Shown: one piece after another, positions 1-64,000 of the stretch
Position numbering within the stretch: the stretch's first letter is position 1
Layout of the letters: each line of letters begins with the position of its first letter
DNA from: Halorubrum depositum
Lineage (GTDB): Archaea > Halobacteriota > Halobacteria > Halobacteriales > Haloferacaceae
Direction: 5' to 3'
Assembly (NCBI RefSeq): GCF_007671725.1
Contig: NZ_VCNM01000001.1
Coordinates: 558,001 to 622,000, forward strand
Length of the DNA: 64,000 nucleotides
Made by a program: the position numbers and the translations under genes
The notes under the pieces: model-generated
The model's input: only the letters and a program-made list of their open reading frames with translations
Told to the model about the DNA's origin: nothing
Database searches by the model: none

Positions 1-876
1 GGTCCGCGAGCCCGCCGCCTGCAGCTGGACGTCGACGTCGGCGTCCTCGGCCGCCTCGCGCGCGAGGGCGACGAGCGACGGGTGGTTCGCGCTCCCGCGG
101 CCGATCACCGGGCCGGCGCCGAGCTCGATCGGTCCCTGACGCTCGCGGTCGACGTCGGGGTTGTCGGTGGCGTGGGTGACGTCGACGGCGACGAACGCGT
201 CCACGTCGTCGAGGTCGACGCCGACCATTCGGGCGCCCTGGAGGCCGACCTCCTCTTGGACCGTGGAGACGGCGTACACGGTCGTCTCGACGTCGCGCTC
301 GGCCGCGCGGCGGAGCCCCTCCGCGGCCGCCCACGTCCCCGTGCGGTTGTCGATCCCGCGGGCGGCGATCCGGTCGCCGACCAGCTCCTCGAAGTCGGTC
401 GAGAAGGTGACGGGGTCGCCGACCTCGACGTGCTCACGGGCCTCCGCGGCGTCGGTCGCGCCGATATCGACGAACTGTCCGGCGATCTCCTCGTACTCCT
501 CGTCCGACGGGTCCCGCAGGTGGATCGCGGTCTGGCCGATCACGCCCTGGACGGGCTCGTCGGCGTGGACCGTGACGTGCTGGCCCTTCGAGACGGTGCG
601 GTCGGAGCCCCCGATCCGGGAGATCCGGAGGAAGCCGTCGTCCAGAACGTCGCGAACGATGAACCCGATCTCGTCGGCGTGGCCCGCGAGCGCGATCGTC
701 GGCGCGTCGGGGTCGCCCTCGTGGACGGCGACGGCGTTGCCGTAGGCGTCGACGGAGACGTCGTCCGCGAACGCCCGGGCGTAGTCGGCCCAGACCCGCT
801 GGCTCGGGGTCTCGAACCCGGAGGGACTGGCGGTCGCGAGCAGGTCGTCGAGGAACGTCCGGCCGCTCTCGTGCAT
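1..876 (-). CDS. M42 family glutamyl/tetrahedral aminopeptidase, C-terminus beyond window edge
   Basis: Cytosolic dinuclear metallo-aminopeptidase trimming peptides. 292 residues are visible from the ATG at 874-876 and the frame stays open through base 1, so the C-terminus is outside the window. M42 landmarks are readable: GHADEIGF (zinc His about residue 66, catalytic Asp 68), RGIDNRTG (bridging Asp), TVQEEVGLQGAR (adjacent Glu pair: catalytic base and ligand) and VDVTHATD (metal Asp), followed by a GRGSANHPS stretch. The start is chosen because the frame upstream lacks family similarity and MHESGRTFLDDL is a typical M42 beginning. It is divergent from the small membrane-protein gene to its right. 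Family assignment is secure; substrate preference cannot be read. Confidence 0.93.
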   Translation of the reverse strand, partial: MHESGRTFLDDLLATASPSGFETPSQRVWADYARAFADDVSVDAYGNAVAVHEGDPDAPTIALAGHADEIGFIVRDVLDDGFLRISRIGGSDRTVSKGQHVTVHADEPVQGVIGQTAIHLRDPSDEEYEEIAGQFVDIGATDAAEAREHVEVGDPVTFSTDFEELVGDRIAARGIDNRTGTWAAAEGLRRAAERDVETTVYAVSTVQEEVGLQGARMVGVDLDDVDAFVAVDVTHATDNPDVDRERQGPIELGAGPVIGRGSANHPSLVALAREAAEDADVDVQLQAAGSRT

Positions 877-1018
877 GCACGCGAGTGGCTCCGGACCGGC
901 CAAGAAAGCGCCGGTCCGCGAGTTCGACGGGGCCCTCCCGGCGATGCTCGACGAAACCGCACTGAACCGCGACGACCGCGCCGCCACGCATAAATCGTTG
1001 CCGTGCGAACGACGGGAT

Positions 1019-1309
1019 ATGACCGACTCGTCATTCACGCTGGTGGAGCTCCACCTCGGCGACGGCGACGTGCGAATCGGCCCGTTCGAACTGTTCGGTA
1101 CGGACGACGAGCCGGCCGAGTCGGATTCCGACTCGGAAGGAGAAGCGGAAGGCGGCGCCGACGCCGCCGACGCCGAAGCCGGCGGCGTGTCGGCGCTCTC
1201 GGTCGCCGGGCTCCTGCTTGCGCTGGCCGCGCTCGTCGCGGTCGCGGTCGGCGTCGTGAAGCTCCGCGGCGACGACGAGGTCCCCTCGGGCATCGCCGGC
1301 GACGAGTGA
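1019..1309 (+). CDS. small acidic single-pass membrane protein, unrecognised
   Basis: Encodes 96 residues beginning at ATG 1019. The N-terminal part reads like a small beta-rich segment (TLVELHLGDGDVRIGPFELFG), followed by an Asp/Glu/Ser-rich linker (about residues 28-55), one strong membrane helix (ALSVAGLLLALAALVAVAVGVV, about 60-80) and a short charged tail. The helix with flanking charges suggests a membrane-anchored protein, orientation unknown. An AT-rich patch (cataaatcg, 988-996) lies 25-30 bases upstream, fitting a leaderless transcript. I do not recognise a family; similar small proteins are common in haloarchaea. Confidence 0.72.
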   Translation: MTDSSFTLVELHLGDGDVRIGPFELFGTDDEPAESDSDSEGEAEGGADAADAEAGGVSALSVAGLLLALAALVAVAVGVVKLRGDDEVPSGIAGDE

Positions 1310-1354
1310 CCGAACCGACGCAAGCGATTTGAGTCGCGCACCCGTCCCGTGCGT

Positions 1355-2503
1355 ATGGACATCCTCCGAAGCCTACGCGCGGTCTCCGAGGCGTCCGGCA
1401 CCGGCGTCGTCGACTGGGACCGGGCCGCGGCGGCCGCGAAGGCGAGCACGGACCCCGGCTCGGTCGCGCTCACGCCGGGCGAGCGCGAGGGGTACGCCGC
1501 CGACGTCCGGGACGCCCGCACGCGGCTCGGCGAGGTCGCGGGGATCGCGTTCGACGTCCCCGACGAGATCGAGGTGCAGAACCGTCACCACTGGATCGAC
1601 GCGAGCGTCGACACGTTCCGGAACGTGATGGCGCCGATCGAGGCGGCGGCGACGGGGCAGACGGAAGCGAGCGGCGCCCCCGACGGACCGGCGACCGGTG
1701 GCGACTGGACGAGCGAAGGCCCGCTCGACCGAGTGCGAGAGCCGTTCGGCGGGGGACAAGGGAGCGCCAGCGGTGCCGGGGGGTCCGGTGAAATCGACGT
1801 TTTCGGCGGTCCGGGCGGCCCGATCGCCGCGTTCTCGCGCGACGTCTCGCGGGTCGCCAACACCGGGACGATGGCGTTCGCGCTCGGCTTCCTCGCGCGG
1901 AACGTCCTCGGGCAGTACGACCCGCTGCTGCTCGCGGACGAGCCGGACGCGGAGCACGGCCTCTACTTCGTCCACCCGAACATCGTGCGCGTCGCGGCGT
2001 CGCTCGACGTCGACTACCCGCGATTCCGCCGGTGGATCGCCTTCCACGAGGTGACGCACGCGGCCGAGTTCGGCGCGGCGCCGTGGCTCCCGGAGTACCT
2101 CGAGTCCCGCGTCGAACGCGGCGTCGAGGGGCTGACGGCCGGCGAGATGACGATCGGCGGGCTGGACACGGAGGCGTTCGCGGAGCTACAGGCGGCGATG
2201 ACGGCGGTCGAGGGGTACGCGGAGGTGTTGATGGACCGCGCGTTCGACGACGAGTACGCCGACCTGCGGCGCAAGCTCGACGAGCGCCGCGGGGGCGGCG
2301 GGCCGATCCGCCAGCTCGCCCAACGACTGCTCGGACTGGGGATGAAGCGCCGGCAGTACGAGCGGGGCGCCGCCTTCTTCCGACACGTCGCCGACGCGCG
2401 GGGGATCGAGGCCGCGGGCGCCGTCTGGGAGCGCCCCGAGAACCTCCCGACCGCGTCCGAGCTCGACGACCCCGAGGCGTGGCTGGTGCGGGTGAACCCG
2501 TGA
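1355..2503 (+). CDS. DUF2342-type zinc-dependent metalloprotease (F420-biosynthesis-associated family)
   Basis: 382 residues from ATG 1355; an in-frame GTG at 1349 is the alternative. The zincin motif HEVTH is at residues 231-235, followed by AAEFGAAPWLPEYL, a close match to the family's HEVTHALEF..PWL consensus. A Gly/Ser/Thr-rich loop (about residues 103-145) looks like a halophilic insertion. Known of the family: DUF2342 proteins occur in Actinobacteria and haloarchaea, both F420 producers, and are named by association with F420 genes; no substrate is established. cofC and cofG lie in this window but 39 kb away, so there is no operon link. Predicted cytoplasmic: no signal peptide is visible. 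Confidence 0.85.
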   Translation: MDILRSLRAVSEASGTGVVDWDRAAAAAKASTDPGSVALTPGEREGYAADVRDARTRLGEVAGIAFDVPDEIEVQNRHHWIDASVDTFRNVMAPIEAAATGQTEASGAPDGPATGGDWTSEGPLDRVREPFGGGQGSASGAGGSGEIDVFGGPGGPIAAFSRDVSRVANTGTMAFALGFLARNVLGQYDPLLLADEPDAEHGLYFVHPNIVRVAASLDVDYPRFRRWIAFHEVTHAAEFGAAPWLPEYLESRVERGVEGLTAGEMTIGGLDTEAFAELQAAMTAVEGYAEVLMDRAFDDEYADLRRKLDERRGGGGPIRQLAQRLLGLGMKRRQYERGAAFFRHVADARGIEAAGAVWERPENLPTASELDDPEAWLVRVNP

Positions 2504-2519
2504 CGGCCGACGCCGCGAG

Positions 2520-2987
2520 TTAGGACAGATCGAGCGCTATCGGCGTCTCTCCGCCGAGGTTATCGCTCACCGGACATCGCCGCTCGACGCGGGCGAGCCA
2601 CTCCTCGCGGGTGTCGTCACCGACCGGGTCGCCGTCTCGCGACCGAAGCTCCGCCCGAACCGACGCGCGGATCTCCTGGAAGCCGGCGCGCGAGTCGACG
2701 GCAGCGCCCTGGAACGTCGCGAGGTCGAGGTCCCCCTCGAGGTCGACGGTCAGTTCGGCGATTTCGAGCTCCATCCCGTCCGCGACGAGGCGACCGACGA
2801 TGCTCAGACAGCCGCCCAGCGAGCCGAGCAGGTACTCGACCGGATTGGGGCCCGCGTCGGTGCCGCCGAGCGAGTCCGGCTCGTCGATGGCGAACTCGAA
2901 GTGGCGGGTCTCCGCGCGGACCCGGGTTCCCTCCTCTAATTCGGTGCGGGCGTCGAACGTCGCGATCTGCTGAGATGAGTCGCTCAT
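2520..2987 (-). CDS. OsmC family protein
   Basis: 155-residue OsmC/Ohr-fold protein; such proteins reduce organic hydroperoxides or act in sulfur and osmotic stress handling. The segment PNPVEYLLGSLGGCLSIVGRLVADG holds the conserved first active-site Cys, and RRCPVSDNL holds the second, so the thiol pair of peroxidase-type members is kept. The start at ATG 2987 gives MSDSSQQIATF; an ATG ten codons upstream would add a non-conserved extension. It ends 16 bases after the convergent protease stop. Confidence 0.88.
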   Translation of the reverse strand: MSDSSQQIATFDARTELEEGTRVRAETRHFEFAIDEPDSLGGTDAGPNPVEYLLGSLGGCLSIVGRLVADGMELEIAELTVDLEGDLDLATFQGAAVDSRAGFQEIRASVRAELRSRDGDPVGDDTREEWLARVERRCPVSDNLGGETPIALDLS

Positions 2988-3049
2988 ACGCGTCGATACG
3001 CGCGGTTCGAACATCAACCGGGGGGAGCGTTCTCACGCCGAGAGACCGG

Positions 3050-3544
3050 CTACGCCAGCCGCTTGTCGTGGAACGCTCGGATGACGTCTTGCCGGGCGAT
3101 GATCCCGACGATCCGTCCGTCGTCGTCCACGACCGGAACCCGATTGATGTCGGGGTCGTCGCCGACGAGCAGGTCGAGCACCTCGTCGATCGAGGCGTCG
3201 GGGGTGACCGTCGCCACGTCGGTGCTCATCACGTCGGAGATCGGGCGGTCGGCGTTCCGGACCATGTCCACGCCCAGATCGAGGTCGGCCCACGGCGCCT
3301 TCACCTGATACGTGAGCGTGTCGACGAACGGGGGGAGCCCGATCGGGATCCACAGCGTCTCGTCGTCGGGCTCGAAGAGGTCGACGAGGTCCGACTCGGT
3401 GACGACGCCGACCACGCGGTCCTCGTCGTCGACGACGGGGAAGCCGCTGAACTCGTAGCGGGCGAACTTCTTGAACGCGTCGGCGACGTCGTCGTCGGGG
3501 GCGACCGTCTTCACCTCGGTCTCCATCAGGTCACGCGCTTGCAT
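3050..3544 (-). CDS. CBS domain protein (two CBS motifs)
   Basis: 164 residues made almost entirely of a CBS pair: the first motif (about residues 5-60) includes FPVVDDEDRVVGVVTESDLV, the second (about 100-158) includes VPVVDDDGRIVGIIARQDVI. CBS pairs bind adenosyl ligands such as AMP, ATP or SAM and sense energy state. There is no attached catalytic or transport domain, so this would be a stand-alone regulatory module; the partner cannot be inferred. The segment between motifs carries a short insertion. It sits downstream of the S-layer gene on the same strand, 148 bases away with an AT-rich patch and a hairpin between them, so separate transcription is likely. Confidence 0.9.
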   Translation of the reverse strand: MQARDLMETEVKTVAPDDDVADAFKKFARYEFSGFPVVDDEDRVVGVVTESDLVDLFEPDDETLWIPIGLPPFVDTLTYQVKAPWADLDLGVDMVRNADRPISDVMSTDVATVTPDASIDEVLDLLVGDDPDINRVPVVDDDGRIVGIIARQDVIRAFHDKRLA

Positions 3545-3643
3545 ACCGTCGCCGAGGCGGTCTGGGGGTGTAGGCGTTTCGACCGTGCGACGCGTCTGGC
3601 CGTCGCTGGGCGGTCGAGTCCGATAAAGAAGTGCCGCAAGGAG

Positions 3644-3661
3644 TCGGCCCGCGAGGGCCGA
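3644..3661 (-). terminator. GC hairpin downstream of S-layer gene
   Basis: A perfect 7-bp stem (tcggccc / gggccga) with a gcga loop lies 31 bases after the S-layer stop, followed on the minus strand by a pyrimidine-rich stretch (cttcttta, 3629-3636). The position and shape suit an end point for a highly transcribed gene. Archaeal termination does not require hairpins, so this is only a candidate. Confidence 0.35.
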
Positions 3662-3692
3662 TAGTTATCGAGCGTGGAGTGTCGCTGCTGCG

Positions 3693-6533
<2,841 letters not shown>

Positions 6534-6693
6534 TGTTAGTTGTGTTTCGCGTCGACCACAGCAGCTTTCCCCTCACCTGACGCCCGATCTTCGTCGCCGC
6601 CAACAATCTCGTCAGAGTGCGACCGGACTCGGTGCATGGTACTCAGTACTGCAGTCATTTGGGTAGGGGTTGCAAGCGAAACATACAGCGTTC

Positions 6694-6704
6694 GCTATAA
6701 ATAC
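6694..6704 (-). promoter_or_regulatory. TATA box of the S-layer gene, long leader
   Basis: The minus strand reads AGTATTTATAG, a near-ideal archaeal TATA element. Placing transcription start 25-27 bases downstream puts it near 6672, giving about 140 nt of untranslated leader before the ATG at 6533. Most other genes here look leaderless, so this is exceptional; abundant haloarchaeal S-layer mRNAs are known to carry leaders. No strong Shine-Dalgarno sits directly before the start; a gaggggaaa stretch lies near 6570-6580. Confidence 0.7.
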
Positions 6705-7071
6705 TTTGTGTGGTGTTTAGGGTGTGTGAACCCATCACAATGGCTCGTTGGGGCCTGAGACGGCCGATCAGCTATTGAGCGGGGATCGCGGCGAGTCGCA
6801 ATCTGGCATAAATATCGCTATCGAGACAAAATCGCGGGGTGAGTTCTTAGCGCGCGTACGTACGAGAGAAACACAAAGCAACGCTGAAGCGACCGCTGAA
6901 CTGCGCTGTCACGGCGACACGTCCATCGGCGCTTCAGCGTCTGACAAGAGACAGTTGATTGGGATATAATTACGGCTTACCTCAGTTGTTGTCACTCCGC
7001 CGTCGTATTTCGCGCGAAGAGCACACTCAGAAGGTAACGCCGCGGCTGGCCGTTGTAACGAACTGGGGTAG
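6705..7071. other. gene-free AT-richer stretch with an 11-bp inverted repeat
   Basis: No convincing coding frame is seen between the S-layer promoter and tRNA-Met. The stretch is AT-richer than its surroundings. It holds a perfect inverted repeat, acgctgaagcg at 6881-6891 and its complement at 6930-6940, with a smaller tgtc/gaca pairing inside the 38-base loop, and several TATA-like runs (cataaatatcg near 6810; gatataatta near 6963). It may hold regulatory sites or a small RNA, but nothing can be named. Confidence 0.4.
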
Positions 7072-7225
7072 TGGCCGGGGTGGGCTCCGAACCCACGATC
7101 TCCGCATGTCCCAGGTCCGAGGCTCGGCGGAGCCACGGGAAGGACGCGGACGCTTCCAAGGCGTCACCGCACCGAATCTCCGAACCCTATGAGTGCGGCG
7201 CTATGTCCAGCTAAGCCACCCGGCC
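7072..7225 (-). tRNA. tRNA-Met(CAU), elongator, with 80-nt intron
   Basis: Minus-strand cloverleaf: acceptor GGCCGGG pairs with CCCGGCC, discriminator A; D-arm GCTTAGCTGGACATAGC; anticodon stem CCGCA/TGCGG; loop CTCATA-intron-A with anticodon CAT (7189-7191); T-arm GTGGG TTCGGAG CCCAC. The exons sum to 74 nt and the gap of 80 nt (7108-7187) sits between positions 37 and 38, the canonical archaeal intron site. Haloarchaeal elongator tRNA-Met is known to carry an intron of similar length, cut by the splicing endonuclease at a bulge-helix-bulge. No CCA is encoded. Confidence 0.93.
7108..7187 (-). other. archaeal tRNA intron (position 37/38)
   Basis: 80-nt insertion after A37 of the anticodon loop, bounded by exon ends that form a perfect 5-bp anticodon stem when it is removed. 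Its 5' part on the minus strand, GGGTTCGGAGATTCGG, and the 3' part ending ...CTGGGAC can fold as an extended helix expected for bulge-helix-bulge recognition. Confidence 0.85.
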
Positions 7226-7251
7226 TCACCTTCTCGTACCGCGATGAGACC

Positions 7252-7259
7252 CTTTAAGC
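7252..7259 (-). promoter_or_regulatory. TATA box for tRNA-Met
   Basis: The minus strand reads GCTTAAAG centred 30 bases before the mature 5' end at 7225, which is where a TATA box giving a very short or absent 5' leader should be. Confidence 0.6.
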
Positions 7260-7392
7260 TTCCCATCCGTCGGAGGGATGTGAGGCGGTGACAGAGGGCG
7301 GCGACGGGGCCGCCGGTCGCGGCGGTGCCCGAGGTGACCGATCCGAGAATCGGACCCCGCGGATTTATGCGGGACGGGGAAAATTCCGGGGT

Positions 7393-8793
7393 ATGAGCCT
7401 TCCCGACCTGCTCGCGGAGACCGTCGGCGACGAGGACGCCGTCGCCGAGGTCTCGCTGGGAGGAGACGACCGGCTCGCGGTGACGCCGACGCGGACGCTC
7501 GTCTATCGCGGCGACGGGCTGCTGTCGGACGAGTCGGTCGCGGAGTACTCCCACGACGTCGAGCGCATCGCGGTCTCGACGGGCCGCCGCAAGGCGAAAC
7601 TCACCCTCGGCTACGGCCTCGACGGCGACGAGACCCTCTCGCTGCCGGCGAAGCGCGCCGACGAGGCGCTCCACCCGATCCTCGCCGGCGTCCTCTCGGC
7701 GACCGGCGTCACCGACCCCGGCGAGTCGGTCCTCCGCACCTTCCGCTTCTCGGAGCTCACCCTCGTCGTCACCAGCGACCGACTGGTCAAACACGTCGGC
7801 TCCGCCGTCTGGGACGACGAGTTCGAGGAGTTCCCGTTCGCCGACCTCACCGACCTCGACTTCGAGGAGGGGACGGTCGCGACCGCGGTCGTGCTCGCCC
7901 ACGGCGGCCGCTCCGAGCGCTTCAAGGCCCCCAACGAGTCCGCCCGCGCGCTCCGCGAAACCCTCGTGGACGCCGTCTGCGCGTACCACGGCGTCGACAG
8001 TCTGGAGGAGTTCCGCGTCACCGTCGCCGACGACGAGGAGCCCCAGGCCGACGCGGACGCCGACGGCGCGACCGACTTCGGCGAGGGGCCCGACCCCCTC
8101 TCCGCCTCGCCCGTCGCCGACGCGGAGGCCGAAGCGGAGGCGGCGGCCGGGACGCGAGCCGACACCGAGCCGGGGACGAACGCCGAGCCGGGGACGGACG
8201 CCGAGAGCGACGCGGACGCGGCGGCGGACCCCCTCTCGGCGGGGGTCGGCGACGCCGATCCGACCGCCGCGACGGGCGCCACGGAGGACGACCCCGCGGG
8301 CGCGTCCGCGACCGACGTCGCCGGCGCCGAACCCGGAGACGACCCCGGTCCCGTCGACGACGCCGACTCCGGTGACGGTCCCGACCCGCTGGGCGAGACC
8401 GCCGGGAGCGCGAGCGACGACGCCGTCGCCGGTCGCGCGGCCGACGCCGACCCGCTGGCCGAGAGCCCGGCCGAGGAATCGGCGGTCGACGTCGACCCGG
8501 GAGACGGCGCTGACTTCGCGAGCGACACCGCCGGGGAGCCGCCCGCGGAGGGGACCGCCCCGTCCGATGGGGCCGCGCCGGCCGACTCCGACGAGCCCGC
8601 CGCGCGAGAGGGCGCGGCGCCGACCGACGACGGCTTCGACGGGTCCCCGTTCGAGACCGCGGGCGTCGAGGGCGAGGACCTCGCAACGGAGGTTGCCGAG
8701 CTCCGCCGCGTCGTCGAGGAGCAGTCCGAGCGGCTCGACAGGCAGTCGGCGCTCATCGAACGGCTGATCGAGGAACTCCGGCGCGGGCGCTGA
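7393..8793 (+). CDS. uncharacterised protein: PH-like N-terminal domains, acidic linker, coiled-coil tail
   Basis: 466 residues from ATG 7393. Residues 1-215 look like two tandem beta-rich PH-like folds: LAVTPTRTLVYRGDGLL...YSHDVERIAVSTG and LTLVVTSDRLVKHVGS...FPFADLTDLDFEEG resemble bacterial PH domains in which a sensed surface is followed by a WxxxF/D-type helix. Then comes about 200 residues of Asp/Glu/Ala/Gly low complexity with repeated ADPLSA/PDPLG-type phrases, and a C-terminal coiled coil (LATEVAELRRVVEEQSERLDRQSALIERLIEELRRGR). The coiled coil suggests oligomerisation. No catalytic motif or signal peptide is visible. I do not recognise a characterised family. Confidence 0.8.
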   Translation: MSLPDLLAETVGDEDAVAEVSLGGDDRLAVTPTRTLVYRGDGLLSDESVAEYSHDVERIAVSTGRRKAKLTLGYGLDGDETLSLPAKRADEALHPILAGVLSATGVTDPGESVLRTFRFSELTLVVTSDRLVKHVGSAVWDDEFEEFPFADLTDLDFEEGTVATAVVLAHGGRSERFKAPNESARALRETLVDAVCAYHGVDSLEEFRVTVADDEEPQADADADGATDFGEGPDPLSASPVADAEAEAEAAAGTRADTEPGTNAEPGTDAESDADAAADPLSAGVGDADPTAATGATEDDPAGASATDVAGAEPGDDPGPVDDADSGDGPDPLGETAGSASDDAVAGRAADADPLAESPAEESAVDVDPGDGADFASDTAGEPPAEGTAPSDGAAPADSDEPAAREGAAPTDDGFDGSPFETAGVEGEDLATEVAELRRVVEEQSERLDRQSALIERLIEELRRGR

Positions 8794-8877
8794 GACCGGG
8801 ACCGCCGTCCGGGTCCGGTTCTCCGAATCGATAGCCGCGGAGGTGCATTTTTAACGCCGACGACGAATACGGAGGAA

Positions 8878-10101
8878 GTGACCGCACGACTCGGCCCCTG
8901 GATCGACGCGACGCTGGGCGGTGTCGCCACGACGGAGGCCCGGCTCGCCGTGACGGTCGGCATTCTCCTCCTGACGGCGCTTATCGGATGGCTGCTGCTC
9001 CCCCGGATCGTCCGCGCCGGCGAGCGGGTGACCGCGGACCGGCTGGAGCGCTTCCTCGACGGGCGCGGAGAGTCCTCCGTCGAGACGCTCCGCGAGGCGG
9101 TACCCGTCTCGTTCGGCTTACGGCTGCTCGTCGGCCTGCTGCAGCTCGCGCTGTTCGCGCTCGCCGCCGTCGCCGTGCTGACGCTGTGGGGGCAGTTCGC
9201 GGTCGTCGTCGCGGTGCTCCCCGTCGCGGAGAACGCCGCGACGGTCGCCGGGCGGGCCGTCCTCTCGGCGCTCCTGCTCGGCGGCGCCTACGTCGCGAGC
9301 GACGTGTTAGAGGAGTACGTCGCGGACCTCTCGGACGACAGCGACCGCATCACGGCCCACCAGGAGCAGCTCCTCACCCGGATCATGCAGGTCGGCCTGC
9401 TCGTGATCGCGGGCGTCACCGTCCTCGGCATCTGGGGCGTCAACCTCGGCGGCCTGCTCGTCGGGGCGGGCTTCCTCGGGATCGTGCTCGGGATGGCGGC
9501 CAGACAGACCCTCGGCTCGCTCATCGCCGGCTTCGTGCTGATGTTCGCGCGCCCGTTCGAGATCGGCGACTGGGTCGAGATCGGCGACCAGGAGGGGTTC
9601 GTCACCGAGATCACGATCATGAACACCCACATGCGGAACTTCGACGGCGAGTACGTCGTCGTCCCGAACGACCTGGTCACCAACCAGGCGATCACCAACC
9701 GGAGCCGCGAGGGCCGGCTCCGCATCCACATGGAGGTCGGCATCGGCTACGACGACGACCCCGACGCCGCCAGCGAGATCGCCGAGGACGTCCTGACGGA
9801 GATCGACACGGTCGCCAACAACCCGAAGCCGTACGTCATCCCCTCCGGCTTCGGCGACTCCGCGATCCTGCTCGACCTGCGGTTCTGGATCGACCCGCCG
9901 ACGCCGCAGGCCCGGTGGCGCTCGAAGGCCAGCGCCGTCGAGCTGATCCAGGACCGGTTCGCCGACGCCGGGATCTCCATCCCGTACCCGCAGCGGACCG
10001 TCTCGTACCCGCCGGAGACGGGGGAGGCGGACGAGACGGTCGAGCGCGTCGAGCGCTTGGACGGCGACGGGAAGAACCGCGCGAGCGACCGCCCCGCCTA
10101 G
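8878..10101 (+). CDS. MscS family mechanosensitive ion channel
   Basis: 407-residue inner-membrane channel releasing solutes on hypo-osmotic shock. Several N-terminal membrane helices (about 18-40, 75-110, 120-145, 165-195) lead into the pore-lining TM3 region GLLVGAGFLGIVLGMAARQTLGSLIAGF, rich in Gly/Ala as in MscS, then the beta domain FEIGDWVEIGDQEGFVTEITIMNTHMRNFDGEYVVVPN and an alpha/beta C-terminal cap. The GTG start at 8878 follows ggaggaa, a plausible Shine-Dalgarno. A second MscS homologue is at 42737. Confidence 0.95.
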   Translation: MTARLGPWIDATLGGVATTEARLAVTVGILLLTALIGWLLLPRIVRAGERVTADRLERFLDGRGESSVETLREAVPVSFGLRLLVGLLQLALFALAAVAVLTLWGQFAVVVAVLPVAENAATVAGRAVLSALLLGGAYVASDVLEEYVADLSDDSDRITAHQEQLLTRIMQVGLLVIAGVTVLGIWGVNLGGLLVGAGFLGIVLGMAARQTLGSLIAGFVLMFARPFEIGDWVEIGDQEGFVTEITIMNTHMRNFDGEYVVVPNDLVTNQAITNRSREGRLRIHMEVGIGYDDDPDAASEIAEDVLTEIDTVANNPKPYVIPSGFGDSAILLDLRFWIDPPTPQARWRSKASAVELIQDRFADAGISIPYPQRTVSYPPETGEADETVERVERLDGDGKNRASDRPA

Positions 10102-10138
10102 AGGGACCGTTACCGCCCCCTCACCGCACGTACCGCCC

Positions 10139-11899
10139 TCACCGGTCCCGCCCGAACCCGGCCGCGAACGTCGCCTCGTCGACCGACAGGACCGTCGGCC
10201 GCCCGTGGGGACACGAGTACGGCCGGTCGCACTCGCCGAGCCGGTCCAAAAGCGAGCGCTGCTCGCCGCGCGACAGCCCCCCGATCTCCCCGCGCTTCAG
10301 CGACGGGTGACACGCCAGGTCGGCGAGCAGCGCCTCCCGGGCGTCCCGCGGCGACTCGCCGCCCGCGAGGGTCGCGAGCGCGTCGCGGAACGCGTCCGCG
10401 TCGGCCGCCCGCCCGAACGGCGCCGGGACGGTCCGGAGCCTGACGGTCCCCCCGCCGAACGGCTCCGCCTCGAAGCCGAGCGCGTCCAGCGCGTCGCCGT
10501 GCGCCTCCGCGGCCGCCGCCTCGTCGGCCGACAGCGAGACGGTCGCGGGCGGGTCGAGCGCGGCCGTCGGCACCGGCTCATCCGAAAAGGCCCGCGAGAG
10601 CCGCTCGTAGTTCACGCGCTCGTGGGCGGCGTGGCCGTCGACGACCAGTAGCTCGTCGCCCGCCTCGACGAGGAGGTAGAGGTCGCGGAAGACGCCGACC
10701 GGGTCCGCCTCCGCGAAGGTCCCGGGCCGCTCGCCCGCCTCCCCGCCGACCGGGTCGAGCGCTGACTCGATCCCGGTGTCCACGTCCCCCTTTCGCCGGA
10801 GGTCGGCGCCCGTGAGCGCGTCCGCGACGGCCGACTCGACCGCGTCCGCGACCCGGTCGGCGTCGCGCAGCCCGACCTCGCGCTTCGCGGGGTGGACGTT
10901 CGGGTCCACGCGGGCGGGCGGCACCGCGACGTCGACGGCGGCCACCGGCTCGCGCCCGTCCGGGATCAGGCGCCCGTACCCGGCCCGGACCGCGGCCGCG
11001 AGCCTGTCGTTCCGCACGGGACGCCCGTTCACCGACACCCGGACGTGGTCGCGGGAGGCCCGCGTCACCGAGGGGTACGCGAGCGCGCCGGCGACGTCGA
11101 CGGAGAGCGGTTCCCCCCCGTCCGTCCCGACGTCGACGCCCGCCGCGAGCTCGGTCGACCGGCTGGCGGTGTCGCGGTCGTAGACGCCGAACAGCGCGTC
11201 CGTGACGCCGGTTCCCGGCGTCGACAGCGTGGTCGACCCGTCGTGGTCCAGCGCGAACGCGACGCCGGGGTTCGCGAGCGCGTAGTCGGCGACAAGCGAC
11301 GAGACCCGCGCGAACTCGGCGGCCGCCCCCGCGAGCGACTCCCGGCGCGCCGGGCGGGTCGCGAACAGGTCCTCGACGACGACCGTGGTTCCGCGGGCGC
11401 GCCCGGCGTCGGCCACGTCAATATCGCCTCCCTCGTCCTCTCCCGTCGCCCGCGTCCCGTCGACGACCACTCGCGTCCCCACGGCGTCGCCGTCGCTGGT
11501 CGTCAGTTCGAGCCGCGCGGCGTCGGCGATCGCGGCCAGCGCCTCGCCGCGGAAGCCGAGCGACGCGACGCCGACCGGGTCGCCGTCGGGCGCGAGCTTG
11601 CTCGTCGCGTGGCGCTCGACCGCGCGGCGGGCGTCCGCGCGGGACATCCCGCGGCCGTCGTCGGCGACCCGGATCCGGTCGGTGCCGTCGCCGTCGACCG
11701 CGACCTCGACCGCGGAGGCGCCGGCGTCGAGCGCGTTGTCGATCAGCTCGCCGACGACCCGCGCCGGCCGGGTGACCACCTCGCCGGCGGCGATCCGGTC
11801 GACCGTGGCGGAGTCGAGCCGGCGGACGCGGGGGGCCTCCCGGGCCGGCCTCGCGGTCTCGTCCGACCGGTCCCCGCCGGCGCGCTCCTCACCCGCCAT
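10139..11899 (-). CDS. mutL: DNA mismatch repair protein MutL
   Basis: 586 residues. The N-terminal GHKL ATPase has all motifs: [45 protein letters not shown] and [11 protein letters not shown]; the C-terminal half has the dimerisation domain with [12 protein letters not shown] and ends [30 protein letters not shown], close to the MutL C-terminal zinc/PIP-region signature. MutL couples MutS mismatch recognition to excision. Its start overlaps the 3' end of mutS by 11 bases, so the two are co-transcribed and probably translationally coupled. Residues 295-380 hold an acidic halophilic linker. Confidence 0.97.
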
Positions 11900-14759
11900 C
11901 GTCGAGCCTCGACTGGAGGTCGTGGAGGGCGTTCAGCGCCTCGATCGGCGTCGTCCGGGCGAGGTCGAGGTCGCGGAGGTCGGCGGCGAGGTCGCTCTCG
12001 GGGGCGACGCCGGGATCGTCGACCTCGGTTTCGCCGACTTCGGTCCCGTCGGCCGCGGTCGGTGCGTCGTCGCCGGTCGCGTCATCGCTGCTCTCCTCGG
12101 CGAGAAACTCGCGGAGGGAGACGTCGTCTGGATCCGCCCCGTCGGTTGGTGCCCTGGTCGTCGCGTCGGTTGACGCGTCCGGACTCGCCGATCCGTCGCC
12201 CTCCGACGCGGCCTCGCCCTCGGACGGTTCGCCCGTCTCGTCGGCCGCCACCAGCGACCGGGAGCGCTCGACGACGGGCGCGGGGACGCCGGCGAGCTCG
12301 GCGACCTCGACGCCGTACGACGAGGAGGAGGCGCCGGGGACGACCCGGTGGAGGAACGTCACGTCACCGTCCTCGCGGGTGGCGGTAAAGTGGAGGTTGA
12401 AGACGCGCTCGCGCTCGTCGGCGAGGTCTGTGAGCCCGTGGTAGTGGGTGGCGAACAGCGCGGTGGCGCCCAGCTCGTCGTGGACGAACTCGGCGGCCGC
12501 GCGGGCGATGGCGCGCCCGTCGGTCGTCGCGGTGCCGCGGCCGACCTCGTCGAGGAGGACGAGCGAGTCGGGGCCGGCGTCGTGGAGGATCTCCGTCAGC
12601 TCGCTCATCTCGCGCATGAACGTCGACTGGCCGCCCGCGATGTCGTCGGAGGCGCCGACGCGTGTGAACAGCCGGTCGAAGACGGGGAGCGAGGCCGCCT
12701 GGGCGGGGACGAACGAGCCGGTCTGTGCCAAGACGACCGCCAGCGCGACCGCCCGCATGTACGTCGACTTCCCGCTCATGTTCGGCCCCGTGATCACGGC
12801 GACCGACCCCCGGGGAAGGTCGGCGTCGTTCGGGACGAACGACGCCTCGGCGCGCTCGACGACGGGGTGGCGACCCCCCTCGATTTCGATCCCGGCGTCG
12901 GGGTCGTCGCGAATTTTCGGGCGGACGTAGTCGCCCTCGACCGCCACGGTCGCCAGCGACGCGAGCGCGTCGAGCTCCGCGAGCGCGTCCGCGAGCCCCT
13001 GGATCCGCTCCGTCTCGGCCGCGACACGCTCGCGGACGTCGGCGAACAGCTCGTACTCCATGGCGTCCGCGCGCTCGGCGGCGCCGACGATCTCCTCCTC
13101 GCGCTCCTTCAGCTCGGGCGTCACGTAGCGCTCGCTGTTCTTCAGCGTCTGCCGGCGGCGGTAGTCGTCGGGGACGCTGTCGAGGTTGGCGTCGGTCACC
13201 TCGATGTAGTAGCCGTGGACCTTGTTGTGCCCGACCGACAGCGAGTCGATCCCGGTGCGCTCGCGCTCGCCCGCCTCCAGGTCGGCGACCCACTCGCGGC
13301 CCTCGCGCTCGGTCGCGCGGAGCGCGTCGAGGTCGTCGTCGAACCCCTCCCGGATCACGCCGCCGTCGGTGATCTCGGGCGGGGGGTTGACCGCGATCGC
13401 CTCGTCGATCAGCTCGCGGATTTCAACCAGCTCGTCGAGGCGGTCGCGGAGGTCGCGGAGGTGGTCGGTGCGGGGGCGATCGGCGTCGTTGTCGTCTGCC
13501 TCGTCCGCGTCGTCCCCGGCGCCGCCCCCGCCCGCGTCGTCAGCACCCGCCAGCGTCGCCTTCAGTTCCGGCACGACCGCGAGCGTCGCGTGGAGCGAGC
13601 GCAGGTCGCGGGCGTCGGCCCGGCCCCGAGAGACGCGCCCGACGAGGCGTTCGAGGTCGTAGGCGGCCGCGAGCGCGTCGGCGACCCCCTCGCGGGCCAG
13701 CGTGCGGTCGGCCAGCTCGCCGACCGCGTCGTGGCGGCGCCGGATCGCGTCGGCGTCGACGAGGGGGCGGCGGAGCCACCGCTCCAGACAGCGTCGGCCG
13801 AGCGCGCAGCTCGTCTCGTCGAGGACGTCGAACAGGGTGTCGCTGGCGCCGAGCCCGCGGTTCTCGAACAGCTCCAAGCTGCGCTGGGCGGCCGCGTCGA
13901 GCCGGAGCCGGTCGCGGGGGTCGTACCGCCGGATCCGGGTGACGTACGAGAGCGGGCCGTCGTCGCCCTGCGTGTACTCGGCGTACGCGAGCACCGCCCC
14001 GGCCGCGCGCAGCTCGGTGTCGGCCTCGAACCGCCGGTCCGGGGCCGGGAGGTACGGCTCCAGCCGCTCGGTCGCGGCGCGCCGCCCGAAGGCGCTCGGG
14101 TCGTGCTCGTGGGTCGTCCAACCGTTCTCGGCGTCCGGGGGCTCGAAGGCGGAGGCGTCCGGCCCCGCGATCAGTTCCGCCGGCGCGATCCGGTCGAGCT
14201 CCCCGGCGACGGCGTCGCGGTCGCCCGACGTGACGAGGCACTCGCCCGTGGAGACGTCGACGGCGGCGAGGCCGACCTCGATCTCGGAGCCGACTTCGCC
14301 CCCGTCGCTCGCGGCCACCGCCGCCACGTAGTTCGTCGTCCCCGCCTCCAGCAGGTCGTCCTCGACGACGGTTCCGGGCGTGATCACTTCGGTGACGGCG
14401 CGGTCGACCAGCCCGGACGCCTGCTCGGCGTCCTCGACCTGGTCGCCGACGGCGACGCGGTAGCCGGCGTCGAGCAGCGACTCGAGGTACGGAGCGGCGT
14501 TGTCGATCGGGATCCCCGCCATCGGGTAGTCGCCGGTGGAGTCGGAGCGCTCCGTGAGCGTCACCTCGCAGACCCGCGCGACGACCTCGGCCGCCTCGCA
14601 GAACGCCTCGTAGAAATCGCCGACCTGGAACAGCACCAGCGCGTCCTCGTGGGCGGCACACAGGTCCGCGTACTGCGAGAGCATCGGCGTGAGCTCCTCG
14701 CGGGCGGCGGCGACGCCCGGCGGGAGCCCCGTCGCGACCGCTCGGTCCGGGGTTGGCAT
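11889..14759 (-). CDS. mutS: DNA mismatch repair ATPase MutS
   Basis: 956 residues from ATG 14759 (nine codons after an earlier, less likely ATG). The mismatch-binding domain I has [10 protein letters not shown] with the Phe-x-Glu wedge-like motif, followed by connector, lever and clamp domains and the ATPase with Walker [16 protein letters not shown], Walker [17 protein letters not shown] and the conserved [11 protein letters not shown] segment. An acidic extension of about 110 residues near the C-terminus ([13 protein letters not shown]... [12 protein letters not shown]) is a halophilic addition before the final helical segment. It leads the mutS-mutL operon. Confidence 0.97.
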
Positions 14760-14880
14760 ACCGCGAACCCGGGCGCCCGTGAGCATAAACGGTACGGAGG
14801 GCGGCGGGCGGGAGGAGAACCCGCCGAGCGACGGCGCGGGCCGCCGGGAGCCTTACAACGATGGACGCCTCAGTACGCGT

Positions 14881-15450
14881 GTGACGAATCGGACGATCAT
14901 CGTCGGCATGGCGGCGACGTTCATCGGGCTGACGGCCCTGCTGCTCGTCGCCGGGGTCGTGGTCTCGCCCGTCCTGCTGGCCGTGGCCGTCCCGTTCGGC
15001 GTGGTCTCGTACTTCCTCTGGTACCACGCCAGCGGCAAGCTCCGCGATCGGGTCCGCCGGGAGGCCGCTCACGCCGGCCCGACCGAGCGCGAGCGGGCGC
15101 GACGCCGCGCCCGGACGGCCGAACACCGCCGCTCCGCGCGCCGGACCGCGGGCGCGACAGACGGCGGGTTCGGCGGCGCGGCGGCCGGCGGCGCGCGGAG
15201 CACGGGCGGTCCCGGTGCGCGCGGCCCGGGCGCTGGCGGACGACGGGACCCCCGGGACCGCGCCCCGCCGACCGCCGGGATGACCGAGCGCGACGCGTAC
15301 GAGACGCTCGGCCTCAACCGGACCGCGGACCAAGAGACGATCCGCGAGACGTACCGGGAGCGGGCGAAGCGGCTCCACCCCGACGGTGAGGACGGCGACG
15401 AGGAGACGTTCAAGGAGCTGAACGAGGCGTACGAGCTCCTGAAGAACTGA
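14881..15450 (+). CDS. membrane-anchored J-domain (DnaJ-like) protein
   Basis: 189 residues from GTG 14881. Two N-terminal membrane helices (TIIVGMAATFIGLTALLLVAGVVV and SPVLLAVAVPFGVVSYFLWYHA, residues 4-50), an Arg/Gly/Ala-rich linker, and a C-terminal J domain (residues 130-189) with the catalytic tripeptide HPD in KRLHPDGEDGDEETFKELNEAYELL. J domains stimulate Hsp70 (DnaK) ATPase; a C-terminal J domain tethered to the membrane would recruit DnaK there. It is not the housekeeping DnaJ, as there is no Gly/Phe region or zinc finger. It diverges from mutS. Confidence 0.9.
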   Translation: MTNRTIIVGMAATFIGLTALLLVAGVVVSPVLLAVAVPFGVVSYFLWYHASGKLRDRVRREAAHAGPTERERARRRARTAEHRRSARRTAGATDGGFGGAAAGGARSTGGPGARGPGAGGRRDPRDRAPPTAGMTERDAYETLGLNRTADQETIRETYRERAKRLHPDGEDGDEETFKELNEAYELLKN

Positions 15451-15470
15451 GGGGCGTTGGGGGCGCGGGA

Positions 15471-16172
15471 TTACTCCTGACCGTCGCCGTTACCGGCCGC
15501 CCCGACCGCCTCCGCGATCGCGTCCTCCGCCTCCGAGAGCTCCGCTCGGGTGTTGACGTTCGTGAACGTCCGTTCCGTCGTCCGCGAGCGGATCGCCTCG
15601 GCGCCGACGACGACCCGGTCCAGTTCCTCTAACGCCGCCAACACCTTCCGGTCGCCGCGGGCGAGCGCGCGATCACAGGCGTCGGCCATCGCGTCGGCGC
15701 GGTAGACCGCCTGCGTCGTCTGGAGCCATCGGTCGTCGAGCCGCGGGACCGCGGCCTCGCGGCCCGCCGCGTCCTCGCGGAGCGAGGCGAGGAACTCCGG
15801 GTCGACGAACGGCATGTCGCAGGCGACGACGGCGACGTACTCGGAGGGGGCGGCCCGGCAGGCGTTGCGGATCCCGGCGGTCGGCCCGAGGTCGGGCTCG
15901 CCGTCGAGCGCCCAGGTAACCGGGAGCGAGAGCCCCGCCAGCGCGGTCGCGATCGCCTCGCGCTGGTCGGGCCGGCAGTTGATCACGAGGTCGTCGACGA
16001 CGGGGTCACCCTCCGATGCGCGGGCCGCACCCGGCGGGACCGGGTCGTCCGCCCCCGCGAGCCGGTCCGCGACCCGGCGGATCATCGGCGTCCCGGCGAG
16101 CGCGGCGACGGACTTGTCGCGGTCGCCGAAGCGGGTCGAGCGCCCGCCGGCGACGATGGCTCCGGTGGTCAC
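15471..16172 (-). CDS. mobA: molybdenum cofactor guanylyltransferase MobA
   Basis: 233 residues from GTG 16172, chosen because the nucleotide-binding N-terminus GAIVAGGRSTRFGDRDKSVAALAGTPMI starts there; upstream in-frame sequence has no family features. It transfers GMP from GTP to molybdopterin to form the dinucleotide cofactor. Other motifs: VVACDMPFVDPEFL (metal-binding Asp of GT-A fold), TWALDGEPDLGPTAGI, and FTNVNTRAEL at the end. A disordered insertion (PVPPGAARASEGDPV, about residues 42-58) departs from bacterial MobA. moaA and a tungstate-binding protein are elsewhere in the window but unlinked. Confidence 0.9.
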   Translation of the reverse strand: MTTGAIVAGGRSTRFGDRDKSVAALAGTPMIRRVADRLAGADDPVPPGAARASEGDPVVDDLVINCRPDQREAIATALAGLSLPVTWALDGEPDLGPTAGIRNACRAAPSEYVAVVACDMPFVDPEFLASLREDAAGREAAVPRLDDRWLQTTQAVYRADAMADACDRALARGDRKVLAALEELDRVVVGAEAIRSRTTERTFTNVNTRAELSEAEDAIAEAVGAAGNGDGQE

Positions 16173-16306
16173 GAACGGATCTGCGAGCGGCGGGGACTTC
16201 GCCGTTGCGGTGGCGACGGAGTCGACGTGGCGAGGCCGACATGGAAGCGGCTCACGGCGGGCTGGTACGTCGAGGAAACGCGAGTCGATTCCGGGCGAAA
16301 GCGACC

Positions 16307-16316
16307 CGTTAAGTGG
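16307..16316 (+). promoter_or_regulatory. TATA-like element of pdxS
   Basis: ccgttaagtg is centred about 27 bases before the pdxS ATG, as expected for a leaderless transcript. A second AT-rich patch, catataggatatgg, overlaps the start itself. Confidence 0.45.
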
Positions 16317-16337
16317 TCGGGGAGCCACATATAGGAT

Positions 16338-17246
16338 ATGGCAGAGGACACCGACCTGGAGGGACTAAAACGCGGGACTGACCTAGTCAAGCGCGGCTTC
16401 GCACAGATGCAGAAGGGCGGAGTCATCATGGACGTCGTCAACCGCGAGCAGGCTCGGATCGCCGAGGATGCCGGGGCGGTCGCAGTGATGCACCTCGAAT
16501 CGGTCCCGGCCGACATCCGCAAGCGCGGCGGCGTCGCTCGGATGGCCGACCCGGGGAAACTCGAAGAAGTCATCGAAGAGGTGTCTATTCCCGTGATGGG
16601 CAAGGCTCGGATCGGCCACACCGCCGAGGCACAGATCTTGGAAGCCGCGGGCGCCGACATGGTCGACGAGTCCGAGGTGCTGACGCAGGCCGACGACCGC
16701 TACCACATCGACAAGCGCGAGTTCACCGCTCCGTTCGTCTGCGGGGCGCGGAACCTCCCCGAGGCGCTCCGCCGTATCGACGAGGGCGCGGCGATGATCC
16801 GTACGAAGGGCGAAGCGGGAACCGGCGACGTGAACCAGGCGGTCACCCATCAGCGCAATATCCAGCGTGCTATCGGTCAGCTCGAAGGGATGGCGTACGA
16901 GGAGCGCGACGAGTGGGCCCGCGAACACGGCGCCCCCCGGGAGCTCGTCCACGAGACGGCGGACCGCGGTCGCCTCCCGGTCGTCAACTTCGCGGCCGGC
17001 GGCATCGCGACGCCCGCCGACGCCGCGCTCATGATGCAACACGGCTGTGACGGCATCTTCGTCGGGTCGGGTATCTTCGGCGCGGAGAACCCCCCGGCGA
17101 TGGGCGAGTCCATCGTCGCGGCGGTCAACAACTACGACGACCCCGAGAAGCTCAAGGAGATTGCGAAGAGCCCCGGCAAGGGGATGAAGGGCCAGTCGAA
17201 CGCGGACATGGCCGAAGAAGAGAAGCTGCAGGGCCGCGGCGTTTAA
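16338..17246 (+). CDS. pdxS: pyridoxal 5'-phosphate synthase lyase subunit PdxS
   Basis: 302 residues, full length for the family. PdxS condenses ribose 5-phosphate, glyceraldehyde 3-phosphate and glutamine-derived ammonia into PLP within a PdxS12-PdxT12 complex. The catalytic lysines are in place: VMGKARIGH and [17 protein letters not shown], as are phosphate-binding loops [32 protein letters not shown]. The glutaminase partner pdxT is not adjacent and not in the window. The gene is unusually AT-tolerant at third positions for this region, as expected of a highly expressed gene. Confidence 0.98.
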
Positions 17247-17379
17247 GTAGCATTTTCCGATTTCGGTGCGGTTTCCGCGTACGACGGGAGCGACGGGTGT
17301 CGGCGACCCATCGACGCTAAAACCACACCGGAGCGTTAGCACCCAACATAATTACTCGCGAGCCCGAAGTAGCGAGCGT

Positions 17380-17931
17380 ATGAACCGACGAGGCTGCCTC
17401 ACCGGAGCCGCGGGGTGTCTCGCGGCGGCGCTCGCGGGGTGTCTCCGAGGAACGCCCGGAGAGGAGGGTGATGACGGCGATACCGCAGACAGTGGCTGCG
17501 CGCAGACCCCGGCGACCGCCGGCGACGGCGAGGAGCGATTCCTCGCGGCGAACGAGACCCCCGAGAATCCCGGTGCCCGAGAGCTCTTGGCCGCCGTCGA
17601 GGCGGAGACCGACGGGGTGACCCGGTTCACCGACGACGGCGTCGAGCGGGTCGGGTTCAGCGAAGGCGGAGACGTCTGGGAGATCAGGTATCACGGCGCC
17701 CTCCACGCCGGAGAGGACCGGTTTCGGGATGAGATCTCGGCGCTGTCCGCGGCGTTCGCGTCGAATCGGCCGGACGGCGTGTCGCTGCGGGCCACCTCGC
17801 TCCACGAGTGCACGACCGGGACGTGGCACGTCTGCGCCGAGACCGCGGTGGCGTTCGATCGCGGAGAGCTCGACCGGGAGGCGTTCGTCGACGAGGTCTG
17901 GGAGGCCGCGGAGATCGAGAACAACTGTTGA
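17380..17931 (+). CDS. putative lipoprotein, uncharacterised
   Basis: 183 residues from ATG 17380. MNRRGCLTGAAGCLAAALAGCLRG carries an RR-type n-region and a lipobox (LAGC), fitting a Tat-exported, lipid-anchored protein. The mature part has a short acidic linker and a globular domain of about 120 residues (VEAETDGVTRFTDDGVERVGF...DEVWEAAEIENNC) with several Cys. I recognise no family; comparable lipoproteins are common in haloarchaea. Confidence 0.8.
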   Translation: MNRRGCLTGAAGCLAAALAGCLRGTPGEEGDDGDTADSGCAQTPATAGDGEERFLAANETPENPGARELLAAVEAETDGVTRFTDDGVERVGFSEGGDVWEIRYHGALHAGEDRFRDEISALSAAFASNRPDGVSLRATSLHECTTGTWHVCAETAVAFDRGELDREAFVDEVWEAAEIENNC

Positions 17932-17963
17932 GCGCGGCTCAGGTAGAGTCCCGTCGCCCGCCC

Positions 17964-18845
17964 CTACCCCTCCAACACCGTCGACCCCTTTCCGATCCGG
18001 GTCTGGTAGGCGCGGGCGTCGATGCCGGCGCCGGAGAAGGCGTCGAGCATCGCGGCCGCGATCCCTCGCCGGCGGTCCTCGCGGCAGACGGCGATGATAG
18101 CGGGGCCAGCGCCGCTGACGGTGACGCCCGCGGCGCCGGCGTCGAAGGCGGCGGCGCGAACCTCGTCGTATCCCGTGATGAGACGTGCGCGCTCCGGGGT
18201 GACGACGGGGTCGTTCATGCCGGCGCCGACGAGGGCGGGGTCGGAGCGACACATCCCGATGGCGAGCGTCGCCGCGTTCCCGACGGTCTCGACGAGGTCG
18301 TCCATCGGCGCGCTATCGGGGACGACTCGGCGCGCGTCCCGAGTGGAGACCGCGACGTCGGGGAGACAGACGACGAGCGGGACCGCGGCGTCGACCGCGT
18401 GGGTCGCCTCGCTCGTCGTCACCGTGAACCCGCCGAGGATCGAGGGCGCGACGTTGTCCGAGTGCGCGACGCCGGAGACGACCGCCTCCCCCTCCGCGGC
18501 GATCGGGACCAGCTCGGAGCGGGAGAGCCCGCGGTCGTACAGCCGGTTGAGCGCGACCGCGGCGCCCGCGGCGCTGGCGGCCGAGGAACCGAGCCCGGAG
18601 GCCGGGCGGACACCCTTGTCGATGTGGATGCGAGCGGGCGCGTCGAGGGCCTCGACGACCGCGCCGACCGTGTTCTTCTCGGGGTCCTCGGGGATGTACT
18701 GCGCGCCGACGCCGGTGACCTCGATCGTCGTCTCCGCCGCCTTCTCGACGGTGACGACGTCGGCCGGCCGCGTGAGGGCCGCCCCGAACACGTCGAACCC
18801 GCTGCCGAGGTTCGCGCTCGTGGCGGGTGCCCGTACCGTGACCAT
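17964..18845 (-). CDS. thrB: homoserine kinase ThrB (GHMP kinase)
   Basis: 293 residues. Phosphorylates homoserine for threonine synthesis. The GHMP ATP loop RPASGLGSSAASAAGAAVALN is intact, along with the N-terminal ATSANLGSGFDVFGAAL and C-terminal GVTVSGAGPAIIAVC motifs that mark homoserine kinases. It stands alone between a lipoprotein gene (convergent) and a small membrane-protein gene (same strand, 139 bases away). Confidence 0.95.
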   Translation of the reverse strand: MVTVRAPATSANLGSGFDVFGAALTRPADVVTVEKAAETTIEVTGVGAQYIPEDPEKNTVGAVVEALDAPARIHIDKGVRPASGLGSSAASAAGAAVALNRLYDRGLSRSELVPIAAEGEAVVSGVAHSDNVAPSILGGFTVTTSEATHAVDAAVPLVVCLPDVAVSTRDARRVVPDSAPMDDLVETVGNAATLAIGMCRSDPALVGAGMNDPVVTPERARLITGYDEVRAAAFDAGAAGVTVSGAGPAIIAVCREDRRRGIAAAMLDAFSGAGIDARAYQTRIGKGSTVLEG

Positions 18846-18984
18846 GGCGAGAGGTGTCGCCCGGGGTGCAAAAAGGAGCGGGATCGAACAACGACGGACG
18901 GGAGCGACGACCGGCTCCGACCGCGCCGCTGGGTGGGGAGCGAGCGGAGCGACGAAAAGGGCCGCAAACGGTGGCGCGCGCCGA

Positions 18985-19236
18985 TCAGCTATCGGCCATC
19001 GTCCACAGCAGCGCGCCGATAAGCATGAGCGGAATCCCGATCAGGATGTACGTCTTGGGCATCGTCGTGTACGGCGCCACGAAGAAGATCAGCCCGAAGC
19101 CGGCGAAGACGGAGGCGATCACGCGCTGGGACTTCAGCGGCGCGGCTCCGAGCAGCGAGACGATGAACCCGAGCAGTATGACGTGCCCGAGATGGTAATC
19201 GAGCAGGAACGTGTCGATAGCCAGCGGCGAGAGCAT
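18985..19236 (-). CDS. small three-helix membrane protein, unrecognised
   Basis: 83 residues, almost all hydrophobic: helices at about 12-30 (LGHVILLGFIVSLLGAAPL), 36-56 (RVIASVFAGFGLIFFVAPY) and 61-80 (TYILIGIPLMLIGALLWTM). No motif identifies it. The protein-like hydrophobic periodicity and conserved start context (divergent from the DUF389 gene) support a real gene. Confidence 0.75.
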   Translation of the reverse strand: MLSPLAIDTFLLDYHLGHVILLGFIVSLLGAAPLKSQRVIASVFAGFGLIFFVAPYTTMPKTYILIGIPLMLIGALLWTMADS

Positions 19237-19354
19237 TCTTGTCCGAAGGTGCGAGGGATTCGCGCATTAAAGTTCCGTTTCTCGCGAGGCCGGTCGGAGG
19301 TCGGCCCGCCGTCCCCACCGCCCGATATAAGAGCCGGCGGCGCGACCACCCACC

Positions 19355-20647
19355 GTGCGACTCGTTCAGGTCATGATCCCGGCGGGGAAGCGCGCGGCCG
19401 TGGTCCGCGCGCTCGACGAGGAGGGGGTCGACTACGTCGTCACCGACGAGACGAGCGGGCGCGAGTACACCGCGGTCGCGACGTTCCCGCTCCCCACCGC
19501 CGCGGTCGAGCCCGTCCTCGAACGCCTCCGCGAGGCGGGGATCGACGAGAGCACCTACACCGTCATCGTCGCAGCCGAGACCGTCATCTCCCGGCGGTTC
19601 GAGGCGCTCGAGGAGGAGTACGCCGAGGAGTCCGAGCGCGGCGGCGACCGGATCTCCCGCGAGGAGCTGCAGGCGAAGGCGGACGACCTCGCCTCCGGGC
19701 TCGGGACCTACGTGCTGATGACCGTCATCTCGGCGGTGATCGCGACCGCCGGCCTCCTGCTCGACTCGCCGGCGACCGTCGTGGGGTCGATGGTGATCGC
19801 CCCCCTGATCGGTCCCGCGATGTCGGCGGCGATCGGCACCGTCGTCGACGACGAGGAGATGTTCCGGCGCGGCGTGCGGATGCAGGTGCTCGGCGTCGTC
19901 GTCGCGGTGGGGGCCGCGACGCTGTTCGCGTTCGCGATCCGGTCTCTGGCGCTCGTACCCCCCGGGATCGACCCGCTCGAACTCGCCGAGGTCTCCGAGC
20001 GGCTCGCCCCGAACGTCCTGGTGCTCGTCGTGGCTATCGGCGCCGGCGTCGCCGGGATCGTGTCGCTGATGACGGGCGTCTCCGCGACGCTCGTCGGCGT
20101 GATGATCGCGGTGGCGCTCATCCCGCCGGCGGCCGCCGTCGGCATCGGGATCGCCTTTCAGATCCCCCGGCTCGTGGTCGGCGCGGGCGTGATCGTCGCG
20201 GTGAACGTCCTCTCGATCAACCTCTCGGCGCTGGTGGTGCTGTGGTACGAGGGGTACCGGCCCCAGCGGTGGTTCCGCGAGGACGACGCGCGAGCGGCGT
20301 TCGTGAAACGCGTCGCGGTCCTCGTCGCCGCCATCGCGGTGCTGTCGGTGTTCCTCGGCGGAGTCACGTACGACTCGTACGTCGCCTCGACGACCGAGGC
20401 CGACGTCCGGACCGCCGTCGGCGACGAGCTGGCCGCGATGGACGCCGGGATGGAGCTGATCGAACTCGAGGTCGAGCGCGGCGGAACCGTCCCGCCCCTC
20501 GACACCGAGCGCGTGGTGGTCACGGTCGGGGCGCCCCCGGGCAGCGACGTCGGGGGAGTCGCCGAGGCCCTCGACCGCCGGATCGAGGCGACGATCCGGG
20601 AGGACGTGCGGGTGGAGGTGCGGCTCGTGACGGTCGAGCGCGCCTGA
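19355..20647 (+). CDS. DUF389 / TIGR00341 family membrane protein
   Basis: 430 residues from GTG 19355. The N-terminal soluble domain (about 1-115) is followed by a helical membrane region with the family phrases GTYVLMTVISAVIATAGLLLDSPATVVGSMVIAPLIGPAMSAAIGTVV and GVSATLVGVMIAVALIPPAAAVGIGIAF, then a soluble C-terminus. The function of the family is unknown; a transport role is often presumed from its membrane core. A TATA-like gatataaga lies 28 bases upstream. Confidence 0.93.
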   Translation: MRLVQVMIPAGKRAAVVRALDEEGVDYVVTDETSGREYTAVATFPLPTAAVEPVLERLREAGIDESTYTVIVAAETVISRRFEALEEEYAEESERGGDRISREELQAKADDLASGLGTYVLMTVISAVIATAGLLLDSPATVVGSMVIAPLIGPAMSAAIGTVVDDEEMFRRGVRMQVLGVVVAVGAATLFAFAIRSLALVPPGIDPLELAEVSERLAPNVLVLVVAIGAGVAGIVSLMTGVSATLVGVMIAVALIPPAAAVGIGIAFQIPRLVVGAGVIVAVNVLSINLSALVVLWYEGYRPQRWFREDDARAAFVKRVAVLVAAIAVLSVFLGGVTYDSYVASTTEADVRTAVGDELAAMDAGMELIELEVERGGTVPPLDTERVVVTVGAPPGSDVGGVAEALDRRIEATIREDVRVEVRLVTVERA

Positions 20648-20773
20648 TCCGGCGCCGCGGCGGCGTACCGACCGACCGATCCGGTTTCTCGGCGAATGCG
20701 GGGAAAGCTCGGGTCGATCCCGAACAGAACACCAGGATCGGCGGTTTCGCGGGCACATGCCGAAAGTGGAAGT

Positions 20774-20783
20774 ACTTTTTAAC
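20774..20783 (+). promoter_or_regulatory. TATA box of the FNT-Usp gene
   Basis: actttttaac is centred 27 bases before the GTG at 20806, fixing that GTG as a leaderless start inside a much longer open frame. Confidence 0.6.
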
Positions 20784-20805
20784 GCGGCCCGAGTGCCGTA
20801 GCACA

Positions 20806-23070
20806 GTGACCGATTCGAAACGGCCCGACGACGACTCGATACGCGAGGTCGTCGAGCGCTCCCAGAGCGGAGCGCCGGCGGTCGGCGAGGCGGTCCGAGA
20901 CCGCTTCTCGTCGGACGAGGTGTTCCAGCGGATCGTCGCCGCCGCGGACGAGGAGGTGACCTCCGGCGGACGCGAACTGTTCTTCAGCGGCGTCGCCGCG
21001 GGGCTGGCGATCACGATCACGTTCATGCTGTACGTCTCGCTGACCGCCGCCACCGACACCCACCCGATCCTGAGCGTCCTCCTCTATCCGCTCGGGTTCG
21101 TCTACATCATCATCGGGGGGTACCAGCTGTACACCGAGAACACGCTCCCGCCGGTGGCGCTGACCCTGGAACGGCTCGCCAGCCTGCCGACGCTGCTGCG
21201 CCACTGGGGGATCGTCCTCGCCGGGAACTTCACGGGGGGCGCGTTCGGCGCGATCGTGCTCTCGTACGGCGGCGTCTTCTCGGAGGAGGGCGTCGTCGAC
21301 GCCGCGATCTACATCTCGACGGGCGGGCTCGACGTCGGCTTCTGGCCGCTCTTCTTCAAGGCCGCGATGGCCGGACTCATCGTCGCCGGCGTCGTCTGGG
21401 TCGGCTTCGCCTCCACCAACTCCGTCACCCGCCTGCTCGTCGTCTACCTCGCGTTCCTCGCGATCCCGCTCGGAAACCTCTACCACGTCGTGGTCTCGTT
21501 CACCGAGGTGCTGTACCTGCTGTTCGCGCAGCAGCTCGGGCTGTACACCGGCGGGATCACCCTCGCCGGCGGGCTCGGCGGCTTCGTCCTCCCGGTGCTT
21601 CTGGGCAACACCATCGGCGGGGTGGTGCTCGTCACGATCGTGAACTACTTCCAGACCAGCGAGGAGCGGTTAGAGGAGGCGCGCTTCGAGGGGATGAACC
21701 GCCGGCTGACGGTGCCAGAATGGGTGCTCGGCCGGGCCGCGGGGCGCTCGTACGTCCCGATCCTGGACGCCACGGAGGCGACGCTGTTCGCCAACGAGGG
21801 CCACCGGATCATGGTCCCGATCACGAACCCGCGGACCGACGGGCCGATCGTCGAGCTCGCGAGCCGCCTCGCGAGCGACCACGAGGACGGGCTCGTCCAC
21901 ATCGTCCACGTCGTGCAGGCGCCGGAGCGGATGTCGCTGTCGGCCGGCGCGGGCCGGATCGCCGACGTCTCCGAGGAGGGGATGGCCGGCCTCCGCGACA
22001 CCGCCGAGGGGTACGACGTCGACGTCTCCACGTCGACCGTCGTCTCGCACCGCTCGTTCGAGGAGGTGTTCAACATGGCCCGCCGGACCCGCCCGGAGGC
22101 CGTGCTGATGGGCTGGGGCGAGGACCAGCTGTGGAGCGCCGCCCGCGCGGAGCGCCCGATCGACGAGCTCACCAACCAGCTCCCCTGCGACTTCCTCATC
22201 CTGAGCGAGAGCGACCTCGACACCTCGAAGGTGCTCCTCCCCACCTCCGGGGGGCCGGACTCGGCGCTCGGCGCGGAGGTCGCGAGCGTGCTCTCGCGGA
22301 CCGCCGGCGCCGAGGTGACGGTGTTACACGTCGTCGACGGTCCGGAGAACCGAACCGCTGGCGAGGGATTCCTCGCCAACTGGGCGACCGAGCACGGCCT
22401 CACAGACGCGAGGACGGTCGTCGACGACGGCGGCGACGTCGAGGACGCGATCGCGCGAGAGGCCGCGAACAACACCCTCGTCATCATCGGAGCGACCGAG
22501 AAGGGGCTCCTCTCCCGGCTCGTCTCGAACTCGCTGCACCTGGACGTGATCCACGACGTCGACTGCTCGGTGCTGCTCGCCGAGCGCCCCAGCAGCCGCT
22601 CGATCCGCGAGCGGCTGTTCGGCTCGGGACGACGGGTCTCCGGCCCGCCGGACGGCGGGGTCGAGCGCGACCCCGACGCGTCGCAAGGAGCCGAGCTCTC
22701 CGGCCCCGACGACTCCGGCCCCGCGCCGCTCGCGGTCAGCGGCTCGGACGACGGGGGAGACGCCGAGGACGAGGAGTTCACGGCGGAGGAAACCGACGAC
22801 GAGCCGGCCGAGCCGGCGGTGATCACCGACCACGAGGACCCTGACGAGAGCGACGGCGACGGCGACGAGGGCGACGACGAGGACAACGGTGGAGGAGAGG
22901 GTCCCCCGCCGGAGCGGTCGGTCGTCACCGATCACGAGGATCCGGACGGCGATGACGCCGACGGGGAGACGGACGGCATGGAAGACGAGACGGACGGCAT
23001 GGAAGACGAGACGGACGGCATGGAAGACGAGACGGACGGCATGGAAGACGAGACGGACGACAGGGCGTGA
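20806..23070 (+). CDS. formate/nitrite transporter (FNT) fused to two Usp-like domains
   Basis: 754 residues. Residues 25-285 are an FNT channel: SGGRELFFSGVAAGLAITITFML, HWGIVLAGNFTGGAFGAIVL (Asn-Phe-Thr-Gly signature), FKAAMAGLIVAGVVWVGFAS and GTGGLDVG-like loop; FNT proteins are pentameric anion channels for formate, nitrite or lactate. After a linker, two universal-stress-protein folds follow (about 315-460 and 465-605; HRIMVPITNPR..., KVLLPTSGGPDSALGAEVASVLS). The last 150 residues are acidic and disordered, with a duplicated TDHEDPD phrase and a tandem heptapeptide repeat. The fused sensors could gate transport in response to nucleotide, which is inference. The open frame continues far upstream, but the promoter and family start fix GTG 20806. 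Confidence 0.92.
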   Translation: MTDSKRPDDDSIREVVERSQSGAPAVGEAVRDRFSSDEVFQRIVAAADEEVTSGGRELFFSGVAAGLAITITFMLYVSLTAATDTHPILSVLLYPLGFVYIIIGGYQLYTENTLPPVALTLERLASLPTLLRHWGIVLAGNFTGGAFGAIVLSYGGVFSEEGVVDAAIYISTGGLDVGFWPLFFKAAMAGLIVAGVVWVGFASTNSVTRLLVVYLAFLAIPLGNLYHVVVSFTEVLYLLFAQQLGLYTGGITLAGGLGGFVLPVLLGNTIGGVVLVTIVNYFQTSEERLEEARFEGMNRRLTVPEWVLGRAAGRSYVPILDATEATLFANEGHRIMVPITNPRTDGPIVELASRLASDHEDGLVHIVHVVQAPERMSLSAGAGRIADVSEEGMAGLRDTAEGYDVDVSTSTVVSHRSFEEVFNMARRTRPEAVLMGWGEDQLWSAARAERPIDELTNQLPCDFLILSESDLDTSKVLLPTSGGPDSALGAEVASVLSRTAGAEVTVLHVVDGPENRTAGEGFLANWATEHGLTDARTVVDDGGDVEDAIAREAANNTLVIIGATEKGLLSRLVSNSLHLDVIHDVDCSVLLAERPSSRSIRERLFGSGRRVSGPPDGGVERDPDASQGAELSGPDDSGPAPLAVSGSDDGGDAEDEEFTAEETDDEPAEPAVITDHEDPDESDGDGDEGDDEDNGGGEGPPPERSVVTDHEDPDGDDADGETDGMEDETDGMEDETDGMEDETDGMEDETDDRA
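22966..23058 (+). repeat. 21-bp tandem repeat, 4.4 copies, in the FNT-Usp tail
   Basis: Four perfect copies of gagacggacggcatggaaga+c followed by nine bases of a fifth; each encodes ETDGMED. The copies are identical at the DNA level, pointing to recent slippage or amplification. Confidence 0.95.
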
Positions 23071-23161
23071 TCGACCGCGACGCGGGACGACGCGTCCGAT
23101 AGCGCAAACGGCTCTTTGTCTCACCGGCGACTTATTGTGCGTCCCCGGCGACGACCCGGGT

Positions 23162-23929
23162 ATGGATCGAAAACTGGCGACCGCGGCCGGGCTCGTGCTG
23201 CTCGTCGCGCTGGCGGGCTGCGCGGGGCTCCCCGGCTCGACCGGAGAGGCGGGGACCGCCGCGAACGCGGCCCCGGGCGAGGAACCGGCACTCGACAGGA
23301 GCATCGAAGTGACCGCGGACGGCGAGGCCACGGCCCAGCCGGACCGCGCCACGGTCCGCGTGGCGGTGACCGCGACGGGCGACGACTCGGCGGCGGTCCG
23401 CGACGAGCTCTCCGCCGCGGACGAGTCGCTCCGGGCGGCGCTGACCGACTGGGGGCTCACCGAGGACGACATCCGGACGGAGCGGTACGACGTGCGCGAG
23501 TCCTACGAGACGCGGGAGAATCCGGATCGCACGACGTACCAGGGCGTCCACAGCTACGCGCTGACGATCGACGACGTGGACGCGGTCGGCGAGGTCATCG
23601 ACGTCGCGATCGACGGGGGCGCCGACGAGGTGGAGCGGATCGAGTTCGGGCTGAGCGAGGAGCGGGAGCGCGAGGTGCGCGCGCAGGCGATCGAGAACGC
23701 GATGGCGAACGCCGACGACGACGCGGCCGTGCTCGCGAACTCGAGCGGGCTAGAGGTCACCGGCGCGTACCGCGTCTCCACCGCGGACGCCGGCGTGACG
23801 CCGTACCGGATCGCCGAGAGCGCGATGGCCGGGGGCGGAGACGGCGGCGACGCCGCGACCGGCGTCGAGACCGGCGACGTGAGCGTGCGCGTCAGCGTCA
23901 ACGTCGTCTACGGAGCGGAACAGGTCTGA
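23162..23929 (+). CDS. SIMPL (DUF541) domain lipoprotein
   Basis: 255 residues from ATG 23162. Signal with lipobox LVALAGCAG, then a SIMPL domain starting RSIEVTADGEATAQPDRATVRVAVTATG and containing DIRTERYDVRESYE and TYQGVHSYALTIDDVDAVGEVIDVAIDGGADEV..IEFGLSEE, all typical. Members are periplasmic or surface oligomers linked to oxidative stress and outer-envelope processes; the role in archaea is unknown. It lies 91 bases after the FNT fusion on the same strand. Confidence 0.9.
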   Translation: MDRKLATAAGLVLLVALAGCAGLPGSTGEAGTAANAAPGEEPALDRSIEVTADGEATAQPDRATVRVAVTATGDDSAAVRDELSAADESLRAALTDWGLTEDDIRTERYDVRESYETRENPDRTTYQGVHSYALTIDDVDAVGEVIDVAIDGGADEVERIEFGLSEEREREVRAQAIENAMANADDDAAVLANSSGLEVTGAYRVSTADAGVTPYRIAESAMAGGGDGGDAATGVETGDVSVRVSVNVVYGAEQV

Positions 23930-23953
23930 GACGCCTCCGAACCGACTCTCTCC

Positions 23954-25150
23954 TCAGGCCTCGTAGCCGGCCATCTCCATCACGGACGCGAACTGTTCGG
24001 TGTCCGTGACGCTCTCGTACACCATCCCGCCGATCATTCCGCCGGGGTAGGTGTCGCCGTTCATCGCGTGGTTCACCTTGTGGCAGTGGAGCGCGTACAC
24101 GCCGGGATCGGCGTCGGCGGTGAACTCGATCGTCTTCCGCTCGGCGGGCGCGATCGGGATCACGTCCTCGCGGTGGCGCGCGGACTCCGGGATGACGCCG
24201 CCGTCCTTCTCGACGACGGTGAACCCGTGGTTGTGGGTGTGCATCGCGTGCGACTCGTAGCCGGCGTTGACGTAGTGGATCCGCACCCGGTCGCCCTCCT
24301 CGACGATCAGCGGCGACCCCTGCTCGGGGTGGAAGGTGTACGGCGCGGAGCGCCCGTTCACGGTGAACGCGTCCGGGTTGCGGTCGCGGTGGCTGAAGTC
24401 GACGTCGCCGCCGGCCGTCGAGGCCGAGAGGCGCGTGTCCCAGTCTTTGATCGTCATGAACGCCTCCTTGTCGGGGGCCTCGTACCCCTCCGGGTCGACG
24501 CGGAGGATCCCGTACATCCCCATGTCGAGGTGGTTCTGCGTCTGGTAGTGGCAGTGGTAGAAGTGCGTCCCGGGCTGGTTCGCGGTGATCTCGTAGGTGT
24601 GCTCCTCGCCCGGCGCGACCTGCTGGCCGGTCGTCGTCGGGACCCCGTCGTCCATCCAGCTCTTCGAGAGCCCGTGGACGTGGAACGTGTGCGGCCGGTT
24701 GTGCTCCGAGTTGTCGTAGGTGATCTCCATGTCGGTCCCCTCGGTCACGCGGAGCAGCGGGCCGGGGACGCTGGGGTCCGTGTCCGGCGTCTGCCACGCC
24801 CAGACCTCGGGCAGCTCCCACGGGCCGCCCTTCGTCTCGTCGCCGAGCAGCTGGTGGCGGCACGGCGTCGTCGACACCGTGATCGCGCCGTCCCGCTCGT
24901 CGAGGTCGATCGTCGTCCGCGGGGTCGTGTACGGGTGGTCCGTCTCCACGTCGGTGGCGTCGCTCCCGGACCACTCCTCGACCTGTTCGGCCGCCGCCCC
25001 GGTGCCGGCCGCGTTCTCCGCGGCCGCGGTGCTCTCGGCCCGCGGGGCGCCGCAGCCGGCGATCCCGACCGTCCCCAGCGCCGCGGCCGCCGAGAGGAAC
25101 CCGCGTCTGGAAGCCGTGCGTCGACCGGTTTCGTCTCCGTCTCTCGTCAT
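23954..25150 (-). CDS. Tat-exported two-domain multicopper oxidase
   Basis: 398 residues. An N-terminal Tat signal (SRRGFLSAAAALGTVGIAGCG) with a lipobox-like end. Copper ligands are readable in both cupredoxin domains: HTFHVHG (155-160), HFYHCHYQTQNHLDM (HCH 199-201, His207, Met210), HAMHTHNH (301-308) and HCHKVNHAMNG (355-365). Both domains thus retain a type-1-like C-H-M set as well as the trinuclear-site His, as in type-A two-domain laccase-like oxidases that trimerise. NirK nitrite reductase is less likely, because NirK lacks HCH motifs in both domains. Likely substrate classes are phenols or metals. A TATA element (25174-25184) sits 27 bases before the start. Confidence 0.9.
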   Translation of the reverse strand: MTRDGDETGRRTASRRGFLSAAAALGTVGIAGCGAPRAESTAAAENAAGTGAAAEQVEEWSGSDATDVETDHPYTTPRTTIDLDERDGAITVSTTPCRHQLLGDETKGGPWELPEVWAWQTPDTDPSVPGPLLRVTEGTDMEITYDNSEHNRPHTFHVHGLSKSWMDDGVPTTTGQQVAPGEEHTYEITANQPGTHFYHCHYQTQNHLDMGMYGILRVDPEGYEAPDKEAFMTIKDWDTRLSASTAGGDVDFSHRDRNPDAFTVNGRSAPYTFHPEQGSPLIVEEGDRVRIHYVNAGYESHAMHTHNHGFTVVEKDGGVIPESARHREDVIPIAPAERKTIEFTADADPGVYALHCHKVNHAMNGDTYPGGMIGGMVYESVTDTEQFASVMEMAGYEA

Positions 25151-25173
25151 GGCCGAACATGAACGGCGAATCG

Positions 25174-25184
25174 GCTTAAAAAGG
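25174..25184 (-). promoter_or_regulatory. TATA box of the multicopper oxidase gene
   Basis: The minus strand reads CCTTTTTAAGC, spaced for a leaderless start at 25150. The divergent region also holds a strong attttatatatc-like patch (25228-25238) and acatttattg (25266-25275), the latter serving the phosphodiesterase gene. Confidence 0.55.
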
Positions 25185-25303
25185 AAACCGGATCCACGGA
25201 TCGTGAGAACGCGGTCTCCGGTCGGTTCATTTATATATCACCGAGCGTCCGCGAACCGTCGGCCGACATTTATTGTCGCGGGACGTCACCGTCGACGCGA
25301 CCA

Positions 25304-25882
25304 ATGCGGATCGGCATCGTCTCCGACACCCACGACGACCTCGCCGCCGTCGAGGCGGCCGTAGCGCTGTTCGACCGCGAGGGTGTCGACGCCGTCGTCC
25401 ACTGCGGCGACTTCGTCGCCCCCTTCTCCGTGGCGCCCTTCGACGTCGACGGCGACGACCCCGACGCCGGCTTCGACTTCCACGCCGTCCGCGGCAACAA
25501 CGACGGGGAGTGGGCGGTGCAGTCGACCGTCGAGGCGTTCGGCACCTACCACGGGGAGGCCGGGACGCTCTCGTTCGGGGACGGGGACGCCGAACGAGCG
25601 GGTGACGGCGACCCCGTCGACGTCGCGGTCACCCACGGGACGAGCGGCGTCGTCGTCGACGCCCTCGTCGACTGCGGCGACTACGACTACGTGTTCCACG
25701 GCCACACCCACGCGCACGGCGTCGAGGAGCGCGACGGGACGGTCCGGGTGAACCCCGGCGGCTTACCCATCCCGGTCGACGGCGCCGACGATGTCTTCCG
25801 CGTCGCGGTCCTCGACGTCGGGGCGGACGCCGACGGGGCGACCGGCGCCGACGCGGTGACGCACCACGCGCTCGACGTGTGA
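25304..25882 (+). CDS. YfcE/MJ0936-type metallophosphoesterase
   Basis: 192 residues with all five calcineurin-like motifs in order: SDTHDD, HCGDFV, RGNNDGE, VTHG and HGHTHAHG, so both metal sites are complete. The family hydrolyses phosphodiesters including bis-pNPP and 2',3'-cAMP-like substrates; the physiological target in archaea is unknown. Start at ATG 25304, about 33 bases after an AT-rich box. Confidence 0.93.
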   Translation: MRIGIVSDTHDDLAAVEAAVALFDREGVDAVVHCGDFVAPFSVAPFDVDGDDPDAGFDFHAVRGNNDGEWAVQSTVEAFGTYHGEAGTLSFGDGDAERAGDGDPVDVAVTHGTSGVVVDALVDCGDYDYVFHGHTHAHGVEERDGTVRVNPGGLPIPVDGADDVFRVAVLDVGADADGATGADAVTHHALDV

Positions 25883-25967
25883 GCGCTGGCCCCGACGCCG
25901 CGAGCGAGACGCAAACGGGCGCTTGTCCCATCGAGGACCTTTTGAGGTGTCAGTCGAAGAAGGTTTT

Positions 25968-26786
25968 ATGGACAGACGCGCGCTCCTCGTCGCGGCGGGC
26001 GGCGCGGCAAGCGCTCTCGCCGGCTGCGCCGACCTCGTCACGCTCGGCGACCCGACCGTCGCCGAGCGCGCCCTCCCCGAGCGGCCCGCGGACCTCTCGC
26101 CCGAGTCGGTCGCGGCGTACGTCGCCGAGTACGAGGAGGTCCGCGCGCACAACCGGCACGCGAGGGAGGGGGCGACCGAGGTGAGCGTCGACGCCGTCGC
26201 GACGTTCGACCACGCCTCGGGCGACGAGCGCTTCGCGACCGCCCAGCACGCCGGCACGGTCTACTACGAGGAGGACGGCGCCCGGTCGGTGGGGGAGCTG
26301 TACGGCCGCCCGGTGCCGTATCTGGTCGCCCCCGACCGGACGCTTCGGATGCCGGTGGAGCGGCGGCGGGTCGGGTCCGACGGGTCCGACCGCCCGCCGG
26401 ACGAGACGGCGTCGCCGCCGCTCGGCGTCCGGCTGTGCAACGTCACCGGCGAGCCGCGCGAGTTCGCGGTGACGGTCGACCGGCGGAGCGCGCCGGACGA
26501 GCCTGACGCGGGAGGCGGCGTCAGCGGCGATCTCACCGACGAGAGCGACGACCCGGTCCTCTCGGCGACGGTCGAGCTCGAGCCGAAGAGCGCCGTGGAG
26601 CTCCTGGAGGTCACCAGCGTCCGCGGCGGCTACCGCGTCGTCGCCAGCATGGAGGACCACGGCGTCACCGGACAGGGCCGGATCGAGGTCGGGCTGCCGA
26701 GCGCCGACCGCGGCCCCAACGTCGACGTCGTGGTCGGCGAGAGCGGCGTCTCCGCGTGGCACCTCCCTTCCTTCGAGGGGATCTGA
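25968..26786 (+). CDS. putative lipoprotein, uncharacterised
   Basis: 272 residues from ATG 25968; an ATG 15 codons upstream is rejected because the RR-type signal MDRRALLVAAGGAASALAGCADL starts here. The mature protein has an N-terminal helical segment (PADLSPESVAAYVAEYEEVRAHN) and a beta-rich C-terminal domain (about 150-272; VRLCNVTGEPREFAVTVDR... ELLEVTSVRGGYRVVASMEDHGV). The second part resembles an Ig/cupredoxin-like fold in shape only. No motif identifies its role. It ends four bases from the convergent kinase stop. Confidence 0.8.
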   Translation: MDRRALLVAAGGAASALAGCADLVTLGDPTVAERALPERPADLSPESVAAYVAEYEEVRAHNRHAREGATEVSVDAVATFDHASGDERFATAQHAGTVYYEEDGARSVGELYGRPVPYLVAPDRTLRMPVERRRVGSDGSDRPPDETASPPLGVRLCNVTGEPREFAVTVDRRSAPDEPDAGGGVSGDLTDESDDPVLSATVELEPKSAVELLEVTSVRGGYRVVASMEDHGVTGQGRIEVGLPSADRGPNVDVVVGESGVSAWHLPSFEGI

Positions 26787-26790
26787 GCGG

Positions 26791-28365
26791 TCAGTCGGCG
26801 GCGTCGTCGCCAGCCGCTGGAACGTCGGCGGCGTCCGCCGCCTCGATCCCGCGGAACTCGAAGCGCGCGCCGCCGTCCTCCGCGTCGACGAGTTCGAGCG
26901 ACCAGCCGTGCGCCTCGGCCACCTCCGCGACGATCTTCAGGCCGAAGCCGGTCCCGTCCCGGTCGGTCGACACGCCCGCGTCGAACGCGTCCTCGCGCAC
27001 CGACTCGGGGACTCCGGGCCCGTCGTCGGAGACGTAGAAGCCGACCGTCCCGTTCTCGGCGTCGAGCGCCCCCACCTCGACGCGGACGTCCGGACCGGCG
27101 TGAGCGACCGCGTTGGCGAACAGGTTCTCCAGGGCCTGTCGGAGCCGGCTCCCGTCCGCGCGCAGCGCGAGGTCGTCGCCGACAACCAGTTCGGCGGCCA
27201 CCGTGTCGACGTTCGCCCAGCACTCCTCGGCCAGCGCCGCGAGGGACACCGCCTCGGTCTCGTCGATCGCGGTGCCCTGTCTGGCGAGCGTGAGCATGTC
27301 CTCGACGAGCGCGCCCATCCGGTCGAGCGAGCGCGCGACGGCGTCGATCTCCGACGGCACCGTCTGCGTCTCCTCCAGTCGGGCGCGGACCAGTTCGAGG
27401 TTGCCGGCCGCGACGTTGAGGGGGTTCCGGAGGTCGTGGGAGACGAGGCCGGCGAACTCCTCGAGCCGGTCGCGCTCGCGGGCGACCTCGTCCTCGCGGG
27501 CTCGGAGCTGTCGCTCGCGCTCGATCCGGACGAACACCATCGTCACGGTCGCGGCCCAGATCCGCGCGACCGCGAGGTCGGAGTCGTCGAACGCGTCGGG
27601 CTCGGTGGCGCCGACGTTGATGACGCCGTAGCGACCGAGCGGGAGCACGAGCTCGCTCCGGATCGGCGAGTCGGGGTTGTACCGGTCCGGGTCCGTCTCC
27701 GTGTCGGCGACGTACTCCGGCTCCCCTGACTCGAACACCTGCCAGGAGATGCTCCGCTCGTCCGCCGAGAAGGCGGGATGCTCGCCCACGACCTCGTCGG
27801 CCGCGTCGGTCCACACGAGCGGTTCGAGCGCGTCTCGGTCTTCGTCGTACAGCCAGATCCCCGCGATCGGGTGGCCGAGCACCTCTTCGACGTAGTCGAC
27901 GGCGGCCGCCGCGGCGACCTCGCGGTCGGTCGTCTTCAGGAGGTCCTGCGTCGCCTCGTGGAGCGCCTCCAGCGTCCGCGTCCGGCGGCGGATCTCGGCC
28001 TGCTGTGCCCGCCGCTCGCGCACGTCGACGACGGTGACGACGAGGTACGTCTCGCCCCCCTGCTCGAACGGGCCGAGGCTGATCGTGACGGGGAACTCGG
28101 TTCCGTCCCGCCGCCGCGCCGTCAGGTCGAGGCTCGCGGCCATGGACCGCGGCTCGGGGTCGGCGACGTGACCGTAGAGTTCGGCGCCGGCCGAGCCGCC
28201 GGCCGCGTCGTAGAGCAGTCGCTCGACGTCGGTCCCCTCCAGATCCGCCGGTGGATGGCCGAACACGGCCTCGACGCGGGAGTTGCCGGCGCGGACGACG
28301 CCGTCGGTGTCCACGATCAGCACCGGGTCGGGAAGGCCGCCGAGCGCCTCCGGGAATCGCTCCAT
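26791..28365 (-). CDS. PAS-GAF sensor histidine kinase
   Basis: 524 residues, soluble. PAS (about 8-118), coiled linker, GAF (about 135-285; AGIWLYDEDRDALEPLVWTD) and a HisKA-HATPase core: phospho-acceptor His310 in SHDLRNPLNVAAGNLEL, N-box NLFANAVAHAG, G1 SDDGPGVPE, G2 GTGFGLKIV. No membrane segments, so the signal is cytoplasmic (redox, small molecule or gas). No response regulator is adjacent, as is usual for haloarchaeal kinases. It follows a DUF5806-like gene by 13 bases on the same strand and is probably in its operon. Confidence 0.94.
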   Translation of the reverse strand: MERFPEALGGLPDPVLIVDTDGVVRAGNSRVEAVFGHPPADLEGTDVERLLYDAAGGSAGAELYGHVADPEPRSMAASLDLTARRRDGTEFPVTISLGPFEQGGETYLVVTVVDVRERRAQQAEIRRRTRTLEALHEATQDLLKTTDREVAAAAAVDYVEEVLGHPIAGIWLYDEDRDALEPLVWTDAADEVVGEHPAFSADERSISWQVFESGEPEYVADTETDPDRYNPDSPIRSELVLPLGRYGVINVGATEPDAFDDSDLAVARIWAATVTMVFVRIERERQLRAREDEVARERDRLEEFAGLVSHDLRNPLNVAAGNLELVRARLEETQTVPSEIDAVARSLDRMGALVEDMLTLARQGTAIDETEAVSLAALAEECWANVDTVAAELVVGDDLALRADGSRLRQALENLFANAVAHAGPDVRVEVGALDAENGTVGFYVSDDGPGVPESVREDAFDAGVSTDRDGTGFGLKIVAEVAEAHGWSLELVDAEDGGARFEFRGIEAADAADVPAAGDDAAD

Positions 28366-28378
28366 TCGCTTCCGCCTC

Positions 28379-29194
28379 CTACTCCTCGGCCGGCTCGTGG
28401 ACGTGCCCGCACTCGGGGCACCGGACCTCCTCGCCGCGGAGGCCGGCCGAGGAGGCGCGCACCTCGCGCATCACCTCGCTGATCTTGTCCTCGGCCTCCA
28501 GCTCGTCGGCGACGGCGAGGTCGACGCCCTCGACCTCCAGGAGGAACTTCGCGACCTCCGTCACCTCGTACATCATCTCGTCTAAGTCCTCGGCGGTGAA
28601 GAAGCCGGACATCGCCCCGTAGAGGAACGTCGCGCCCGCCTTCGTCACCTTCTCCTCGAACGAGTAACGCGCCTGGTTGACCGCCTGCGGCGTGTACGTG
28701 TCGGTCATGAAGGGGACGAGCTCCGGGAGGTTCTCGCCGATCTTCGTCATCTCGACGCCCGTCTCGGTGCGGAAGTCGGCGCAGAGCCGCGCGATCGCCC
28801 ACTCCCGGGCCGTGACGTACGTCCGGTCGCGGAGGAACTCGTTGACGCGCTCGTAGCGGGCGCCGTCCATCTTCTTGAACCGCTCGTACTTGCGGACCTC
28901 CGGCGGGAGGTCGGCGTCGGCGGCGTCGGCGGCGTCGGTCGCGTCGTTGCCGCCGTCTGCTGTGGTGTCGCCGTCGGCGGTACCGCTGTCGGATTCGGCG
29001 TCGATCCCGTCGGAAGCGTCCCCATCGGAAGCGTCCCCGCCCGAAACTTCCTCGTCGGGAGGGGCCTCGCCGTCGGTCGGAGCGGACGCCTCGCCGAGGG
29101 ACCCCTGACTCCCCTCGTCGCCGACCGGCGGCTCGCTGGCGGGGTCCGACCCCGCGTCGGCGTCGTCCGACGCGGAACCGGGCTGGTCGTTCAT
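28379..29194 (-). CDS. DUF5806-like haloarchaeal protein with C-terminal CxxC
   Basis: 271 residues from ATG 29194. The first 105 residues are acidic low complexity with a duplicated SGGDASDGDASDG phrase. The conserved domain (about 108-270) begins LPPEVRKYERFKKMDGARYERVNEFLRDRTYVTAREWAIARLCADFRTETGVEMTKIGENL, helix-rich, and ends with CPECGHVHEP, which could bind zinc with the terminal His. I believe this is the haloarchaeal DUF5806 family, from memory. The content suggests a helical DNA-associated or structural role, but this is not established. Confidence 0.8.
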   Translation of the reverse strand: MNDQPGSASDDADAGSDPASEPPVGDEGSQGSLGEASAPTDGEAPPDEEVSGGDASDGDASDGIDAESDSGTADGDTTADGGNDATDAADAADADLPPEVRKYERFKKMDGARYERVNEFLRDRTYVTAREWAIARLCADFRTETGVEMTKIGENLPELVPFMTDTYTPQAVNQARYSFEEKVTKAGATFLYGAMSGFFTAEDLDEMMYEVTEVAKFLLEVEGVDLAVADELEAEDKISEVMREVRASSAGLRGEEVRCPECGHVHEPAEE

Positions 29195-29313
29195 GTCCGT
29201 ACCAACCTGACCCCCGAACAAAAGGGTTGTCGCTGTCGGCGGTCGGTTCGACGGGGACACCGGACCGCGATCGCGGAGATCCATTTTTGTACCGTCGTGT
29301 GGACGTGCGTCGT

Positions 29314-29682
29314 ATGAAGGTGCTCTGCGGGATCGGCGGCAGCGACGACTCGTTCCGCGCGCTCGATCGGACCGTCGAGCGGGCGGCGGTCGCGAGCGAC
29401 GACCTCACCGTCGCGGTGGTCGACAACGAGGACTCTGGAGTCCCCCCCGAAGAAGTGATACGGCGCGCCGGAGACGCGATCGACGACGCGGGGATCGACG
29501 CCGACGTGAGGCGGGTCGAGGGCGACCCCGGGAGCCGGCTGGTGGAGATCGCGGAGACGGAGGAGTTCGAGGAGATCGTCCTCGGCGGGGGGCACACGAG
29601 CCCGATGGGGAAGATCACGATCGGACCGATCGCCGAGTTCGTCCTGTTGAACGCCAAGACATCGGTCACGCTGGTCAGATGA
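29314..29682 (+). CDS. universal stress protein, single domain, divergent
   Basis: 122 residues from ATG 29314. Usp fold elements: MKVLCGIGGSDDSFRALDRTVERA, EEIVLGGGHTSPMGKITIGPIAEFVLLNAKTSVTLVR. The GxxxxG(S/T) nucleotide loop is altered (GGGHTSPMGKITIG), so ATP binding is possible but not certain. Its stop overlaps the ATG of the acetyltransferase by four bases (ATGA), so the pair is translationally coupled. Confidence 0.88.
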   Translation: MKVLCGIGGSDDSFRALDRTVERAAVASDDLTVAVVDNEDSGVPPEEVIRRAGDAIDDAGIDADVRRVEGDPGSRLVEIAETEEFEEIVLGGGHTSPMGKITIGPIAEFVLLNAKTSVTLVR

Positions 29683-30251
29683 GCGACCGACGCTACCCGG
29701 ACGCGGTCGCCGACGAGTTCCCCGTCCCCCCCACCGAGTTCACCGACCGGGAGGACCGGACCGTCGAGATCCGACCGTACGACGGCGGCGAGGCCGCCTA
29801 CGAGTCGCTCGTCGCGATGTACGACGCCTTCGATCCGGCCGACCGCGCGCAGGGGATCCCCCCCGGCGGGGAGGAGCGCATCCGGGAGTGGCTGGACGCG
29901 ATCCTCGGCGGCGACTGCTACAACGTGATCGCGTGGTGCGGCGACGAGGTCGCCGGCCACGCGACGCTGGTACCCGACGGCGACGCCTACGAGCTGGCGA
30001 TCTTCGTCCACCAGGAGTACCAGCGCGCCGGGATCGGCACCCACCTCATCCGCGGGCTGCTCGGCCACGGGCAGGCCGAGGGGGTCCGGAAGGTGTGGCT
30101 CACCGTCGAGCGGTGGAACCGCGCGGCCGTCTCGCTGTACAAGAAGATCGGCTTCGAGACCTCCGACGCCGAGAGCTTCGAGCTGGAGATGGGGCTCCGG
30201 CTGAACGAGGGGGAAGAGGGCGACGGGATCGACGAGGGCGACGGGGCGTAG
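29679..30251 (+). CDS. GNAT family N-acetyltransferase
   Basis: 190 residues. Acetyl-CoA site visible as LAIFVHQEYQRAGIGTHLIRGLLGHG (motif A, QxxGxG/A type) with LTVERWNRAAVSLYKKIGFETSDAESFELEMGLRL as motif B. The first 35 residues are an additional N-terminal strand region. The acceptor, protein or small molecule, is not predictable. It overlaps the Usp gene; co-expression of a Usp with a GNAT recalls the nucleotide-regulated acetyltransferases of other prokaryotes, which is inference. Confidence 0.92.
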   Translation: MSDRRYPDAVADEFPVPPTEFTDREDRTVEIRPYDGGEAAYESLVAMYDAFDPADRAQGIPPGGEERIREWLDAILGGDCYNVIAWCGDEVAGHATLVPDGDAYELAIFVHQEYQRAGIGTHLIRGLLGHGQAEGVRKVWLTVERWNRAAVSLYKKIGFETSDAESFELEMGLRLNEGEEGDGIDEGDGA

Positions 30252-30344
30252 CGCCGCCGCCGCGCCCACGGGGCGACCGCCTCCCGACGCCCCTCGCTCG
30301 CCGGGATCTTCAAGCCTTTACGTGCGGCGGGCGAGCGCTCCGGT

Positions 30345-30968
30345 ATGAGTCACCGAATTCTTCTGCTGGGGGCGCCCGGCGCCGGAAAGGGGACGCAGAG
30401 CGCGAAGCTCGCCGAGGAGTACGGCGTCGAGCACGTCACGACCGGCGACGCGCTCCGCGCGAACAAGGACATGGAGACGGAGTACGGGACGCCGCGCTCG
30501 TTCATGGAGGCGGGCGAGCTCGTCCCCGACCCGGTCGTCAACGAGATCGTCCGGGCCGCGCTCGAGGAGGCCGACGGGTTCGTGCTGGACGGCTACCCGC
30601 GCAACCTCGACCAGGCCGAGTACCTCTCGGAGATCACCGACCTCGACGCCGTGATCTACCTCGCCGTCGACGAGGAGGTGCTCGTCGACCGGCTCACCGG
30701 CCGCCGGGTGTGCGACGACTGCGGCGCGAACTTCCACGTCGACTTCCAACCCCCCGAGGAGGCGGGCGTCTGCGACGAGTGCGGCGGCGAGCTGATCCAG
30801 CGCGAGGACGACACCGAGGAGACGGCGCGCGAGCGGCTCCAGGTCTTCTACGACAACACCGAGCCCGTGGTCGACCACTTCCGCGACGAGGGAGTCCTCG
30901 TCGAGGTCGACGGCGAGGCGACGCCGGACGAGGTCTTCGACCGGATCCGCGACGTCGTCGAGGCGTAA
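30345..30968 (+). CDS. adk: adenylate kinase
   Basis: 207 residues. P-loop [22 protein letters not shown]-binding [30 protein letters not shown], and a zinc-type [30 protein letters not shown] with four Cys. Interconverts ATP, AMP and ADP. A ccttta element lies about 27 bases upstream of the ATG. It is followed by the DUF106 gene 98 bases on, the haloarchaeal order adk-DUF106. Confidence 0.97.
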
Positions 30969-31066
30969 GGAGAACGCGCCTCCTCGGGGAGGACCGCGTT
31001 CCCCGAGGGCGACCCGCGCCGGCGATCCTACAAGGTTCTTAACCGTCGGCCGCTAACCGACCGATA

Positions 31067-31981
31067 ATGAGCAAGGTCGAACGGAGAGTCCGCTCGCTCG
31101 TCAACGAGGACGGCGAGATGCGGGACGCCCTGGAGGTCGTCTTGGACCGCGCCACCGACGGCGAGGTCCAGTGGGTCGACGTCCGCGACGAGATCACCAG
31201 CGGCCAGTGGGGCCGCCTCATCGAGAAGGAGATCCTCGTGGACGGCGAGCGCGGCTTCGCACTGGCCGACCCCGACGGGATCGAGGCGGGGATGACCAGT
31301 GACGGCGGCGGAGGCGGCGGCGGCAGCGACGTCGAGACACCGGAGACGACGTCGTGGACGAAGTGGGACAAGCTCGCCGCCGTCGCAACCATCGGCGCCT
31401 TCGTCGGGTACGCCGTCGGCCCCGTCCGGGACACGATCGCGGGGGCGATCGACGTCGTCCTCGGCCCGCTGCTGAACGTCGTCCCCTTCTACGTCGTCAT
31501 CATGGTGATCGCGCTCGGGACCGGGATGTACTCCACGCTGCTTCGCGCGGGACTCATGGACATGGAGAAGATGAGCCAGTACCAGGAGCGGATGCAGGAC
31601 ATCCAGGAGCGGCGCAAGGAGGCGAAGGAGCGCGACGACGACGCGGCGTTAGACGCCATCCAGGAGGAGCAGATGGACGCGATGGGCGACCAGCTCGGGA
31701 TGTTCAAAGAGCAGTTCCGCCCGATGGTGTGGATCATGTTCCTCACCATCCCGGCGTTCCTGTGGATGTTCTGGGTGATCGGCTACCGTGGCTCCGACTC
31801 CGCCTACCCGGAGATCGCGGCCCAAGAGCTCGTGGTGCCGCTCGCCGGGACCGTCACGTGGGACACGGGGATCGTCGGCCCGATCCAGATGTGGATCCTC
31901 TGGTACTTCCTCTGCTCGATGGCGTTCACCCAGCTCGTCCAGAAGAGCCTCAACATCCAGATGTCGCCGTCGACGTCGTAA
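31067..31981 (+). CDS. DUF106 / EMC3-TMCO1-type Oxa1 superfamily membrane insertase
   Basis: 304 residues. An N-terminal winged-helix-like domain (about 1-75), a Gly-rich linker, then membrane helices (about 105-125, 135-165, 230-250, 275-300) around a cytoplasmic coiled coil (MEKMSQYQERMQDIQERRKEAKERDDDAALDAIQEEQ). This is the archaeal DUF106 form of the YidC/Oxa1/Get1/EMC3 superfamily, which inserts membrane proteins. A TATA box, ttcttaacc (31036-31044), supports its own leaderless transcript. Confidence 0.93.
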   Translation: MSKVERRVRSLVNEDGEMRDALEVVLDRATDGEVQWVDVRDEITSGQWGRLIEKEILVDGERGFALADPDGIEAGMTSDGGGGGGGSDVETPETTSWTKWDKLAAVATIGAFVGYAVGPVRDTIAGAIDVVLGPLLNVVPFYVVIMVIALGTGMYSTLLRAGLMDMEKMSQYQERMQDIQERRKEAKERDDDAALDAIQEEQMDAMGDQLGMFKEQFRPMVWIMFLTIPAFLWMFWVIGYRGSDSAYPEIAAQELVVPLAGTVTWDTGIVGPIQMWILWYFLCSMAFTQLVQKSLNIQMSPSTS

Positions 31982-32039
31982 TTCCGCGTTCGACGCGCTA
32001 TCCGTGTCGGGGGCCGCGGATTTCAACGGCACCGACTCT

Positions 32040-32747
32040 TCATTCGGTATCGGTTGCGGCGTTTCGAACCGCCTCGAGAGCGAGTCCGAGGGCGAGTGCG
32101 CCGGCGAACAGAAGGACGGTTCCCCCGACGACGGCCGTTTCGGCGATCCGCGGGATCTGCGCTACGACCGACGCGAATACCCGGACGTCGAGCGCGACCA
32201 CGGCGACGGCGCCGACCCCGTTGAACGCCATGTCGAGAGCCGTATCGCGTAGCCCGTAGTATTCGAGCACCGGCGGTCTGTCGATGTACTCGCCTAGTTC
32301 GCGGGCGGCCAGTTCCACGAGCTCCCAGACGACGCCGGCGCCGAGCGTGAACAGGAGGGTGAAAAGGACCGCGTAGGGGCCCGTGACGTGCGATCCGAGC
32401 GCGGCCGGGGTCTGGAGGGTCGCGTAGACGAGTGCTGCGACGAGAGCGGCGGAGACGGTGTGTGTGAGATGGTCCCACCACGAAACGGTGTCGTACCATC
32501 CCAGCATCCCCAGCATATGGAGGAAGCCCGCGACGGCGATCCACGCGGAGAGCCCGGGGCCGAACGCGACGTCAGCCCCGCCGCTAAACGCGATCGCGAA
32601 TTCGGTGAGCGTCGGAAGGGCGGCGACGGCGAGGGACGCGATCCCGTTCACGACCGCTTGTAGGTTCCGAGACAGCAGCCCGATCAGGACCGTTCCGAAG
32701 ATCCCCGCCAAGAAGCCGTAGAACACGGGTTGCAGAACGTTCGTCAT
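32040..32747 (-). CDS. DUF2238/YjdF-like multi-pass membrane protein
   Basis: 235 residues with about seven hydrophobic helices. The phrases GMLGWYDTVSWWDHLTHTVSAALVAALVY and GAGVVWELVELAARELGEYIDRPPVLEYYGLRDTALDMAFNGVGAVAV place conserved Asp, His, Glu and Asn in or near the membrane, as in YjdF-type (DUF2238) proteins, where they may bind a metal. Function unknown. Downstream of it are 215 bases without features up to the ATP-grasp gene. Confidence 0.82.
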   Translation of the reverse strand: MTNVLQPVFYGFLAGIFGTVLIGLLSRNLQAVVNGIASLAVAALPTLTEFAIAFSGGADVAFGPGLSAWIAVAGFLHMLGMLGWYDTVSWWDHLTHTVSAALVAALVYATLQTPAALGSHVTGPYAVLFTLLFTLGAGVVWELVELAARELGEYIDRPPVLEYYGLRDTALDMAFNGVGAVAVVALDVRVFASVVAQIPRIAETAVVGGTVLLFAGALALGLALEAVRNAATDTE

Positions 32748-32962
32748 GAGATGGCGGGCGGGAGTGTGGTGCAGTGGTCGTCGTGTCCGGGGGCTCCTCG
32801 CAGTCGGCTCACGCTCTCGTCGGAGGGGGTGGCTCTTGGATCAGGGCGTGCGGTAATGGTCTCTTCGATGTGGCAGCGCGACCGCATGCGCTCAGATGTG
32901 TAGCCCGCGGAGATATCGAGCGGGGCTTCACTACCCGCAACAGCGGGATAACCGCCGACCGC

Positions 32963-34273
32963 TCAACAGGAGCAGTAGTAGTCGCGGTCGACGAACTCCG
33001 TCTCGAACAACTTCGCGGCCGGGCCGGGGTCGGTGGGGCGGTAGACGCCGGTCGTCAGGTCGCCCTCGCGCTCGAACGCGCCGGAGACGAGCCGCCGCCA
33101 GTCGGCGACCGAGAGCTGGTCCCAGAAGGCGTCGTCGCCCGCTAAAAGCGAGAGGTAGTCCCGGAGGTACACCCACCGGGTCGGCTCCACGCCCTCGGAC
33201 TCGTACTCCGCGTCGGTGACCGCGGCGTAGGCGGCCATCGGGAGGTTCGCCCCCGCGGCGACGGGCATCGAGATCCACTTCCACGGGCGGGTGTTGACGT
33301 CGAGCAGGAGGAACTCGTCGCGGTCGGCGTCGTAGACGAACTCCGACTCGCTGATCCCGTGGTAGCCGGCGTCGTCGAGCACCGCGAGCGCGCGCTCCTC
33401 GATGGCGGGCTCGTCGGCCGTCTCGACCAGACAGGACGTGCCGAACTGCCGGGGGTACCGCACCGCGGCGTTGCCGACGACCCCGAGCGCGTCGTCGGTC
33501 CCCGACGGCGGCACGTAGGAGGCGAGCGAGTGGTCCCGGCCGGTGGCGATGTCGACGCGCTTTTGCGCCATCACGGCGATCCCCTCGTCGCTCGCGGCCG
33601 CCGCGACGTCCTCGAACTCCCCGCGGTCGGCGACCTCGATCACGTTGGTGCCGAACGCCTCCTCGAAGTCGCGCTTGAGCTCGGGTTTCACCACGAGCGG
33701 GAAGCCGAGCGCCGCGGCGGCCTCGTCGACCCCGGCGTCCGGCTCGCGCGTCGCCGCCGACGCGGTCTCCGCCAGCCGGTACGTCTCGGGGTACGGCACG
33801 CCGAGCGCCTCGCAGGTCGCGTACAGCTCGGACTTGTTCAACACGTCGTCGAGCGTGTCGATCCCGGCGAAGGGGAGCCGGACGCCGTCGGGGTCGGCCT
33901 CGGCGTACGCCAGCGCCCACTCGTCCATGCAGCCGAACGCGACCGCCTCGTTCCCCGCGGCGTCGACGATCGCCTCCACGTCCTCGCGGAATCCGTCGAG
34001 GTCGTCGAGGGGGTAGGTGACCGCGCCCGCGAAGTCGACCGCGTCCGAGGGCGGGGCGAGGCCGTCGTGGGGGACCGCGGCGGCGTCGCCGCCGTCCCCG
34101 CCCCCGTCGCCGGCGCGGTCGAGCGCGATCACGGGCACGCCGTGGGCGTCGAGCGCGCGCGCGACGCCGAGTCCGGTCACGTGGGCGTTGCTGACGAGAG
34201 CCGGCGGGCGGTCGAACGAGGCGTCCGCGAGCGCCTCGACGAGCGCCTCGGTCGAGAGGAACTGCGCTTCCAT
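32963..34273 (-). CDS. ATP-grasp family carboxylate-amine ligase-like protein
   Basis: 436 residues from ATG 34273. A pre-ATP-grasp Rossmann segment (ALVSNAHVTGLGVARALDAHGVPVIALDR), then the ATP-grasp core: LNKSELYATCEALGVPYPETY, LGFPLVVKPELKRDFEEAFGTNVIEV, VMAQKRVDIATGRDHSLASY and FLLLDVNTRPWKWISMPVAAGANLP (metal-binding acidic/Asn pair). It ends with DYYCSC. The family ligates a carboxylate to an amine or thiol; substrates are not predictable. Often annotated as a carbamoyl-phosphate-synthase-like protein, which it is not. Confidence 0.85.
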   Translation of the reverse strand: MEAQFLSTEALVEALADASFDRPPALVSNAHVTGLGVARALDAHGVPVIALDRAGDGGGDGGDAAAVPHDGLAPPSDAVDFAGAVTYPLDDLDGFREDVEAIVDAAGNEAVAFGCMDEWALAYAEADPDGVRLPFAGIDTLDDVLNKSELYATCEALGVPYPETYRLAETASAATREPDAGVDEAAAALGFPLVVKPELKRDFEEAFGTNVIEVADRGEFEDVAAAASDEGIAVMAQKRVDIATGRDHSLASYVPPSGTDDALGVVGNAAVRYPRQFGTSCLVETADEPAIEERALAVLDDAGYHGISESEFVYDADRDEFLLLDVNTRPWKWISMPVAAGANLPMAAYAAVTDAEYESEGVEPTRWVYLRDYLSLLAGDDAFWDQLSVADWRRLVSGAFEREGDLTTGVYRPTDPGPAAKLFETEFVDRDYYCSC

Positions 34274-34377
34274 ACCCGGCGTTGGCCGTCGGGACACAAA
34301 GGCGCACCAGTATCGGCCCCGCGTGCCACTACCGGTGACGCAACGCGCTTTTGGTCCCGCCGCGCCTCATCCTCGGT

Positions 34378-34884
34378 ATGAGCGAGACAGAGCTGCCTGG
34401 GCGGGTCCGCCGCGCGTTCGCGGACCACGGCTCCTTCGAGCCCGCCGACGAGGCGGGCGCGTGGACCTCGGAAACGACCGCGTTCGACGGGACGGTGCGC
34501 GCCGAGCCCGCCGCGGACGGCCGGGTGCGGTTCGCGGTGACCGTCCGGGTGCCGACCCTCTCGGCGGCGACCGCGGACGACGTCGCCGACGTGGTCGAGG
34601 AGGGGTGGACCGAGACGTTCGAGCTCCGCGTCGTCGACGTCGGCGGCGTGACGCGCGGCGACCGCGAGTTCGACCCGACCGTCGCGGTCGGCGACGACGA
34701 GATCACCGTCGAGTTCGAGCTGACCGACGTCAACGAGCGGCGCGGCGTCGACGACGCGGGAGCGCTGATCGACTTCGTCGAGGGGACCTACGTGCAGGGC
34801 GTCATTCCGGGGTACGAGTACGTCGACCCCGTGGCTGGGCTCCTGTCGGCGGCGCGCCAGCAGGGGAACGACGGCGCGTTCTGA
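34378..34884 (+). CDS. uncharacterised haloarchaeal protein (DUF5813-like)
   Basis: 168 residues from ATG 34378. One alpha/beta domain, MSETELPGRVRRAFADHGSFEPADEAGAWTSETTAFDGTVRAEPAADGRVRFAVTVRVPTLSAAT, with regular alternating strands and a C-terminal IPGYEYVDPVAGLLSAARQQGNDGAF. I recall this as a haloarchaea-only family (DUF5813), not verified. No catalytic motif; soluble. Confidence 0.78.
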   Translation: MSETELPGRVRRAFADHGSFEPADEAGAWTSETTAFDGTVRAEPAADGRVRFAVTVRVPTLSAATADDVADVVEEGWTETFELRVVDVGGVTRGDREFDPTVAVGDDEITVEFELTDVNERRGVDDAGALIDFVEGTYVQGVIPGYEYVDPVAGLLSAARQQGNDGAF

Positions 34885-34954
34885 CCGCGTTTCGAACGGG
34901 GGATCCGCGGCGCCGGGCCGATAGGGGCAAATGCCGGGAGCCCGTACGGGAGGT

Positions 34955-35278
34955 ATGCTCGCGCTGCTCGGGTTCGTCAGCCTCCTCGCGCTGGTGGCGT
35001 TCCACACGCTGGTCGCCGGGGTGACGACCCGCTTCTTCCGGCTTCGACTGTCGACGGCGTGGGGGTCGGTGGTGTACACGATCGTGTTGACGCCGATGCT
35101 CCTCCTGATCTCGACGCTCGTGTTCACGGGCGCGCTCAACGTCGGCGCCGGCGTCAACCTCGGCAGCACGACCGTCCTCTTCGGACTGCTCGTCTTCCTC
35201 CCGGTCGTGCTCGGCGCGGCCGTCGACTACCTCTACGTGCCGTCGCCGGAGGAGTACGAGCTGCCGGAGACGCAGTAG
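34955..35278 (+). CDS. small membrane protein (DUF7534-like), unrecognised function
   Basis: 107 residues from ATG 34955. Three hydrophobic helices (LALLGFVSLLALVAFHTLVAGVTTRFF; GSVVYTIVLTPMLLLISTLVF; STTVLFGLLVFLPVVLGAAVDYLYV) and a short acidic tail ending PSPEEYELPETQ. No recognised family motif. Lies 70 bases after the preceding gene on the same strand. Confidence 0.75.
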   Translation: MLALLGFVSLLALVAFHTLVAGVTTRFFRLRLSTAWGSVVYTIVLTPMLLLISTLVFTGALNVGAGVNLGSTTVLFGLLVFLPVVLGAAVDYLYVPSPEEYELPETQ

Positions 35279-35290
35279 GAGAGTTGCGAA

Positions 35291-35890
35291 TTACTCCTCG
35301 ACCAGATCCGCGACGACCGCCGCGACGCGGGCCGTGACGTCCTCGGGCGACCGCGTCGCGTCGACGCGCACGAACCGGTCCGGCTCCGCGTCGATCAGCC
35401 GCTCGTAGTTGTCTCGGACCGCGGCGAGGTAGCCGTCCTGCTCGAACTTGTTCGTGCGGCCCGCGCGCTCGGCGGCGGTGCGGGCGTCCAGGTCAAGGTA
35501 GACCGTCGCGTCGGGCGGCCGCGAGAACGGCGCGTGGACCTCTTTGATGTATTCGAGCGGGTCGCGGTCGTCGAGGGCGACGCCGCTCGCGTCGAGCGTC
35601 GCGGCCTGGTACGCGAACCGGGAGTCCGAGTAGCGGTCGGAGACGACCAGGTCGCCGCGGGCGAGGGCCGGCCGGATCGTCTCGGAGAGGTGGTTCGCGT
35701 GGTCGGCGGTCAGCAGGAACAGCTCCGCGAGCGGGTCGGCGTCGTCGGCCGCGATCGACCGGTCCACGGCCTCCCCGTACCAGCTGTCGGTGGGCTCGCG
35801 GGTGAACGTCGCGTCCGGGTGGCGCTCGCGGAGCGCCTCCCAGACGGTCGTCTTCCCGCTCCCGTCGAGCCCCTCCAGCGTGATCAGCAT
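35291..35890 (-). CDS. tmk: thymidylate kinase
   Basis: 199 residues. [25 protein letters not shown] holds the P-loop; [14 protein letters not shown] the DR/E-P dTMP site; [12 protein letters not shown] the DRY/H motif; [25 protein letters not shown] the LID region. Phosphorylates dTMP to dTDP. It is divergent from the CorC/HlyC-type gene, with 90 bases between tmk's start and the neighbouring small ORF. Confidence 0.96.
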
Positions 35891-35948
35891 GGTCGCGCTC
35901 GGACGCGCCGGGGAATAAACCGACCGGGTTCCGAGGACGCGACGTGTC

Positions 35949-35958
35949 CCTTTTTAGT
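35949..35958 (+). promoter_or_regulatory. TATA box upstream of the CorC/HlyC-type gene
   Basis: cctttttagt is centred 27 bases before the ATG at 35981, so transcription should start at that ATG, not at the ATG of the main gene 44 bases later. Confidence 0.55.
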
Positions 35959-35980
35959 GGCCCGCGGACGAACCGTCGCT

Positions 35981-36031
35981 ATGGTCAGCCGCTCCCCCGC
36001 GCCGCGCTCCGCCCGGAGGCACCGATGGTAG
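35981..36031 (+). CDS. 16-codon leaderless upstream ORF, stop overlapping the next start
   Basis: MVSRSPAPRSARRHRW, then TAG. The ATG lies where the promoter would begin the transcript, and the TAG (36029-36031) overlaps the main gene's second codon, the main ATG being at 36025-36027. A ribosome finishing the small ORF would be on the next start, so translational coupling or attenuation is plausible. Arg-rich content is also expected by chance in this GC-rich DNA. Confidence 0.35.
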   Translation: MVSRSPAPRSARRHRW

Positions 36032-37374
36032 ACGTCGCGATCTCCGTCGGCCGAGTGGCCGCCGCGCTGGTGTTGGTGGTGCTGAACGGGTTCTTCGTGG
36101 CGTCGGAGTTCGCGTTCGTCCGGGTCCGGTCCACCTCGGTCGAACAGCTCGCCGCCGAGGGTCGGCCCGGGTCGGGAGCCCTCCAGGACGTGATGGGGAG
36201 TCTCGACGACTACCTCGCGGCGACCCAGCTCGGGATCACGCTCGCCTCGCTCGGGCTCGGGTGGATCGGCGAGCCCGCGGTGGCCGCGCTCATCGAGCCG
36301 GCGCTCGGGTCGGTGCTGCCGCAGAGCGCGGTCCACCTCGTCGCGTTCGCGATCGGGTTCGGCGTCATCACGTTCCTCCACGTGGTGTTCGGCGAGCTGG
36401 CGCCGAAGACGATCGCCATCGCGCAGGCCGAGCGGATCGCGCTCATGCTCGCCCCGCCGATGAAGCTCTCCTACTACCTGTTTTCCCCCGGCATCGTCGT
36501 GTTCAACGGGGCCGCGAACGCCTTCACGCGCGCCATCGGCGTCCCGCCCGCCTCGGAGACCGACGAGACGATGGGCGAACGCGAGATCCGGCGCGTCCTC
36601 GCGCGCTCCGGCGAGGCCGGTCACGTCGACCCCGGCGAGGTCGACATGATAGAGGGCGTCTTCGAGCTCGACGACACCGTCGTCCGCGAGGTGATGGTGC
36701 CGCGGCCGGACGTGGTGACGCTCGCCGCCGACCGGACCCTCCCCGAGATCCGCGCGACCGTGCTGGAGGCGGGACACACCCGCTACCCGGTCGTGGCCGA
36801 CGAGGACGCCGACCGCGTGGTCGGCTTCGTCGACGTGAAGGACGTGCTGCGCGCCGGCGAGGCCGGCGACGAGTCGGCGACGGCCGCGGACCTCGCGCGG
36901 GAGATCGTCGTCGTGCCCGAGACGACGGCGATCGGCGACCTCCTCGTCCAGTTCCGCGAGGAGCACAGGCAGATGGCCGCCGTCGTCGACGAGTGGGGCG
37001 CCTTCGAGGGGATCGTCACCGTCGAGGACATCGCGGAGGCGCTCGTCGGCGACCTCCGGGACGAGTTCGACGACGGCCGGGGCGAGCACACGATCCGCGC
37101 CCGCGAGGGCGGCGCGTACGAGGCCGACGGCTCCGTCTCCCTCTCGGTCGTCAACGACGCGCTCGGGACCGACCTCGAGGGGAACGGGTACGACACCCTC
37201 GGCGGGCTCGTGCTGGACCGGCTCGGCCGCACGCCGGAATCGGGCGACGTCGCCGAGGCCGGCGGCCACCGCTTCGAGGTCACCGCCGTGGACGGCGCCC
37301 GGATCTCGACGGTGCGTATCGACCGGATCGACGGCGACGGCGGTGTCGACGAACACGGCGGAGACGGCGAGTAG
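36025..37374 (+). CDS. CorC/HlyC-type transporter-associated membrane protein (DUF21-CBS-CorC_HlyC)
   Basis: 449 residues from ATG 36025. Residues 1-190 are the DUF21 (CNNM) membrane module: VVLNGFFVASEFAFVRVRSTSVEQL, YLAATQLGITLASLGLGWIGEPAVA and FGVITFLHVVFGELAPKTIAIAQAE. Two CBS motifs follow (about 210-330; MVPRPDVVTLAADRTLPEIR, VDEWGAFEGIVTVEDIAEALVGD) and a C-terminal CorC_HlyC domain. CNNM/CorC proteins mediate Mg2+ efflux with CBS sensing MgATP; in saturated-salt archaea a Mg2+ role is plausible. Not a true haemolysin despite the database name. Confidence 0.93.
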   Translation: MVDVAISVGRVAAALVLVVLNGFFVASEFAFVRVRSTSVEQLAAEGRPGSGALQDVMGSLDDYLAATQLGITLASLGLGWIGEPAVAALIEPALGSVLPQSAVHLVAFAIGFGVITFLHVVFGELAPKTIAIAQAERIALMLAPPMKLSYYLFSPGIVVFNGAANAFTRAIGVPPASETDETMGEREIRRVLARSGEAGHVDPGEVDMIEGVFELDDTVVREVMVPRPDVVTLAADRTLPEIRATVLEAGHTRYPVVADEDADRVVGFVDVKDVLRAGEAGDESATAADLAREIVVVPETTAIGDLLVQFREEHRQMAAVVDEWGAFEGIVTVEDIAEALVGDLRDEFDDGRGEHTIRAREGGAYEADGSVSLSVVNDALGTDLEGNGYDTLGGLVLDRLGRTPESGDVAEAGGHRFEVTAVDGARISTVRIDRIDGDGGVDEHGGDGE

Positions 37375-37394
37375 GACGCGCCGACGGCCGCGGC

Positions 37395-37404
37395 GTTTTT
37401 TAAG
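37395..37404 (+). promoter_or_regulatory. TATA box of the tandem Usp gene
   Basis: gttttttaag centred 27 bases upstream of ATG 37427: strong leaderless promoter. Confidence 0.6.
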
Positions 37405-37426
37405 CGTCGGCCGCGACTCTCCGCGC

Positions 37427-38293
37427 ATGTTCGACCGGATCCTGTTCCCGACCGACGGCGGCGACGGGGCGGACGCGACGTTCGACCACGTCCTCGACCT
37501 GGCCGCGGACCACGAGGCGACGGTCCACGTCCTCAACGTCGCCGACACGACTCACGACAGCGTCACGCGGGTCGGCCGAGACGTGGTCGACGTGCTCGAA
37601 CGCGAGGGCGAGGACGTCGTCGAGGCGGCCGCGGAGCGGGCCGCAGAGCGCGGCGTCGAGGCGGTCACGGCGGTGCTCCAGGGCGGCGTCGCGGAGACGA
37701 TCGTCGCCTACGCGACCGAACACGAAATGGACCTGATCGCCATGCCGACGCGCGGGCGGACGGGGCTCGACCGCCTGCTCCTCGGGAGCACGACGGAGCG
37801 CGTCGTGCGCCGGTCGCCGGTCCCGGTGCTCAGTCTCCGGCCCGACGGCGAGCCGGCGCGGTACCCCTACCGGAACGTCCTCCTGCCGACCGACGGGAGC
37901 GATCGGGCCGCCGAGGCGCTCGACCGCGCCGTGGCGCTGGCGGCGCGAAGCGGGGCGACGCTCCACGTGCTCTCCGTCGTCGACGTCGGGACCATCGGGG
38001 CCGAGGCGTACTCGGGCACCGACGCGCTCGTGTCGGCGTCCGAGGAGATCGTCGCGGAGGCCGCCGCCGTCGCCGAGGCGGCGGGCGTGGAGACGGTCGA
38101 GCGCGTCGAGGTGGGCTCGTCGGCCGCCCGCGGGATCCGGTCGTACCTCGCGGACGGCGACGTCGACCTCGTGGTCATGGGCACGCGGGGGCTGACGGGC
38201 GTCGAGCGCTACCTGCTCGGGAGCGTCGCCGAGCGCACCGTTCGGACCTCCCCCGTCCCGGTGTTGACGGTGCCCGACGAAGGCTCCGAGTGA
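37427..38293 (+). CDS. tandem-domain universal stress protein
   Basis: 288 residues: Usp domain 1 (about 1-142; MFDRILFPTDGGDGADATFDHVLDLAADH ... MPTRGRTGLDRLLLGSTTERVVRRSPVPVLSL) and domain 2 (about 148-285; NVLLPTDGSDRAAEALDRAVALA ... MGTRGLTGVERYLLGSVAERTVRTSPVPVLTV). Both carry the GxxG(9)GS ATP loop, so both should bind nucleotide and pair intramolecularly. Confidence 0.94.
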   Translation: MFDRILFPTDGGDGADATFDHVLDLAADHEATVHVLNVADTTHDSVTRVGRDVVDVLEREGEDVVEAAAERAAERGVEAVTAVLQGGVAETIVAYATEHEMDLIAMPTRGRTGLDRLLLGSTTERVVRRSPVPVLSLRPDGEPARYPYRNVLLPTDGSDRAAEALDRAVALAARSGATLHVLSVVDVGTIGAEAYSGTDALVSASEEIVAEAAAVAEAAGVETVERVEVGSSAARGIRSYLADGDVDLVVMGTRGLTGVERYLLGSVAERTVRTSPVPVLTVPDEGSE

Positions 38294-38355
38294 GGCGGCC
38301 GCCGACCCGAGACCGCTCGCCGGCGGGGCCGCCGACCGCGGGGGCCGCCGACGGC

Positions 38356-38379
38356 GACGCCGCTCCGCGCGGCGGCGTC
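38356..38379 (+). terminator. GC hairpin after the tandem Usp gene
   Basis: Perfect 8-bp stem gacgccgc/gcggcgtc with an 8-base loop, 62 bases after the Usp stop. Only weak T content follows, so a terminator role is tentative. Confidence 0.25.
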
Positions 38380-38424
38380 TGACGCCGCGGTAGGTTTACG
38401 GGGGTTCCTCGCCTTATTCCGTGC

Positions 38425-39321
38425 ATGAAGGTGTTGGTCGCAGGCGGGACCGGATTCATCGGGTCGTACCTCTGTCGCGCGCTCGCCGAGGGGGGCCACG
38501 ACGTGACGGCCCTCTCCCGCTCGGGGAGCGAGACGCCCGAGGGGGTCGACGTCGTCAGGGGCGACGTCACGGACTACGACTCGATCGCCGGGGCGGTCGA
38601 GGGACAGGACGCCGTGGTGAACCTGGTCGCGCTCCCGCCGCTGTTCGAGCCGAAGGGCGGCAACGTGATGCACGACCGGGTCCACCGCGGCGGGACGGAG
38701 AACCTCGTGAACGCCGCCGAAGCGGGCGGAGTCGAGCGGTTCCTCCAGCTGAGCGCGCTCGGGGCCGACCCCGACGGCGACACGGCGTACATCCGCGCGA
38801 AGGGACGGGCCGAGCCGATCGTCCGCGAGAGCGACCTCGACTGGACCATCTTCCGCCCCTCGGTCGTGTTCGGTGAGGGCGCCGGGTTCCTCTCGTTCAC
38901 CAAGCGGCTGAAGGGGATGTTCGCGCCCGGCCTCCCGCTGTATCCGCTTCCCGGCGGCGGGAAGACTCGGTTCCAGCCGATCGATGTCGAGGACTTCGTC
39001 CCGATGCTGGTAGCGGCGTTAGAAGAGGACGAACACGTCGGCGAGACGTACGAGATCGGCGGCCCGGAGACGCTGACGCTCCGGGAGGTGACCGACCTCG
39101 TGTACGAGGCCGAGCGCAAGGACGTCACCATCGTCCCGCTGCCGATGCCGCTCGCCAGGATCGGCCTGACGGTGCTCGGCGCCGTCCCCGGCTTCCCGAT
39201 GGGGCCCGACCAGTACCGGTCGTTACAGTTCGACAACACGACGGCCGACAACGACGTCGCCGCGTTCGGCGTCGACCCCGACGAACTGACCACGCTCGGC
39301 GCGCATCTCGGCGTCCGATGA
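38425..39321 (+). CDS. NAD(P)-binding NmrA/NDUFA9-like short-chain reductase
   Basis: 298 residues. Atypical extended SDR: MKVLVAGGTGFIGSYLCRALAEGGHDVTALSRS (GxxGxxG), VRGDVTDYDSIAGAVEGQDAVVNLVALPPL and RAKGRAEPIVRESDLDWTIFRPSVVFGEG, matching complex-I NDUFA9-like and NmrA-like members. The catalytic Tyr-x3-Lys is not conserved (YIRAKG), as in that subgroup, which binds NADP(H) structurally or for quinone-related chemistry. Confidence 0.88.
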   Translation: MKVLVAGGTGFIGSYLCRALAEGGHDVTALSRSGSETPEGVDVVRGDVTDYDSIAGAVEGQDAVVNLVALPPLFEPKGGNVMHDRVHRGGTENLVNAAEAGGVERFLQLSALGADPDGDTAYIRAKGRAEPIVRESDLDWTIFRPSVVFGEGAGFLSFTKRLKGMFAPGLPLYPLPGGGKTRFQPIDVEDFVPMLVAALEEDEHVGETYEIGGPETLTLREVTDLVYEAERKDVTIVPLPMPLARIGLTVLGAVPGFPMGPDQYRSLQFDNTTADNDVAAFGVDPDELTTLGAHLGVR

Positions 39322-39427
39322 CGAGGTCGATCGCGGGACTGAGCGGCGATTCGGCGGTCGACGTCGGAGCCGCGGCGCCGTTCGTGTCACGCAGGTGGAT
39401 ATCAGCGATGGTAACGGCAACCGAAGG

Positions 39428-39437
39428 CTTAAATATG
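39428..39437 (+). promoter_or_regulatory. TATA box and short SD-bearing leader of cetZ1
   Basis: cttaaatatg puts transcription start near 39460, leaving about 19 nt before ATG 39479. The leader includes gaggg 8-9 bases before the ATG, matching the anti-Shine-Dalgarno core, so cetZ1 appears leadered in contrast to its neighbours. Confidence 0.55.
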
Positions 39438-39478
39438 CCTTCACGTTCTGTTCTTTTCAAAGGCCGAGGGAGCACACG

Positions 39479-40657
39479 ATGAAACTTGCAATGATCGGAT
39501 TCGGACAGGCGGGGGGAAAAGTCGTCGACAAGTTCCTGGAGTACGACAAGCGGACGGGGTCTGAGATCGTCCGCGCGGCCGCGGCCGTCAACACGGCCAA
39601 GGCCGATCTCATGGGACTCGAGCACGTCGCCGAGGACCAGCGCGTACTCATCGGGCAGTCCCGGGTGAAGGGCCACGGGGTCGGCGCGGACAACGAGCTC
39701 GGCGCGGAGATCGCCGAGGAGGACATCGACGAGGTGCAGGGCGCCATCGACTCGATCCCGGTCCACGAGGTCGACGCGTTCCTCGTCGTCGCCGGGCTCG
39801 GCGGCGGCACCGGCTCCGGCGGCGCGCCGGTGCTCGCGAAACACCTCAAGCGGATCTACACCGAGCCCGTCTACGGGCTCGGCATCCTGCCGGGCAGCGA
39901 CGAGGGCGGTATCTACACCCTCAACGCGGCACGGTCGTTCCAGACGTTCGTCCGCGAGGTGGACAACCTGATGGTGTTCGACAACGACGCCTGGCGGAAG
40001 ACGGGCGAGTCCGTCCAGGGCGGCTACGAGGAGATCAACGAGGAGATCGTGCGGCGGTTCGGCATCCTCTTCGGCGCCGGCGAGATCCAGCAGGGCCAGG
40101 AGGTCGCCGAGAGCGTCGTCGACTCCTCGGAGATCATCAACACGCTCGCCGGCGGCGGCGTCTCCACCGTCGGCTACGCGGAGGAGGAGGTCGAAGAGCG
40201 GAGCTCGGGCGGGCTGCTCTCGCGGCTGCGCGACGACAACGGCGAGGACCAGCTCGACAGCGCGCACACCACGAACCGCATCACCAGCCTCGTCCGCAAG
40301 GCGGCGCTGGGCCGGCTCACGCTCCCGTGTGAGATCGAGGGCGCGGAGCGCGCGCTGCTCGTGCTCGCCGGGCCGCCGGAGTACCTCAACCGGAAGGGTA
40401 TCGAGCGCGGTCGCAAGTGGCTCGAAGAGCAGACCGGCTCGATGGAGGTCCGCGGCGGGGACTACCCGTACCGCGGCGCCGGCTTCGTCGCGACGGTGAT
40501 CCTGCTCGCGGGCGTCACGAACGTCCCGCGGATCAAGGAGCTCCAGCAGGTCGCCATCGAGGCGCAGGACAACCTCGACGAGATCCGCGAGGAGAGCGAC
40601 GAGAACCTCGACGAGCTCGTCAGCGACGACAGCGACGAGCTGGAATCCCTGTTCTAG
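39479..40657 (+). CDS. cetZ1: tubulin-like cytoskeletal protein CetZ1
   Basis: 392 residues from ATG 39479. N-terminal [23 protein letters not shown] (GTP-binding strand), T4 loop [12 protein letters not shown] (108-117), [90 protein letters not shown] in full agreement with Haloferax CetZ1, and the conserved C-terminus [15 protein letters not shown]. CetZ1 forms GTP-dependent filaments controlling cell shape and motile rod development; it is not the division FtsZ. It is followed by cofC 13 bases away, so both may share an mRNA. Confidence 0.96.
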
Positions 40658-40670
40658 GGCGACCCTCCCG

Positions 40671-41369
40671 ATGGAGGTCCTCGTCCCGTTCTCGACCGAC
40701 CGCCCCAAGTCCCGACTCTCCGCCGTCCTCGATCCCGACGAGCGGGCGGCGTTCGCGCGGGCGATGCTCCGCGACGTCCTCGACGCGGTCCGGGCCGCCG
40801 GCGGCGACCCGCGGGTGCTCGCCACCGGTCCGGTCGACGCCGACCTCGGCTGTCCCGTCGAAATCGACGAGCGCGCGCTGACCGACGCGGTCAACGCGGC
40901 GTTCGACGGGCGGTTCGGGGGCGGCGACGGCGACCGCAGCGACGGCGACCCGGACCCCGTCGCGGTCGTCATGGCCGACCTCGCGCTCGCGACGCCGGCG
41001 GCCCTCCGGGATCTGTTCGCGGCCGGGCGTGAGGCCGACGTCGCGCTCGCGCCCGGCCGCGGCGGCGGCACGAACGCATTCGTCGCGAGCCACCCGTCGT
41101 TCCAGGTCGACTACCACGGCGCCTCGTACCTCGACCACCGGCGGATCGCGGCGGAGATCGGTGCGAGCGTCGCGGTCGTCGACTCCCATCGGCTCGCGAC
41201 CGACGTGGACGAGCCGGCGGACCTCGCGGAGGTGCTGATCCACGCCGAGGCGGACGGCTGGGGGGGCGGAGACGACAGCATGAACGCAGGGAGAGCGACG
41301 CGGTGGCTCCGCGACGCCGGCTTCGCGCTCGACGCCGCGGACGGGCGGGTGGGCGTCGTGCGGGAGTGA
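40671..41369 (+). CDS. cofC: 2-phospho-L-lactate guanylyltransferase CofC
   Basis: 232 residues. Activates phospholactate (or PEP) with GTP for coenzyme F420 assembly. Motifs: [66 protein letters not shown] and [16 protein letters not shown] small disordered loop ([15 protein letters not shown]) is a halophilic insertion. Lies directly behind cetZ1 and before cofG. Confidence 0.95.
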
Positions 41370-41431
41370 GGCGGGGGCAGCCCGGGCGATCGGTTTCGAC
41401 GGGCGACTCGCTCGGATCCTCGACCGCGATC

Positions 41432-41441
41432 CTTTTTGAAC
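41432..41441 (+). promoter_or_regulatory. TATA box of cofG
   Basis: ctttttgaac centred about 26 bases before GTG 41462, so cofG has its own leaderless promoter besides any read-through from cofC. Confidence 0.5.
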
Positions 41442-41461
41442 CGCGAGCGTGAGGGGCGGAC

Positions 41462-42625
41462 GTGTTCACGGCGGCCGACGAGTACGGGATCGACCTGTCG
41501 ATCGACGCCGAGCGCGTCGAGCGGCTGCTCTCGGTGACGCCCGCGGACGTCGACCCCGCCGAGCGGCTCACGTTCGCGCGGAACGTCTTCGTGCCGCTGA
41601 CGACCGCCTGCCGGTACACCTGCACCTACTGCACCTACTACGACGTGCCCGGCGAGGCCTCCCTGCTCTCGCCCGAGGAGGTCCGCGAGCGCTGCCGCGT
41701 CGGCGCCGACGCCGGCTGCACGGAGGCGCTGTTCACCTTCGGCGACGACCCGGACGACCGATATGTCGAGATCCACGAGACGCTCGACGAGTGGGGGTTC
41801 GACTCGGTCCACGACTACCTCCACCGCGCCTGCGAGATCGCCTTGGAGGAGGGGTTGCTCCCGCACTCGAACCCCGGCGACCTCACGGAGGCGCAGTTCG
41901 CGTCGCTGCGCGAGGTGAACGCCTCGATGGGCGTCATGCTGGAGACGACCGCCGACGTCGACGCGCACAGCGGCGGTCGGCGCAAGACACCCGGCCAGCG
42001 ACTCAACACGATCCGGGCGGCGGGTCGGCGGGGCGTCCCCTTCACCACCGGCATCCTCGTCGGCATCGGCGAGGACTGGCGCGACCGCGCGGAGAGCCTG
42101 CTCGCGATACGCGACCTCCACGAGCGCCACGGCCATATCCAGGAGGTGATCGTGCAGAACGTCGTCCCGAACGAGCGGTCGGAGTTCGCGAAGCCCGAGT
42201 TGGAGACGATGCGCCGGGTCGTCGCGATGGCCCGGGCCGCGCTCCCGCCGGAGGTGTCCGTGCAGGTGCCGCCGAACCTCTCGCCCGCGGCCGACCTCGT
42301 CGACTGCGGGATCGACGACCTCGGGGGCGTCTCGCCGGTGACGGACGACTACATCAACCCCGCCTACGAGTGGCCCGACCTCGACGGGCTCCGCTCGGTC
42401 GCCGACGCCGGCGGGATGCCCTTACGCGAGCGGCTCCCGACCTACGCGCGATACCTCCCGAGCGACCTCCGGCCGGCGAGCGTCGATCCGGCCCCGCCGC
42501 CGACGGACCGCGACGCGTGGGTCCCGCCGGCGGTCCGCGACCGGATTCGCGCGGACGACGTCCACGGGCGGCGGCTCCGCGGGGTCGCCCGCGGCGACGG
42601 GCCGCTCGCGGTCCGGGGCGACTGA
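41462..42625 (+). CDS. cofG: 7,8-didemethyl-8-hydroxy-5-deazariboflavin synthase subunit CofG
   Basis: 387 residues from GTG 41462. Radical SAM enzyme; CxxxCxxC cluster at Cys50-Cys54-Cys57 (LTTACRYTCTYCTYYDVPGE). It makes the Fo deazaflavin chromophore from tyrosine and a flavin intermediate together with CofH; cofH is not in this window. Conserved HDYLHRACEIALEEGLLPHSNPG and TTADVDAHSGGRRKTPGQRL motifs confirm the subunit. The cysteines and overall length are normal. Confidence 0.96.
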   Translation: MFTAADEYGIDLSIDAERVERLLSVTPADVDPAERLTFARNVFVPLTTACRYTCTYCTYYDVPGEASLLSPEEVRERCRVGADAGCTEALFTFGDDPDDRYVEIHETLDEWGFDSVHDYLHRACEIALEEGLLPHSNPGDLTEAQFASLREVNASMGVMLETTADVDAHSGGRRKTPGQRLNTIRAAGRRGVPFTTGILVGIGEDWRDRAESLLAIRDLHERHGHIQEVIVQNVVPNERSEFAKPELETMRRVVAMARAALPPEVSVQVPPNLSPAADLVDCGIDDLGGVSPVTDDYINPAYEWPDLDGLRSVADAGGMPLRERLPTYARYLPSDLRPASVDPAPPPTDRDAWVPPAVRDRIRADDVHGRRLRGVARGDGPLAVRGD

Positions 42626-42630
42626 GGTCC

Positions 42631-42671
42631 ACGGCGGATCCGGCGACGGGCTCCGACGGCGGATCCGGCGA
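42631..42671 (+). repeat. two 16-bp direct repeats, 25-bp period
   Basis: acggcggatccggcga occurs exactly at 42631-42646 and 42656-42671, just after cofG. Also read as a short slipped duplication; no function is evident. Confidence 0.7.
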
Positions 42672-42707
42672 TCGACCCCCGATAAACAACTGCGCTGCCA
42701 GTAGCTT

Positions 42708-42718
42708 CTTTAAATATC
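42708..42718 (+). promoter_or_regulatory. TATA box of the second MscS gene
   Basis: ctttaaatatc centred 24-26 bases before ATG 42737, strong and leaderless. Confidence 0.6.
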
Positions 42719-42736
42719 TCTCCGAATGGGTGAGTG

Positions 42737-43600
42737 ATGCTACCACTACAGTTCGGCGGTGCCGGATTGAACGCGGCCCTGACGGAGATCCTGTTCTCCG
42801 TGGCGCTGTTCCTCGTCGGGTTCGTCGGCGTGTTGCTTCTGGGCAAGCTCGTGCTCGTGCCGGCGGTCAGGCGGGTGTTGAGCTCGCGCGGGTTCGACGG
42901 CGCCGTCCGGAGCCTCGCGTCGAGCGTGGCGAACGCCGTCGTCTGGGTGGCGGCGATCGCCATCGGCTTCACGATGGCCGGCTACGGCGCGTTCCTCTCG
43001 GCGTTCGCCGTCTTCGGCGGCGCCATCGCGCTCGCGGTCGGCTTCGCCGCGCAGGACCTCCTCGGCAACTTCGTCGCCGGGATCTTCATCCTGAAGGACA
43101 AGCCGTTCGAGGTCGGCGACTGGATCGAGTGGGACGGGAACGCCGGCCGCGTCGAGGACATCGACCTGCGCGTCTCGCGGGTCCGGACGTTCGACAACGA
43201 GCGGGTCACGGTGCCGAACGGCGACCTCGCGAACAACGCCGTCACCAACCCGGTGGCGTACGAGACGCTGCGTCAGAAGTTCGTCTTCGGCATCGGCTAC
43301 GACGACGACATCGCGGAGGCGACCGACATCATCGTCGAGAAGGCGGAGGCCCACGGGGAGATCCTCGACGACCCGGGCGTCTCCGTCCGGCTCGTCGAGC
43401 TCGGCGACTCGGCCGTGGGGCTCCAGTCGCGCTGGTGGATCTCAGACCCGGACCGCGGCGACTTCGTCCGGGTGCGCTCGGAGTACGTCACCGCGGTGAA
43501 GGAGGCGTTCGACGAGGCCGGCATCGACATGCCGTACGTCCACCGGCAGCTCACCGGCAGCGTCGAGGTGCTCGAATCGGTCGCGGACGACGACCAGTAA
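42737..43600 (+). CDS. MscS family mechanosensitive ion channel (short form)
   Basis: 287 residues from ATG 42737 (a GTG lies one codon before). Two N-terminal helices (ALTEILFSVALFLVGFVGVLLLGKL; SVANAVVWVAAIAIGFTMAGYG), TM3 AFAVFGGAIALAVGFAAQDLLGNFVAGIFILKDKPFEVGDWIEWDGNAGRVEDIDLRVSRVRTFDNERVTVPNGDLANNAVTN, then alpha/beta cap. Same function as the 8878 gene but a minimal MscS size. The two differ clearly in sequence, so this is not a recent duplication. Confidence 0.94.
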   Translation: MLPLQFGGAGLNAALTEILFSVALFLVGFVGVLLLGKLVLVPAVRRVLSSRGFDGAVRSLASSVANAVVWVAAIAIGFTMAGYGAFLSAFAVFGGAIALAVGFAAQDLLGNFVAGIFILKDKPFEVGDWIEWDGNAGRVEDIDLRVSRVRTFDNERVTVPNGDLANNAVTNPVAYETLRQKFVFGIGYDDDIAEATDIIVEKAEAHGEILDDPGVSVRLVELGDSAVGLQSRWWISDPDRGDFVRVRSEYVTAVKEAFDEAGIDMPYVHRQLTGSVEVLESVADDDQ

Positions 43601-43650
43601 CCGGTCAGCGACGGCCGCCGGCCGGCGAGTCCGGGAGCGTCGCGCTCGGG

Positions 43651-45114
43651 CTACTCCGCCGGCGCGTCGCCCTCGACCGCGTCCGGTCGGTACTGCCGGC
43701 TGACGGCCTGCCACCGGTTCGAGCGAAATCGCGCGAGGTTCAGCCCGGCCGGTACCAGCTTCTCGGCGATCACCGCCGCGTACAGTCCCCCGACGCCGAG
43801 CGGCGTCGCCAGCCCGAGCAGCGCTGCCGGGAGCGCGACCACGTACAGCCCGACCATCGACGCGAGGAACGGCCATCGGGTGTCGCCCGCCCCGCGGAGC
43901 GACCCGGTCACGGAGCCGTCGACGCCGAGCGGGACCGCCGATATCGCGGCGACGACGACGAACGCCGCGGTCGCCGCCACGGCGGCCGGGTCGTCCACGA
44001 ACACGCCGGCGATCGGATCGGCGGCCAGCAGGACGACCGCCGACGCGAGGACGTAGACGAGCGCCGACAGCCGGATCACGTCGCGGCCGTACTCCGTCGC
44101 GAGCGACTCCTCGCCCGCGCCGAGCCGCTGGCCGACGAGCGTGCTCGCGGCGATGGAGAAGCCCCAGCTGAAGCTCCCGAGGAGCGCCCGGACGCGTCGG
44201 CCGACCTCGAGGGCCGCGACGGTCGCGTCGCCGAACGAGGAAGCGATCCACAGCAGGGGGAAGACGGCCACGCCCTCGGCCACCCGGCGCGCGATCAGGG
44301 GCGCGGAGACCCGGAGGAGCTGCCGGATCAGCCCGGCGTCGATCCACGGGCCGGCGCGGCCCACCGGGACCGGCGAGGCGCCGCGCCCGAAGTACGACCG
44401 GCCGGTCATCCCCCACGAGAGTGCGACCCCGACGGCGGCGACGGAGACGGCGGTGCCGAGCCCCGCGCCGAACACGCCGAGGCCGGCGCCGAGCACGAGC
44501 CAGACCGTGAGGACGACGTTGAGGAGCGCGCCCCCGGCCCGGACCACCATCGGGGTGAACGTGTCTCCGACGCCGGCGTAGGTGCGGCTCGCGATCATGT
44601 TGAAGAACTCGAAGGCAAGCGCCGGCGCGGTGACCGCGAGGTACACCGTCCCGGCCCGGAGCGCGGTCCCCTCGCCGCCGACGAGCGCGATGAGCGGTTC
44701 GGCGAACGCGACGAAGCCGACGACGATGGGCGCGGCGAGCGCCAGCGCGACGAGGAGCGACCCCTTGACGACGAGCGCGGCGCGGTCGCCCTCGCCGCCG
44801 CCGTAGTTCTGCGAGACGAGCGACACCGTCCCGCCGGCGAGCCCGATGGAGACGAACTTCGCGAGCTGCCAGTAGGCGAACGCGAACGCCAGCCCGGCGA
44901 CGGAGGGCGCCCCGAGCGCGAACCCGACGACCGCCAGGTCCACCGTGTTCTTCGACATGATGGCGAACCCGGTGACGATCCGGGGCCACGCCAGGTCGAG
45001 GGTCTCGCCGAGCCGGCCGCGGTCGATGACGCCGGCGCGGTCGAGCCCGTCCGCCGTCGCCGAGCCGAGGCCGGCCCGGAGCCGCGCGGCCGCCGCCCGG
45101 AGTCGTGAGCGCAT
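43651..45114 (-). CDS. MATE family efflux transporter
   Basis: 487 residues from ATG 45114. Twelve-helix organisation with the MATE hallmarks TLDLAWPRIVTGFAIMSKNTVDLAVVGFALGAPSVAGLAFAFAYWQ and GSVTGSLRGAGDTRWPFLASMVGLYV in the second half. Na+- or H+-coupled multidrug exporter by family; halophile conditions favour Na+. The N-terminus upstream of Met14 of the longest frame is not conserved. It is divergent from thiE. Confidence 0.93.
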   Translation of the reverse strand: MRSRLRAAAARLRAGLGSATADGLDRAGVIDRGRLGETLDLAWPRIVTGFAIMSKNTVDLAVVGFALGAPSVAGLAFAFAYWQLAKFVSIGLAGGTVSLVSQNYGGGEGDRAALVVKGSLLVALALAAPIVVGFVAFAEPLIALVGGEGTALRAGTVYLAVTAPALAFEFFNMIASRTYAGVGDTFTPMVVRAGGALLNVVLTVWLVLGAGLGVFGAGLGTAVSVAAVGVALSWGMTGRSYFGRGASPVPVGRAGPWIDAGLIRQLLRVSAPLIARRVAEGVAVFPLLWIASSFGDATVAALEVGRRVRALLGSFSWGFSIAASTLVGQRLGAGEESLATEYGRDVIRLSALVYVLASAVVLLAADPIAGVFVDDPAAVAATAAFVVVAAISAVPLGVDGSVTGSLRGAGDTRWPFLASMVGLYVVALPAALLGLATPLGVGGLYAAVIAEKLVPAGLNLARFRSNRWQAVSRQYRPDAVEGDAPAE

Positions 45115-45197
45115 CGGCGTCGGTTGGAACCGGGGCGGCTTGGGTCTGTTCACCCGGAACGACAGTTTTTCACGGCGACCACCCGAGGGTACGACCG

Positions 45198-45830
45198 ATG
45201 AATCCCACGGAGTGGCGGACGTACCTCGTGACGCAGGCGAGCCGGTCGGCGGGTCGCGACACCGAGGCGGTCGTCGAGGCGGCGCTCGCGGGCGGCGTCG
45301 ACGCCGTGCAGCTCCGCGAGAAGGACGTCCCCGACGCGGAGCGGTACGAGGTCGGGAAGCGGCTGCGCGGGCTCACGGCCGACGCGGGCGTCCCGCTGAT
45401 CGTCAACGACCGGATCGACGTCGCCGCCGCGATCGACGCCGACGGCGTCCACCTCGGGCAGTCCGACCTGCCGGTCGCGGTCGCGCGCGAGCAGTTGGGA
45501 ACGGAAGCGATCGTCGGCGTCTCGGCGTCCACGGTCGAGCAGGCGCGGACCGCGGCCGACGCGGGCGCCGACTACCTCGGCGTCGGCGCGGTGTACGGGA
45601 CGCGCACGAAGGACGTGCCGGACGCGAAAGACGGGATCGGGACCGAGCGGGTACGGGAGGTCGCCGCCGCGGTCGACCTCCCGGTGATCGGGATCGGCGG
45701 GATCGACGCCGACAACGCGGGCGTGGTGGCCGCGGCCGGCGCCGCGGGGGTCGCGGTCGTCTCCGCGATCACCGCCGCCGAGGACCCGGAGGCGGCGACC
45801 GCCGCGATCCGGGAGGCGGTCACGGAGTGA
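45198..45830 (+). CDS. thiE: thiamine phosphate synthase
   Basis: 210 residues from ATG 45198. Joins HMP-PP and HET-P to thiamine monophosphate. LREKDVPDAERYEVGKRLRGLTADAGVPLIVNDRIDVAAAIDADGVHLGQSDLPV contains the pyrophosphate/HMP site; YLGVGAVYGTRTKDVPDAKDGIGTERVREVAA and VIGIGGIDADNAGVVAAAGAAGVAVVSAI complete the barrel. A cagtttttcac box is 25-30 bases upstream. No other thiamine genes are adjacent. Confidence 0.95.
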   Translation: MNPTEWRTYLVTQASRSAGRDTEAVVEAALAGGVDAVQLREKDVPDAERYEVGKRLRGLTADAGVPLIVNDRIDVAAAIDADGVHLGQSDLPVAVAREQLGTEAIVGVSASTVEQARTAADAGADYLGVGAVYGTRTKDVPDAKDGIGTERVREVAAAVDLPVIGIGGIDADNAGVVAAAGAAGVAVVSAITAAEDPEAATAAIREAVTE

Positions 45831-45857
45831 CGACCGGTCGCGACGGGCTCCGGGCCG

Positions 45858-46709
45858 TCACGCCTCGCGTTCGAACGACGGATCGAACAGCCGCGCCGAC
45901 ATCGGTGCCGGGTCGCCTTCCGTGAGGTTGTACGCCGAGAAGTCGGTGACGCCCGCCTCGCGGAGCAGGTCCTCGTCGTAGAAGCTCTCGCCCGTGCACT
46001 CCGCCGGGTCGCGAGCGAGGATCTCGAGCACGGCGTCGGAGACGATCTCCGGGGTGCGCCAGTCGTCCTCGGTCCCGAGCCCGAAGTAGCGCGTCGCCCG
46101 GGTGTCGATCGTCGTCACCGGCCAGAACGTGTTACAGCCGACGTCGTCGCTCGCCAGTTCCTCGGCGAGCGAGAGCGTGACGAACGACATCCCGAGCTTC
46201 GACCACGCGTACGGCGCCTTCCCCGGCGAGCGGTCGGTCACGACCGGCGGCGAGTTCGACAGGAACCACGCCTCGTCGAGCCCCGCGAGGTGGTCCGCGA
46301 ACGCGTGCGCGACGAGGTGGGTCCCGCGGACGTTCACGTCGGTCAGGAGGTCGAACCGGTCGGCCGGCAGGTCGGCGATATTCGCCAGCTGGATCGCGCT
46401 CGCGTTGTTGATCACGACGTCGACCTCGCCGAAGCGGTCGATCGACTCCTCGACCGCCGCCTCGACGCGGGCCTCGTCGCGGAGGTCGAGTTCGAGCGCG
46501 AGCGCCTCGGCCCCGCGGTCGCGCACCTCGCGGGCGGTCTGCTCGACCGACCCCTCCAGCTCGGAGTCGTCGTCGTCGGTCGTCTTGCCCGTCGAGACGA
46601 CGTTACAGCCGCGGTCGGCGAGCGCGAGCGCGAGCTGCTTGCCGATGCCGCGGGTCGTCCCGGTGATGAACGCCGTCGAGCCCGAGAGGTCGGGGTCCGC
46701 GAGTGCCAT
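45858..46709 (-). CDS. SDR family oxidoreductase (HSDL2-like)
   Basis: 283 residues. Classical SDR Rossmann start LSGSTAFITGTTRGIGKQLALALADRG (TGxxxGIG), NNASAIQLANI (NNAG-like), catalytic APYAWSKLGMSF (Tyr-x3-Lys) with the Ser in FLSNSPPV. The ...YDEDLLREAGVTDFSAYNL C-terminal region matches hydroxysteroid-dehydrogenase-like proteins (HSDL2). Substrate unknown. Confidence 0.92.
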   Translation of the reverse strand: MALADPDLSGSTAFITGTTRGIGKQLALALADRGCNVVSTGKTTDDDDSELEGSVEQTAREVRDRGAEALALELDLRDEARVEAAVEESIDRFGEVDVVINNASAIQLANIADLPADRFDLLTDVNVRGTHLVAHAFADHLAGLDEAWFLSNSPPVVTDRSPGKAPYAWSKLGMSFVTLSLAEELASDDVGCNTFWPVTTIDTRATRYFGLGTEDDWRTPEIVSDAVLEILARDPAECTGESFYDEDLLREAGVTDFSAYNLTEGDPAPMSARLFDPSFEREA

Positions 46710-47147
46710 GCCCCCCGTTCGGCCGACCGAGGGATAATTCTCGGTGGTCGGGTCACGGAATCAGTGAGACGATGTTTAAATATCCGCAAGGACGACGACA
46801 ATTACTTATAAAGAACGGCCGCGGTGGCGCGTGCCGCCGAGCGCCCGTAGGGCGCGAGGTGCACGCGCGAGGGACGCGGCGACCGAAGGGAGCCGCGAGG
46901 CTGGGGAGGCGTGAGGCGCGGTTGCGGTGTGGTCGGGCGGGACTCAAAGGGGCAGCCGCGAGGGCGAAGTACGGCGACGGAAGCACCGCAGCGAAGGAGC
47001 GGTAGCGACTGAGCGAGGAGCGCACCGAGCCGCGCGAGTCCTCGCGGCTGGGGCTTTGGAGGTGTTCACCGTCGAGTCATCGAACGCGTACAGCCGAGCG
47101 GCTGGGGCGTTAGAGGTTTTGACTGTCGATCCGAACTCGATCGAGTC
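46710..47147. repeat. intergenic stretch with repeat-like sequence (two degenerate copies)
   Basis: 438 bases without a gene. Two imperfect copies of ggctggggcKttRgaggt + ~14 bases begin at 47044 and 47098, 54 bases apart. The block from about 46816 to 47040, rich in gccgcgag, ggagcggtagcgactgagcgag and similar phrases, recalls dispersed intergenic repeats seen in Haloferax and Halorubrum genomes; this is memory, not a search. It contains a TATA-like cttataaag at 46804-46812. No reading frame has sensible protein-like composition. Confidence 0.5.
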
Positions 47148-47894
47148 CTATCGCGTCGCTTTCTTCCACTCGCGCAGCCCCAACCGCTCGCCGTTCAGGT
47201 CCTCGGCGGGCGCCTCGGTGGCCGCCCAGACGAACAGCGGCGCGACGCTCTCGGGGTCGCGGGCGCGCTCCTTCCCGGTGAGGTCGGTGGCGACGAGCCC
47301 GGGGTCGACGACGCCGACCGCCGCGTCGAGGTCGGCGGCGAACCCGCGGGCGACCGCCTCGGCCGCGGCCTTCGAGACCGCGTACGCGCCCATTCCGGCC
47401 GTCGACTCGTGAGCAACGGAGCCGGAGGGGACGATCACCCGCGCGTCGTCGGCGAGGTGGGGGACGGCCTCGTTGACCGTCGCGAAGACGCCGCGGGCGT
47501 TGGTGCGCATGGTGTCGTCGTAGTCGGCGTACGAGAGCGCGTCCGCCGGGCTCTCGCCGGGCGCGCCGTGGAAGACGGCGGCGTTCGCGAACACGACGTC
47601 GATCGGCCCGCCCTCGCGGGCGGCCCGCTGGAAGAAGCGCTCGAGGTCGAACTCGTCGCGGACGTCGACGCGCTCGCCCCACGCCCTGCCGGCGGGGCCG
47701 CCCTCGTCGTCCCCGCCGGCGTCGTCGGCTTCAGCCGACTCCCCGCCCTCGCCGTTCAGCTCCGCGACGGTGCGATCGACGGCGGCGCCGTCGCGGCCGG
47801 AGACGGCGACGAACGCCCCCGAGTCGACGAACGCCTCGGCCACCGCCCGCCCGATCCCGCTCGTTGCGCCGGTGATCGCGACCGTCGGATCCAT
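47148..47894 (-). CDS. SDR family oxidoreductase
   Basis: 248 residues. AITGATSGIGRAVAEAFVDSGAFVAVSGRD (NADP(H)-type fold), VFANAAVFHG, VPSGSVAH with catalytic Ser and MGAYAVSKAAAEAVARGFAADL with Tyr-x3-Lys. PGLVATDLTGKERARDPESVAPLFVWAATEAPAEDLNGERLGLREW is a common C-terminal signature. Divergent from the carotenoid operon by 183 bases; substrate not predictable. Confidence 0.92.
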   Translation of the reverse strand: MDPTVAITGATSGIGRAVAEAFVDSGAFVAVSGRDGAAVDRTVAELNGEGGESAEADDAGGDDEGGPAGRAWGERVDVRDEFDLERFFQRAAREGGPIDVVFANAAVFHGAPGESPADALSYADYDDTMRTNARGVFATVNEAVPHLADDARVIVPSGSVAHESTAGMGAYAVSKAAAEAVARGFAADLDAAVGVVDPGLVATDLTGKERARDPESVAPLFVWAATEAPAEDLNGERLGLREWKKATR

Positions 47895-48077
47895 GTGCGA
47901 ACCGGTAGGAGCGTCCGCGACTTAGGCGTACCCACTCGCCGCATCGGATCGGCGGCCGATCGCCGCGTCGGCCGGCCCGCACCCGCGGCTCGCTTCGGCG
48001 CCCACCCACCGCTCGTGTCGGCGCCGCCCCGCCGCGTCTGGCCGGTATTTATACCGCTTCCGGCCCTACGAGATCGC

Positions 48078-49577
48078 ATGGACGTGGCCCCGGACATCGA
48101 CGCCGTGGCCGGCGAATCCGTCGTCGTGATCGGCGGCGGGTTCGGCGGGCTCTCGACAGCGTGTTACCTCGCGGACGCCGGCGCGGACGTGACCCTCTTG
48201 GAGAAGAACGAGCAGCTCGGCGGGCGCGCGAGCCGGCTGGAGGCCGACGGCTTCCGGTTCGACATGGGCCCCTCGTGGTACCTGATGCCGGACGTGTTCG
48301 AGCGGTTCTTCGGCCACTTCGGGCGCTCGCCCGACGAGTTCTACGAGTTGGAGCGGCTCGACCCGCACTACCGCGTGTTCTGGAAGGACGGCGACAAAGT
48401 CGACGTGCTTCCGGACCGCGAGGCGAACAAGGCGCTGTTCGAGGAGTACGAGCCCGGCGCAGGCGAGGCGTTCGAGGCGTACCTGGAGGAGTCGAAGCGT
48501 ACCTACGAGATCGGGATGGAACACTTCGTGTACGAGGACCGCCCGCGGCTGCGCGACTACGTCGACACGGACGTGCTCCGGTACTCGTGGGGGCTCTCGC
48601 TTTTGGGGAAGATGCAGGGGCACGTGGAGGAGTACTTCGACCACCCGAAGCTCCAGCAGCTGATGCAGTACACGCTCGTCTTCCTCGGCGGCTCGCCGTA
48701 CAACACCCCCGCGCTGTACAACCTGATGAGCCACGTCGACTACAACATGGGCGTCTACTACCCGGAAGGCGGCATCGGCGCCGTCGTCGACGGGATCGTC
48801 GAACTCGGCGCCGACCTCGGCGTGGAGTACGTCACCGACGCCGAGGTGACGGGGATCGAGGGGCGCCGCGGCGGGTTCGCGGTCGACACCGCGGACGGGG
48901 AGCGCTACCTCTCGGACCTCGTCGTCTCGGACGCCGACTACGCGCACACCGAACAGGAGCTGCTGCCGTCGCGCAAGCGGCAGTACACCGACGAGTACTG
49001 GGAGTCGCGGACGTACGCCCCCTCGGCGTTCCTGTTATACCTCGGCGTCGAGGGCGACGTGCCGAACCTCGAACACCACACGCTGGTGCTGCCGACGGCG
49101 TGGGACGGCCACTTCGAGCAGATCTTCGACGACCCGTCGTGGCCCGACGACCCCGCCTACTACCTCTGCGTCCCCTCCGAGACCGACGACACGGTGGCGC
49201 CGGAGGGGCACAGCAACCTCTTCGCGCTGGTGCCCATCGCACCGGGGCTGGAGGACACCCCGGAGCTCCGCGAGGAGTACCGCGACCTCGTGTTAGACGA
49301 CATCGCCGAGAACACCGGGACGGAGCTGCGCGACCGGATCGTCTTCGAGGAGACGTTCTGCGTCGACGACTTCGCCGACCGCTACAACAGCTACCGCGGG
49401 AGCGCGCTCGGCTTGGCGCACACGCTGCGGCAGACCTCGCTGCTCCGGCCGTCCCACGAGTCCGACGCGGTCGACGGCCTCTACTTCACGGGGTCGACGA
49501 CGACGCCCGGCATCGGCGTCCCCATGTGTCTCATCAGCGGACAGATAACGGCCGAGGCGGTCTCGAAGCCGACGTGA
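48078..49577 (+). CDS. crtD: carotenoid 3,4-desaturase CrtD (phytoene-desaturase family)
   Basis: 499 residues from ATG 48078. FAD-binding VVVIGGGFGGLSTACYLADAGADVTLLEKNEQLGGRASRLEADGFRFDMGPSWYLMPDVFERFFGHFG is shared by CrtI and CrtD. Genomic context decides: the next two genes are lyeJ and cruF, and in Haloarcula japonica the enzyme in this position was shown to be the 3,4-desaturase of bacterioruberin synthesis, so CrtD is preferred over phytoene desaturase. The C-terminal signature LYFTGSTTTPGIGVPMCLISGQITAEAV is normal. Stop and the next GTG overlap (GTGA). Confidence 0.9.
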   Translation: MDVAPDIDAVAGESVVVIGGGFGGLSTACYLADAGADVTLLEKNEQLGGRASRLEADGFRFDMGPSWYLMPDVFERFFGHFGRSPDEFYELERLDPHYRVFWKDGDKVDVLPDREANKALFEEYEPGAGEAFEAYLEESKRTYEIGMEHFVYEDRPRLRDYVDTDVLRYSWGLSLLGKMQGHVEEYFDHPKLQQLMQYTLVFLGGSPYNTPALYNLMSHVDYNMGVYYPEGGIGAVVDGIVELGADLGVEYVTDAEVTGIEGRRGGFAVDTADGERYLSDLVVSDADYAHTEQELLPSRKRQYTDEYWESRTYAPSAFLLYLGVEGDVPNLEHHTLVLPTAWDGHFEQIFDDPSWPDDPAYYLCVPSETDDTVAPEGHSNLFALVPIAPGLEDTPELREEYRDLVLDDIAENTGTELRDRIVFEETFCVDDFADRYNSYRGSALGLAHTLRQTSLLRPSHESDAVDGLYFTGSTTTPGIGVPMCLISGQITAEAVSKPT

Positions 49578-50473
49578 GCGACGCCGTGACCCGCACAGCG
49601 ACCGACGCCGGTCGACGGTCGATCGCCGACGACCTCCGGTACCTGCTGGTGCTGTCGCGGCCGCGCTTCTGGCTGTATCTCGCGGGGCCGGTCGCGGTCG
49701 GCGTCACGTACGGTATCGGCGACGTGAGCGGGTTGTTCACGCCGACGACCGTCGCGCTGGCGGCGTACTTCCTCGTGCCCGCGAACGTCTTCCTCTACGG
49801 CGTCAACGACGCCTTCGACGCCGACATCGACGAGCTGAACCCGAAGAAAGAGGACCGCGAGGCGCGCTGGCGGGGGAGCCGCCTCGTCGCGCTCGCGGTG
49901 CTCGCGTCGGCGCTCGCGGGGCTCGCCACGTTCGCGCTCGCGCCGCGGGTCGCGTGGCCGTACCTCGCCGGGTTCCTCCTGCTGTCGGTCGGCTACAGCG
50001 CCCCGCCGGTGCGGTTCAAGACGACGCCGCTCCTCGACTCCGCCTCGAACGGGCTCTACATACTCCCCGGCGCGGCCGCGTACGCGACCGTCGCCGGCGC
50101 CCACCCGCCGCTCGCGGCGCTCGCGGGCGCGTGGCTCTGGACGATGGGGATGCACACGTTCTCCGCGATCCCCGACATCGAGCCGGACCGGGCCGCCGGG
50201 ATCCGGACGACGGCGACGCTGCTCGGCGAGGGGCGGACGTACGCCTACTGCTTCGCGTGCTGGGCCGTCGCCGCGGCCGCGTTCGCCGCGGTCGACCTCC
50301 GGCTCGGCGCGCTGCTCGGCGTCTACCCGCTCTTCGTCGCGTGGGTCGCCGCCTCGTCGATCTCGGTCGACCGCGCGTACTGGTGGTTCCCGGCGCTGAA
50401 CACCGCCGTCGGCACGCTGCTGGCGATGGGCGGCCTCTGGCGCGTCTACCCGGTCACGGAGGTGCTCGCGTGA
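49574..50473 (+). CDS. lyeJ: lycopene elongase/hydratase LyeJ (UbiA superfamily)
   Basis: 299 residues, GTG start overlapping the crtD stop. UbiA prenyltransferase with about nine membrane helices; first Asp-rich motif YGVNDAFDADIDELNPKKED (Asn78-Asp79...Asp84) and a second AIPDIEPDRAAGIRTTATLLG. It adds C5 isoprenoid units and hydrates lycopene ends toward C50 bacterioruberin. FFFGVTYG-type ends are absent; size and motifs match characterised haloarchaeal LyeJ. Its stop overlaps the cruF GTG. Confidence 0.93.
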   Translation: MSDAVTRTATDAGRRSIADDLRYLLVLSRPRFWLYLAGPVAVGVTYGIGDVSGLFTPTTVALAAYFLVPANVFLYGVNDAFDADIDELNPKKEDREARWRGSRLVALAVLASALAGLATFALAPRVAWPYLAGFLLLSVGYSAPPVRFKTTPLLDSASNGLYILPGAAAYATVAGAHPPLAALAGAWLWTMGMHTFSAIPDIEPDRAAGIRTTATLLGEGRTYAYCFACWAVAAAAFAAVDLRLGALLGVYPLFVAWVAASSISVDRAYWWFPALNTAVGTLLAMGGLWRVYPVTEVLA

Positions 50474-51372
50474 GCGACCCGGACGGGTCGGCGGGCTCCG
50501 CGAGGTCGACTGAGTCGACCGCGTCCGGCGTCGACGCGCTCCGCGCGCGGCTCCCCGACACGCGCCGCGGGGCCGAGGCGCTCCTCGACCGGACCGTTCG
50601 CGAGAACCGGTTCACCATCGCCGTGCTGTTCCCGCTCGTCGGTGCGCTGGCCTTGGTCGGCAGCGCGGAGGGGTGGGTGCCGGAGCCGTTCGCCTTCCAC
50701 CCGTGGTTCGTGCTGTTCGGGGTGCTGGTGATGCGCTCGCCGCTCGTCGTCGGAACCCTCCCCGCGGTCGACCGCCGCGCGCTCGGGTGGATCGGCGTCC
50801 TGATCGCGTACACCTACGCGATCGAGCTGGTCGGCGTCGCCACGGGGTGGCCGTACGGCAGCTTCGAGTACGCCGTCGACCTCGGGCCGATGCTCGCCGG
50901 CGTGCCGGTCGCGCTCCCGGTGTTCTTCATCCCGCTCGTGGCCAACGCCTACCTGCTCTGTCTCCTCCTCCTCGGTCCGCGGGCCTCGAACGGGTGGCTC
51001 CGACTGCTGACCGTGATCGCCGCGGTCGTCGCGATGGACGTGGTCCTCGACCCCGGCGCGGTCGCGCTCGGCTTCTGGAGCTTCGGCAGCGGGAGCTTCT
51101 ACGGCGTCCCGCTCTCGAACTACGCCGGCTGGGTCGTGTCGGCGACGGTGGCGGTCGTCACCCTCGACCGCGCGTTCGCGGGGACGACGCTCCGCGACCG
51201 GCTGCGCGACTGCGAGTTCATGCTCGACGACATGGTGAGCTTCGTGATCCTCTGGGGCGGGATCAACCTCTGGTACGGGAACCTCCTGCCGGTCGCCGTC
51301 GCCGCCGCGTTCGGCGTCGGCCTCGTCCGCGCGGACCGGTTCGACGCGCGGGTGTTTTCGCCGCGGGGGTGA
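50470..51372 (+). CDS. cruF: bisanhydrobacterioruberin hydratase CruF
   Basis: 300 residues from GTG 50470. DUF422/carotenoid hydratase membrane protein with eight helices; conserved AYTYAIELVGVATGWPYGSFEYAVDLGPMLAGVPVALPVFF, MDVVLDPGAVALGFWSFGSGSFYGVPLSNYAGWVVSATV. It adds the terminal 1'' hydroxyl to make bacterioruberin. A 45-residue Ser/Ala/Arg N-terminal extension is disordered. Three-gene operon crtD-lyeJ-cruF, each joined by a 4-base overlap. Confidence 0.93.
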   Translation: MSDPDGSAGSARSTESTASGVDALRARLPDTRRGAEALLDRTVRENRFTIAVLFPLVGALALVGSAEGWVPEPFAFHPWFVLFGVLVMRSPLVVGTLPAVDRRALGWIGVLIAYTYAIELVGVATGWPYGSFEYAVDLGPMLAGVPVALPVFFIPLVANAYLLCLLLLGPRASNGWLRLLTVIAAVVAMDVVLDPGAVALGFWSFGSGSFYGVPLSNYAGWVVSATVAVVTLDRAFAGTTLRDRLRDCEFMLDDMVSFVILWGGINLWYGNLLPVAVAAAFGVGLVRADRFDARVFSPRG

Positions 51373-51394
51373 CTCTCGGACCCGACTCGGTGTC

Positions 51395-51404
51395 CCTTAT
51401 ATAC
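51395..51404 (+). promoter_or_regulatory. TATA box upstream of the DacZ-like gene
   Basis: ccttatatac centred 27 bases before ATG 51426, placing transcription start on that codon. Confidence 0.65.
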
Positions 51405-51425
51405 GCCCGTCACCTTCTCGGAGAC

Positions 51426-51473
51426 ATGAGCGTTCAGGAGAGTCGCGGGCGGCACGGCAGGGAGGCGGAATGA
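51426..51473 (+). CDS. 15-codon leaderless upstream ORF coupled to the DacZ-like gene
   Basis: MSVQESRGRHGREAE; its TGA (51471-51473) overlaps the DacZ-like ATG at 51470. The promoter spacing points to this ATG as the first base of the mRNA. A ribosome finishing it would be at the next start codon. Real as an open frame; function unproven. Confidence 0.4.
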   Translation: MSVQESRGRHGREAE

Positions 51474-52027
51474 GCCGGCTGGCGATCGAGTACGGCGCCC
51501 ACGAGCGCGTCAGGGAGGTCGTCGACCGTCTGACCTACTGCGCCGAGCACGTCAGCGTCGCGTTCGACGGCTGGGAGGAGCCGCACGTCAAGGGGCCGGG
51601 GCTGTACTTCGCGGTCGTCGCCGACCGCGGCTACGGCGCGTACGCCGACCCGATGGGCGACAACCGCTGGCCCCGCGAGAGCTGCGCGTCGGTGTTCGAC
51701 GAGGACGCCTTCGTGGACGCGGTCGGGTCGGTGAGCGTCGAGCAGGACGGCGGGATCGTCGTCGCCGTCGACGGCGAGATCGAGGAGCAGATGGTCCGCT
51801 TCCGCGACCTGGGCACCCGGAGCGGCGAGTCACAGCTCGTCGACGACGTGAGCTACGAGCCGTGGATGGGATCGCGACACATGAGCGCGATCGAGACCTC
51901 GGTCCGGCCGGAGGTCGTGGCGACGGTGACGCTGAGCGAGGAGACGGGGCGCGTGAGCCGCTTCCGCGACGGGGAGGCGACGTCGATGCGGCGCCACGAG
52001 CTCGGCGGCGAGTGGCGCGCGGAGTAG
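51470..52027 (+). CDS. dacZ: DisA_N/DacZ-like diadenylate cyclase domain protein with altered motifs
   Basis: 185 residues. Pattern ... EQDGGIVVAVDGEIEEQMVRFRDLG ... PWMGSRHMSAIETSVRPEVVATVTLSEETGRVSRFRDGE matches the DAC domain that makes c-di-AMP from ATP: DGA is DGG here (93-95) and RHR is RHM (136-138), while SEETG (156-160) is intact. Residues 1-60 (HERVREVVDRLTYCAEHVSV ... KGPGLYFAVV) form an added front region. c-di-AMP regulates osmolyte and K+ balance; DacZ is essential in Haloferax. The symbol is by family only; activity should be treated as open because of the two motif changes. Confidence 0.72.
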   Translation: MSRLAIEYGAHERVREVVDRLTYCAEHVSVAFDGWEEPHVKGPGLYFAVVADRGYGAYADPMGDNRWPRESCASVFDEDAFVDAVGSVSVEQDGGIVVAVDGEIEEQMVRFRDLGTRSGESQLVDDVSYEPWMGSRHMSAIETSVRPEVVATVTLSEETGRVSRFRDGEATSMRRHELGGEWRAE

Positions 52028-52417
52028 GTCTCGGACGCGGTCTCTGTCGCGATCCGCTTCGTTGGAGTCGTTCTCGTCTGAAACGGCCGGTCGCTGAGCG
52101 ATGCTTCCCGATCGGTGACGGGGATCGGTTTCGCGGTTGTTTGGCACTGTTGAAACCCGTAGAGACAGAGAGGTACTGCTTGGCGAAAGAGGGAATATAC
52201 AGTATCGAATACGACACCGGTAATCTGGACTAGTGCACTACCATCGGGGCATTCGGTCACATCGAATATTCTAGCCGTGTACACCGACAACAGCGATCAG
52301 AAGTCCCTAAGACTGACGAATTGATAGATGAGCGTTGACGCTACTTTCCGGATGCCGAACGGGGCTGAACCAAGAGCGATCAATCAATAAGGGTTGTAAC
52401 CACGAATGCCCACTAAA
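52028..52417. other. gene-free AT-richer stretch, part of a foreign-looking island
   Basis: 390 bases with no supportable ORF. Base use is AT-richer than the flanks. It holds the possible IS6-like end at 52143 and scattered TATA-like runs (gaatatacagtatcg, 52190-52204). I see nothing else interpretable. Confidence 0.4.
52143..52158. mobile_element. possible solitary IS6-family terminal sequence
   Basis: ggcactgttgaaaccc resembles the IS6-family terminal inverted repeat (IS26 ends ggcactgttgcaaa). I found neither a matching opposite end nor a transposase frame beside it, so at most this is a scar. Confidence 0.25.
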
Positions 52418-52720
52418 TCATGGACTGGTCCGTGGGAGGACGAAGAAATGAGTCCTCCACGAGTCCGTCCAGAGCCGTTCATCTAGCGGAGTAAACGCGG
52501 GTTCCAGCGCACCTAGCTGATTCTCGCGGACGGTTGGGAGACGCTCAGTCGGTCGTGAATCGAATATGTCGAGGTTTCTCGATTCGGTGAGCGGGACACG
52601 GTTCGCGATCTCATTCACACGCTTCCTGTCGGGGTGGTTGTTCCCCGAATCGTATCCTGCCCGTTCTAACTGGGCTCGCGGGAAGAGATGATGGCTTTGA
52701 ATTGCGTAACGTCTCCACCG
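52418..52720 (-). pseudogene. remnant of a DUF262/HNH (GmrSD-like) protein C-terminus
   Basis: A 100-codon open frame on the minus strand without a good ATG reads AIQSHHLFPRAQLERAGYD, then RVNEIANRVPLTESRNLDIF and LPTVRENQLGALEPAFTP. SHHLFP followed by an IAN-x-PLT motif is the HNH end (DUF1524-type) of DUF262 proteins, the family of modification-dependent GmrSD restriction factors. The N-terminal DUF262 ParB-like part is absent: a stop lies just upstream of the HHLFP block and the frame ends early. An internal GTG (52618) could start a smaller peptide. Interpreted as a decayed defence gene. Confidence 0.55.
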
Positions 52721-52762
52721 TCACAATCCAAGCCTTGCAGCTGAGCCGGTATGGATGACAAA

Positions 52763-52775
52763 TCATATAAATAAT
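52763..52775 (+). promoter_or_regulatory. TATA box upstream of the NTF2-FMO gene
   Basis: tcatataaataat is the strongest TATA-like run nearby and predicts transcription start near 52795. The main gene's ATG is 100 bases later, leaving room for the short ORF at 52805. Confidence 0.55.
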
Positions 52776-52804
52776 CATTAAGTAAGAGGCGAAATTTCAG
52801 AAAG

Positions 52805-52900
52805 ATGATGTTCTCTGGTGACCAAACCGACCAACCTGAACTGCAATCGGTACCGACACCCACTGTGGCGACCACCGAAGCGGAGGAAGTGGGCCGATGA
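52805..52900 (+). CDS. 31-codon ORF overlapping the start of the NTF2-FMO gene
   Basis: Starts MMFSGDQTDQPELQ and ends TEAEEVGR; its TGA (52898-52900) overlaps the FMO ATG at 52897 (ATGA). The predicted transcript start is about 10 bases before it. Its acidic, threonine-rich composition is plausible for a small haloarchaeal peptide. Together with 35981 and 51426 it is the same arrangement. Confidence 0.4.
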   Translation: MMFSGDQTDQPELQSVPTPTVATTEAEEVGR

Positions 52901-54723
52901 GCTCGCTAGAGCAGATGTCCGATGGCGACATCGACTCTGCGACCGAGACGGCACAGGCGTACCTGGAGGAGTTCGAGGATGCGATGCGCCGGGAGGATGC
53001 CGCCGCTGCGGCGGAGATGTTCTGTGCGACGAGCTACTGGCGCGACCTGGTCGCGTTTACCTGGAACATCAAGACGGTGGAGAATCCCAGCGGCGTCGAG
53101 GACATGCTCGAGGAGACACTCGCGCACACCGGTCCGTCGGACTTCGAGCTTAGCGAGCCGGCGGAAGAGGAAGATGGGATCATCACCGCCTGGTTCACCT
53201 TCGAGACCGAGGTGGGTCGTGGTGAGGGTGTCGTCCGGCTGAAAGATGGCGGTGCGTGGACCTTCCTGACCGCACTGACGGAGCTAAAGGGGCATGAGGA
53301 GCCCAAGGGCAGAGACCGACCGATAGGCTCAGAGCCGGTTGCGGACCCAGACCGCAAAACGTGGACAGAGCGCCGTGAGGAGGAGAAGGAGAACCTGGGG
53401 TACACCGAACAACCGCACACCGTGATCGTCGGTGGGGGACAGGGCGGCATCGCACTCGGTGCACGGCTCCGCCAGCTCGGCGTGCCCACGATCATCGTCG
53501 AGAAGAACGACCGGCCGGGCGACTCCTGGCGCAACCGGTACAAGGGGCTCGCGCTGCACGACCCCGTCTGGTACGACCACCTCCCGTACATCAAGTTCCC
53601 CAAAAACTGGCCGGTGTTCTCGCCGAAGGACAAGCTCGGCGACTGGCTGGAGATGTACACGCGGGTGATGGAGTTGAACTACTGGTCGAAGACCGAGGCC
53701 ACCAGTGCAGAGTACGACGAGGAGACGGGCACCTGGGAGGTCGAGGTCAACCGCGATGGAGAGGATATCGTGCTGCGCCCACAGGAGCTCGTGATGGCGA
53801 CGGGCATGAGCGGCAAGCCCAACATGCCCGACCTCTCCGGCGAGGAGCGCTTCAACGGCGAGGTACTACACTCATCCGAGTACCCCGGTCCCGACGGGAA
53901 GTATGAGGGCAAGTCCGTGGTAGTGGTGGGCTCGAACAACTCAGCCCACGACATCTGTGAGGGGCTCTGGGAGGTCGACGCGGACGTGACGATGGTGCAG
54001 CGGTCATCGACGTGCGTCATCAAGACGGAGTCAATACTGGAGCACGCACTCGGTGATCTGTACTCCGAGCGGGCCGTCGAGAACGGCATCGACACCCACC
54101 GGGCGGACATGATCTTCGCATCCGTCCCGTACCGCATCATGAATGAGTTCGAGAAACCCAAATACGACAAAATCAGGGAAATCGACTCCGAGTTCTACGA
54201 TGCACTCGAGGACGCCGGCTTCTGGACCGACTTTGGTCCCGACGAATCGGGGTTGTTCATGAAGTACCTCCGACGTGGCTCGGGCTACTACATCGACACC
54301 GGCACCAGTCAGCTCATTATCGACGGAGAGATCGATATGGCCCATGGGCAGGTGACCGAGTTCACCGAGGATGCGATCCTGCTGGAAGATGGCACCGAGC
54401 TCCCGGCCGACCTTGTCGTGTGCGCCACGGGGTTCGGTTCGATGAACGGCTGGGTGGCCGACCTGATAGATGAGGAGACGGCGCGGCAGGCGGGGAAGGT
54501 CTGGGGGGTCGGTTCAGACACGCCTAAAGACCCCGGACCGTGGGAGGGCGAGCAGCGCAACATGTGGAAGCCGACGCAGGTGGACCAACTGTGGTTCCAC
54601 GGTGGCAACCTGCACCAGTCACGCCACTACTCGCTGTATCTGGCGCTGCAGCTGAAGGCACGCTATGAGGAGATCCCCACGCCGATGTACGGCAGGCAGG
54701 AGGTCCACCACGAGGGGATCTAG
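52897..54723 (+). CDS. NTF2-like domain fused to a flavin-containing monooxygenase
   Basis: 608 residues. Residues 15-130 look like an NTF2/SnoaL-type fold (AYLEEFEDAMRREDAAAAAEMFCATSYWRDLVAFTWNIKT). Residues 173-600 are an FMO: FAD GxGxxG HTVIVGGGQGGIALGARLRQLG (175-190), DSWRNRYKGLALHDPVWYDHLPYIKFPKNWP, NADPH site KSVVVVGSNNSAHDICEGLW and ATGFGSMNGWV. FMO-type oxygenases insert one O atom into N, S or C=O substrates. Codon use is looser in the third base than neighbours, and both flanks hold gene fragments, so horizontal acquisition is likely. An N-terminal NTF2-like domain on an FMO is uncommon outside bacteria. Confidence 0.88.
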   Translation: MSSLEQMSDGDIDSATETAQAYLEEFEDAMRREDAAAAAEMFCATSYWRDLVAFTWNIKTVENPSGVEDMLEETLAHTGPSDFELSEPAEEEDGIITAWFTFETEVGRGEGVVRLKDGGAWTFLTALTELKGHEEPKGRDRPIGSEPVADPDRKTWTERREEEKENLGYTEQPHTVIVGGGQGGIALGARLRQLGVPTIIVEKNDRPGDSWRNRYKGLALHDPVWYDHLPYIKFPKNWPVFSPKDKLGDWLEMYTRVMELNYWSKTEATSAEYDEETGTWEVEVNRDGEDIVLRPQELVMATGMSGKPNMPDLSGEERFNGEVLHSSEYPGPDGKYEGKSVVVVGSNNSAHDICEGLWEVDADVTMVQRSSTCVIKTESILEHALGDLYSERAVENGIDTHRADMIFASVPYRIMNEFEKPKYDKIREIDSEFYDALEDAGFWTDFGPDESGLFMKYLRRGSGYYIDTGTSQLIIDGEIDMAHGQVTEFTEDAILLEDGTELPADLVVCATGFGSMNGWVADLIDEETARQAGKVWGVGSDTPKDPGPWEGEQRNMWKPTQVDQLWFHGGNLHQSRHYSLYLALQLKARYEEIPTPMYGRQEVHHEGI

Positions 54724-54820
54724 CGGCCGCTCTCCCAAGGACGGTCGCCTGACAGGCGATTCCCCTTCGGAGATCGGATGGCTGGTCGGCATCACCTCTG
54801 GTGGTGCTCGCCGTCTGCAG

Positions 54821-54982
54821 TCACCGGCCGAACTGCGCCGCAGGTGGTGTGTCCATCGCAAGCACGTGCGCCCCGACCAGATCCATCTCCACCTCGAGGC
54901 GGGCCGCCAGTGAGATCAGCTCCTCACTGGCGGCCCAGCTCACACACGCATCGGCACCGATCCGTTCGTTCGAGCGCTCGCC
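54821..54982 (-). pseudogene. possible C-terminal remnant of an unidentified protein
   Basis: The minus-strand frame reads ERSNERIGADACVSWAASEE, then LISLAARLEVEMDLVGAHVL and AMDTPPAAQFGR, then TGA. It has protein-like composition and the same GTG/CTG-rich codon use as the neighbouring FMO gene, but no start and a TAA just upstream. I cannot name a family. If true it is a fragment left by recombination beside the FMO. Confidence 0.3.
54901..54936. repeat. perfect 14-bp inverted repeat, 8-base loop
   Basis: gggccgccagtgag at 54901-54914 and its exact complement at 54923-54936, loop atcagctc. Strong enough to form a hairpin in RNA of either strand; it also coincides with the possible coding remnant, where it would encode AASEELISLAA. 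Confidence 0.8.
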
Positions 54983-55128
54983 TTAGCCCCGCACGTCGTA
55001 TTTAAATATCACATCGGCGGAATACGTCGATAGAGCCAGCCGGACCCGTTTTCGACTCGATCGACCGCGTTTCCGGCACGCGGGTCCGAGGCCCCATCGT
55101 TATTGGCCCGCCCGCCGAACCGTCGCGT

Positions 55129-55554
55129 ATGTACGACGAGATCCTGGTGCCGACCGACGGGAGCGAGGCTGTCGACCGCGCGCTCGATCACGCGCTGCGG
55201 CTGGCGAGCGACCACGGCGCGACGGTCCACGCGCTGTACGTCGTCGATCAACGGATAGCGACCGCGAACTCCGGCGACCTCCACGACGAGATCGTCGAGG
55301 ACCTGGAGACGCAGGGGGAGGAGGCGGTCGCCGCCGTCGCCGAGCGCGCCGAGGAGGCGGGGCTCGACGTCGAGACGAGCGTCCTCCGGGGAACGCCCGA
55401 CACGGAGATCGTCTCGTACGCCGACGAGCGCGGGATCGACGTGATCGTGATGAGTCCGGAGGGGAAGTCGCCGCGCGAACGGATCCGGTCGCTCGGCAGC
55501 GTCTCGGACCGCGTCGCCGACGACGCGAACGTGCCGGTGTTCCTGATCAAGTAG
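55129..55554 (+). CDS. universal stress protein
   Basis: 141 residues, single complete Usp domain: MYDEILVPTDGSEAVDRALDHALRLASDHGATVHALYVVD and SPEGKSPRERIRSLGSVSDRVADDANVPVFLIK. The ATP loop is present in altered form (EGKSPRERIRSLGS). A ttattgg box about 27 bases upstream suggests a leaderless mRNA. Codon use has returned to chromosomal norm. Confidence 0.92.
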   Translation: MYDEILVPTDGSEAVDRALDHALRLASDHGATVHALYVVDQRIATANSGDLHDEIVEDLETQGEEAVAAVAERAEEAGLDVETSVLRGTPDTEIVSYADERGIDVIVMSPEGKSPRERIRSLGSVSDRVADDANVPVFLIK

Positions 55555-55582
55555 GCGGCTCCGCACTGTGTCGGGACGGACG

Positions 55583-56986
55583 CTACTCCGAGAGCGCCGC
55601 TGACGCCTCCCGGAAGAGCCCGTCGAGGATCTCCGGCGTGGTGGGGTGGTACGCGCGGTCGGGCAGGTCCCTGACGTCCATTCCGGTCTCGACTATCACC
55701 TGCATCGTCTTCGCCATCGCGTCGGCGTGGTAGTGGAGCCCCTGATACCCGAGGACCGTCCCGTCGGCGCCGACGACGAGCCGGGCGAGCCCCTCCGGGA
55801 CGTTCTTCGTCTTGAACACGCCGTCGTCGGCCGCCTCGCGGGTGACGACGCGATGGTCGAGGCCGGCCGCCTCGGCCGACGCCGCCGAGTGACCGAGGCG
55901 GGCGAACGGGAGCACGCCGAGCCCGGAGAACACGACGTGGTGGTGGACGTTCTCGTAGTCGACGAGCGGGTCGCCGTCGCGGTGCCGCAGGAGGTTCTCG
56001 GCCGCCGTCACGCCCTGTTCCTTGGCGACGTGGAGGATCGGCTCCTTCCCGTTGGCGTCGCCGACGACGAAGACCCGGTCGTCGTCGCGGGCCCGCATCG
56101 CGTCGTCGACCCACCCCTCGCCCGGGTCGAGGCGCGTCTCCTCGAGCCCGAGCCGGTCGAGCGCCGAGCGGCGGCCGGTGAACGCGAACAGCTGGTCGGC
56201 CTCGATCGCCGTCTCCTCTCCGTCGCGGTCGACGCGGAGTCTGACGCCGCCGGAGTCGGTCGGCTCGACGCGTCGCTCGCTCGCGTGCGTGAGCACGTCA
56301 ACATCGAACGCGTCCCGGTAGTACTCGAGTAACGCGTCACCGAAGGGGGCGTCGGCCTCGTCGAGCGGGCGGGCGTCGTGCTCGATCACGGTGAGGTCCA
56401 TCCCCGCCGCCTCGCTGAGGTACGGGACGAGCTCCATGCCGACGTAGCCGAACCCCATGACGACGCCGGAGTCGTCGAAGTCGGTCGCGTCGAGCACGTC
56501 GGCGCTCGTCGTCACCTCCACGTCGTCGATCCCGGGCAGCGACGGGAGGTTCACCGTCGAGCCGGTCGCGATCACGACGTAGTCGGGCTCGAATGTCCGG
56601 TCGCCGACCGCGAGGCGGCGGTCGCCGACGAACCGGGCTGTCTCGCGGAGGAACTCGACGTCCTCCCGCTCCGCGAGGTCGTCGACGGCGGCGCGGCGGT
56701 GGGCGGCGAAGTCCGACGTGTGCTCGTTCTTCCGGTCCACGACCGCCTCCAAGTCGACGTCCGGGAGCGGGCCGGAGAGCCGGTCGTCGTGGCGCGCCGC
56801 GAAGCGGTGTTCGGCCGCGGACAACACCTCCTTCGAGGGCATACACCCACGGAGGATACAGAGCCCGCCGCCCGGGTCGCCGTCGTCGATCAGCGTCAGC
56901 TCGATCTCGGGGTCGGCCGCGAGCCGCTCGGCGGCGGCGACGCCGGCGCTCCCGTACGCGCCGACGACCGCGACGTGCGTTGACAT
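55583..56986 (-). CDS. dihydrolipoamide dehydrogenase-like pyridine nucleotide-disulfide oxidoreductase
   Basis: 467 residues from ATG 56986. Class-I flavoprotein: VAVVGAYGSAGVAAAERLA (atypical dinucleotide glycine loop), redox pair GGLCILRGCMPSKEVL (Cys43 and Cys48, CX4C spacing kept; canonical sequence would be CLNVGC), IATGSTVNLPSLPGI, VVGDANGKEPILHVAKEQGVTAAENLL and the C-terminal His-Glu dyad in YHPTTPEIL (His447). It is thus catalytically complete. The unusual CILRGC loop and glycine pattern distance it from true E3; a mercuric/other disulfide reductase role is possible. No 2-oxoacid dehydrogenase genes are adjacent. Confidence 0.9.
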   Translation of the reverse strand: MSTHVAVVGAYGSAGVAAAERLAADPEIELTLIDDGDPGGGLCILRGCMPSKEVLSAAEHRFAARHDDRLSGPLPDVDLEAVVDRKNEHTSDFAAHRRAAVDDLAEREDVEFLRETARFVGDRRLAVGDRTFEPDYVVIATGSTVNLPSLPGIDDVEVTTSADVLDATDFDDSGVVMGFGYVGMELVPYLSEAAGMDLTVIEHDARPLDEADAPFGDALLEYYRDAFDVDVLTHASERRVEPTDSGGVRLRVDRDGEETAIEADQLFAFTGRRSALDRLGLEETRLDPGEGWVDDAMRARDDDRVFVVGDANGKEPILHVAKEQGVTAAENLLRHRDGDPLVDYENVHHHVVFSGLGVLPFARLGHSAASAEAAGLDHRVVTREAADDGVFKTKNVPEGLARLVVGADGTVLGYQGLHYHADAMAKTMQVIVETGMDVRDLPDRAYHPTTPEILDGLFREASAALSE

Positions 56987-57107
56987 ACCCCGACCCTTTC
57001 GGTCGGGACACATAACCGTTCCGCGGAGCGGTGACGGATCCGCCGACCCGGCCGGCGTCCGGTCGGTGCCGAGCCGGCCCCGCGTCGATCCGGGGGCGAC
57101 GTCGCAA

Positions 57108-57118
57108 CACCGTTAACC
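57108..57118 (+). promoter_or_regulatory. TATA-like element upstream of the RNase Z-like gene
   Basis: accgttaaccg centred about 30 bases before ATG 57145; weaker than the other boxes but the only one in the lpd-like/RNase Z-like intergenic space facing right. Confidence 0.4.
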
Positions 57119-57144
57119 GTCCTCCTCACCGCCGATGATCCACG

Positions 57145-57252
57145 ATGAGGCGCGAAAAACGTCGATACCGAACCGGAGTGAGACCGCCGCGTGAATCCGG
57201 AACCGACGGAGCGACGCCGCGGTCCGGCGTCGAAACGGGAGGCCTCCGCTGA
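57145..57252 (+). CDS. 35-codon ORF overlapping the start of the RNase Z-like gene
   Basis: Begins MRREKRRYRTGVRPPRES and its TGA (57250-57252) shares one base with the ATG at 57252 (TGATG). The very basic N-terminus could be a chance product of GC-rich DNA, but the promoter position and exact overlap match three other loci in the window. Confidence 0.35.
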   Translation: MRREKRRYRTGVRPPRESGTDGATPRSGVETGGLR

Positions 57253-58019
57253 TGGAGCTCACCGTCCTCGGCTCCGGCAGCGCGATGCCGGTGCCCGACC
57301 GCGCGCAGGCGGGGTACCTCCTCGACGACGGCGAGCGCTCCCTCCTCGTCGACTGCGGCAGCGGCGTCCTCCAGCGGCTCGCGGGCACCGAGACCGGCTA
57401 CGAGGGGGTCTCGACCGTCCTCCTCACGCACCACCACCTCGACCACGTCGCCGCGCTCCTCCCCCTGCTGAAGGCCCGGTGGCTCGCGGGGGCCGAGCAC
57501 CTCGAAGTGGTCGGTCCCGCGGGGACGAAGGCACTCGTCGACGGCCTCCTCGACGTGCACGACTACCTCGACGGGCGGGTCGACCTCGCGGTCCGGGAGG
57601 TGTCGCCGTCGCGCCCGTTCGCGGCGGCCGGGTTCGACGTCGCCGCCCACGAGACGCGCCACTCGATGGACGGGCTGGCCTACCGGTTCTCGCCGCCGAG
57701 TTCCGACGTCGACCCCACCGACGGCCCGCTCGCGCTCTCGGGCGACACCGAGGCGTTCGCGGGGATGGCGTCGTTCGCCGACGGGAGCGACCTCCTCGTC
57801 CACGACTGCTCGTTCCCGGACGGCACCGACGTGTCGAACCACCCGAACCCCACGCAGTTGGGCGCGTCGCTCGCGGGCGTCGACGTCGACACGCTCCTCC
57901 TGTCGCACCTCTACCCGCACACGGGCGGCCGGGAGCGCGAGATGGCCCGGAGCGTCCGCGAGGCGGGGTTCGACGGCGACGTCGAGGTCGCGAGCGACGG
58001 GCTGCGCGTCGATATCTGA
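57252..58019 (+). CDS. MBL-fold hydrolase, RNase Z-like
   Basis: 255 residues. MELTVLGSGSAMPVPDRAQAGYLL, motif II TVLLTHHHLDHVAALLPLLKARW (HxHxDH, here HHHLDH), then HETRHSMDGLAYRFSPP, LALSGDTEAFAGM, HDCSFPDGTDVSNHPNPTQLGASLAG and LSHLYPH. Zn-binding set complete. It resembles RNase Z/AtsA-like proteins; tRNase Z activity is not certain because the flexible exosite arm is not evident. Confidence 0.9.
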   Translation: MELTVLGSGSAMPVPDRAQAGYLLDDGERSLLVDCGSGVLQRLAGTETGYEGVSTVLLTHHHLDHVAALLPLLKARWLAGAEHLEVVGPAGTKALVDGLLDVHDYLDGRVDLAVREVSPSRPFAAAGFDVAAHETRHSMDGLAYRFSPPSSDVDPTDGPLALSGDTEAFAGMASFADGSDLLVHDCSFPDGTDVSNHPNPTQLGASLAGVDVDTLLLSHLYPHTGGREREMARSVREAGFDGDVEVASDGLRVDI

Positions 58020-58142
58020 GCGGCCCTCGACCCGGATCCGGTCCCTCTCGTCGGCGTTTCGGCCGTAAACGTAACCGTTGACAATTACCTGACCCCGTGA
58101 TGGACCCTGATATTTAAGCGATCATAGCCGCTCCGTTGGGAC

Positions 58143-59147
58143 ATGACCGAGCCGCTCGCGGACGACTTCGGACGGGAGGTGACGGGGGTCCGGGTCTCGC
58201 TCACCGACCGGTGTAACTTCGACTGCGTCTACTGTCACAACGAGGGGTTAGGCGACACGCGGGGGCCGATGGAGCCGAGCGACGACGAGATGAGCGCCGA
58301 CGACGTGGTCCGCTTCCTTGAGGTCGTCGAGGGGTACGGCGTCGACTCGGTGAAGTTCACCGGCGGCGAGCCGATGCTGCGTCAGGACTTAGAGGAGATC
58401 GTCGAGCGCACGCCCGACTCGATGGAGGTGTCGATGACGACGAACGGCACCTTCCTCCCGGGGCGCGCCGAGGACCTGAAGGCGGCCGGACTCGACCGCG
58501 TGAACGTCTCGCAGGACGCGCTCGACCCCGACGACTTCGCCGAGGTGACGAAGTCCGGCGCCTACGAGCGGGTGCTGGAGGGCGTGAAGGCCGCCGTCGA
58601 CGCCGGGCTCGACCCCGTGAAGCTCAACATGGTCGTGTTCACCCACACCGCGGGCTACGTCGAGGAGATGGTCGAGCACGTCGCCGACAACGAGGGGCTC
58701 CAGCTCCAGCTCATCGAGTACATGCCGGAGCTCACCGGGAAGCCGGAGTGGAACATCGACATCGGGCGCGTCCACGACTGGCTCGCCGAGGAGGCGGACC
58801 GGGTCGAGCACCGCGAGATGCACGACCGCAAGCGCTACTTCGTCGGCGAGGACGCCGACGGCGAGGGCGGCGGGATGGTCGAGATCGTCGACCCCGTGGA
58901 GAACGAGGAGTTCTGCGCGAACTGCGGCCGCGTCCGCGTCACCCACGAGGGGTACCTGAAGGGGTGTCTCAACCGCAACGACGACCTCCAGTCGATGGGC
59001 GAGATGACCCGCGAGGAGATCGCGGAGACGTTCGAGGCGGTCGTCGCCAACCGCGTCCCCTACTACGGGGAGTACCTGGTCGAGAACGACGAGGGCGAGT
59101 ACGAGATCAACGAAGAGTACCTCGGGACGCCGAGCGCGGCGGACTGA
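58143..59147 (+). CDS. moaA: GTP 3',8-cyclase MoaA
   Basis: 334 residues. Radical SAM cluster CNFDCVYC (Cys24, Cys28, Cys31) and the second C-terminal [4Fe-4S] set [18 protein letters not shown] (Cys258, Cys261, Cys275). [16 protein letters not shown] and TTNGTFL are SAM/GTP contacts. Makes the pterin precursor of molybdopterin. The GTP-binding Arg triplet of MoaA is visible near [11 protein letters not shown] and [10 protein letters not shown] gatatttaagc box is 27-30 bases upstream. Confidence 0.97.
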
Positions 59148-59180
59148 GGGCGGTCCGAAGGTGCGGTTTGCCCCGCCGAC

Positions 59181-61094
59181 TCACTCCGGCGGCTCGTACG
59201 GCCGGCTGCTCCCGTCGTCGGGCAGCTCTCGGAGGTACTTCGCGAACAGGTCCGCGACCCGCGTGTACGCGTCGAGGACGTTCTCTCGCCTCCCGAAGCC
59301 GTGCGGCTCGCCCTCGTACCGGCGGAGCTCGTGGCGGACGTCGTGCTTTTCCAGTTCCTCGACCAGCTGTTCCGACTGGCTGATCGGGACGCGGGCGTCC
59401 GCCTCGCCGTGGAGCACCATCAGCGGGTCGTCGATGTCGGGGACCGTCCGGATCGGGCTCGCGTCGCGGTAGGCGTCGAGGTCGGAGACGAAGTCGCCGA
59501 GCTCCCGCTTGAGGAGCTGCCAGCCCACGTCGTCGGTGTCGTCGACGAACGACTCGTAGTCGTACACGCCGTAGAAGGCGGCGCCGGCGCGGTACCGGTC
59601 GCTGTTCCCGAGCGCGTTCACGGTCATCAGCCCGCCGCCGGAGCCGCCGAAGATCCCGACACGGTCGCCGTCGACGGCGGCGTACCGCGCCGCCGTCGCG
59701 TCCGCGGCGCGGATCACGTCGTCGAGGTCGCCGCCGCCCCAGTCGCCGTCGTTCGCCATCCGGAACGCCCGGCCGAAGCCGTCGGAGCCGCGGTAGTTCG
59801 GGCGGACGACCGCGTAGCCGAGCGCCGCGAAGTAGGCCGCCCGGTGGTCGAAGCCGAAGCCGTCGAAGGCGGTCGGCCCGCCGTGCGGCTTCACGAGCAG
59901 GGGGACCGATCGCCCTTCCGCGTCCGGCCCCGGCGGATGGACCACCGCGTGGATCTCGGTCCCGTCCGAGTCGTAGGTGAACGCCTCGGGCGCGGGGAGC
60001 CGCGCCGCCAGTCCCGCGGTCGCGGACGGCGTGAGCCGCTCCCCACTCGCCGCATCGACGACCGCCGGCGGCTCGGTCGGCGTCTCCCGCACCGAAAGCA
60101 CTCGGTCGCCGTCCCACCGCGGCGCGCCGTGGATCGCGTCGCCCGAGGCGAGGACCGTCACGTCGTCGGCCGTCTCGGGGTCGGTCTCGGCGTCCGCCCC
60201 GGGGCCGGCGTCCGCGAGCGCACCGTCGACGTCGACCGCGTGCACGTGCGTTCGACCGTCCTTCGTCGCCGTCACGACGATCCGGTCGCCGGCGTCGTTC
60301 CACTCCGGCGCCGCGACCTCCGTCTCCGAGACGGCGTAGATCGGGATCGGAGAGTCGCCGCTCTCGTCTCCCTCGTCGGCCGCGGCGCCGCCGTCGATCC
60401 CGTACACCGCGTCGTATCCGCTTCCGTCGTGGACGAACGCGACCGCCTCGTCGTCGCCGGGGCGGGGGCGCGGGCAGGCCGCCCGGACGCCCGGCTCGGC
60501 GAACAGCTCCGCGATTTCCTCGTCGCCGTCGATTGGAACGCGGACGAGCGCGGCCTCGTAATCGAACAGGTCGGCGTGCTCCGAGCGCGTCGCGACGACG
60601 CTCTCGCCCTGCCAGTGCGGGTCGGCGTAGAGGTGCTCGTCGTTCGCGATCGCCTCGACGCGGTCGCCGTCGGGGGAGACGACCGCGAGGCTCGCCCGCG
60701 AGAAGGCGTCCGTGACGACCGCGATGCCGGGCTCGCCCCACGCGAGCCCCGAGATGCCGCCCGACAGGTCCGTGAGCACCTCGACCGCACCGGTGTCCGC
60801 GTCGACGGTCGCCAGCTCGGCGTCGGCGGTGACGAAGGCGATCCGGTCGCCGTCGGGGCTCCAGTCGAGCCACCGCGCGTCGGTGCGGCCGTAGCGCATG
60901 GCCGAGACGCCCCCGCTCGTGAGTCGGACGTCGTCGCCGTCGGCCGCCAGCCAGAGGTCGGTGGTCAGTTCGCGGTTCTTCGCGTAGGCGATCCGGCCGT
61001 CCGGCCCGACCGCGGCCTGCACGACGCGGTCCGCGACGGCCGTGTCGGCGAGGAGGCCGTCGTAGTCGGTGTCCCTGAGGTCTCGTCGGTACAC
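59181..61094 (-). CDS. S9 family (prolyl oligopeptidase) peptidase
   Basis: 637 residues. N-terminal beta-propeller (about 30-380) with repeated YxWSPDG-like blades (DWSPDGDRIAFVT) and a C-terminal alpha/beta-hydrolase: Ser485 in FGGSGGGLMTV, Asp566 in LHGEADARVPISQ, His598 in EGEPHGFGRRENVLDAY. Acts on short peptides in the cytosol or, with no signal peptide visible, stays intracellular. Several Asp/Gly/Ala insertions lie between blades. Confidence 0.93.
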   Translation of the reverse strand: MYRRDLRDTDYDGLLADTAVADRVVQAAVGPDGRIAYAKNRELTTDLWLAADGDDVRLTSGGVSAMRYGRTDARWLDWSPDGDRIAFVTADAELATVDADTGAVEVLTDLSGGISGLAWGEPGIAVVTDAFSRASLAVVSPDGDRVEAIANDEHLYADPHWQGESVVATRSEHADLFDYEAALVRVPIDGDEEIAELFAEPGVRAACPRPRPGDDEAVAFVHDGSGYDAVYGIDGGAAADEGDESGDSPIPIYAVSETEVAAPEWNDAGDRIVVTATKDGRTHVHAVDVDGALADAGPGADAETDPETADDVTVLASGDAIHGAPRWDGDRVLSVRETPTEPPAVVDAASGERLTPSATAGLAARLPAPEAFTYDSDGTEIHAVVHPPGPDAEGRSVPLLVKPHGGPTAFDGFGFDHRAAYFAALGYAVVRPNYRGSDGFGRAFRMANDGDWGGGDLDDVIRAADATAARYAAVDGDRVGIFGGSGGGLMTVNALGNSDRYRAGAAFYGVYDYESFVDDTDDVGWQLLKRELGDFVSDLDAYRDASPIRTVPDIDDPLMVLHGEADARVPISQSEQLVEELEKHDVRHELRRYEGEPHGFGRRENVLDAYTRVADLFAKYLRELPDDGSSRPYEPPE

Positions 61095-61193
61095 GCGTGG
61101 GTGTCGGGCGAGCGAACACTTGGGCCTGTGGCTCGCGGAACCGTCGGCCGGGGCCCCGCGCCGCCCGAGGGAACCGCCGAAGACGCGGCGGGA

Positions 61194-62108
61194 TCAGTCC
61201 CCGTTCCCCTCCGGCCAGTCGCTCGGCACGTACTGGTCGAACCGCGGCCGTCGCGAGCGAGCGAGGGGTCGAAACGCCGGCTCGCCCGCCACGCGGAACC
61301 CCTCGATTCGCGCCTGTCCGGGCCCGGTGAGGTAGCCGAGGAAGGCCATCGCCAGCGGGTACGCGGCGTCGTGCCGCGCGGGGTTGACCGGGATCGCGGC
61401 GTACTCGTTGCGGAGCAGCGGCGGCGGGCTCTCGATCCCCCGCGCGACGTGAGCGGCCAGCCGGTCGTCGCCGACGTTGAGGAACGTCCCGCGGTCGGTC
61501 AGGGTGTACGACCCGGACTGCGCGGCCATCACCAGCGTGGTCCCCATCCCCTGTCCGGACTCCCGGTACCAGGAGCCGGCGGGGTCGATCCCCGCTTCCC
61601 GCCACAGCCCGCGCTCCCGGAGGTGTGTGCCGGACCGATCGCCCCGCGACAGGAACGGTGCCTCGGCCTCGGCGACGGCCGCGACCGCCTCGAGTGGATC
61701 CGCGCCGGCGACCCCGGCCGGGTCGTCCGGAGGACCGACCAGCAGGAAGTCGTTCGCCATGACCGCGCGTCGGTTGATCCCGTGTCCCGCCCGGATGAAC
61801 TCGTCTTCCAGCGGCCGGGCGTGGACGAGGACCACGTCGCAGTCGCCGTTTCGGGCGGTCCGGAGCGCCGCGCCGGTGCCGCGAGCGATCGTGTCCAGCG
61901 TCGCGCCGAACGTCTCCTCGAACCCGGGCACCAGCTCCTCGAGGAGCCCGCTGTCCCGGGTCGTCGTCGCCGTCGCGACCGTCAGCGTCTCGCCGCTCGG
62001 CCCGGAATCGGCCGAATCGGAGGCCGATGCCGACGTGCCGCCGAGACAGCCCGAAAGCGAGAGGGCGCCGCCGACACCGACGAGTTCCACGTAGCGCCGG
62101 CGATCCAT
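61194..62108 (-). CDS. TupA-like tungstate/molybdate-binding lipoprotein
   Basis: 304 residues from ATG 62108. Lipobox LSLSGCLGG (Cys21) then a periplasmic-binding fold with TupA hallmarks: VATATTTRDSGLLEELVPGFEETFG, SRGDRSGTHLRERGLW and GSYTLTDRGTFLNVG, the T-T-T and S-x-D/G residues contacting the oxyanion. No ABC permease or ATPase gene follows in the window, so the rest of the importer is elsewhere. Fits Mo/W supply for the MPT-dependent enzymes served by moaA and mobA. Tungstate versus molybdate cannot be separated by reading. Confidence 0.9.
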   Translation of the reverse strand: MDRRRYVELVGVGGALSLSGCLGGTSASASDSADSGPSGETLTVATATTTRDSGLLEELVPGFEETFGATLDTIARGTGAALRTARNGDCDVVLVHARPLEDEFIRAGHGINRRAVMANDFLLVGPPDDPAGVAGADPLEAVAAVAEAEAPFLSRGDRSGTHLRERGLWREAGIDPAGSWYRESGQGMGTTLVMAAQSGSYTLTDRGTFLNVGDDRLAAHVARGIESPPPLLRNEYAAIPVNPARHDAAYPLAMAFLGYLTGPGQARIEGFRVAGEPAFRPLARSRRPRFDQYVPSDWPEGNGD

Positions 62109-62375
62109 TGTCGGAGTAAACGTCACCGGCCACAAAACTGTTTTTAGATACCGATCGAGGTTACGTTACGGACGCGTATCGACGCGCGGTCGGCGAGAGC
62201 GTGGATGCCGAGTTCGACGCCCGACGAGTGGCGCTCGCGTGCAGCCGGCACGTGCGATCGGGAACGCCGGTTCGGGTGTTCTCCGCGTGTCGCTCGAGGG
62301 CGTAACGGGCGACGATTTCACGCAGGCGGGGAGCGGGGGTTTCGCACCGCGCTCGCGAGTGACCGGAGGGAATGA

Positions 62376-62392
62376 ACGGGCACAGTGGGACT
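62376..62392 (+). repeat. partial, degenerate copy of the tRNA-Arg 3' end
   Basis: acgggcacagtggga is identical to bases 62617-62631 at the 3' end of the tRNA gene; the next base differs and the match ends soon after. Second tRNA 3' echo, 79 bases from the next copy. Confidence 0.7.
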
Positions 62393-62454
62393 CCCGCGAG
62401 CGACCGCAGGGAGCGAGGGGGAGTACACTGTGCTTGTGACGAATGAAGTGAGGA

Positions 62455-62477
62455 ACGGGCACAGTGGGATTCGAACC
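62455..62477 (+). repeat. exact 23-bp copy of the tRNA-Arg 3' end
   Basis: Identical to 62617-62639, the stretch that spans discriminator, acceptor strand and most of the T-arm. This is the type of sequence left as attR by a tRNA-integrating element. The block between this copy and the tRNA is 139 bases. Confidence 0.85.
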
Positions 62478-62617
62478 AGAATCAGACGTGCTCGCTCGCT
62501 GCTCCCGGCTCCGCCGCTCACTTACCGAGGTGCTCACTTCGTTCGCACCTCGCTTCGCTCGCTGCGCGCGACTGATGGGGTTCGAATCCCCTGCGAGCCG
62601 GTTCGCTCGTCGCTGTA

Positions 62618-62692
62618 CGGGCACAGTGGGATTCGAACCCACGACCGTCGGATTAGAAGTCCGACGCTCTATCCGAGCTGAGCTATGTGCCC
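62618..62692 (-). tRNA. tRNA-Arg(UCU)
   Basis: 75-nt cloverleaf on the minus strand: acceptor GGGCACA/TGTGCCC, discriminator G, D-arm GCTCAGCTCGGATAGAGC, anticodon stem TCGGA/TCCGA with loop CTTCTAA (anticodon TCT), T-arm GTGGG TTCGAAT CCCAC. No intron, no encoded CCA. Its 3' half is copied downstream. Confidence 0.95.
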
Positions 62693-62713
62693 TCACCTCG
62701 TCTTCTACCGCCC

Positions 62714-62725
62714 GATATAAAAAAC
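62714..62725 (-). promoter_or_regulatory. TATA box of tRNA-Arg
   Basis: The minus strand reads GTTTTTTATATC centred 27 bases before the mature 5' end at 62692: ideal spacing. Confidence 0.7.
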
Positions 62726-62793
62726 GCCGACGGTTCGCCCCGGCGGGCGGCGTCAACAGCAGACCTAAGTCCGGCACGGGACTACCCCCGCCA

Positions 62794-63396
62794 ATGAACG
62801 TCATCGGAACCGTCGGGCTCCCCGGGAGCGGGAAGGGGGAGGCGGCGAACGTGGCCGAGGCGGCGGACATCCCGGTCGTCGTCATGGGCGACGTGATCCG
62901 GGCGGAGTGCCGCCGCCGCGGGCTCGACCCCGCCGAGCACCACGGCCGGATCGCGCGGGCGCTCCGCGAGGAGGAGGGCGACGACGCCATCGCCGCCCGC
63001 ACGCTCCCGCTGATCCGCGAGGCCGCCGCCGAGAGCGACCGCGACGCCGTCCTCGTCGACGGGCTGCGCTCCACCGTCGAGTTAGAGCGCTTCCGCGAGG
63101 CGTTCGGCGACGACTTCACGCTCGTGGCGATCCGGGCGCCGTTCGAACTGCGCGCCGATCGCCTCGACGCCCGCGGACGCGACGATTCCGACTCCGATCT
63201 GGAGGCGCTCCGCGAGCGCGACGCGCGCGAGATCGAACTCGGCCTGGGCGACACCCTGGAGCGCGCCGACGTCGAGGTCGACAACACGGGGACGCTCGAC
63301 GAGTTCCGGAGCCGCGTCCGGGAGGTGCTGGAGGTCGATGGAGACGCCGGGGGAGAGTCGACGGCGACCACGAACACCGGGGGTGAGTCTGCGTGA
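62794..63396 (+). CDS. UPF0200 P-loop nucleotide kinase-like protein
   Basis: 200 residues from ATG 62794. GTVGLPGSGKGEAANVAEAADIPVVVMGDVIRAECRRRGLDP has Walker A and an AMP-like site; AVLVDGLRSTVELERFREAFGDDFTLVAIRAPFELRADRLDARGRDDSDSDLEALRERDAREIELGLGD completes a dephospho-CoA-kinase-like fold. UPF0200 is archaea-specific, function unproven. Its stop overlaps the UPF0201 GTG by three bases (GTGA), so the two are an operon. Confidence 0.92.
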   Translation: MNVIGTVGLPGSGKGEAANVAEAADIPVVVMGDVIRAECRRRGLDPAEHHGRIARALREEEGDDAIAARTLPLIREAAAESDRDAVLVDGLRSTVELERFREAFGDDFTLVAIRAPFELRADRLDARGRDDSDSDLEALRERDAREIELGLGDTLERADVEVDNTGTLDEFRSRVREVLEVDGDAGGESTATTNTGGESA

Positions 63397-63845
63397 TCTA
63401 CAGCGTCGACGTGCGGATCGAGGTCCCGGTCAACGACACGGAGGTGACAGACCGGGTCTTCGACGCGGTGCGGAACGTGTTCCCGGACGCGGAGCCGGTC
63501 CACGAGGACGGGAAGCTCGTCGCCGAGGCGCACACCCTCGACGCCTTCTCCGACGTGCTCCACGAACAGGAGATCCTCGACACGGCCCGCCGGGTGTTCC
63601 TGCGGAACAGCACCGACGAGGGGTTCGCCTTCTCGCTGAAGAAGCAGGCGGCGTTCGAGGGCGTCGTCAACTTCGCCGTCGGGGAGTCGGACGAGCTCGG
63701 CGAGATCGACGTCGACGTCCGCGTCCGCGAACCCGACGTCGAGTCGTTCATCGACTACGTCGCGCCGGAGACCGACGAGGGCCGGCCCGTCGACCCCGTC
63801 CGGGAGTACGGCGACCGCGTCGAGCCCGACGAGGGCGACTACTGA
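63393..63845 (+). CDS. UPF0201 (DUF54) RNA-binding-like protein
   Basis: 150 residues from GTG 63393. MIYSVDVRIEVPVNDTEVTDRVFDAVRNVFPDAEPVHEDGKLVAEAHTLDAFSDVLHEQEILDTARRVFLRNSTDEGFAFSLKKQAAFEGVVNFAVG is the UPF0201 core, a ribosomal-L5-like fold with predicted RNA binding. Pairing with UPF0200 is a conserved archaeal arrangement. Confidence 0.92.
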   Translation: MIYSVDVRIEVPVNDTEVTDRVFDAVRNVFPDAEPVHEDGKLVAEAHTLDAFSDVLHEQEILDTARRVFLRNSTDEGFAFSLKKQAAFEGVVNFAVGESDELGEIDVDVRVREPDVESFIDYVAPETDEGRPVDPVREYGDRVEPDEGDY

Positions 63846-63885
63846 ACGACGAGGGGCCGTCCGGACCGCCCGTTATACCGCTCTC

Positions 63886-64000
63886 TCAGTCGCTCAGCAG
63901 CGTCGCGCCCGCGCCGCCGATCGCGCCGAAGACCGCCGGGTACACCGCGCCCGCGAGCAGCACGGCGGTGATGAGATCGGGCGCGATCGTCGCCTCCCTG
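63886..64000 (-). CDS. membrane protein, C-terminus only; continues beyond window
   Basis: The last 37 codons read ...IAPDLITAVLLAGAVYPAVFGAIGGAGATLLSD, stop at 63886-63888. It is a Gly/Ala-rich hydrophobic helix with short acid tail, typical of haloarchaeal small membrane proteins (DUF5518-like by appearance). The remainder lies outside the window. The frame is open through base 64000. Confidence 0.65.
   Translation of the reverse strand, partial: REATIAPDLITAVLLAGAVYPAVFGAIGGAGATLLSD

What the first reader, a model, noticed from the sequence alone, without database searches (positions are those of the whole stretch)
51395..51480. Leaderless 15-codon ORF placed exactly at the transcript start of the DacZ-like gene
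The TATA box ccttatatac is centred 27 bases before ATG 51426; the small ORF (MSVQESRGRHGREAE) runs to a TGA that overlaps the ATG of the diadenylate-cyclase-like gene (ATGA at 51470). If right, the c-di-AMP-related gene is only translated through coupling to this mini-ORF, giving a handle for control by ribosome traffic or arginine/tRNA supply.
Basis: partly seen in the sequence, partly recalled or inferred. Interest (0 to 1): 0.5.

Follow-up and report, generated by a model that had tools for sequence, protein, structure and literature searches.

The report
Leaderless mini-ORF feeding ribosomes downstream
A tiny throw-away reading frame sits where the messenger RNA should begin and ends exactly on the start of the next gene; in the Halorubrum relatives examined its layout is conserved but its peptide is not, and the same layout recurs at other genes, which points to a ribosome loading ramp.

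Summary
In this Halorubrum window a TATA box (51396-51403) lies at the genome's usual leaderless distance before ATG 51426; a 15-codon ORF ends in a TGA overlapping the next gene's ATG (51470-51473). In 52 distinct Halorubrum loci the promoter-anchored start opens an ORF whose stop overlaps the gene start in 51 automatically and in one by eye; the gene's own ATG has no such promoter in 52 of 52. At least 18 length changes occurred but only 2 frame changes, both with a stop still inside the overlap. Peptides differ between clades (pN/pS 0.76-1.49); arginine sensing is not supported. The layout is conserved at three of five other genes tested; for one (CNNM) it reaches six other genera automatically, and its stop apparently fixes a rare GTA at codon 2. 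Best explanation: a leaderless landing pad delivering ribosomes by termination-reinitiation. The gene is a divergent DAC-fold protein; a stronger DacZ candidate lies elsewhere. Transcript start, translation and dependence are inferred. Coupled leaderless ORFs are published in mycobacteria; this conserved archaeal class is a new variant.

The parts
51396..51403 (+). TATA box CTTATATA of the mini-ORF promoter
   Evidence: model score 7.5 at ATG 51426 versus -9.0 at ATG 51470
51426..51473 (+). leaderless mini-ORF, 15 codons plus TGA
   Evidence: layout conserved in 52 distinct Halorubrum loci, 51 automatic and L088 by eye; peptide not conserved between clades
51461..51465 (+). Shine-Dalgarno-like GGAGG inside the mini-ORF, 4 nt before the gene ATG
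   Evidence: GGAGG within 25 nt in 36 of 52 loci, a 4-nt core in 10, none in 6
51470..51473 (+). ATGA overlap of mini-ORF stop and gene start
   Evidence: TGA at +1 in 41 of 52, TAG/TAA at +5 in 10 of 52, L088 TGA at +1 by eye
51470..52027 (+). gene for a 185-aa divergent DAC-fold (diadenylate cyclase-like) protein
   Evidence: Pfam DAC 22 bits, under cut-off; AF2 model pLDDT 86.4; Foldseek E 3.6e-7 to DacM/CdaA; VIA-align Z 12.6, 133 residues, rmsd 3.1 to 2fb5_A
35981..36031 (+). second class member in the window: 16-codon leaderless mini-ORF, ATGGTAG overlap
   Evidence: 30 of 30 Halorubrum loci examined and, automatically, 16 of 20 loci of other genera
36025..37374 (+). CNNM/CBS/CorC_HlyC membrane protein gene (449 aa) fed by mini-ORF 35981
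   Evidence: Pfam CNNM 170 bits; codon 2 GTA in 43 of 50 loci against 1.5% of Val codons
52805..52900 (+). third candidate in the window: 31-codon mini-ORF, ATGA overlap with the FMO-like gene at 52897
   Evidence: gene found in only 2 of 52 Halorubrum genomes; the other carrier also shows the mini-ORF on reading the sequence printed

Best explanation
The mRNA is expected to start at or within a few bases of ATG 51426 (inferred from TATA spacing), so ribosomes begin on it without a leader, translate a short peptide of no fixed sequence, terminate on the stop that overlaps the DAC-like gene's ATG, and reinitiate there, helped in most species by a GGAGG inside the mini-ORF. The mini-ORF thus acts as a leaderless landing pad for a gene that has no leaderless start and, by analogy with Haloferax, no working SD-driven start of its own. 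Shown by sequence comparison: promoter placement, frame and stop/start overlap kept while length and peptide turn over, and recurrence at other genes. Inferred: transcript start, translation, reinitiation, strict dependence, and any regulatory role.
For: Stop overlaps gene start in 51 of 52 Halorubrum loci by a frame-blind automatic rule, L088 by eye; promoter model above 3 at 0 of 52 gene ATGs. Lengths 40-77 nt; at least 18 length changes, 2 frame changes, 1 start-codon change on a tree of 51 coding sequences; 16 or more of 18 frame-neutral has P=1.7e-6 if indels ignore frame. Both frame changes come with TAG/TAA at +5. L038 and L088 have no cruF in the upstream DNA held and keep the mini-ORF. 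Same layout at other genes, distinct loci: CNNM 30 of 30 in Halorubrum and 16 of 20 in other genera, bPH_2 28 of 29, 569-aa protein 29 of 30; cruF, an operon-internal control, 1 of 29. CNNM codon 2 is GTA in 43 of 50 loci, while GTA is 176 of 11390 Val codons in the sample. In L211 the bPH_2 gene has lost its ATG and the mini-ORF is fused to it in frame. Background: strict coupling at nine H. volcanii genes and ample SD use for reinitiation in haloarchaea (PMC6728339, passages and Discussion read); SD does not drive 5'-UTR initiation (PMC3986360, abstract read); 72% leaderless transcripts (PMC4983044, passages read).
Against: No transcript-end, ribosome-profiling or reporter data for Halorubrum were available here. 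GGAGG is absent in 16 of 52 loci and any 4-nt core in 6. 19 of 52 start with GTG, and leaderless GUG starts are reported as weak (PMC4983044 passages). In ten loci the stop lies 5 nt inside the gene, so the ribosome would have to step back. In two of four length groups frame 0 has the lowest pN/pS (0.76 and 0.79), so some peptide constraint is not excluded. Of five other candidates taken to relatives one failed (RR195, 1 of 30) and one could not be judged; six more were not followed. Among 15 more distant DAC-like loci only 2 are coupled, both from one genus.
Confidence: 0.82

Rival explanations
1. The mRNA starts at the same place but the gene is translated de novo from its own SD; the mini-ORF is incidental.
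For: GGAGG 4 nt before the ATG in the window and GGAGG within 25 nt in 36 of 52 loci.
Against: Does not explain frame-neutral length changes and the conserved overlap; 6 of 52 loci have no SD core; SD does not drive 5'-UTR initiation in H. volcanii (PMC3986360 abstract).
Confidence: 0.07
2. The mini-ORF encodes a functional or sensing peptide, for example an arginine attenuator.
For: Arg is 20% of residues overall and frame 0 has the lowest pN/pS in two of four length groups; in the 569-aa family the first residues MTRxDA are shared.
Against: Peptides differ between clades, Arg count 1-7, pN/pS 0.76-1.49 and 0.89-1.61 in the other families; six leader RNAs fold no better than shuffles (z -0.26 to 1.83).
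Confidence: 0.04
3. Programmed frameshifting joins the mini-ORF and the gene into one longer protein.
For: Overlapping frames; six more distant relatives have a promoter at the gene's own start; L211 shows a true fusion in another family.
Against: The gene lies in different frames relative to the mini-ORF in different clades (stop +1 in 41, +5 in 10), so no single slip works. Slippery sites were not searched for.
Confidence: 0.03
4. Chance: a TATA-like string and an open frame with no role.
For: In the sample scan some candidates arise by chance (displaced controls 0-3 against 8 at threshold 6).
Against: 52-locus conservation and GTA at codon 2 in the sister example.
Confidence: 0.02

Closest known systems
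Mycobacterial leaderless 'coupled' small ORFs (RTGA), PMC4633059 (passages read)
   Same: Leaderless start at the transcript 5' end, stop overlapping the next gene's start; an example there keeps the layout while the peptide is not conserved.
   Different: Bacterial; the overlap there is defined as RTGA, whereas here TAG/TAA at +4 or +5 also serve; here one case is followed through 52 loci of a genus and another into other genera of archaea. There translation was measured, here not.
Termination-reinitiation at overlapping H. volcanii genes, PMC6728339 (passages and Discussion read)
   Same: 1- or 4-nt overlaps, SD inside the upstream ORF, haloarchaeal ribosomes.
   Different: Those pairs join native genes of an operon; here the upstream frame is short (mostly 11-50 codons) with no conserved product.
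H. volcanii uORFs in 150-250-nt 5'-UTRs, PMC4983044 (section 12 read)
   Same: ORFs of 15-31 codons ahead of a normal gene in a haloarchaeon.
   Different: 16 cases picked from 97 long leaders; the section makes no statement on stop/start overlap or conservation of layout. Here the mini-ORF fills the whole predicted leader.
E. coli 5'-terminal uAUG uORFs, PMC4965119 (abstract read)
   Same: An AUG at the mRNA 5' end before an SD-led gene, affecting downstream expression.
   Different: Bacterial; downstream genes there are canonically SD-led and the effect varied.
DacZ of H. volcanii, PMC6741144 (passages read)
   Same: DAC fold; the DG of the DGA motif and RHM align with this genome's DacZ candidate.
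   Different: 185 aa against a candidate of about 269 aa, DGG instead of DGA in Halorubrum (DGA in 14 of 15 more distant rows), below the Pfam cut-off.

Membership tests
Leaderless coupled small ORF (as defined in mycobacteria) | start codon at the transcript 5' end | tested here: inconclusive
   promoter spacing fits; no mapped transcript start
Leaderless coupled small ORF (as defined in mycobacteria) | stop overlaps downstream start | tested here: met
   window ATGA; 51 of 52 automatic, 1 by eye
Leaderless coupled small ORF (as defined in mycobacteria) | layout conserved, peptide not | tested here: met
Leaderless coupled small ORF (as defined in mycobacteria) | translated in vivo | not testable with these tools
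   needs ribosome profiling or reporters
Haloarchaeal termination-reinitiation pair | 1- or 4-nt overlap with SD in the upstream ORF | tested here: met
   window: 4-nt overlap and GGAGG; across loci GGAGG in 36 of 52, and 10 of 52 have the stop at +5 instead
Haloarchaeal termination-reinitiation pair | downstream translation lost when the upstream frame is stopped | not testable with these tools
   reporter experiment needed
Amino-acid attenuator leader | conserved run of regulatory codons | tested here: not met
   Arg 1-7 per peptide; no shared run in the peptides
Amino-acid attenuator leader | stable alternative RNA structure | tested here: not met
   six leaders of 85 nt, z -0.26 to 1.83
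DacZ / DAC | Pfam DAC above curated cut-off | tested here: not met
   22 bits against 27
DacZ / DAC | DAC fold | tested here: met
DacZ / DAC | DGA motif | tested here: inconclusive
   aligned position reads DGG in 19 of 19 Halorubrum rows, DGA in 14 and DGG in 1 of 15 more distant rows; it aligns with DGA of the genome's DacZ candidate
DacZ / DAC | makes c-di-AMP | not testable with these tools
   enzyme assay needed

The most novel reading that the evidence does not exclude
Haloarchaea carry a genome-wide, ancient class of leaderless landing-pad mini-ORFs whose peptides are waste; they load ribosomes onto genes that cannot start by themselves, constrain the first codons of those proteins through the overlapping stop, and serve as gates by which reinitiation efficiency or ribosome supply sets the level of low-dose membrane and second-messenger proteins.
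Probability: 0.3. Interest if true: 0.8.

Novelty: new variant of a known kind. Interest (0 to 1): 0.6.

Why it matters
Most H. volcanii transcripts have no leader and an SD site does not start translation at a leader there, so how genes with a start some way inside the mRNA are translated is open. A conserved class of leaderless mini-ORFs would answer that for some genes, is too short for usual annotation, and would explain odd constraints such as the rare GTA at codon 2. It can be tested with one codon change in a reporter.

Tried and rejected
Arginine or peptide sensing: no shared run of residues, pN/pS near 1. RNA structure: none beyond shuffles in six leaders. Frameshift fusion: relative frame differs between clades. 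Dependence on the cruF operon: L038 and L088 have no cruF in the DNA held but keep the mini-ORF. Strict CTTATATA as a genome-wide promoter model was too narrow and was replaced by a learned model. RR195 candidate rejected: competing in-frame leaderless GTG. The 52805 candidate has only two genomes. Six of the 12 scan candidates were not taken to relatives. For CNNM outside Halorubrum four of 20 loci were not called coupled: L262 has, on reading, a mini-ORF whose stop overlaps the gene start but no recognised TATA; L261 and L264 are ambiguous, each having such a mini-ORF and also an in-frame ATG at -54; L267 is a directly leaderless gene. In one search the overlap rule is permissive (stop within -4 to +9 of any gene-frame ATG, GTG or TTG). 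A sequence search of solved structures gave only a weak hit (2fb5_A, E 0.37). NCBIfam gave no family for the DAC-like protein. A first reading of the catalytic motif at residues 101-103 was wrong; the aligned position is 93-95.

Print: searches listed no paper whose title or shown abstract describes conserved leaderless coupled mini-ORFs in archaea; only listed rows were seen. Two Haloferax ribosome-profiling works could not be read (Gelsinger 2020, not held; Hadjeras 2023, not among the 10 of 27 rows shown) and may list single cases.

Full report
What is there. The window lies in a Halorubrum genome (G000:C1:558001-622000; all 31 named loci returned for the gene are Halorubrum). After the cruF gene (ends 51372) come a TATA box CTTATATA (51396-51403), ATG 51426, fifteen codons (MSVQESRGRHGREAE) and a TGA that shares ATGA (51470-51473) with the start of a 185-aa gene. 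A TATA model trained on 396 predicted genes in 464 kb of the same genome (window plus 20 stretches of 20 kb) scores 7.5 at 51426 and -9.0 at 51470.

Conservation. The gene was found in 52 of 52 Halorubrum genomes and in 31 named loci. From 81 loci with upstream DNA, 51 distinct regions remained after removing duplicates; L100 was added; G034 was not used because the gene begins at base 11 of its contig. In these 52, the best promoter-anchored ATG (33) or GTG (19), chosen without regard to frame, opens an ORF whose stop overlaps the gene's ATG in 51: TGA at +1 in 41, TAG at +5 in 9, TAA at +5 in 1. The automatic pick failed in L088, where the TATA is degenerate; read by eye it fits with TGA at +1. 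With the learned model all 52 mini-ORF starts score above 3, which is partly by construction because promoter match chose 51 of them, and none of the 52 gene ATGs does.

Selection on layout rather than peptide. On a tree of 51 coding sequences (SH-aLRT support only, 22 of 48 inner branches open; L088's length entered by eye) the mini-ORF length changed at least 18 times, the frame relation twice, the start codon once. If indels ignored frame, 16 or more of 18 neutral has P=1.7e-6; the count is a parsimony minimum on a partly unresolved tree. When the frame did change, a TAG or TAA at +5 of the gene served as stop (10 loci). H. vacuolatum (L038) shows a 30-base in-frame duplication. Peptides differ between clades (MSVQ.., MSVRVTD.., VTDGGNR.., METSV..). 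In the four length groups with at least four sequences (39 of 52 sequences) pN/pS is 0.76, 1.15, 1.49 and 0.79; it is the lowest of the three frames in two of the four. In the other three families it is 0.89 to 1.61. Six leaders show no stable fold. L038 and L088 have no cruF in the upstream DNA held (about 3 kb and 1 kb; L017 and L050 are too short to tell) and keep the mini-ORF, so it goes with the DAC-like gene.

A class, not a single case. In the 464-kb sample, 8 mini-ORFs with overlapping stops pass promoter threshold 6 against 0-3 in seven displaced controls; at threshold 4 it is 12 against 2-6. Of 276 genes with at least 60 nt upstream, 162 look leaderless, 10 mini-ORF coupled, 104 neither. 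Five of the other 11 candidates were taken to relatives; for four, the best 30 loci were classified. CNNM protein (window 36025-37371): 30 of 30 Halorubrum loci coupled. bPH_2 protein: 28 of 29 distinct loci; the exception, L211, has lost the gene's ATG with the mini-ORF fused in frame. 569-aa protein: 29 of 30. Response regulator RR195: failed, 1 of 30. The FMO-like gene at 52897 occurs in 2 of 52 genomes and could not be judged. Operon-internal control cruF: 1 of 29.

Depth. For the CNNM gene 20 loci from ten other genera were read: 16 were automatically coupled, in genera coded g6, g8, g11, g13, g18 and g20. L262 (g4) has the mini-ORF on reading but no recognised TATA; L261 (g19) and L264 (g16) are ambiguous because an in-frame ATG at -54 competes; L267 (g12) is directly leaderless. 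All lengths of the automatically coupled CNNM mini-ORFs (35 to 143 nt) are 2 modulo 3. Codon 2 of the gene is GTA in 43 of 50 loci, although GTA is 176 of 11390 Val codons in the sample; the TA with the next G or A supplies the mini-ORF stop. In six of the other seven loci ATGA or GTGA supplies it, and L267 is not coupled. The loci are related, so the 50 are not independent. For the DAC-like gene, of 15 more distant loci (14 from other genera, one a Halorubrum paralogue) 2 are coupled, 6 have a promoter at the gene's own start, 7 are unclear.

The gene. Pfam DAC is matched below cut-off. An AlphaFold2 model (pLDDT 86.4) matches diadenylate cyclases (Foldseek E 3.6e-7; VIA-align Z 10.1-12.6 for the top 40 rows, next fold Z 3.4). 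It aligns with the genome's stronger DAC gene on C2 at E 0.003: its DGG (residues 93-95) falls on DGA and its RHM (136-138) on RHM. DGG is in 19 of 19 Halorubrum rows, DGA in 14 of 15 more distant ones. Cyclase activity is open.

Mechanism. The evidence fits leaderless initiation on the mini-ORF and termination-reinitiation onto the gene. Background: nine of nine H. volcanii genes tested needed translation of the overlapping upstream ORF, and haloarchaea use SD for reinitiation rather than de novo initiation (PMC6728339, Discussion read; PMC3986360, abstract read). A short ORF that merely delivers ribosomes has been proposed (PMC12548453, passages read), and mycobacterial coupled leaderless ORFs with an unconserved peptide are described (PMC4633059, passages read). 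Whether the ramp is regulated is unknown; the GTG start of one clade (leaderless GUG being weak in PMC4983044) suggests that low output is tolerated or wanted, which is inference.

Noticed in passing
window 35981-36031 and 36025-37374: A second leaderless coupled mini-ORF before a CNNM/CBS/CorC_HlyC gene, conserved beyond the genus, with the rare Val codon GTA at codon 2.
   Followed up: yes
window 52805-52900: A third candidate mini-ORF with ATGA overlap to an FMO-like gene that occurs in only 2 of 52 Halorubrum genomes; the other carrier shows it too.
   Followed up: partly
L211 (G002), upstream of the bPH_2 gene: The gene's start codon is lost and the mini-ORF is fused to the gene in frame, a natural conversion of a coupled pair into a leaderless gene.
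   Followed up: partly
L123:13500-13586: The mini-ORF of the 569-aa gene shares N-terminal residues MTRxDA in many Halorubrum loci, although pN/pS is about 1.
   Followed up: partly
window 52000-52900: G+C falls from about 0.71 to 0.49-0.60 just after the DAC-like gene, before a gene rare in the genus; perhaps recently gained DNA.
   Followed up: no
L038:2927-2986: Tandem 30-base duplication inside the H. vacuolatum mini-ORF that keeps the frame and the overlap.
   Followed up: partly
G036, G035, G019, G031 and others: Several Halorubrum genomes carry one or two further DAC-like homologues of about 42-49% identity.
   Followed up: no
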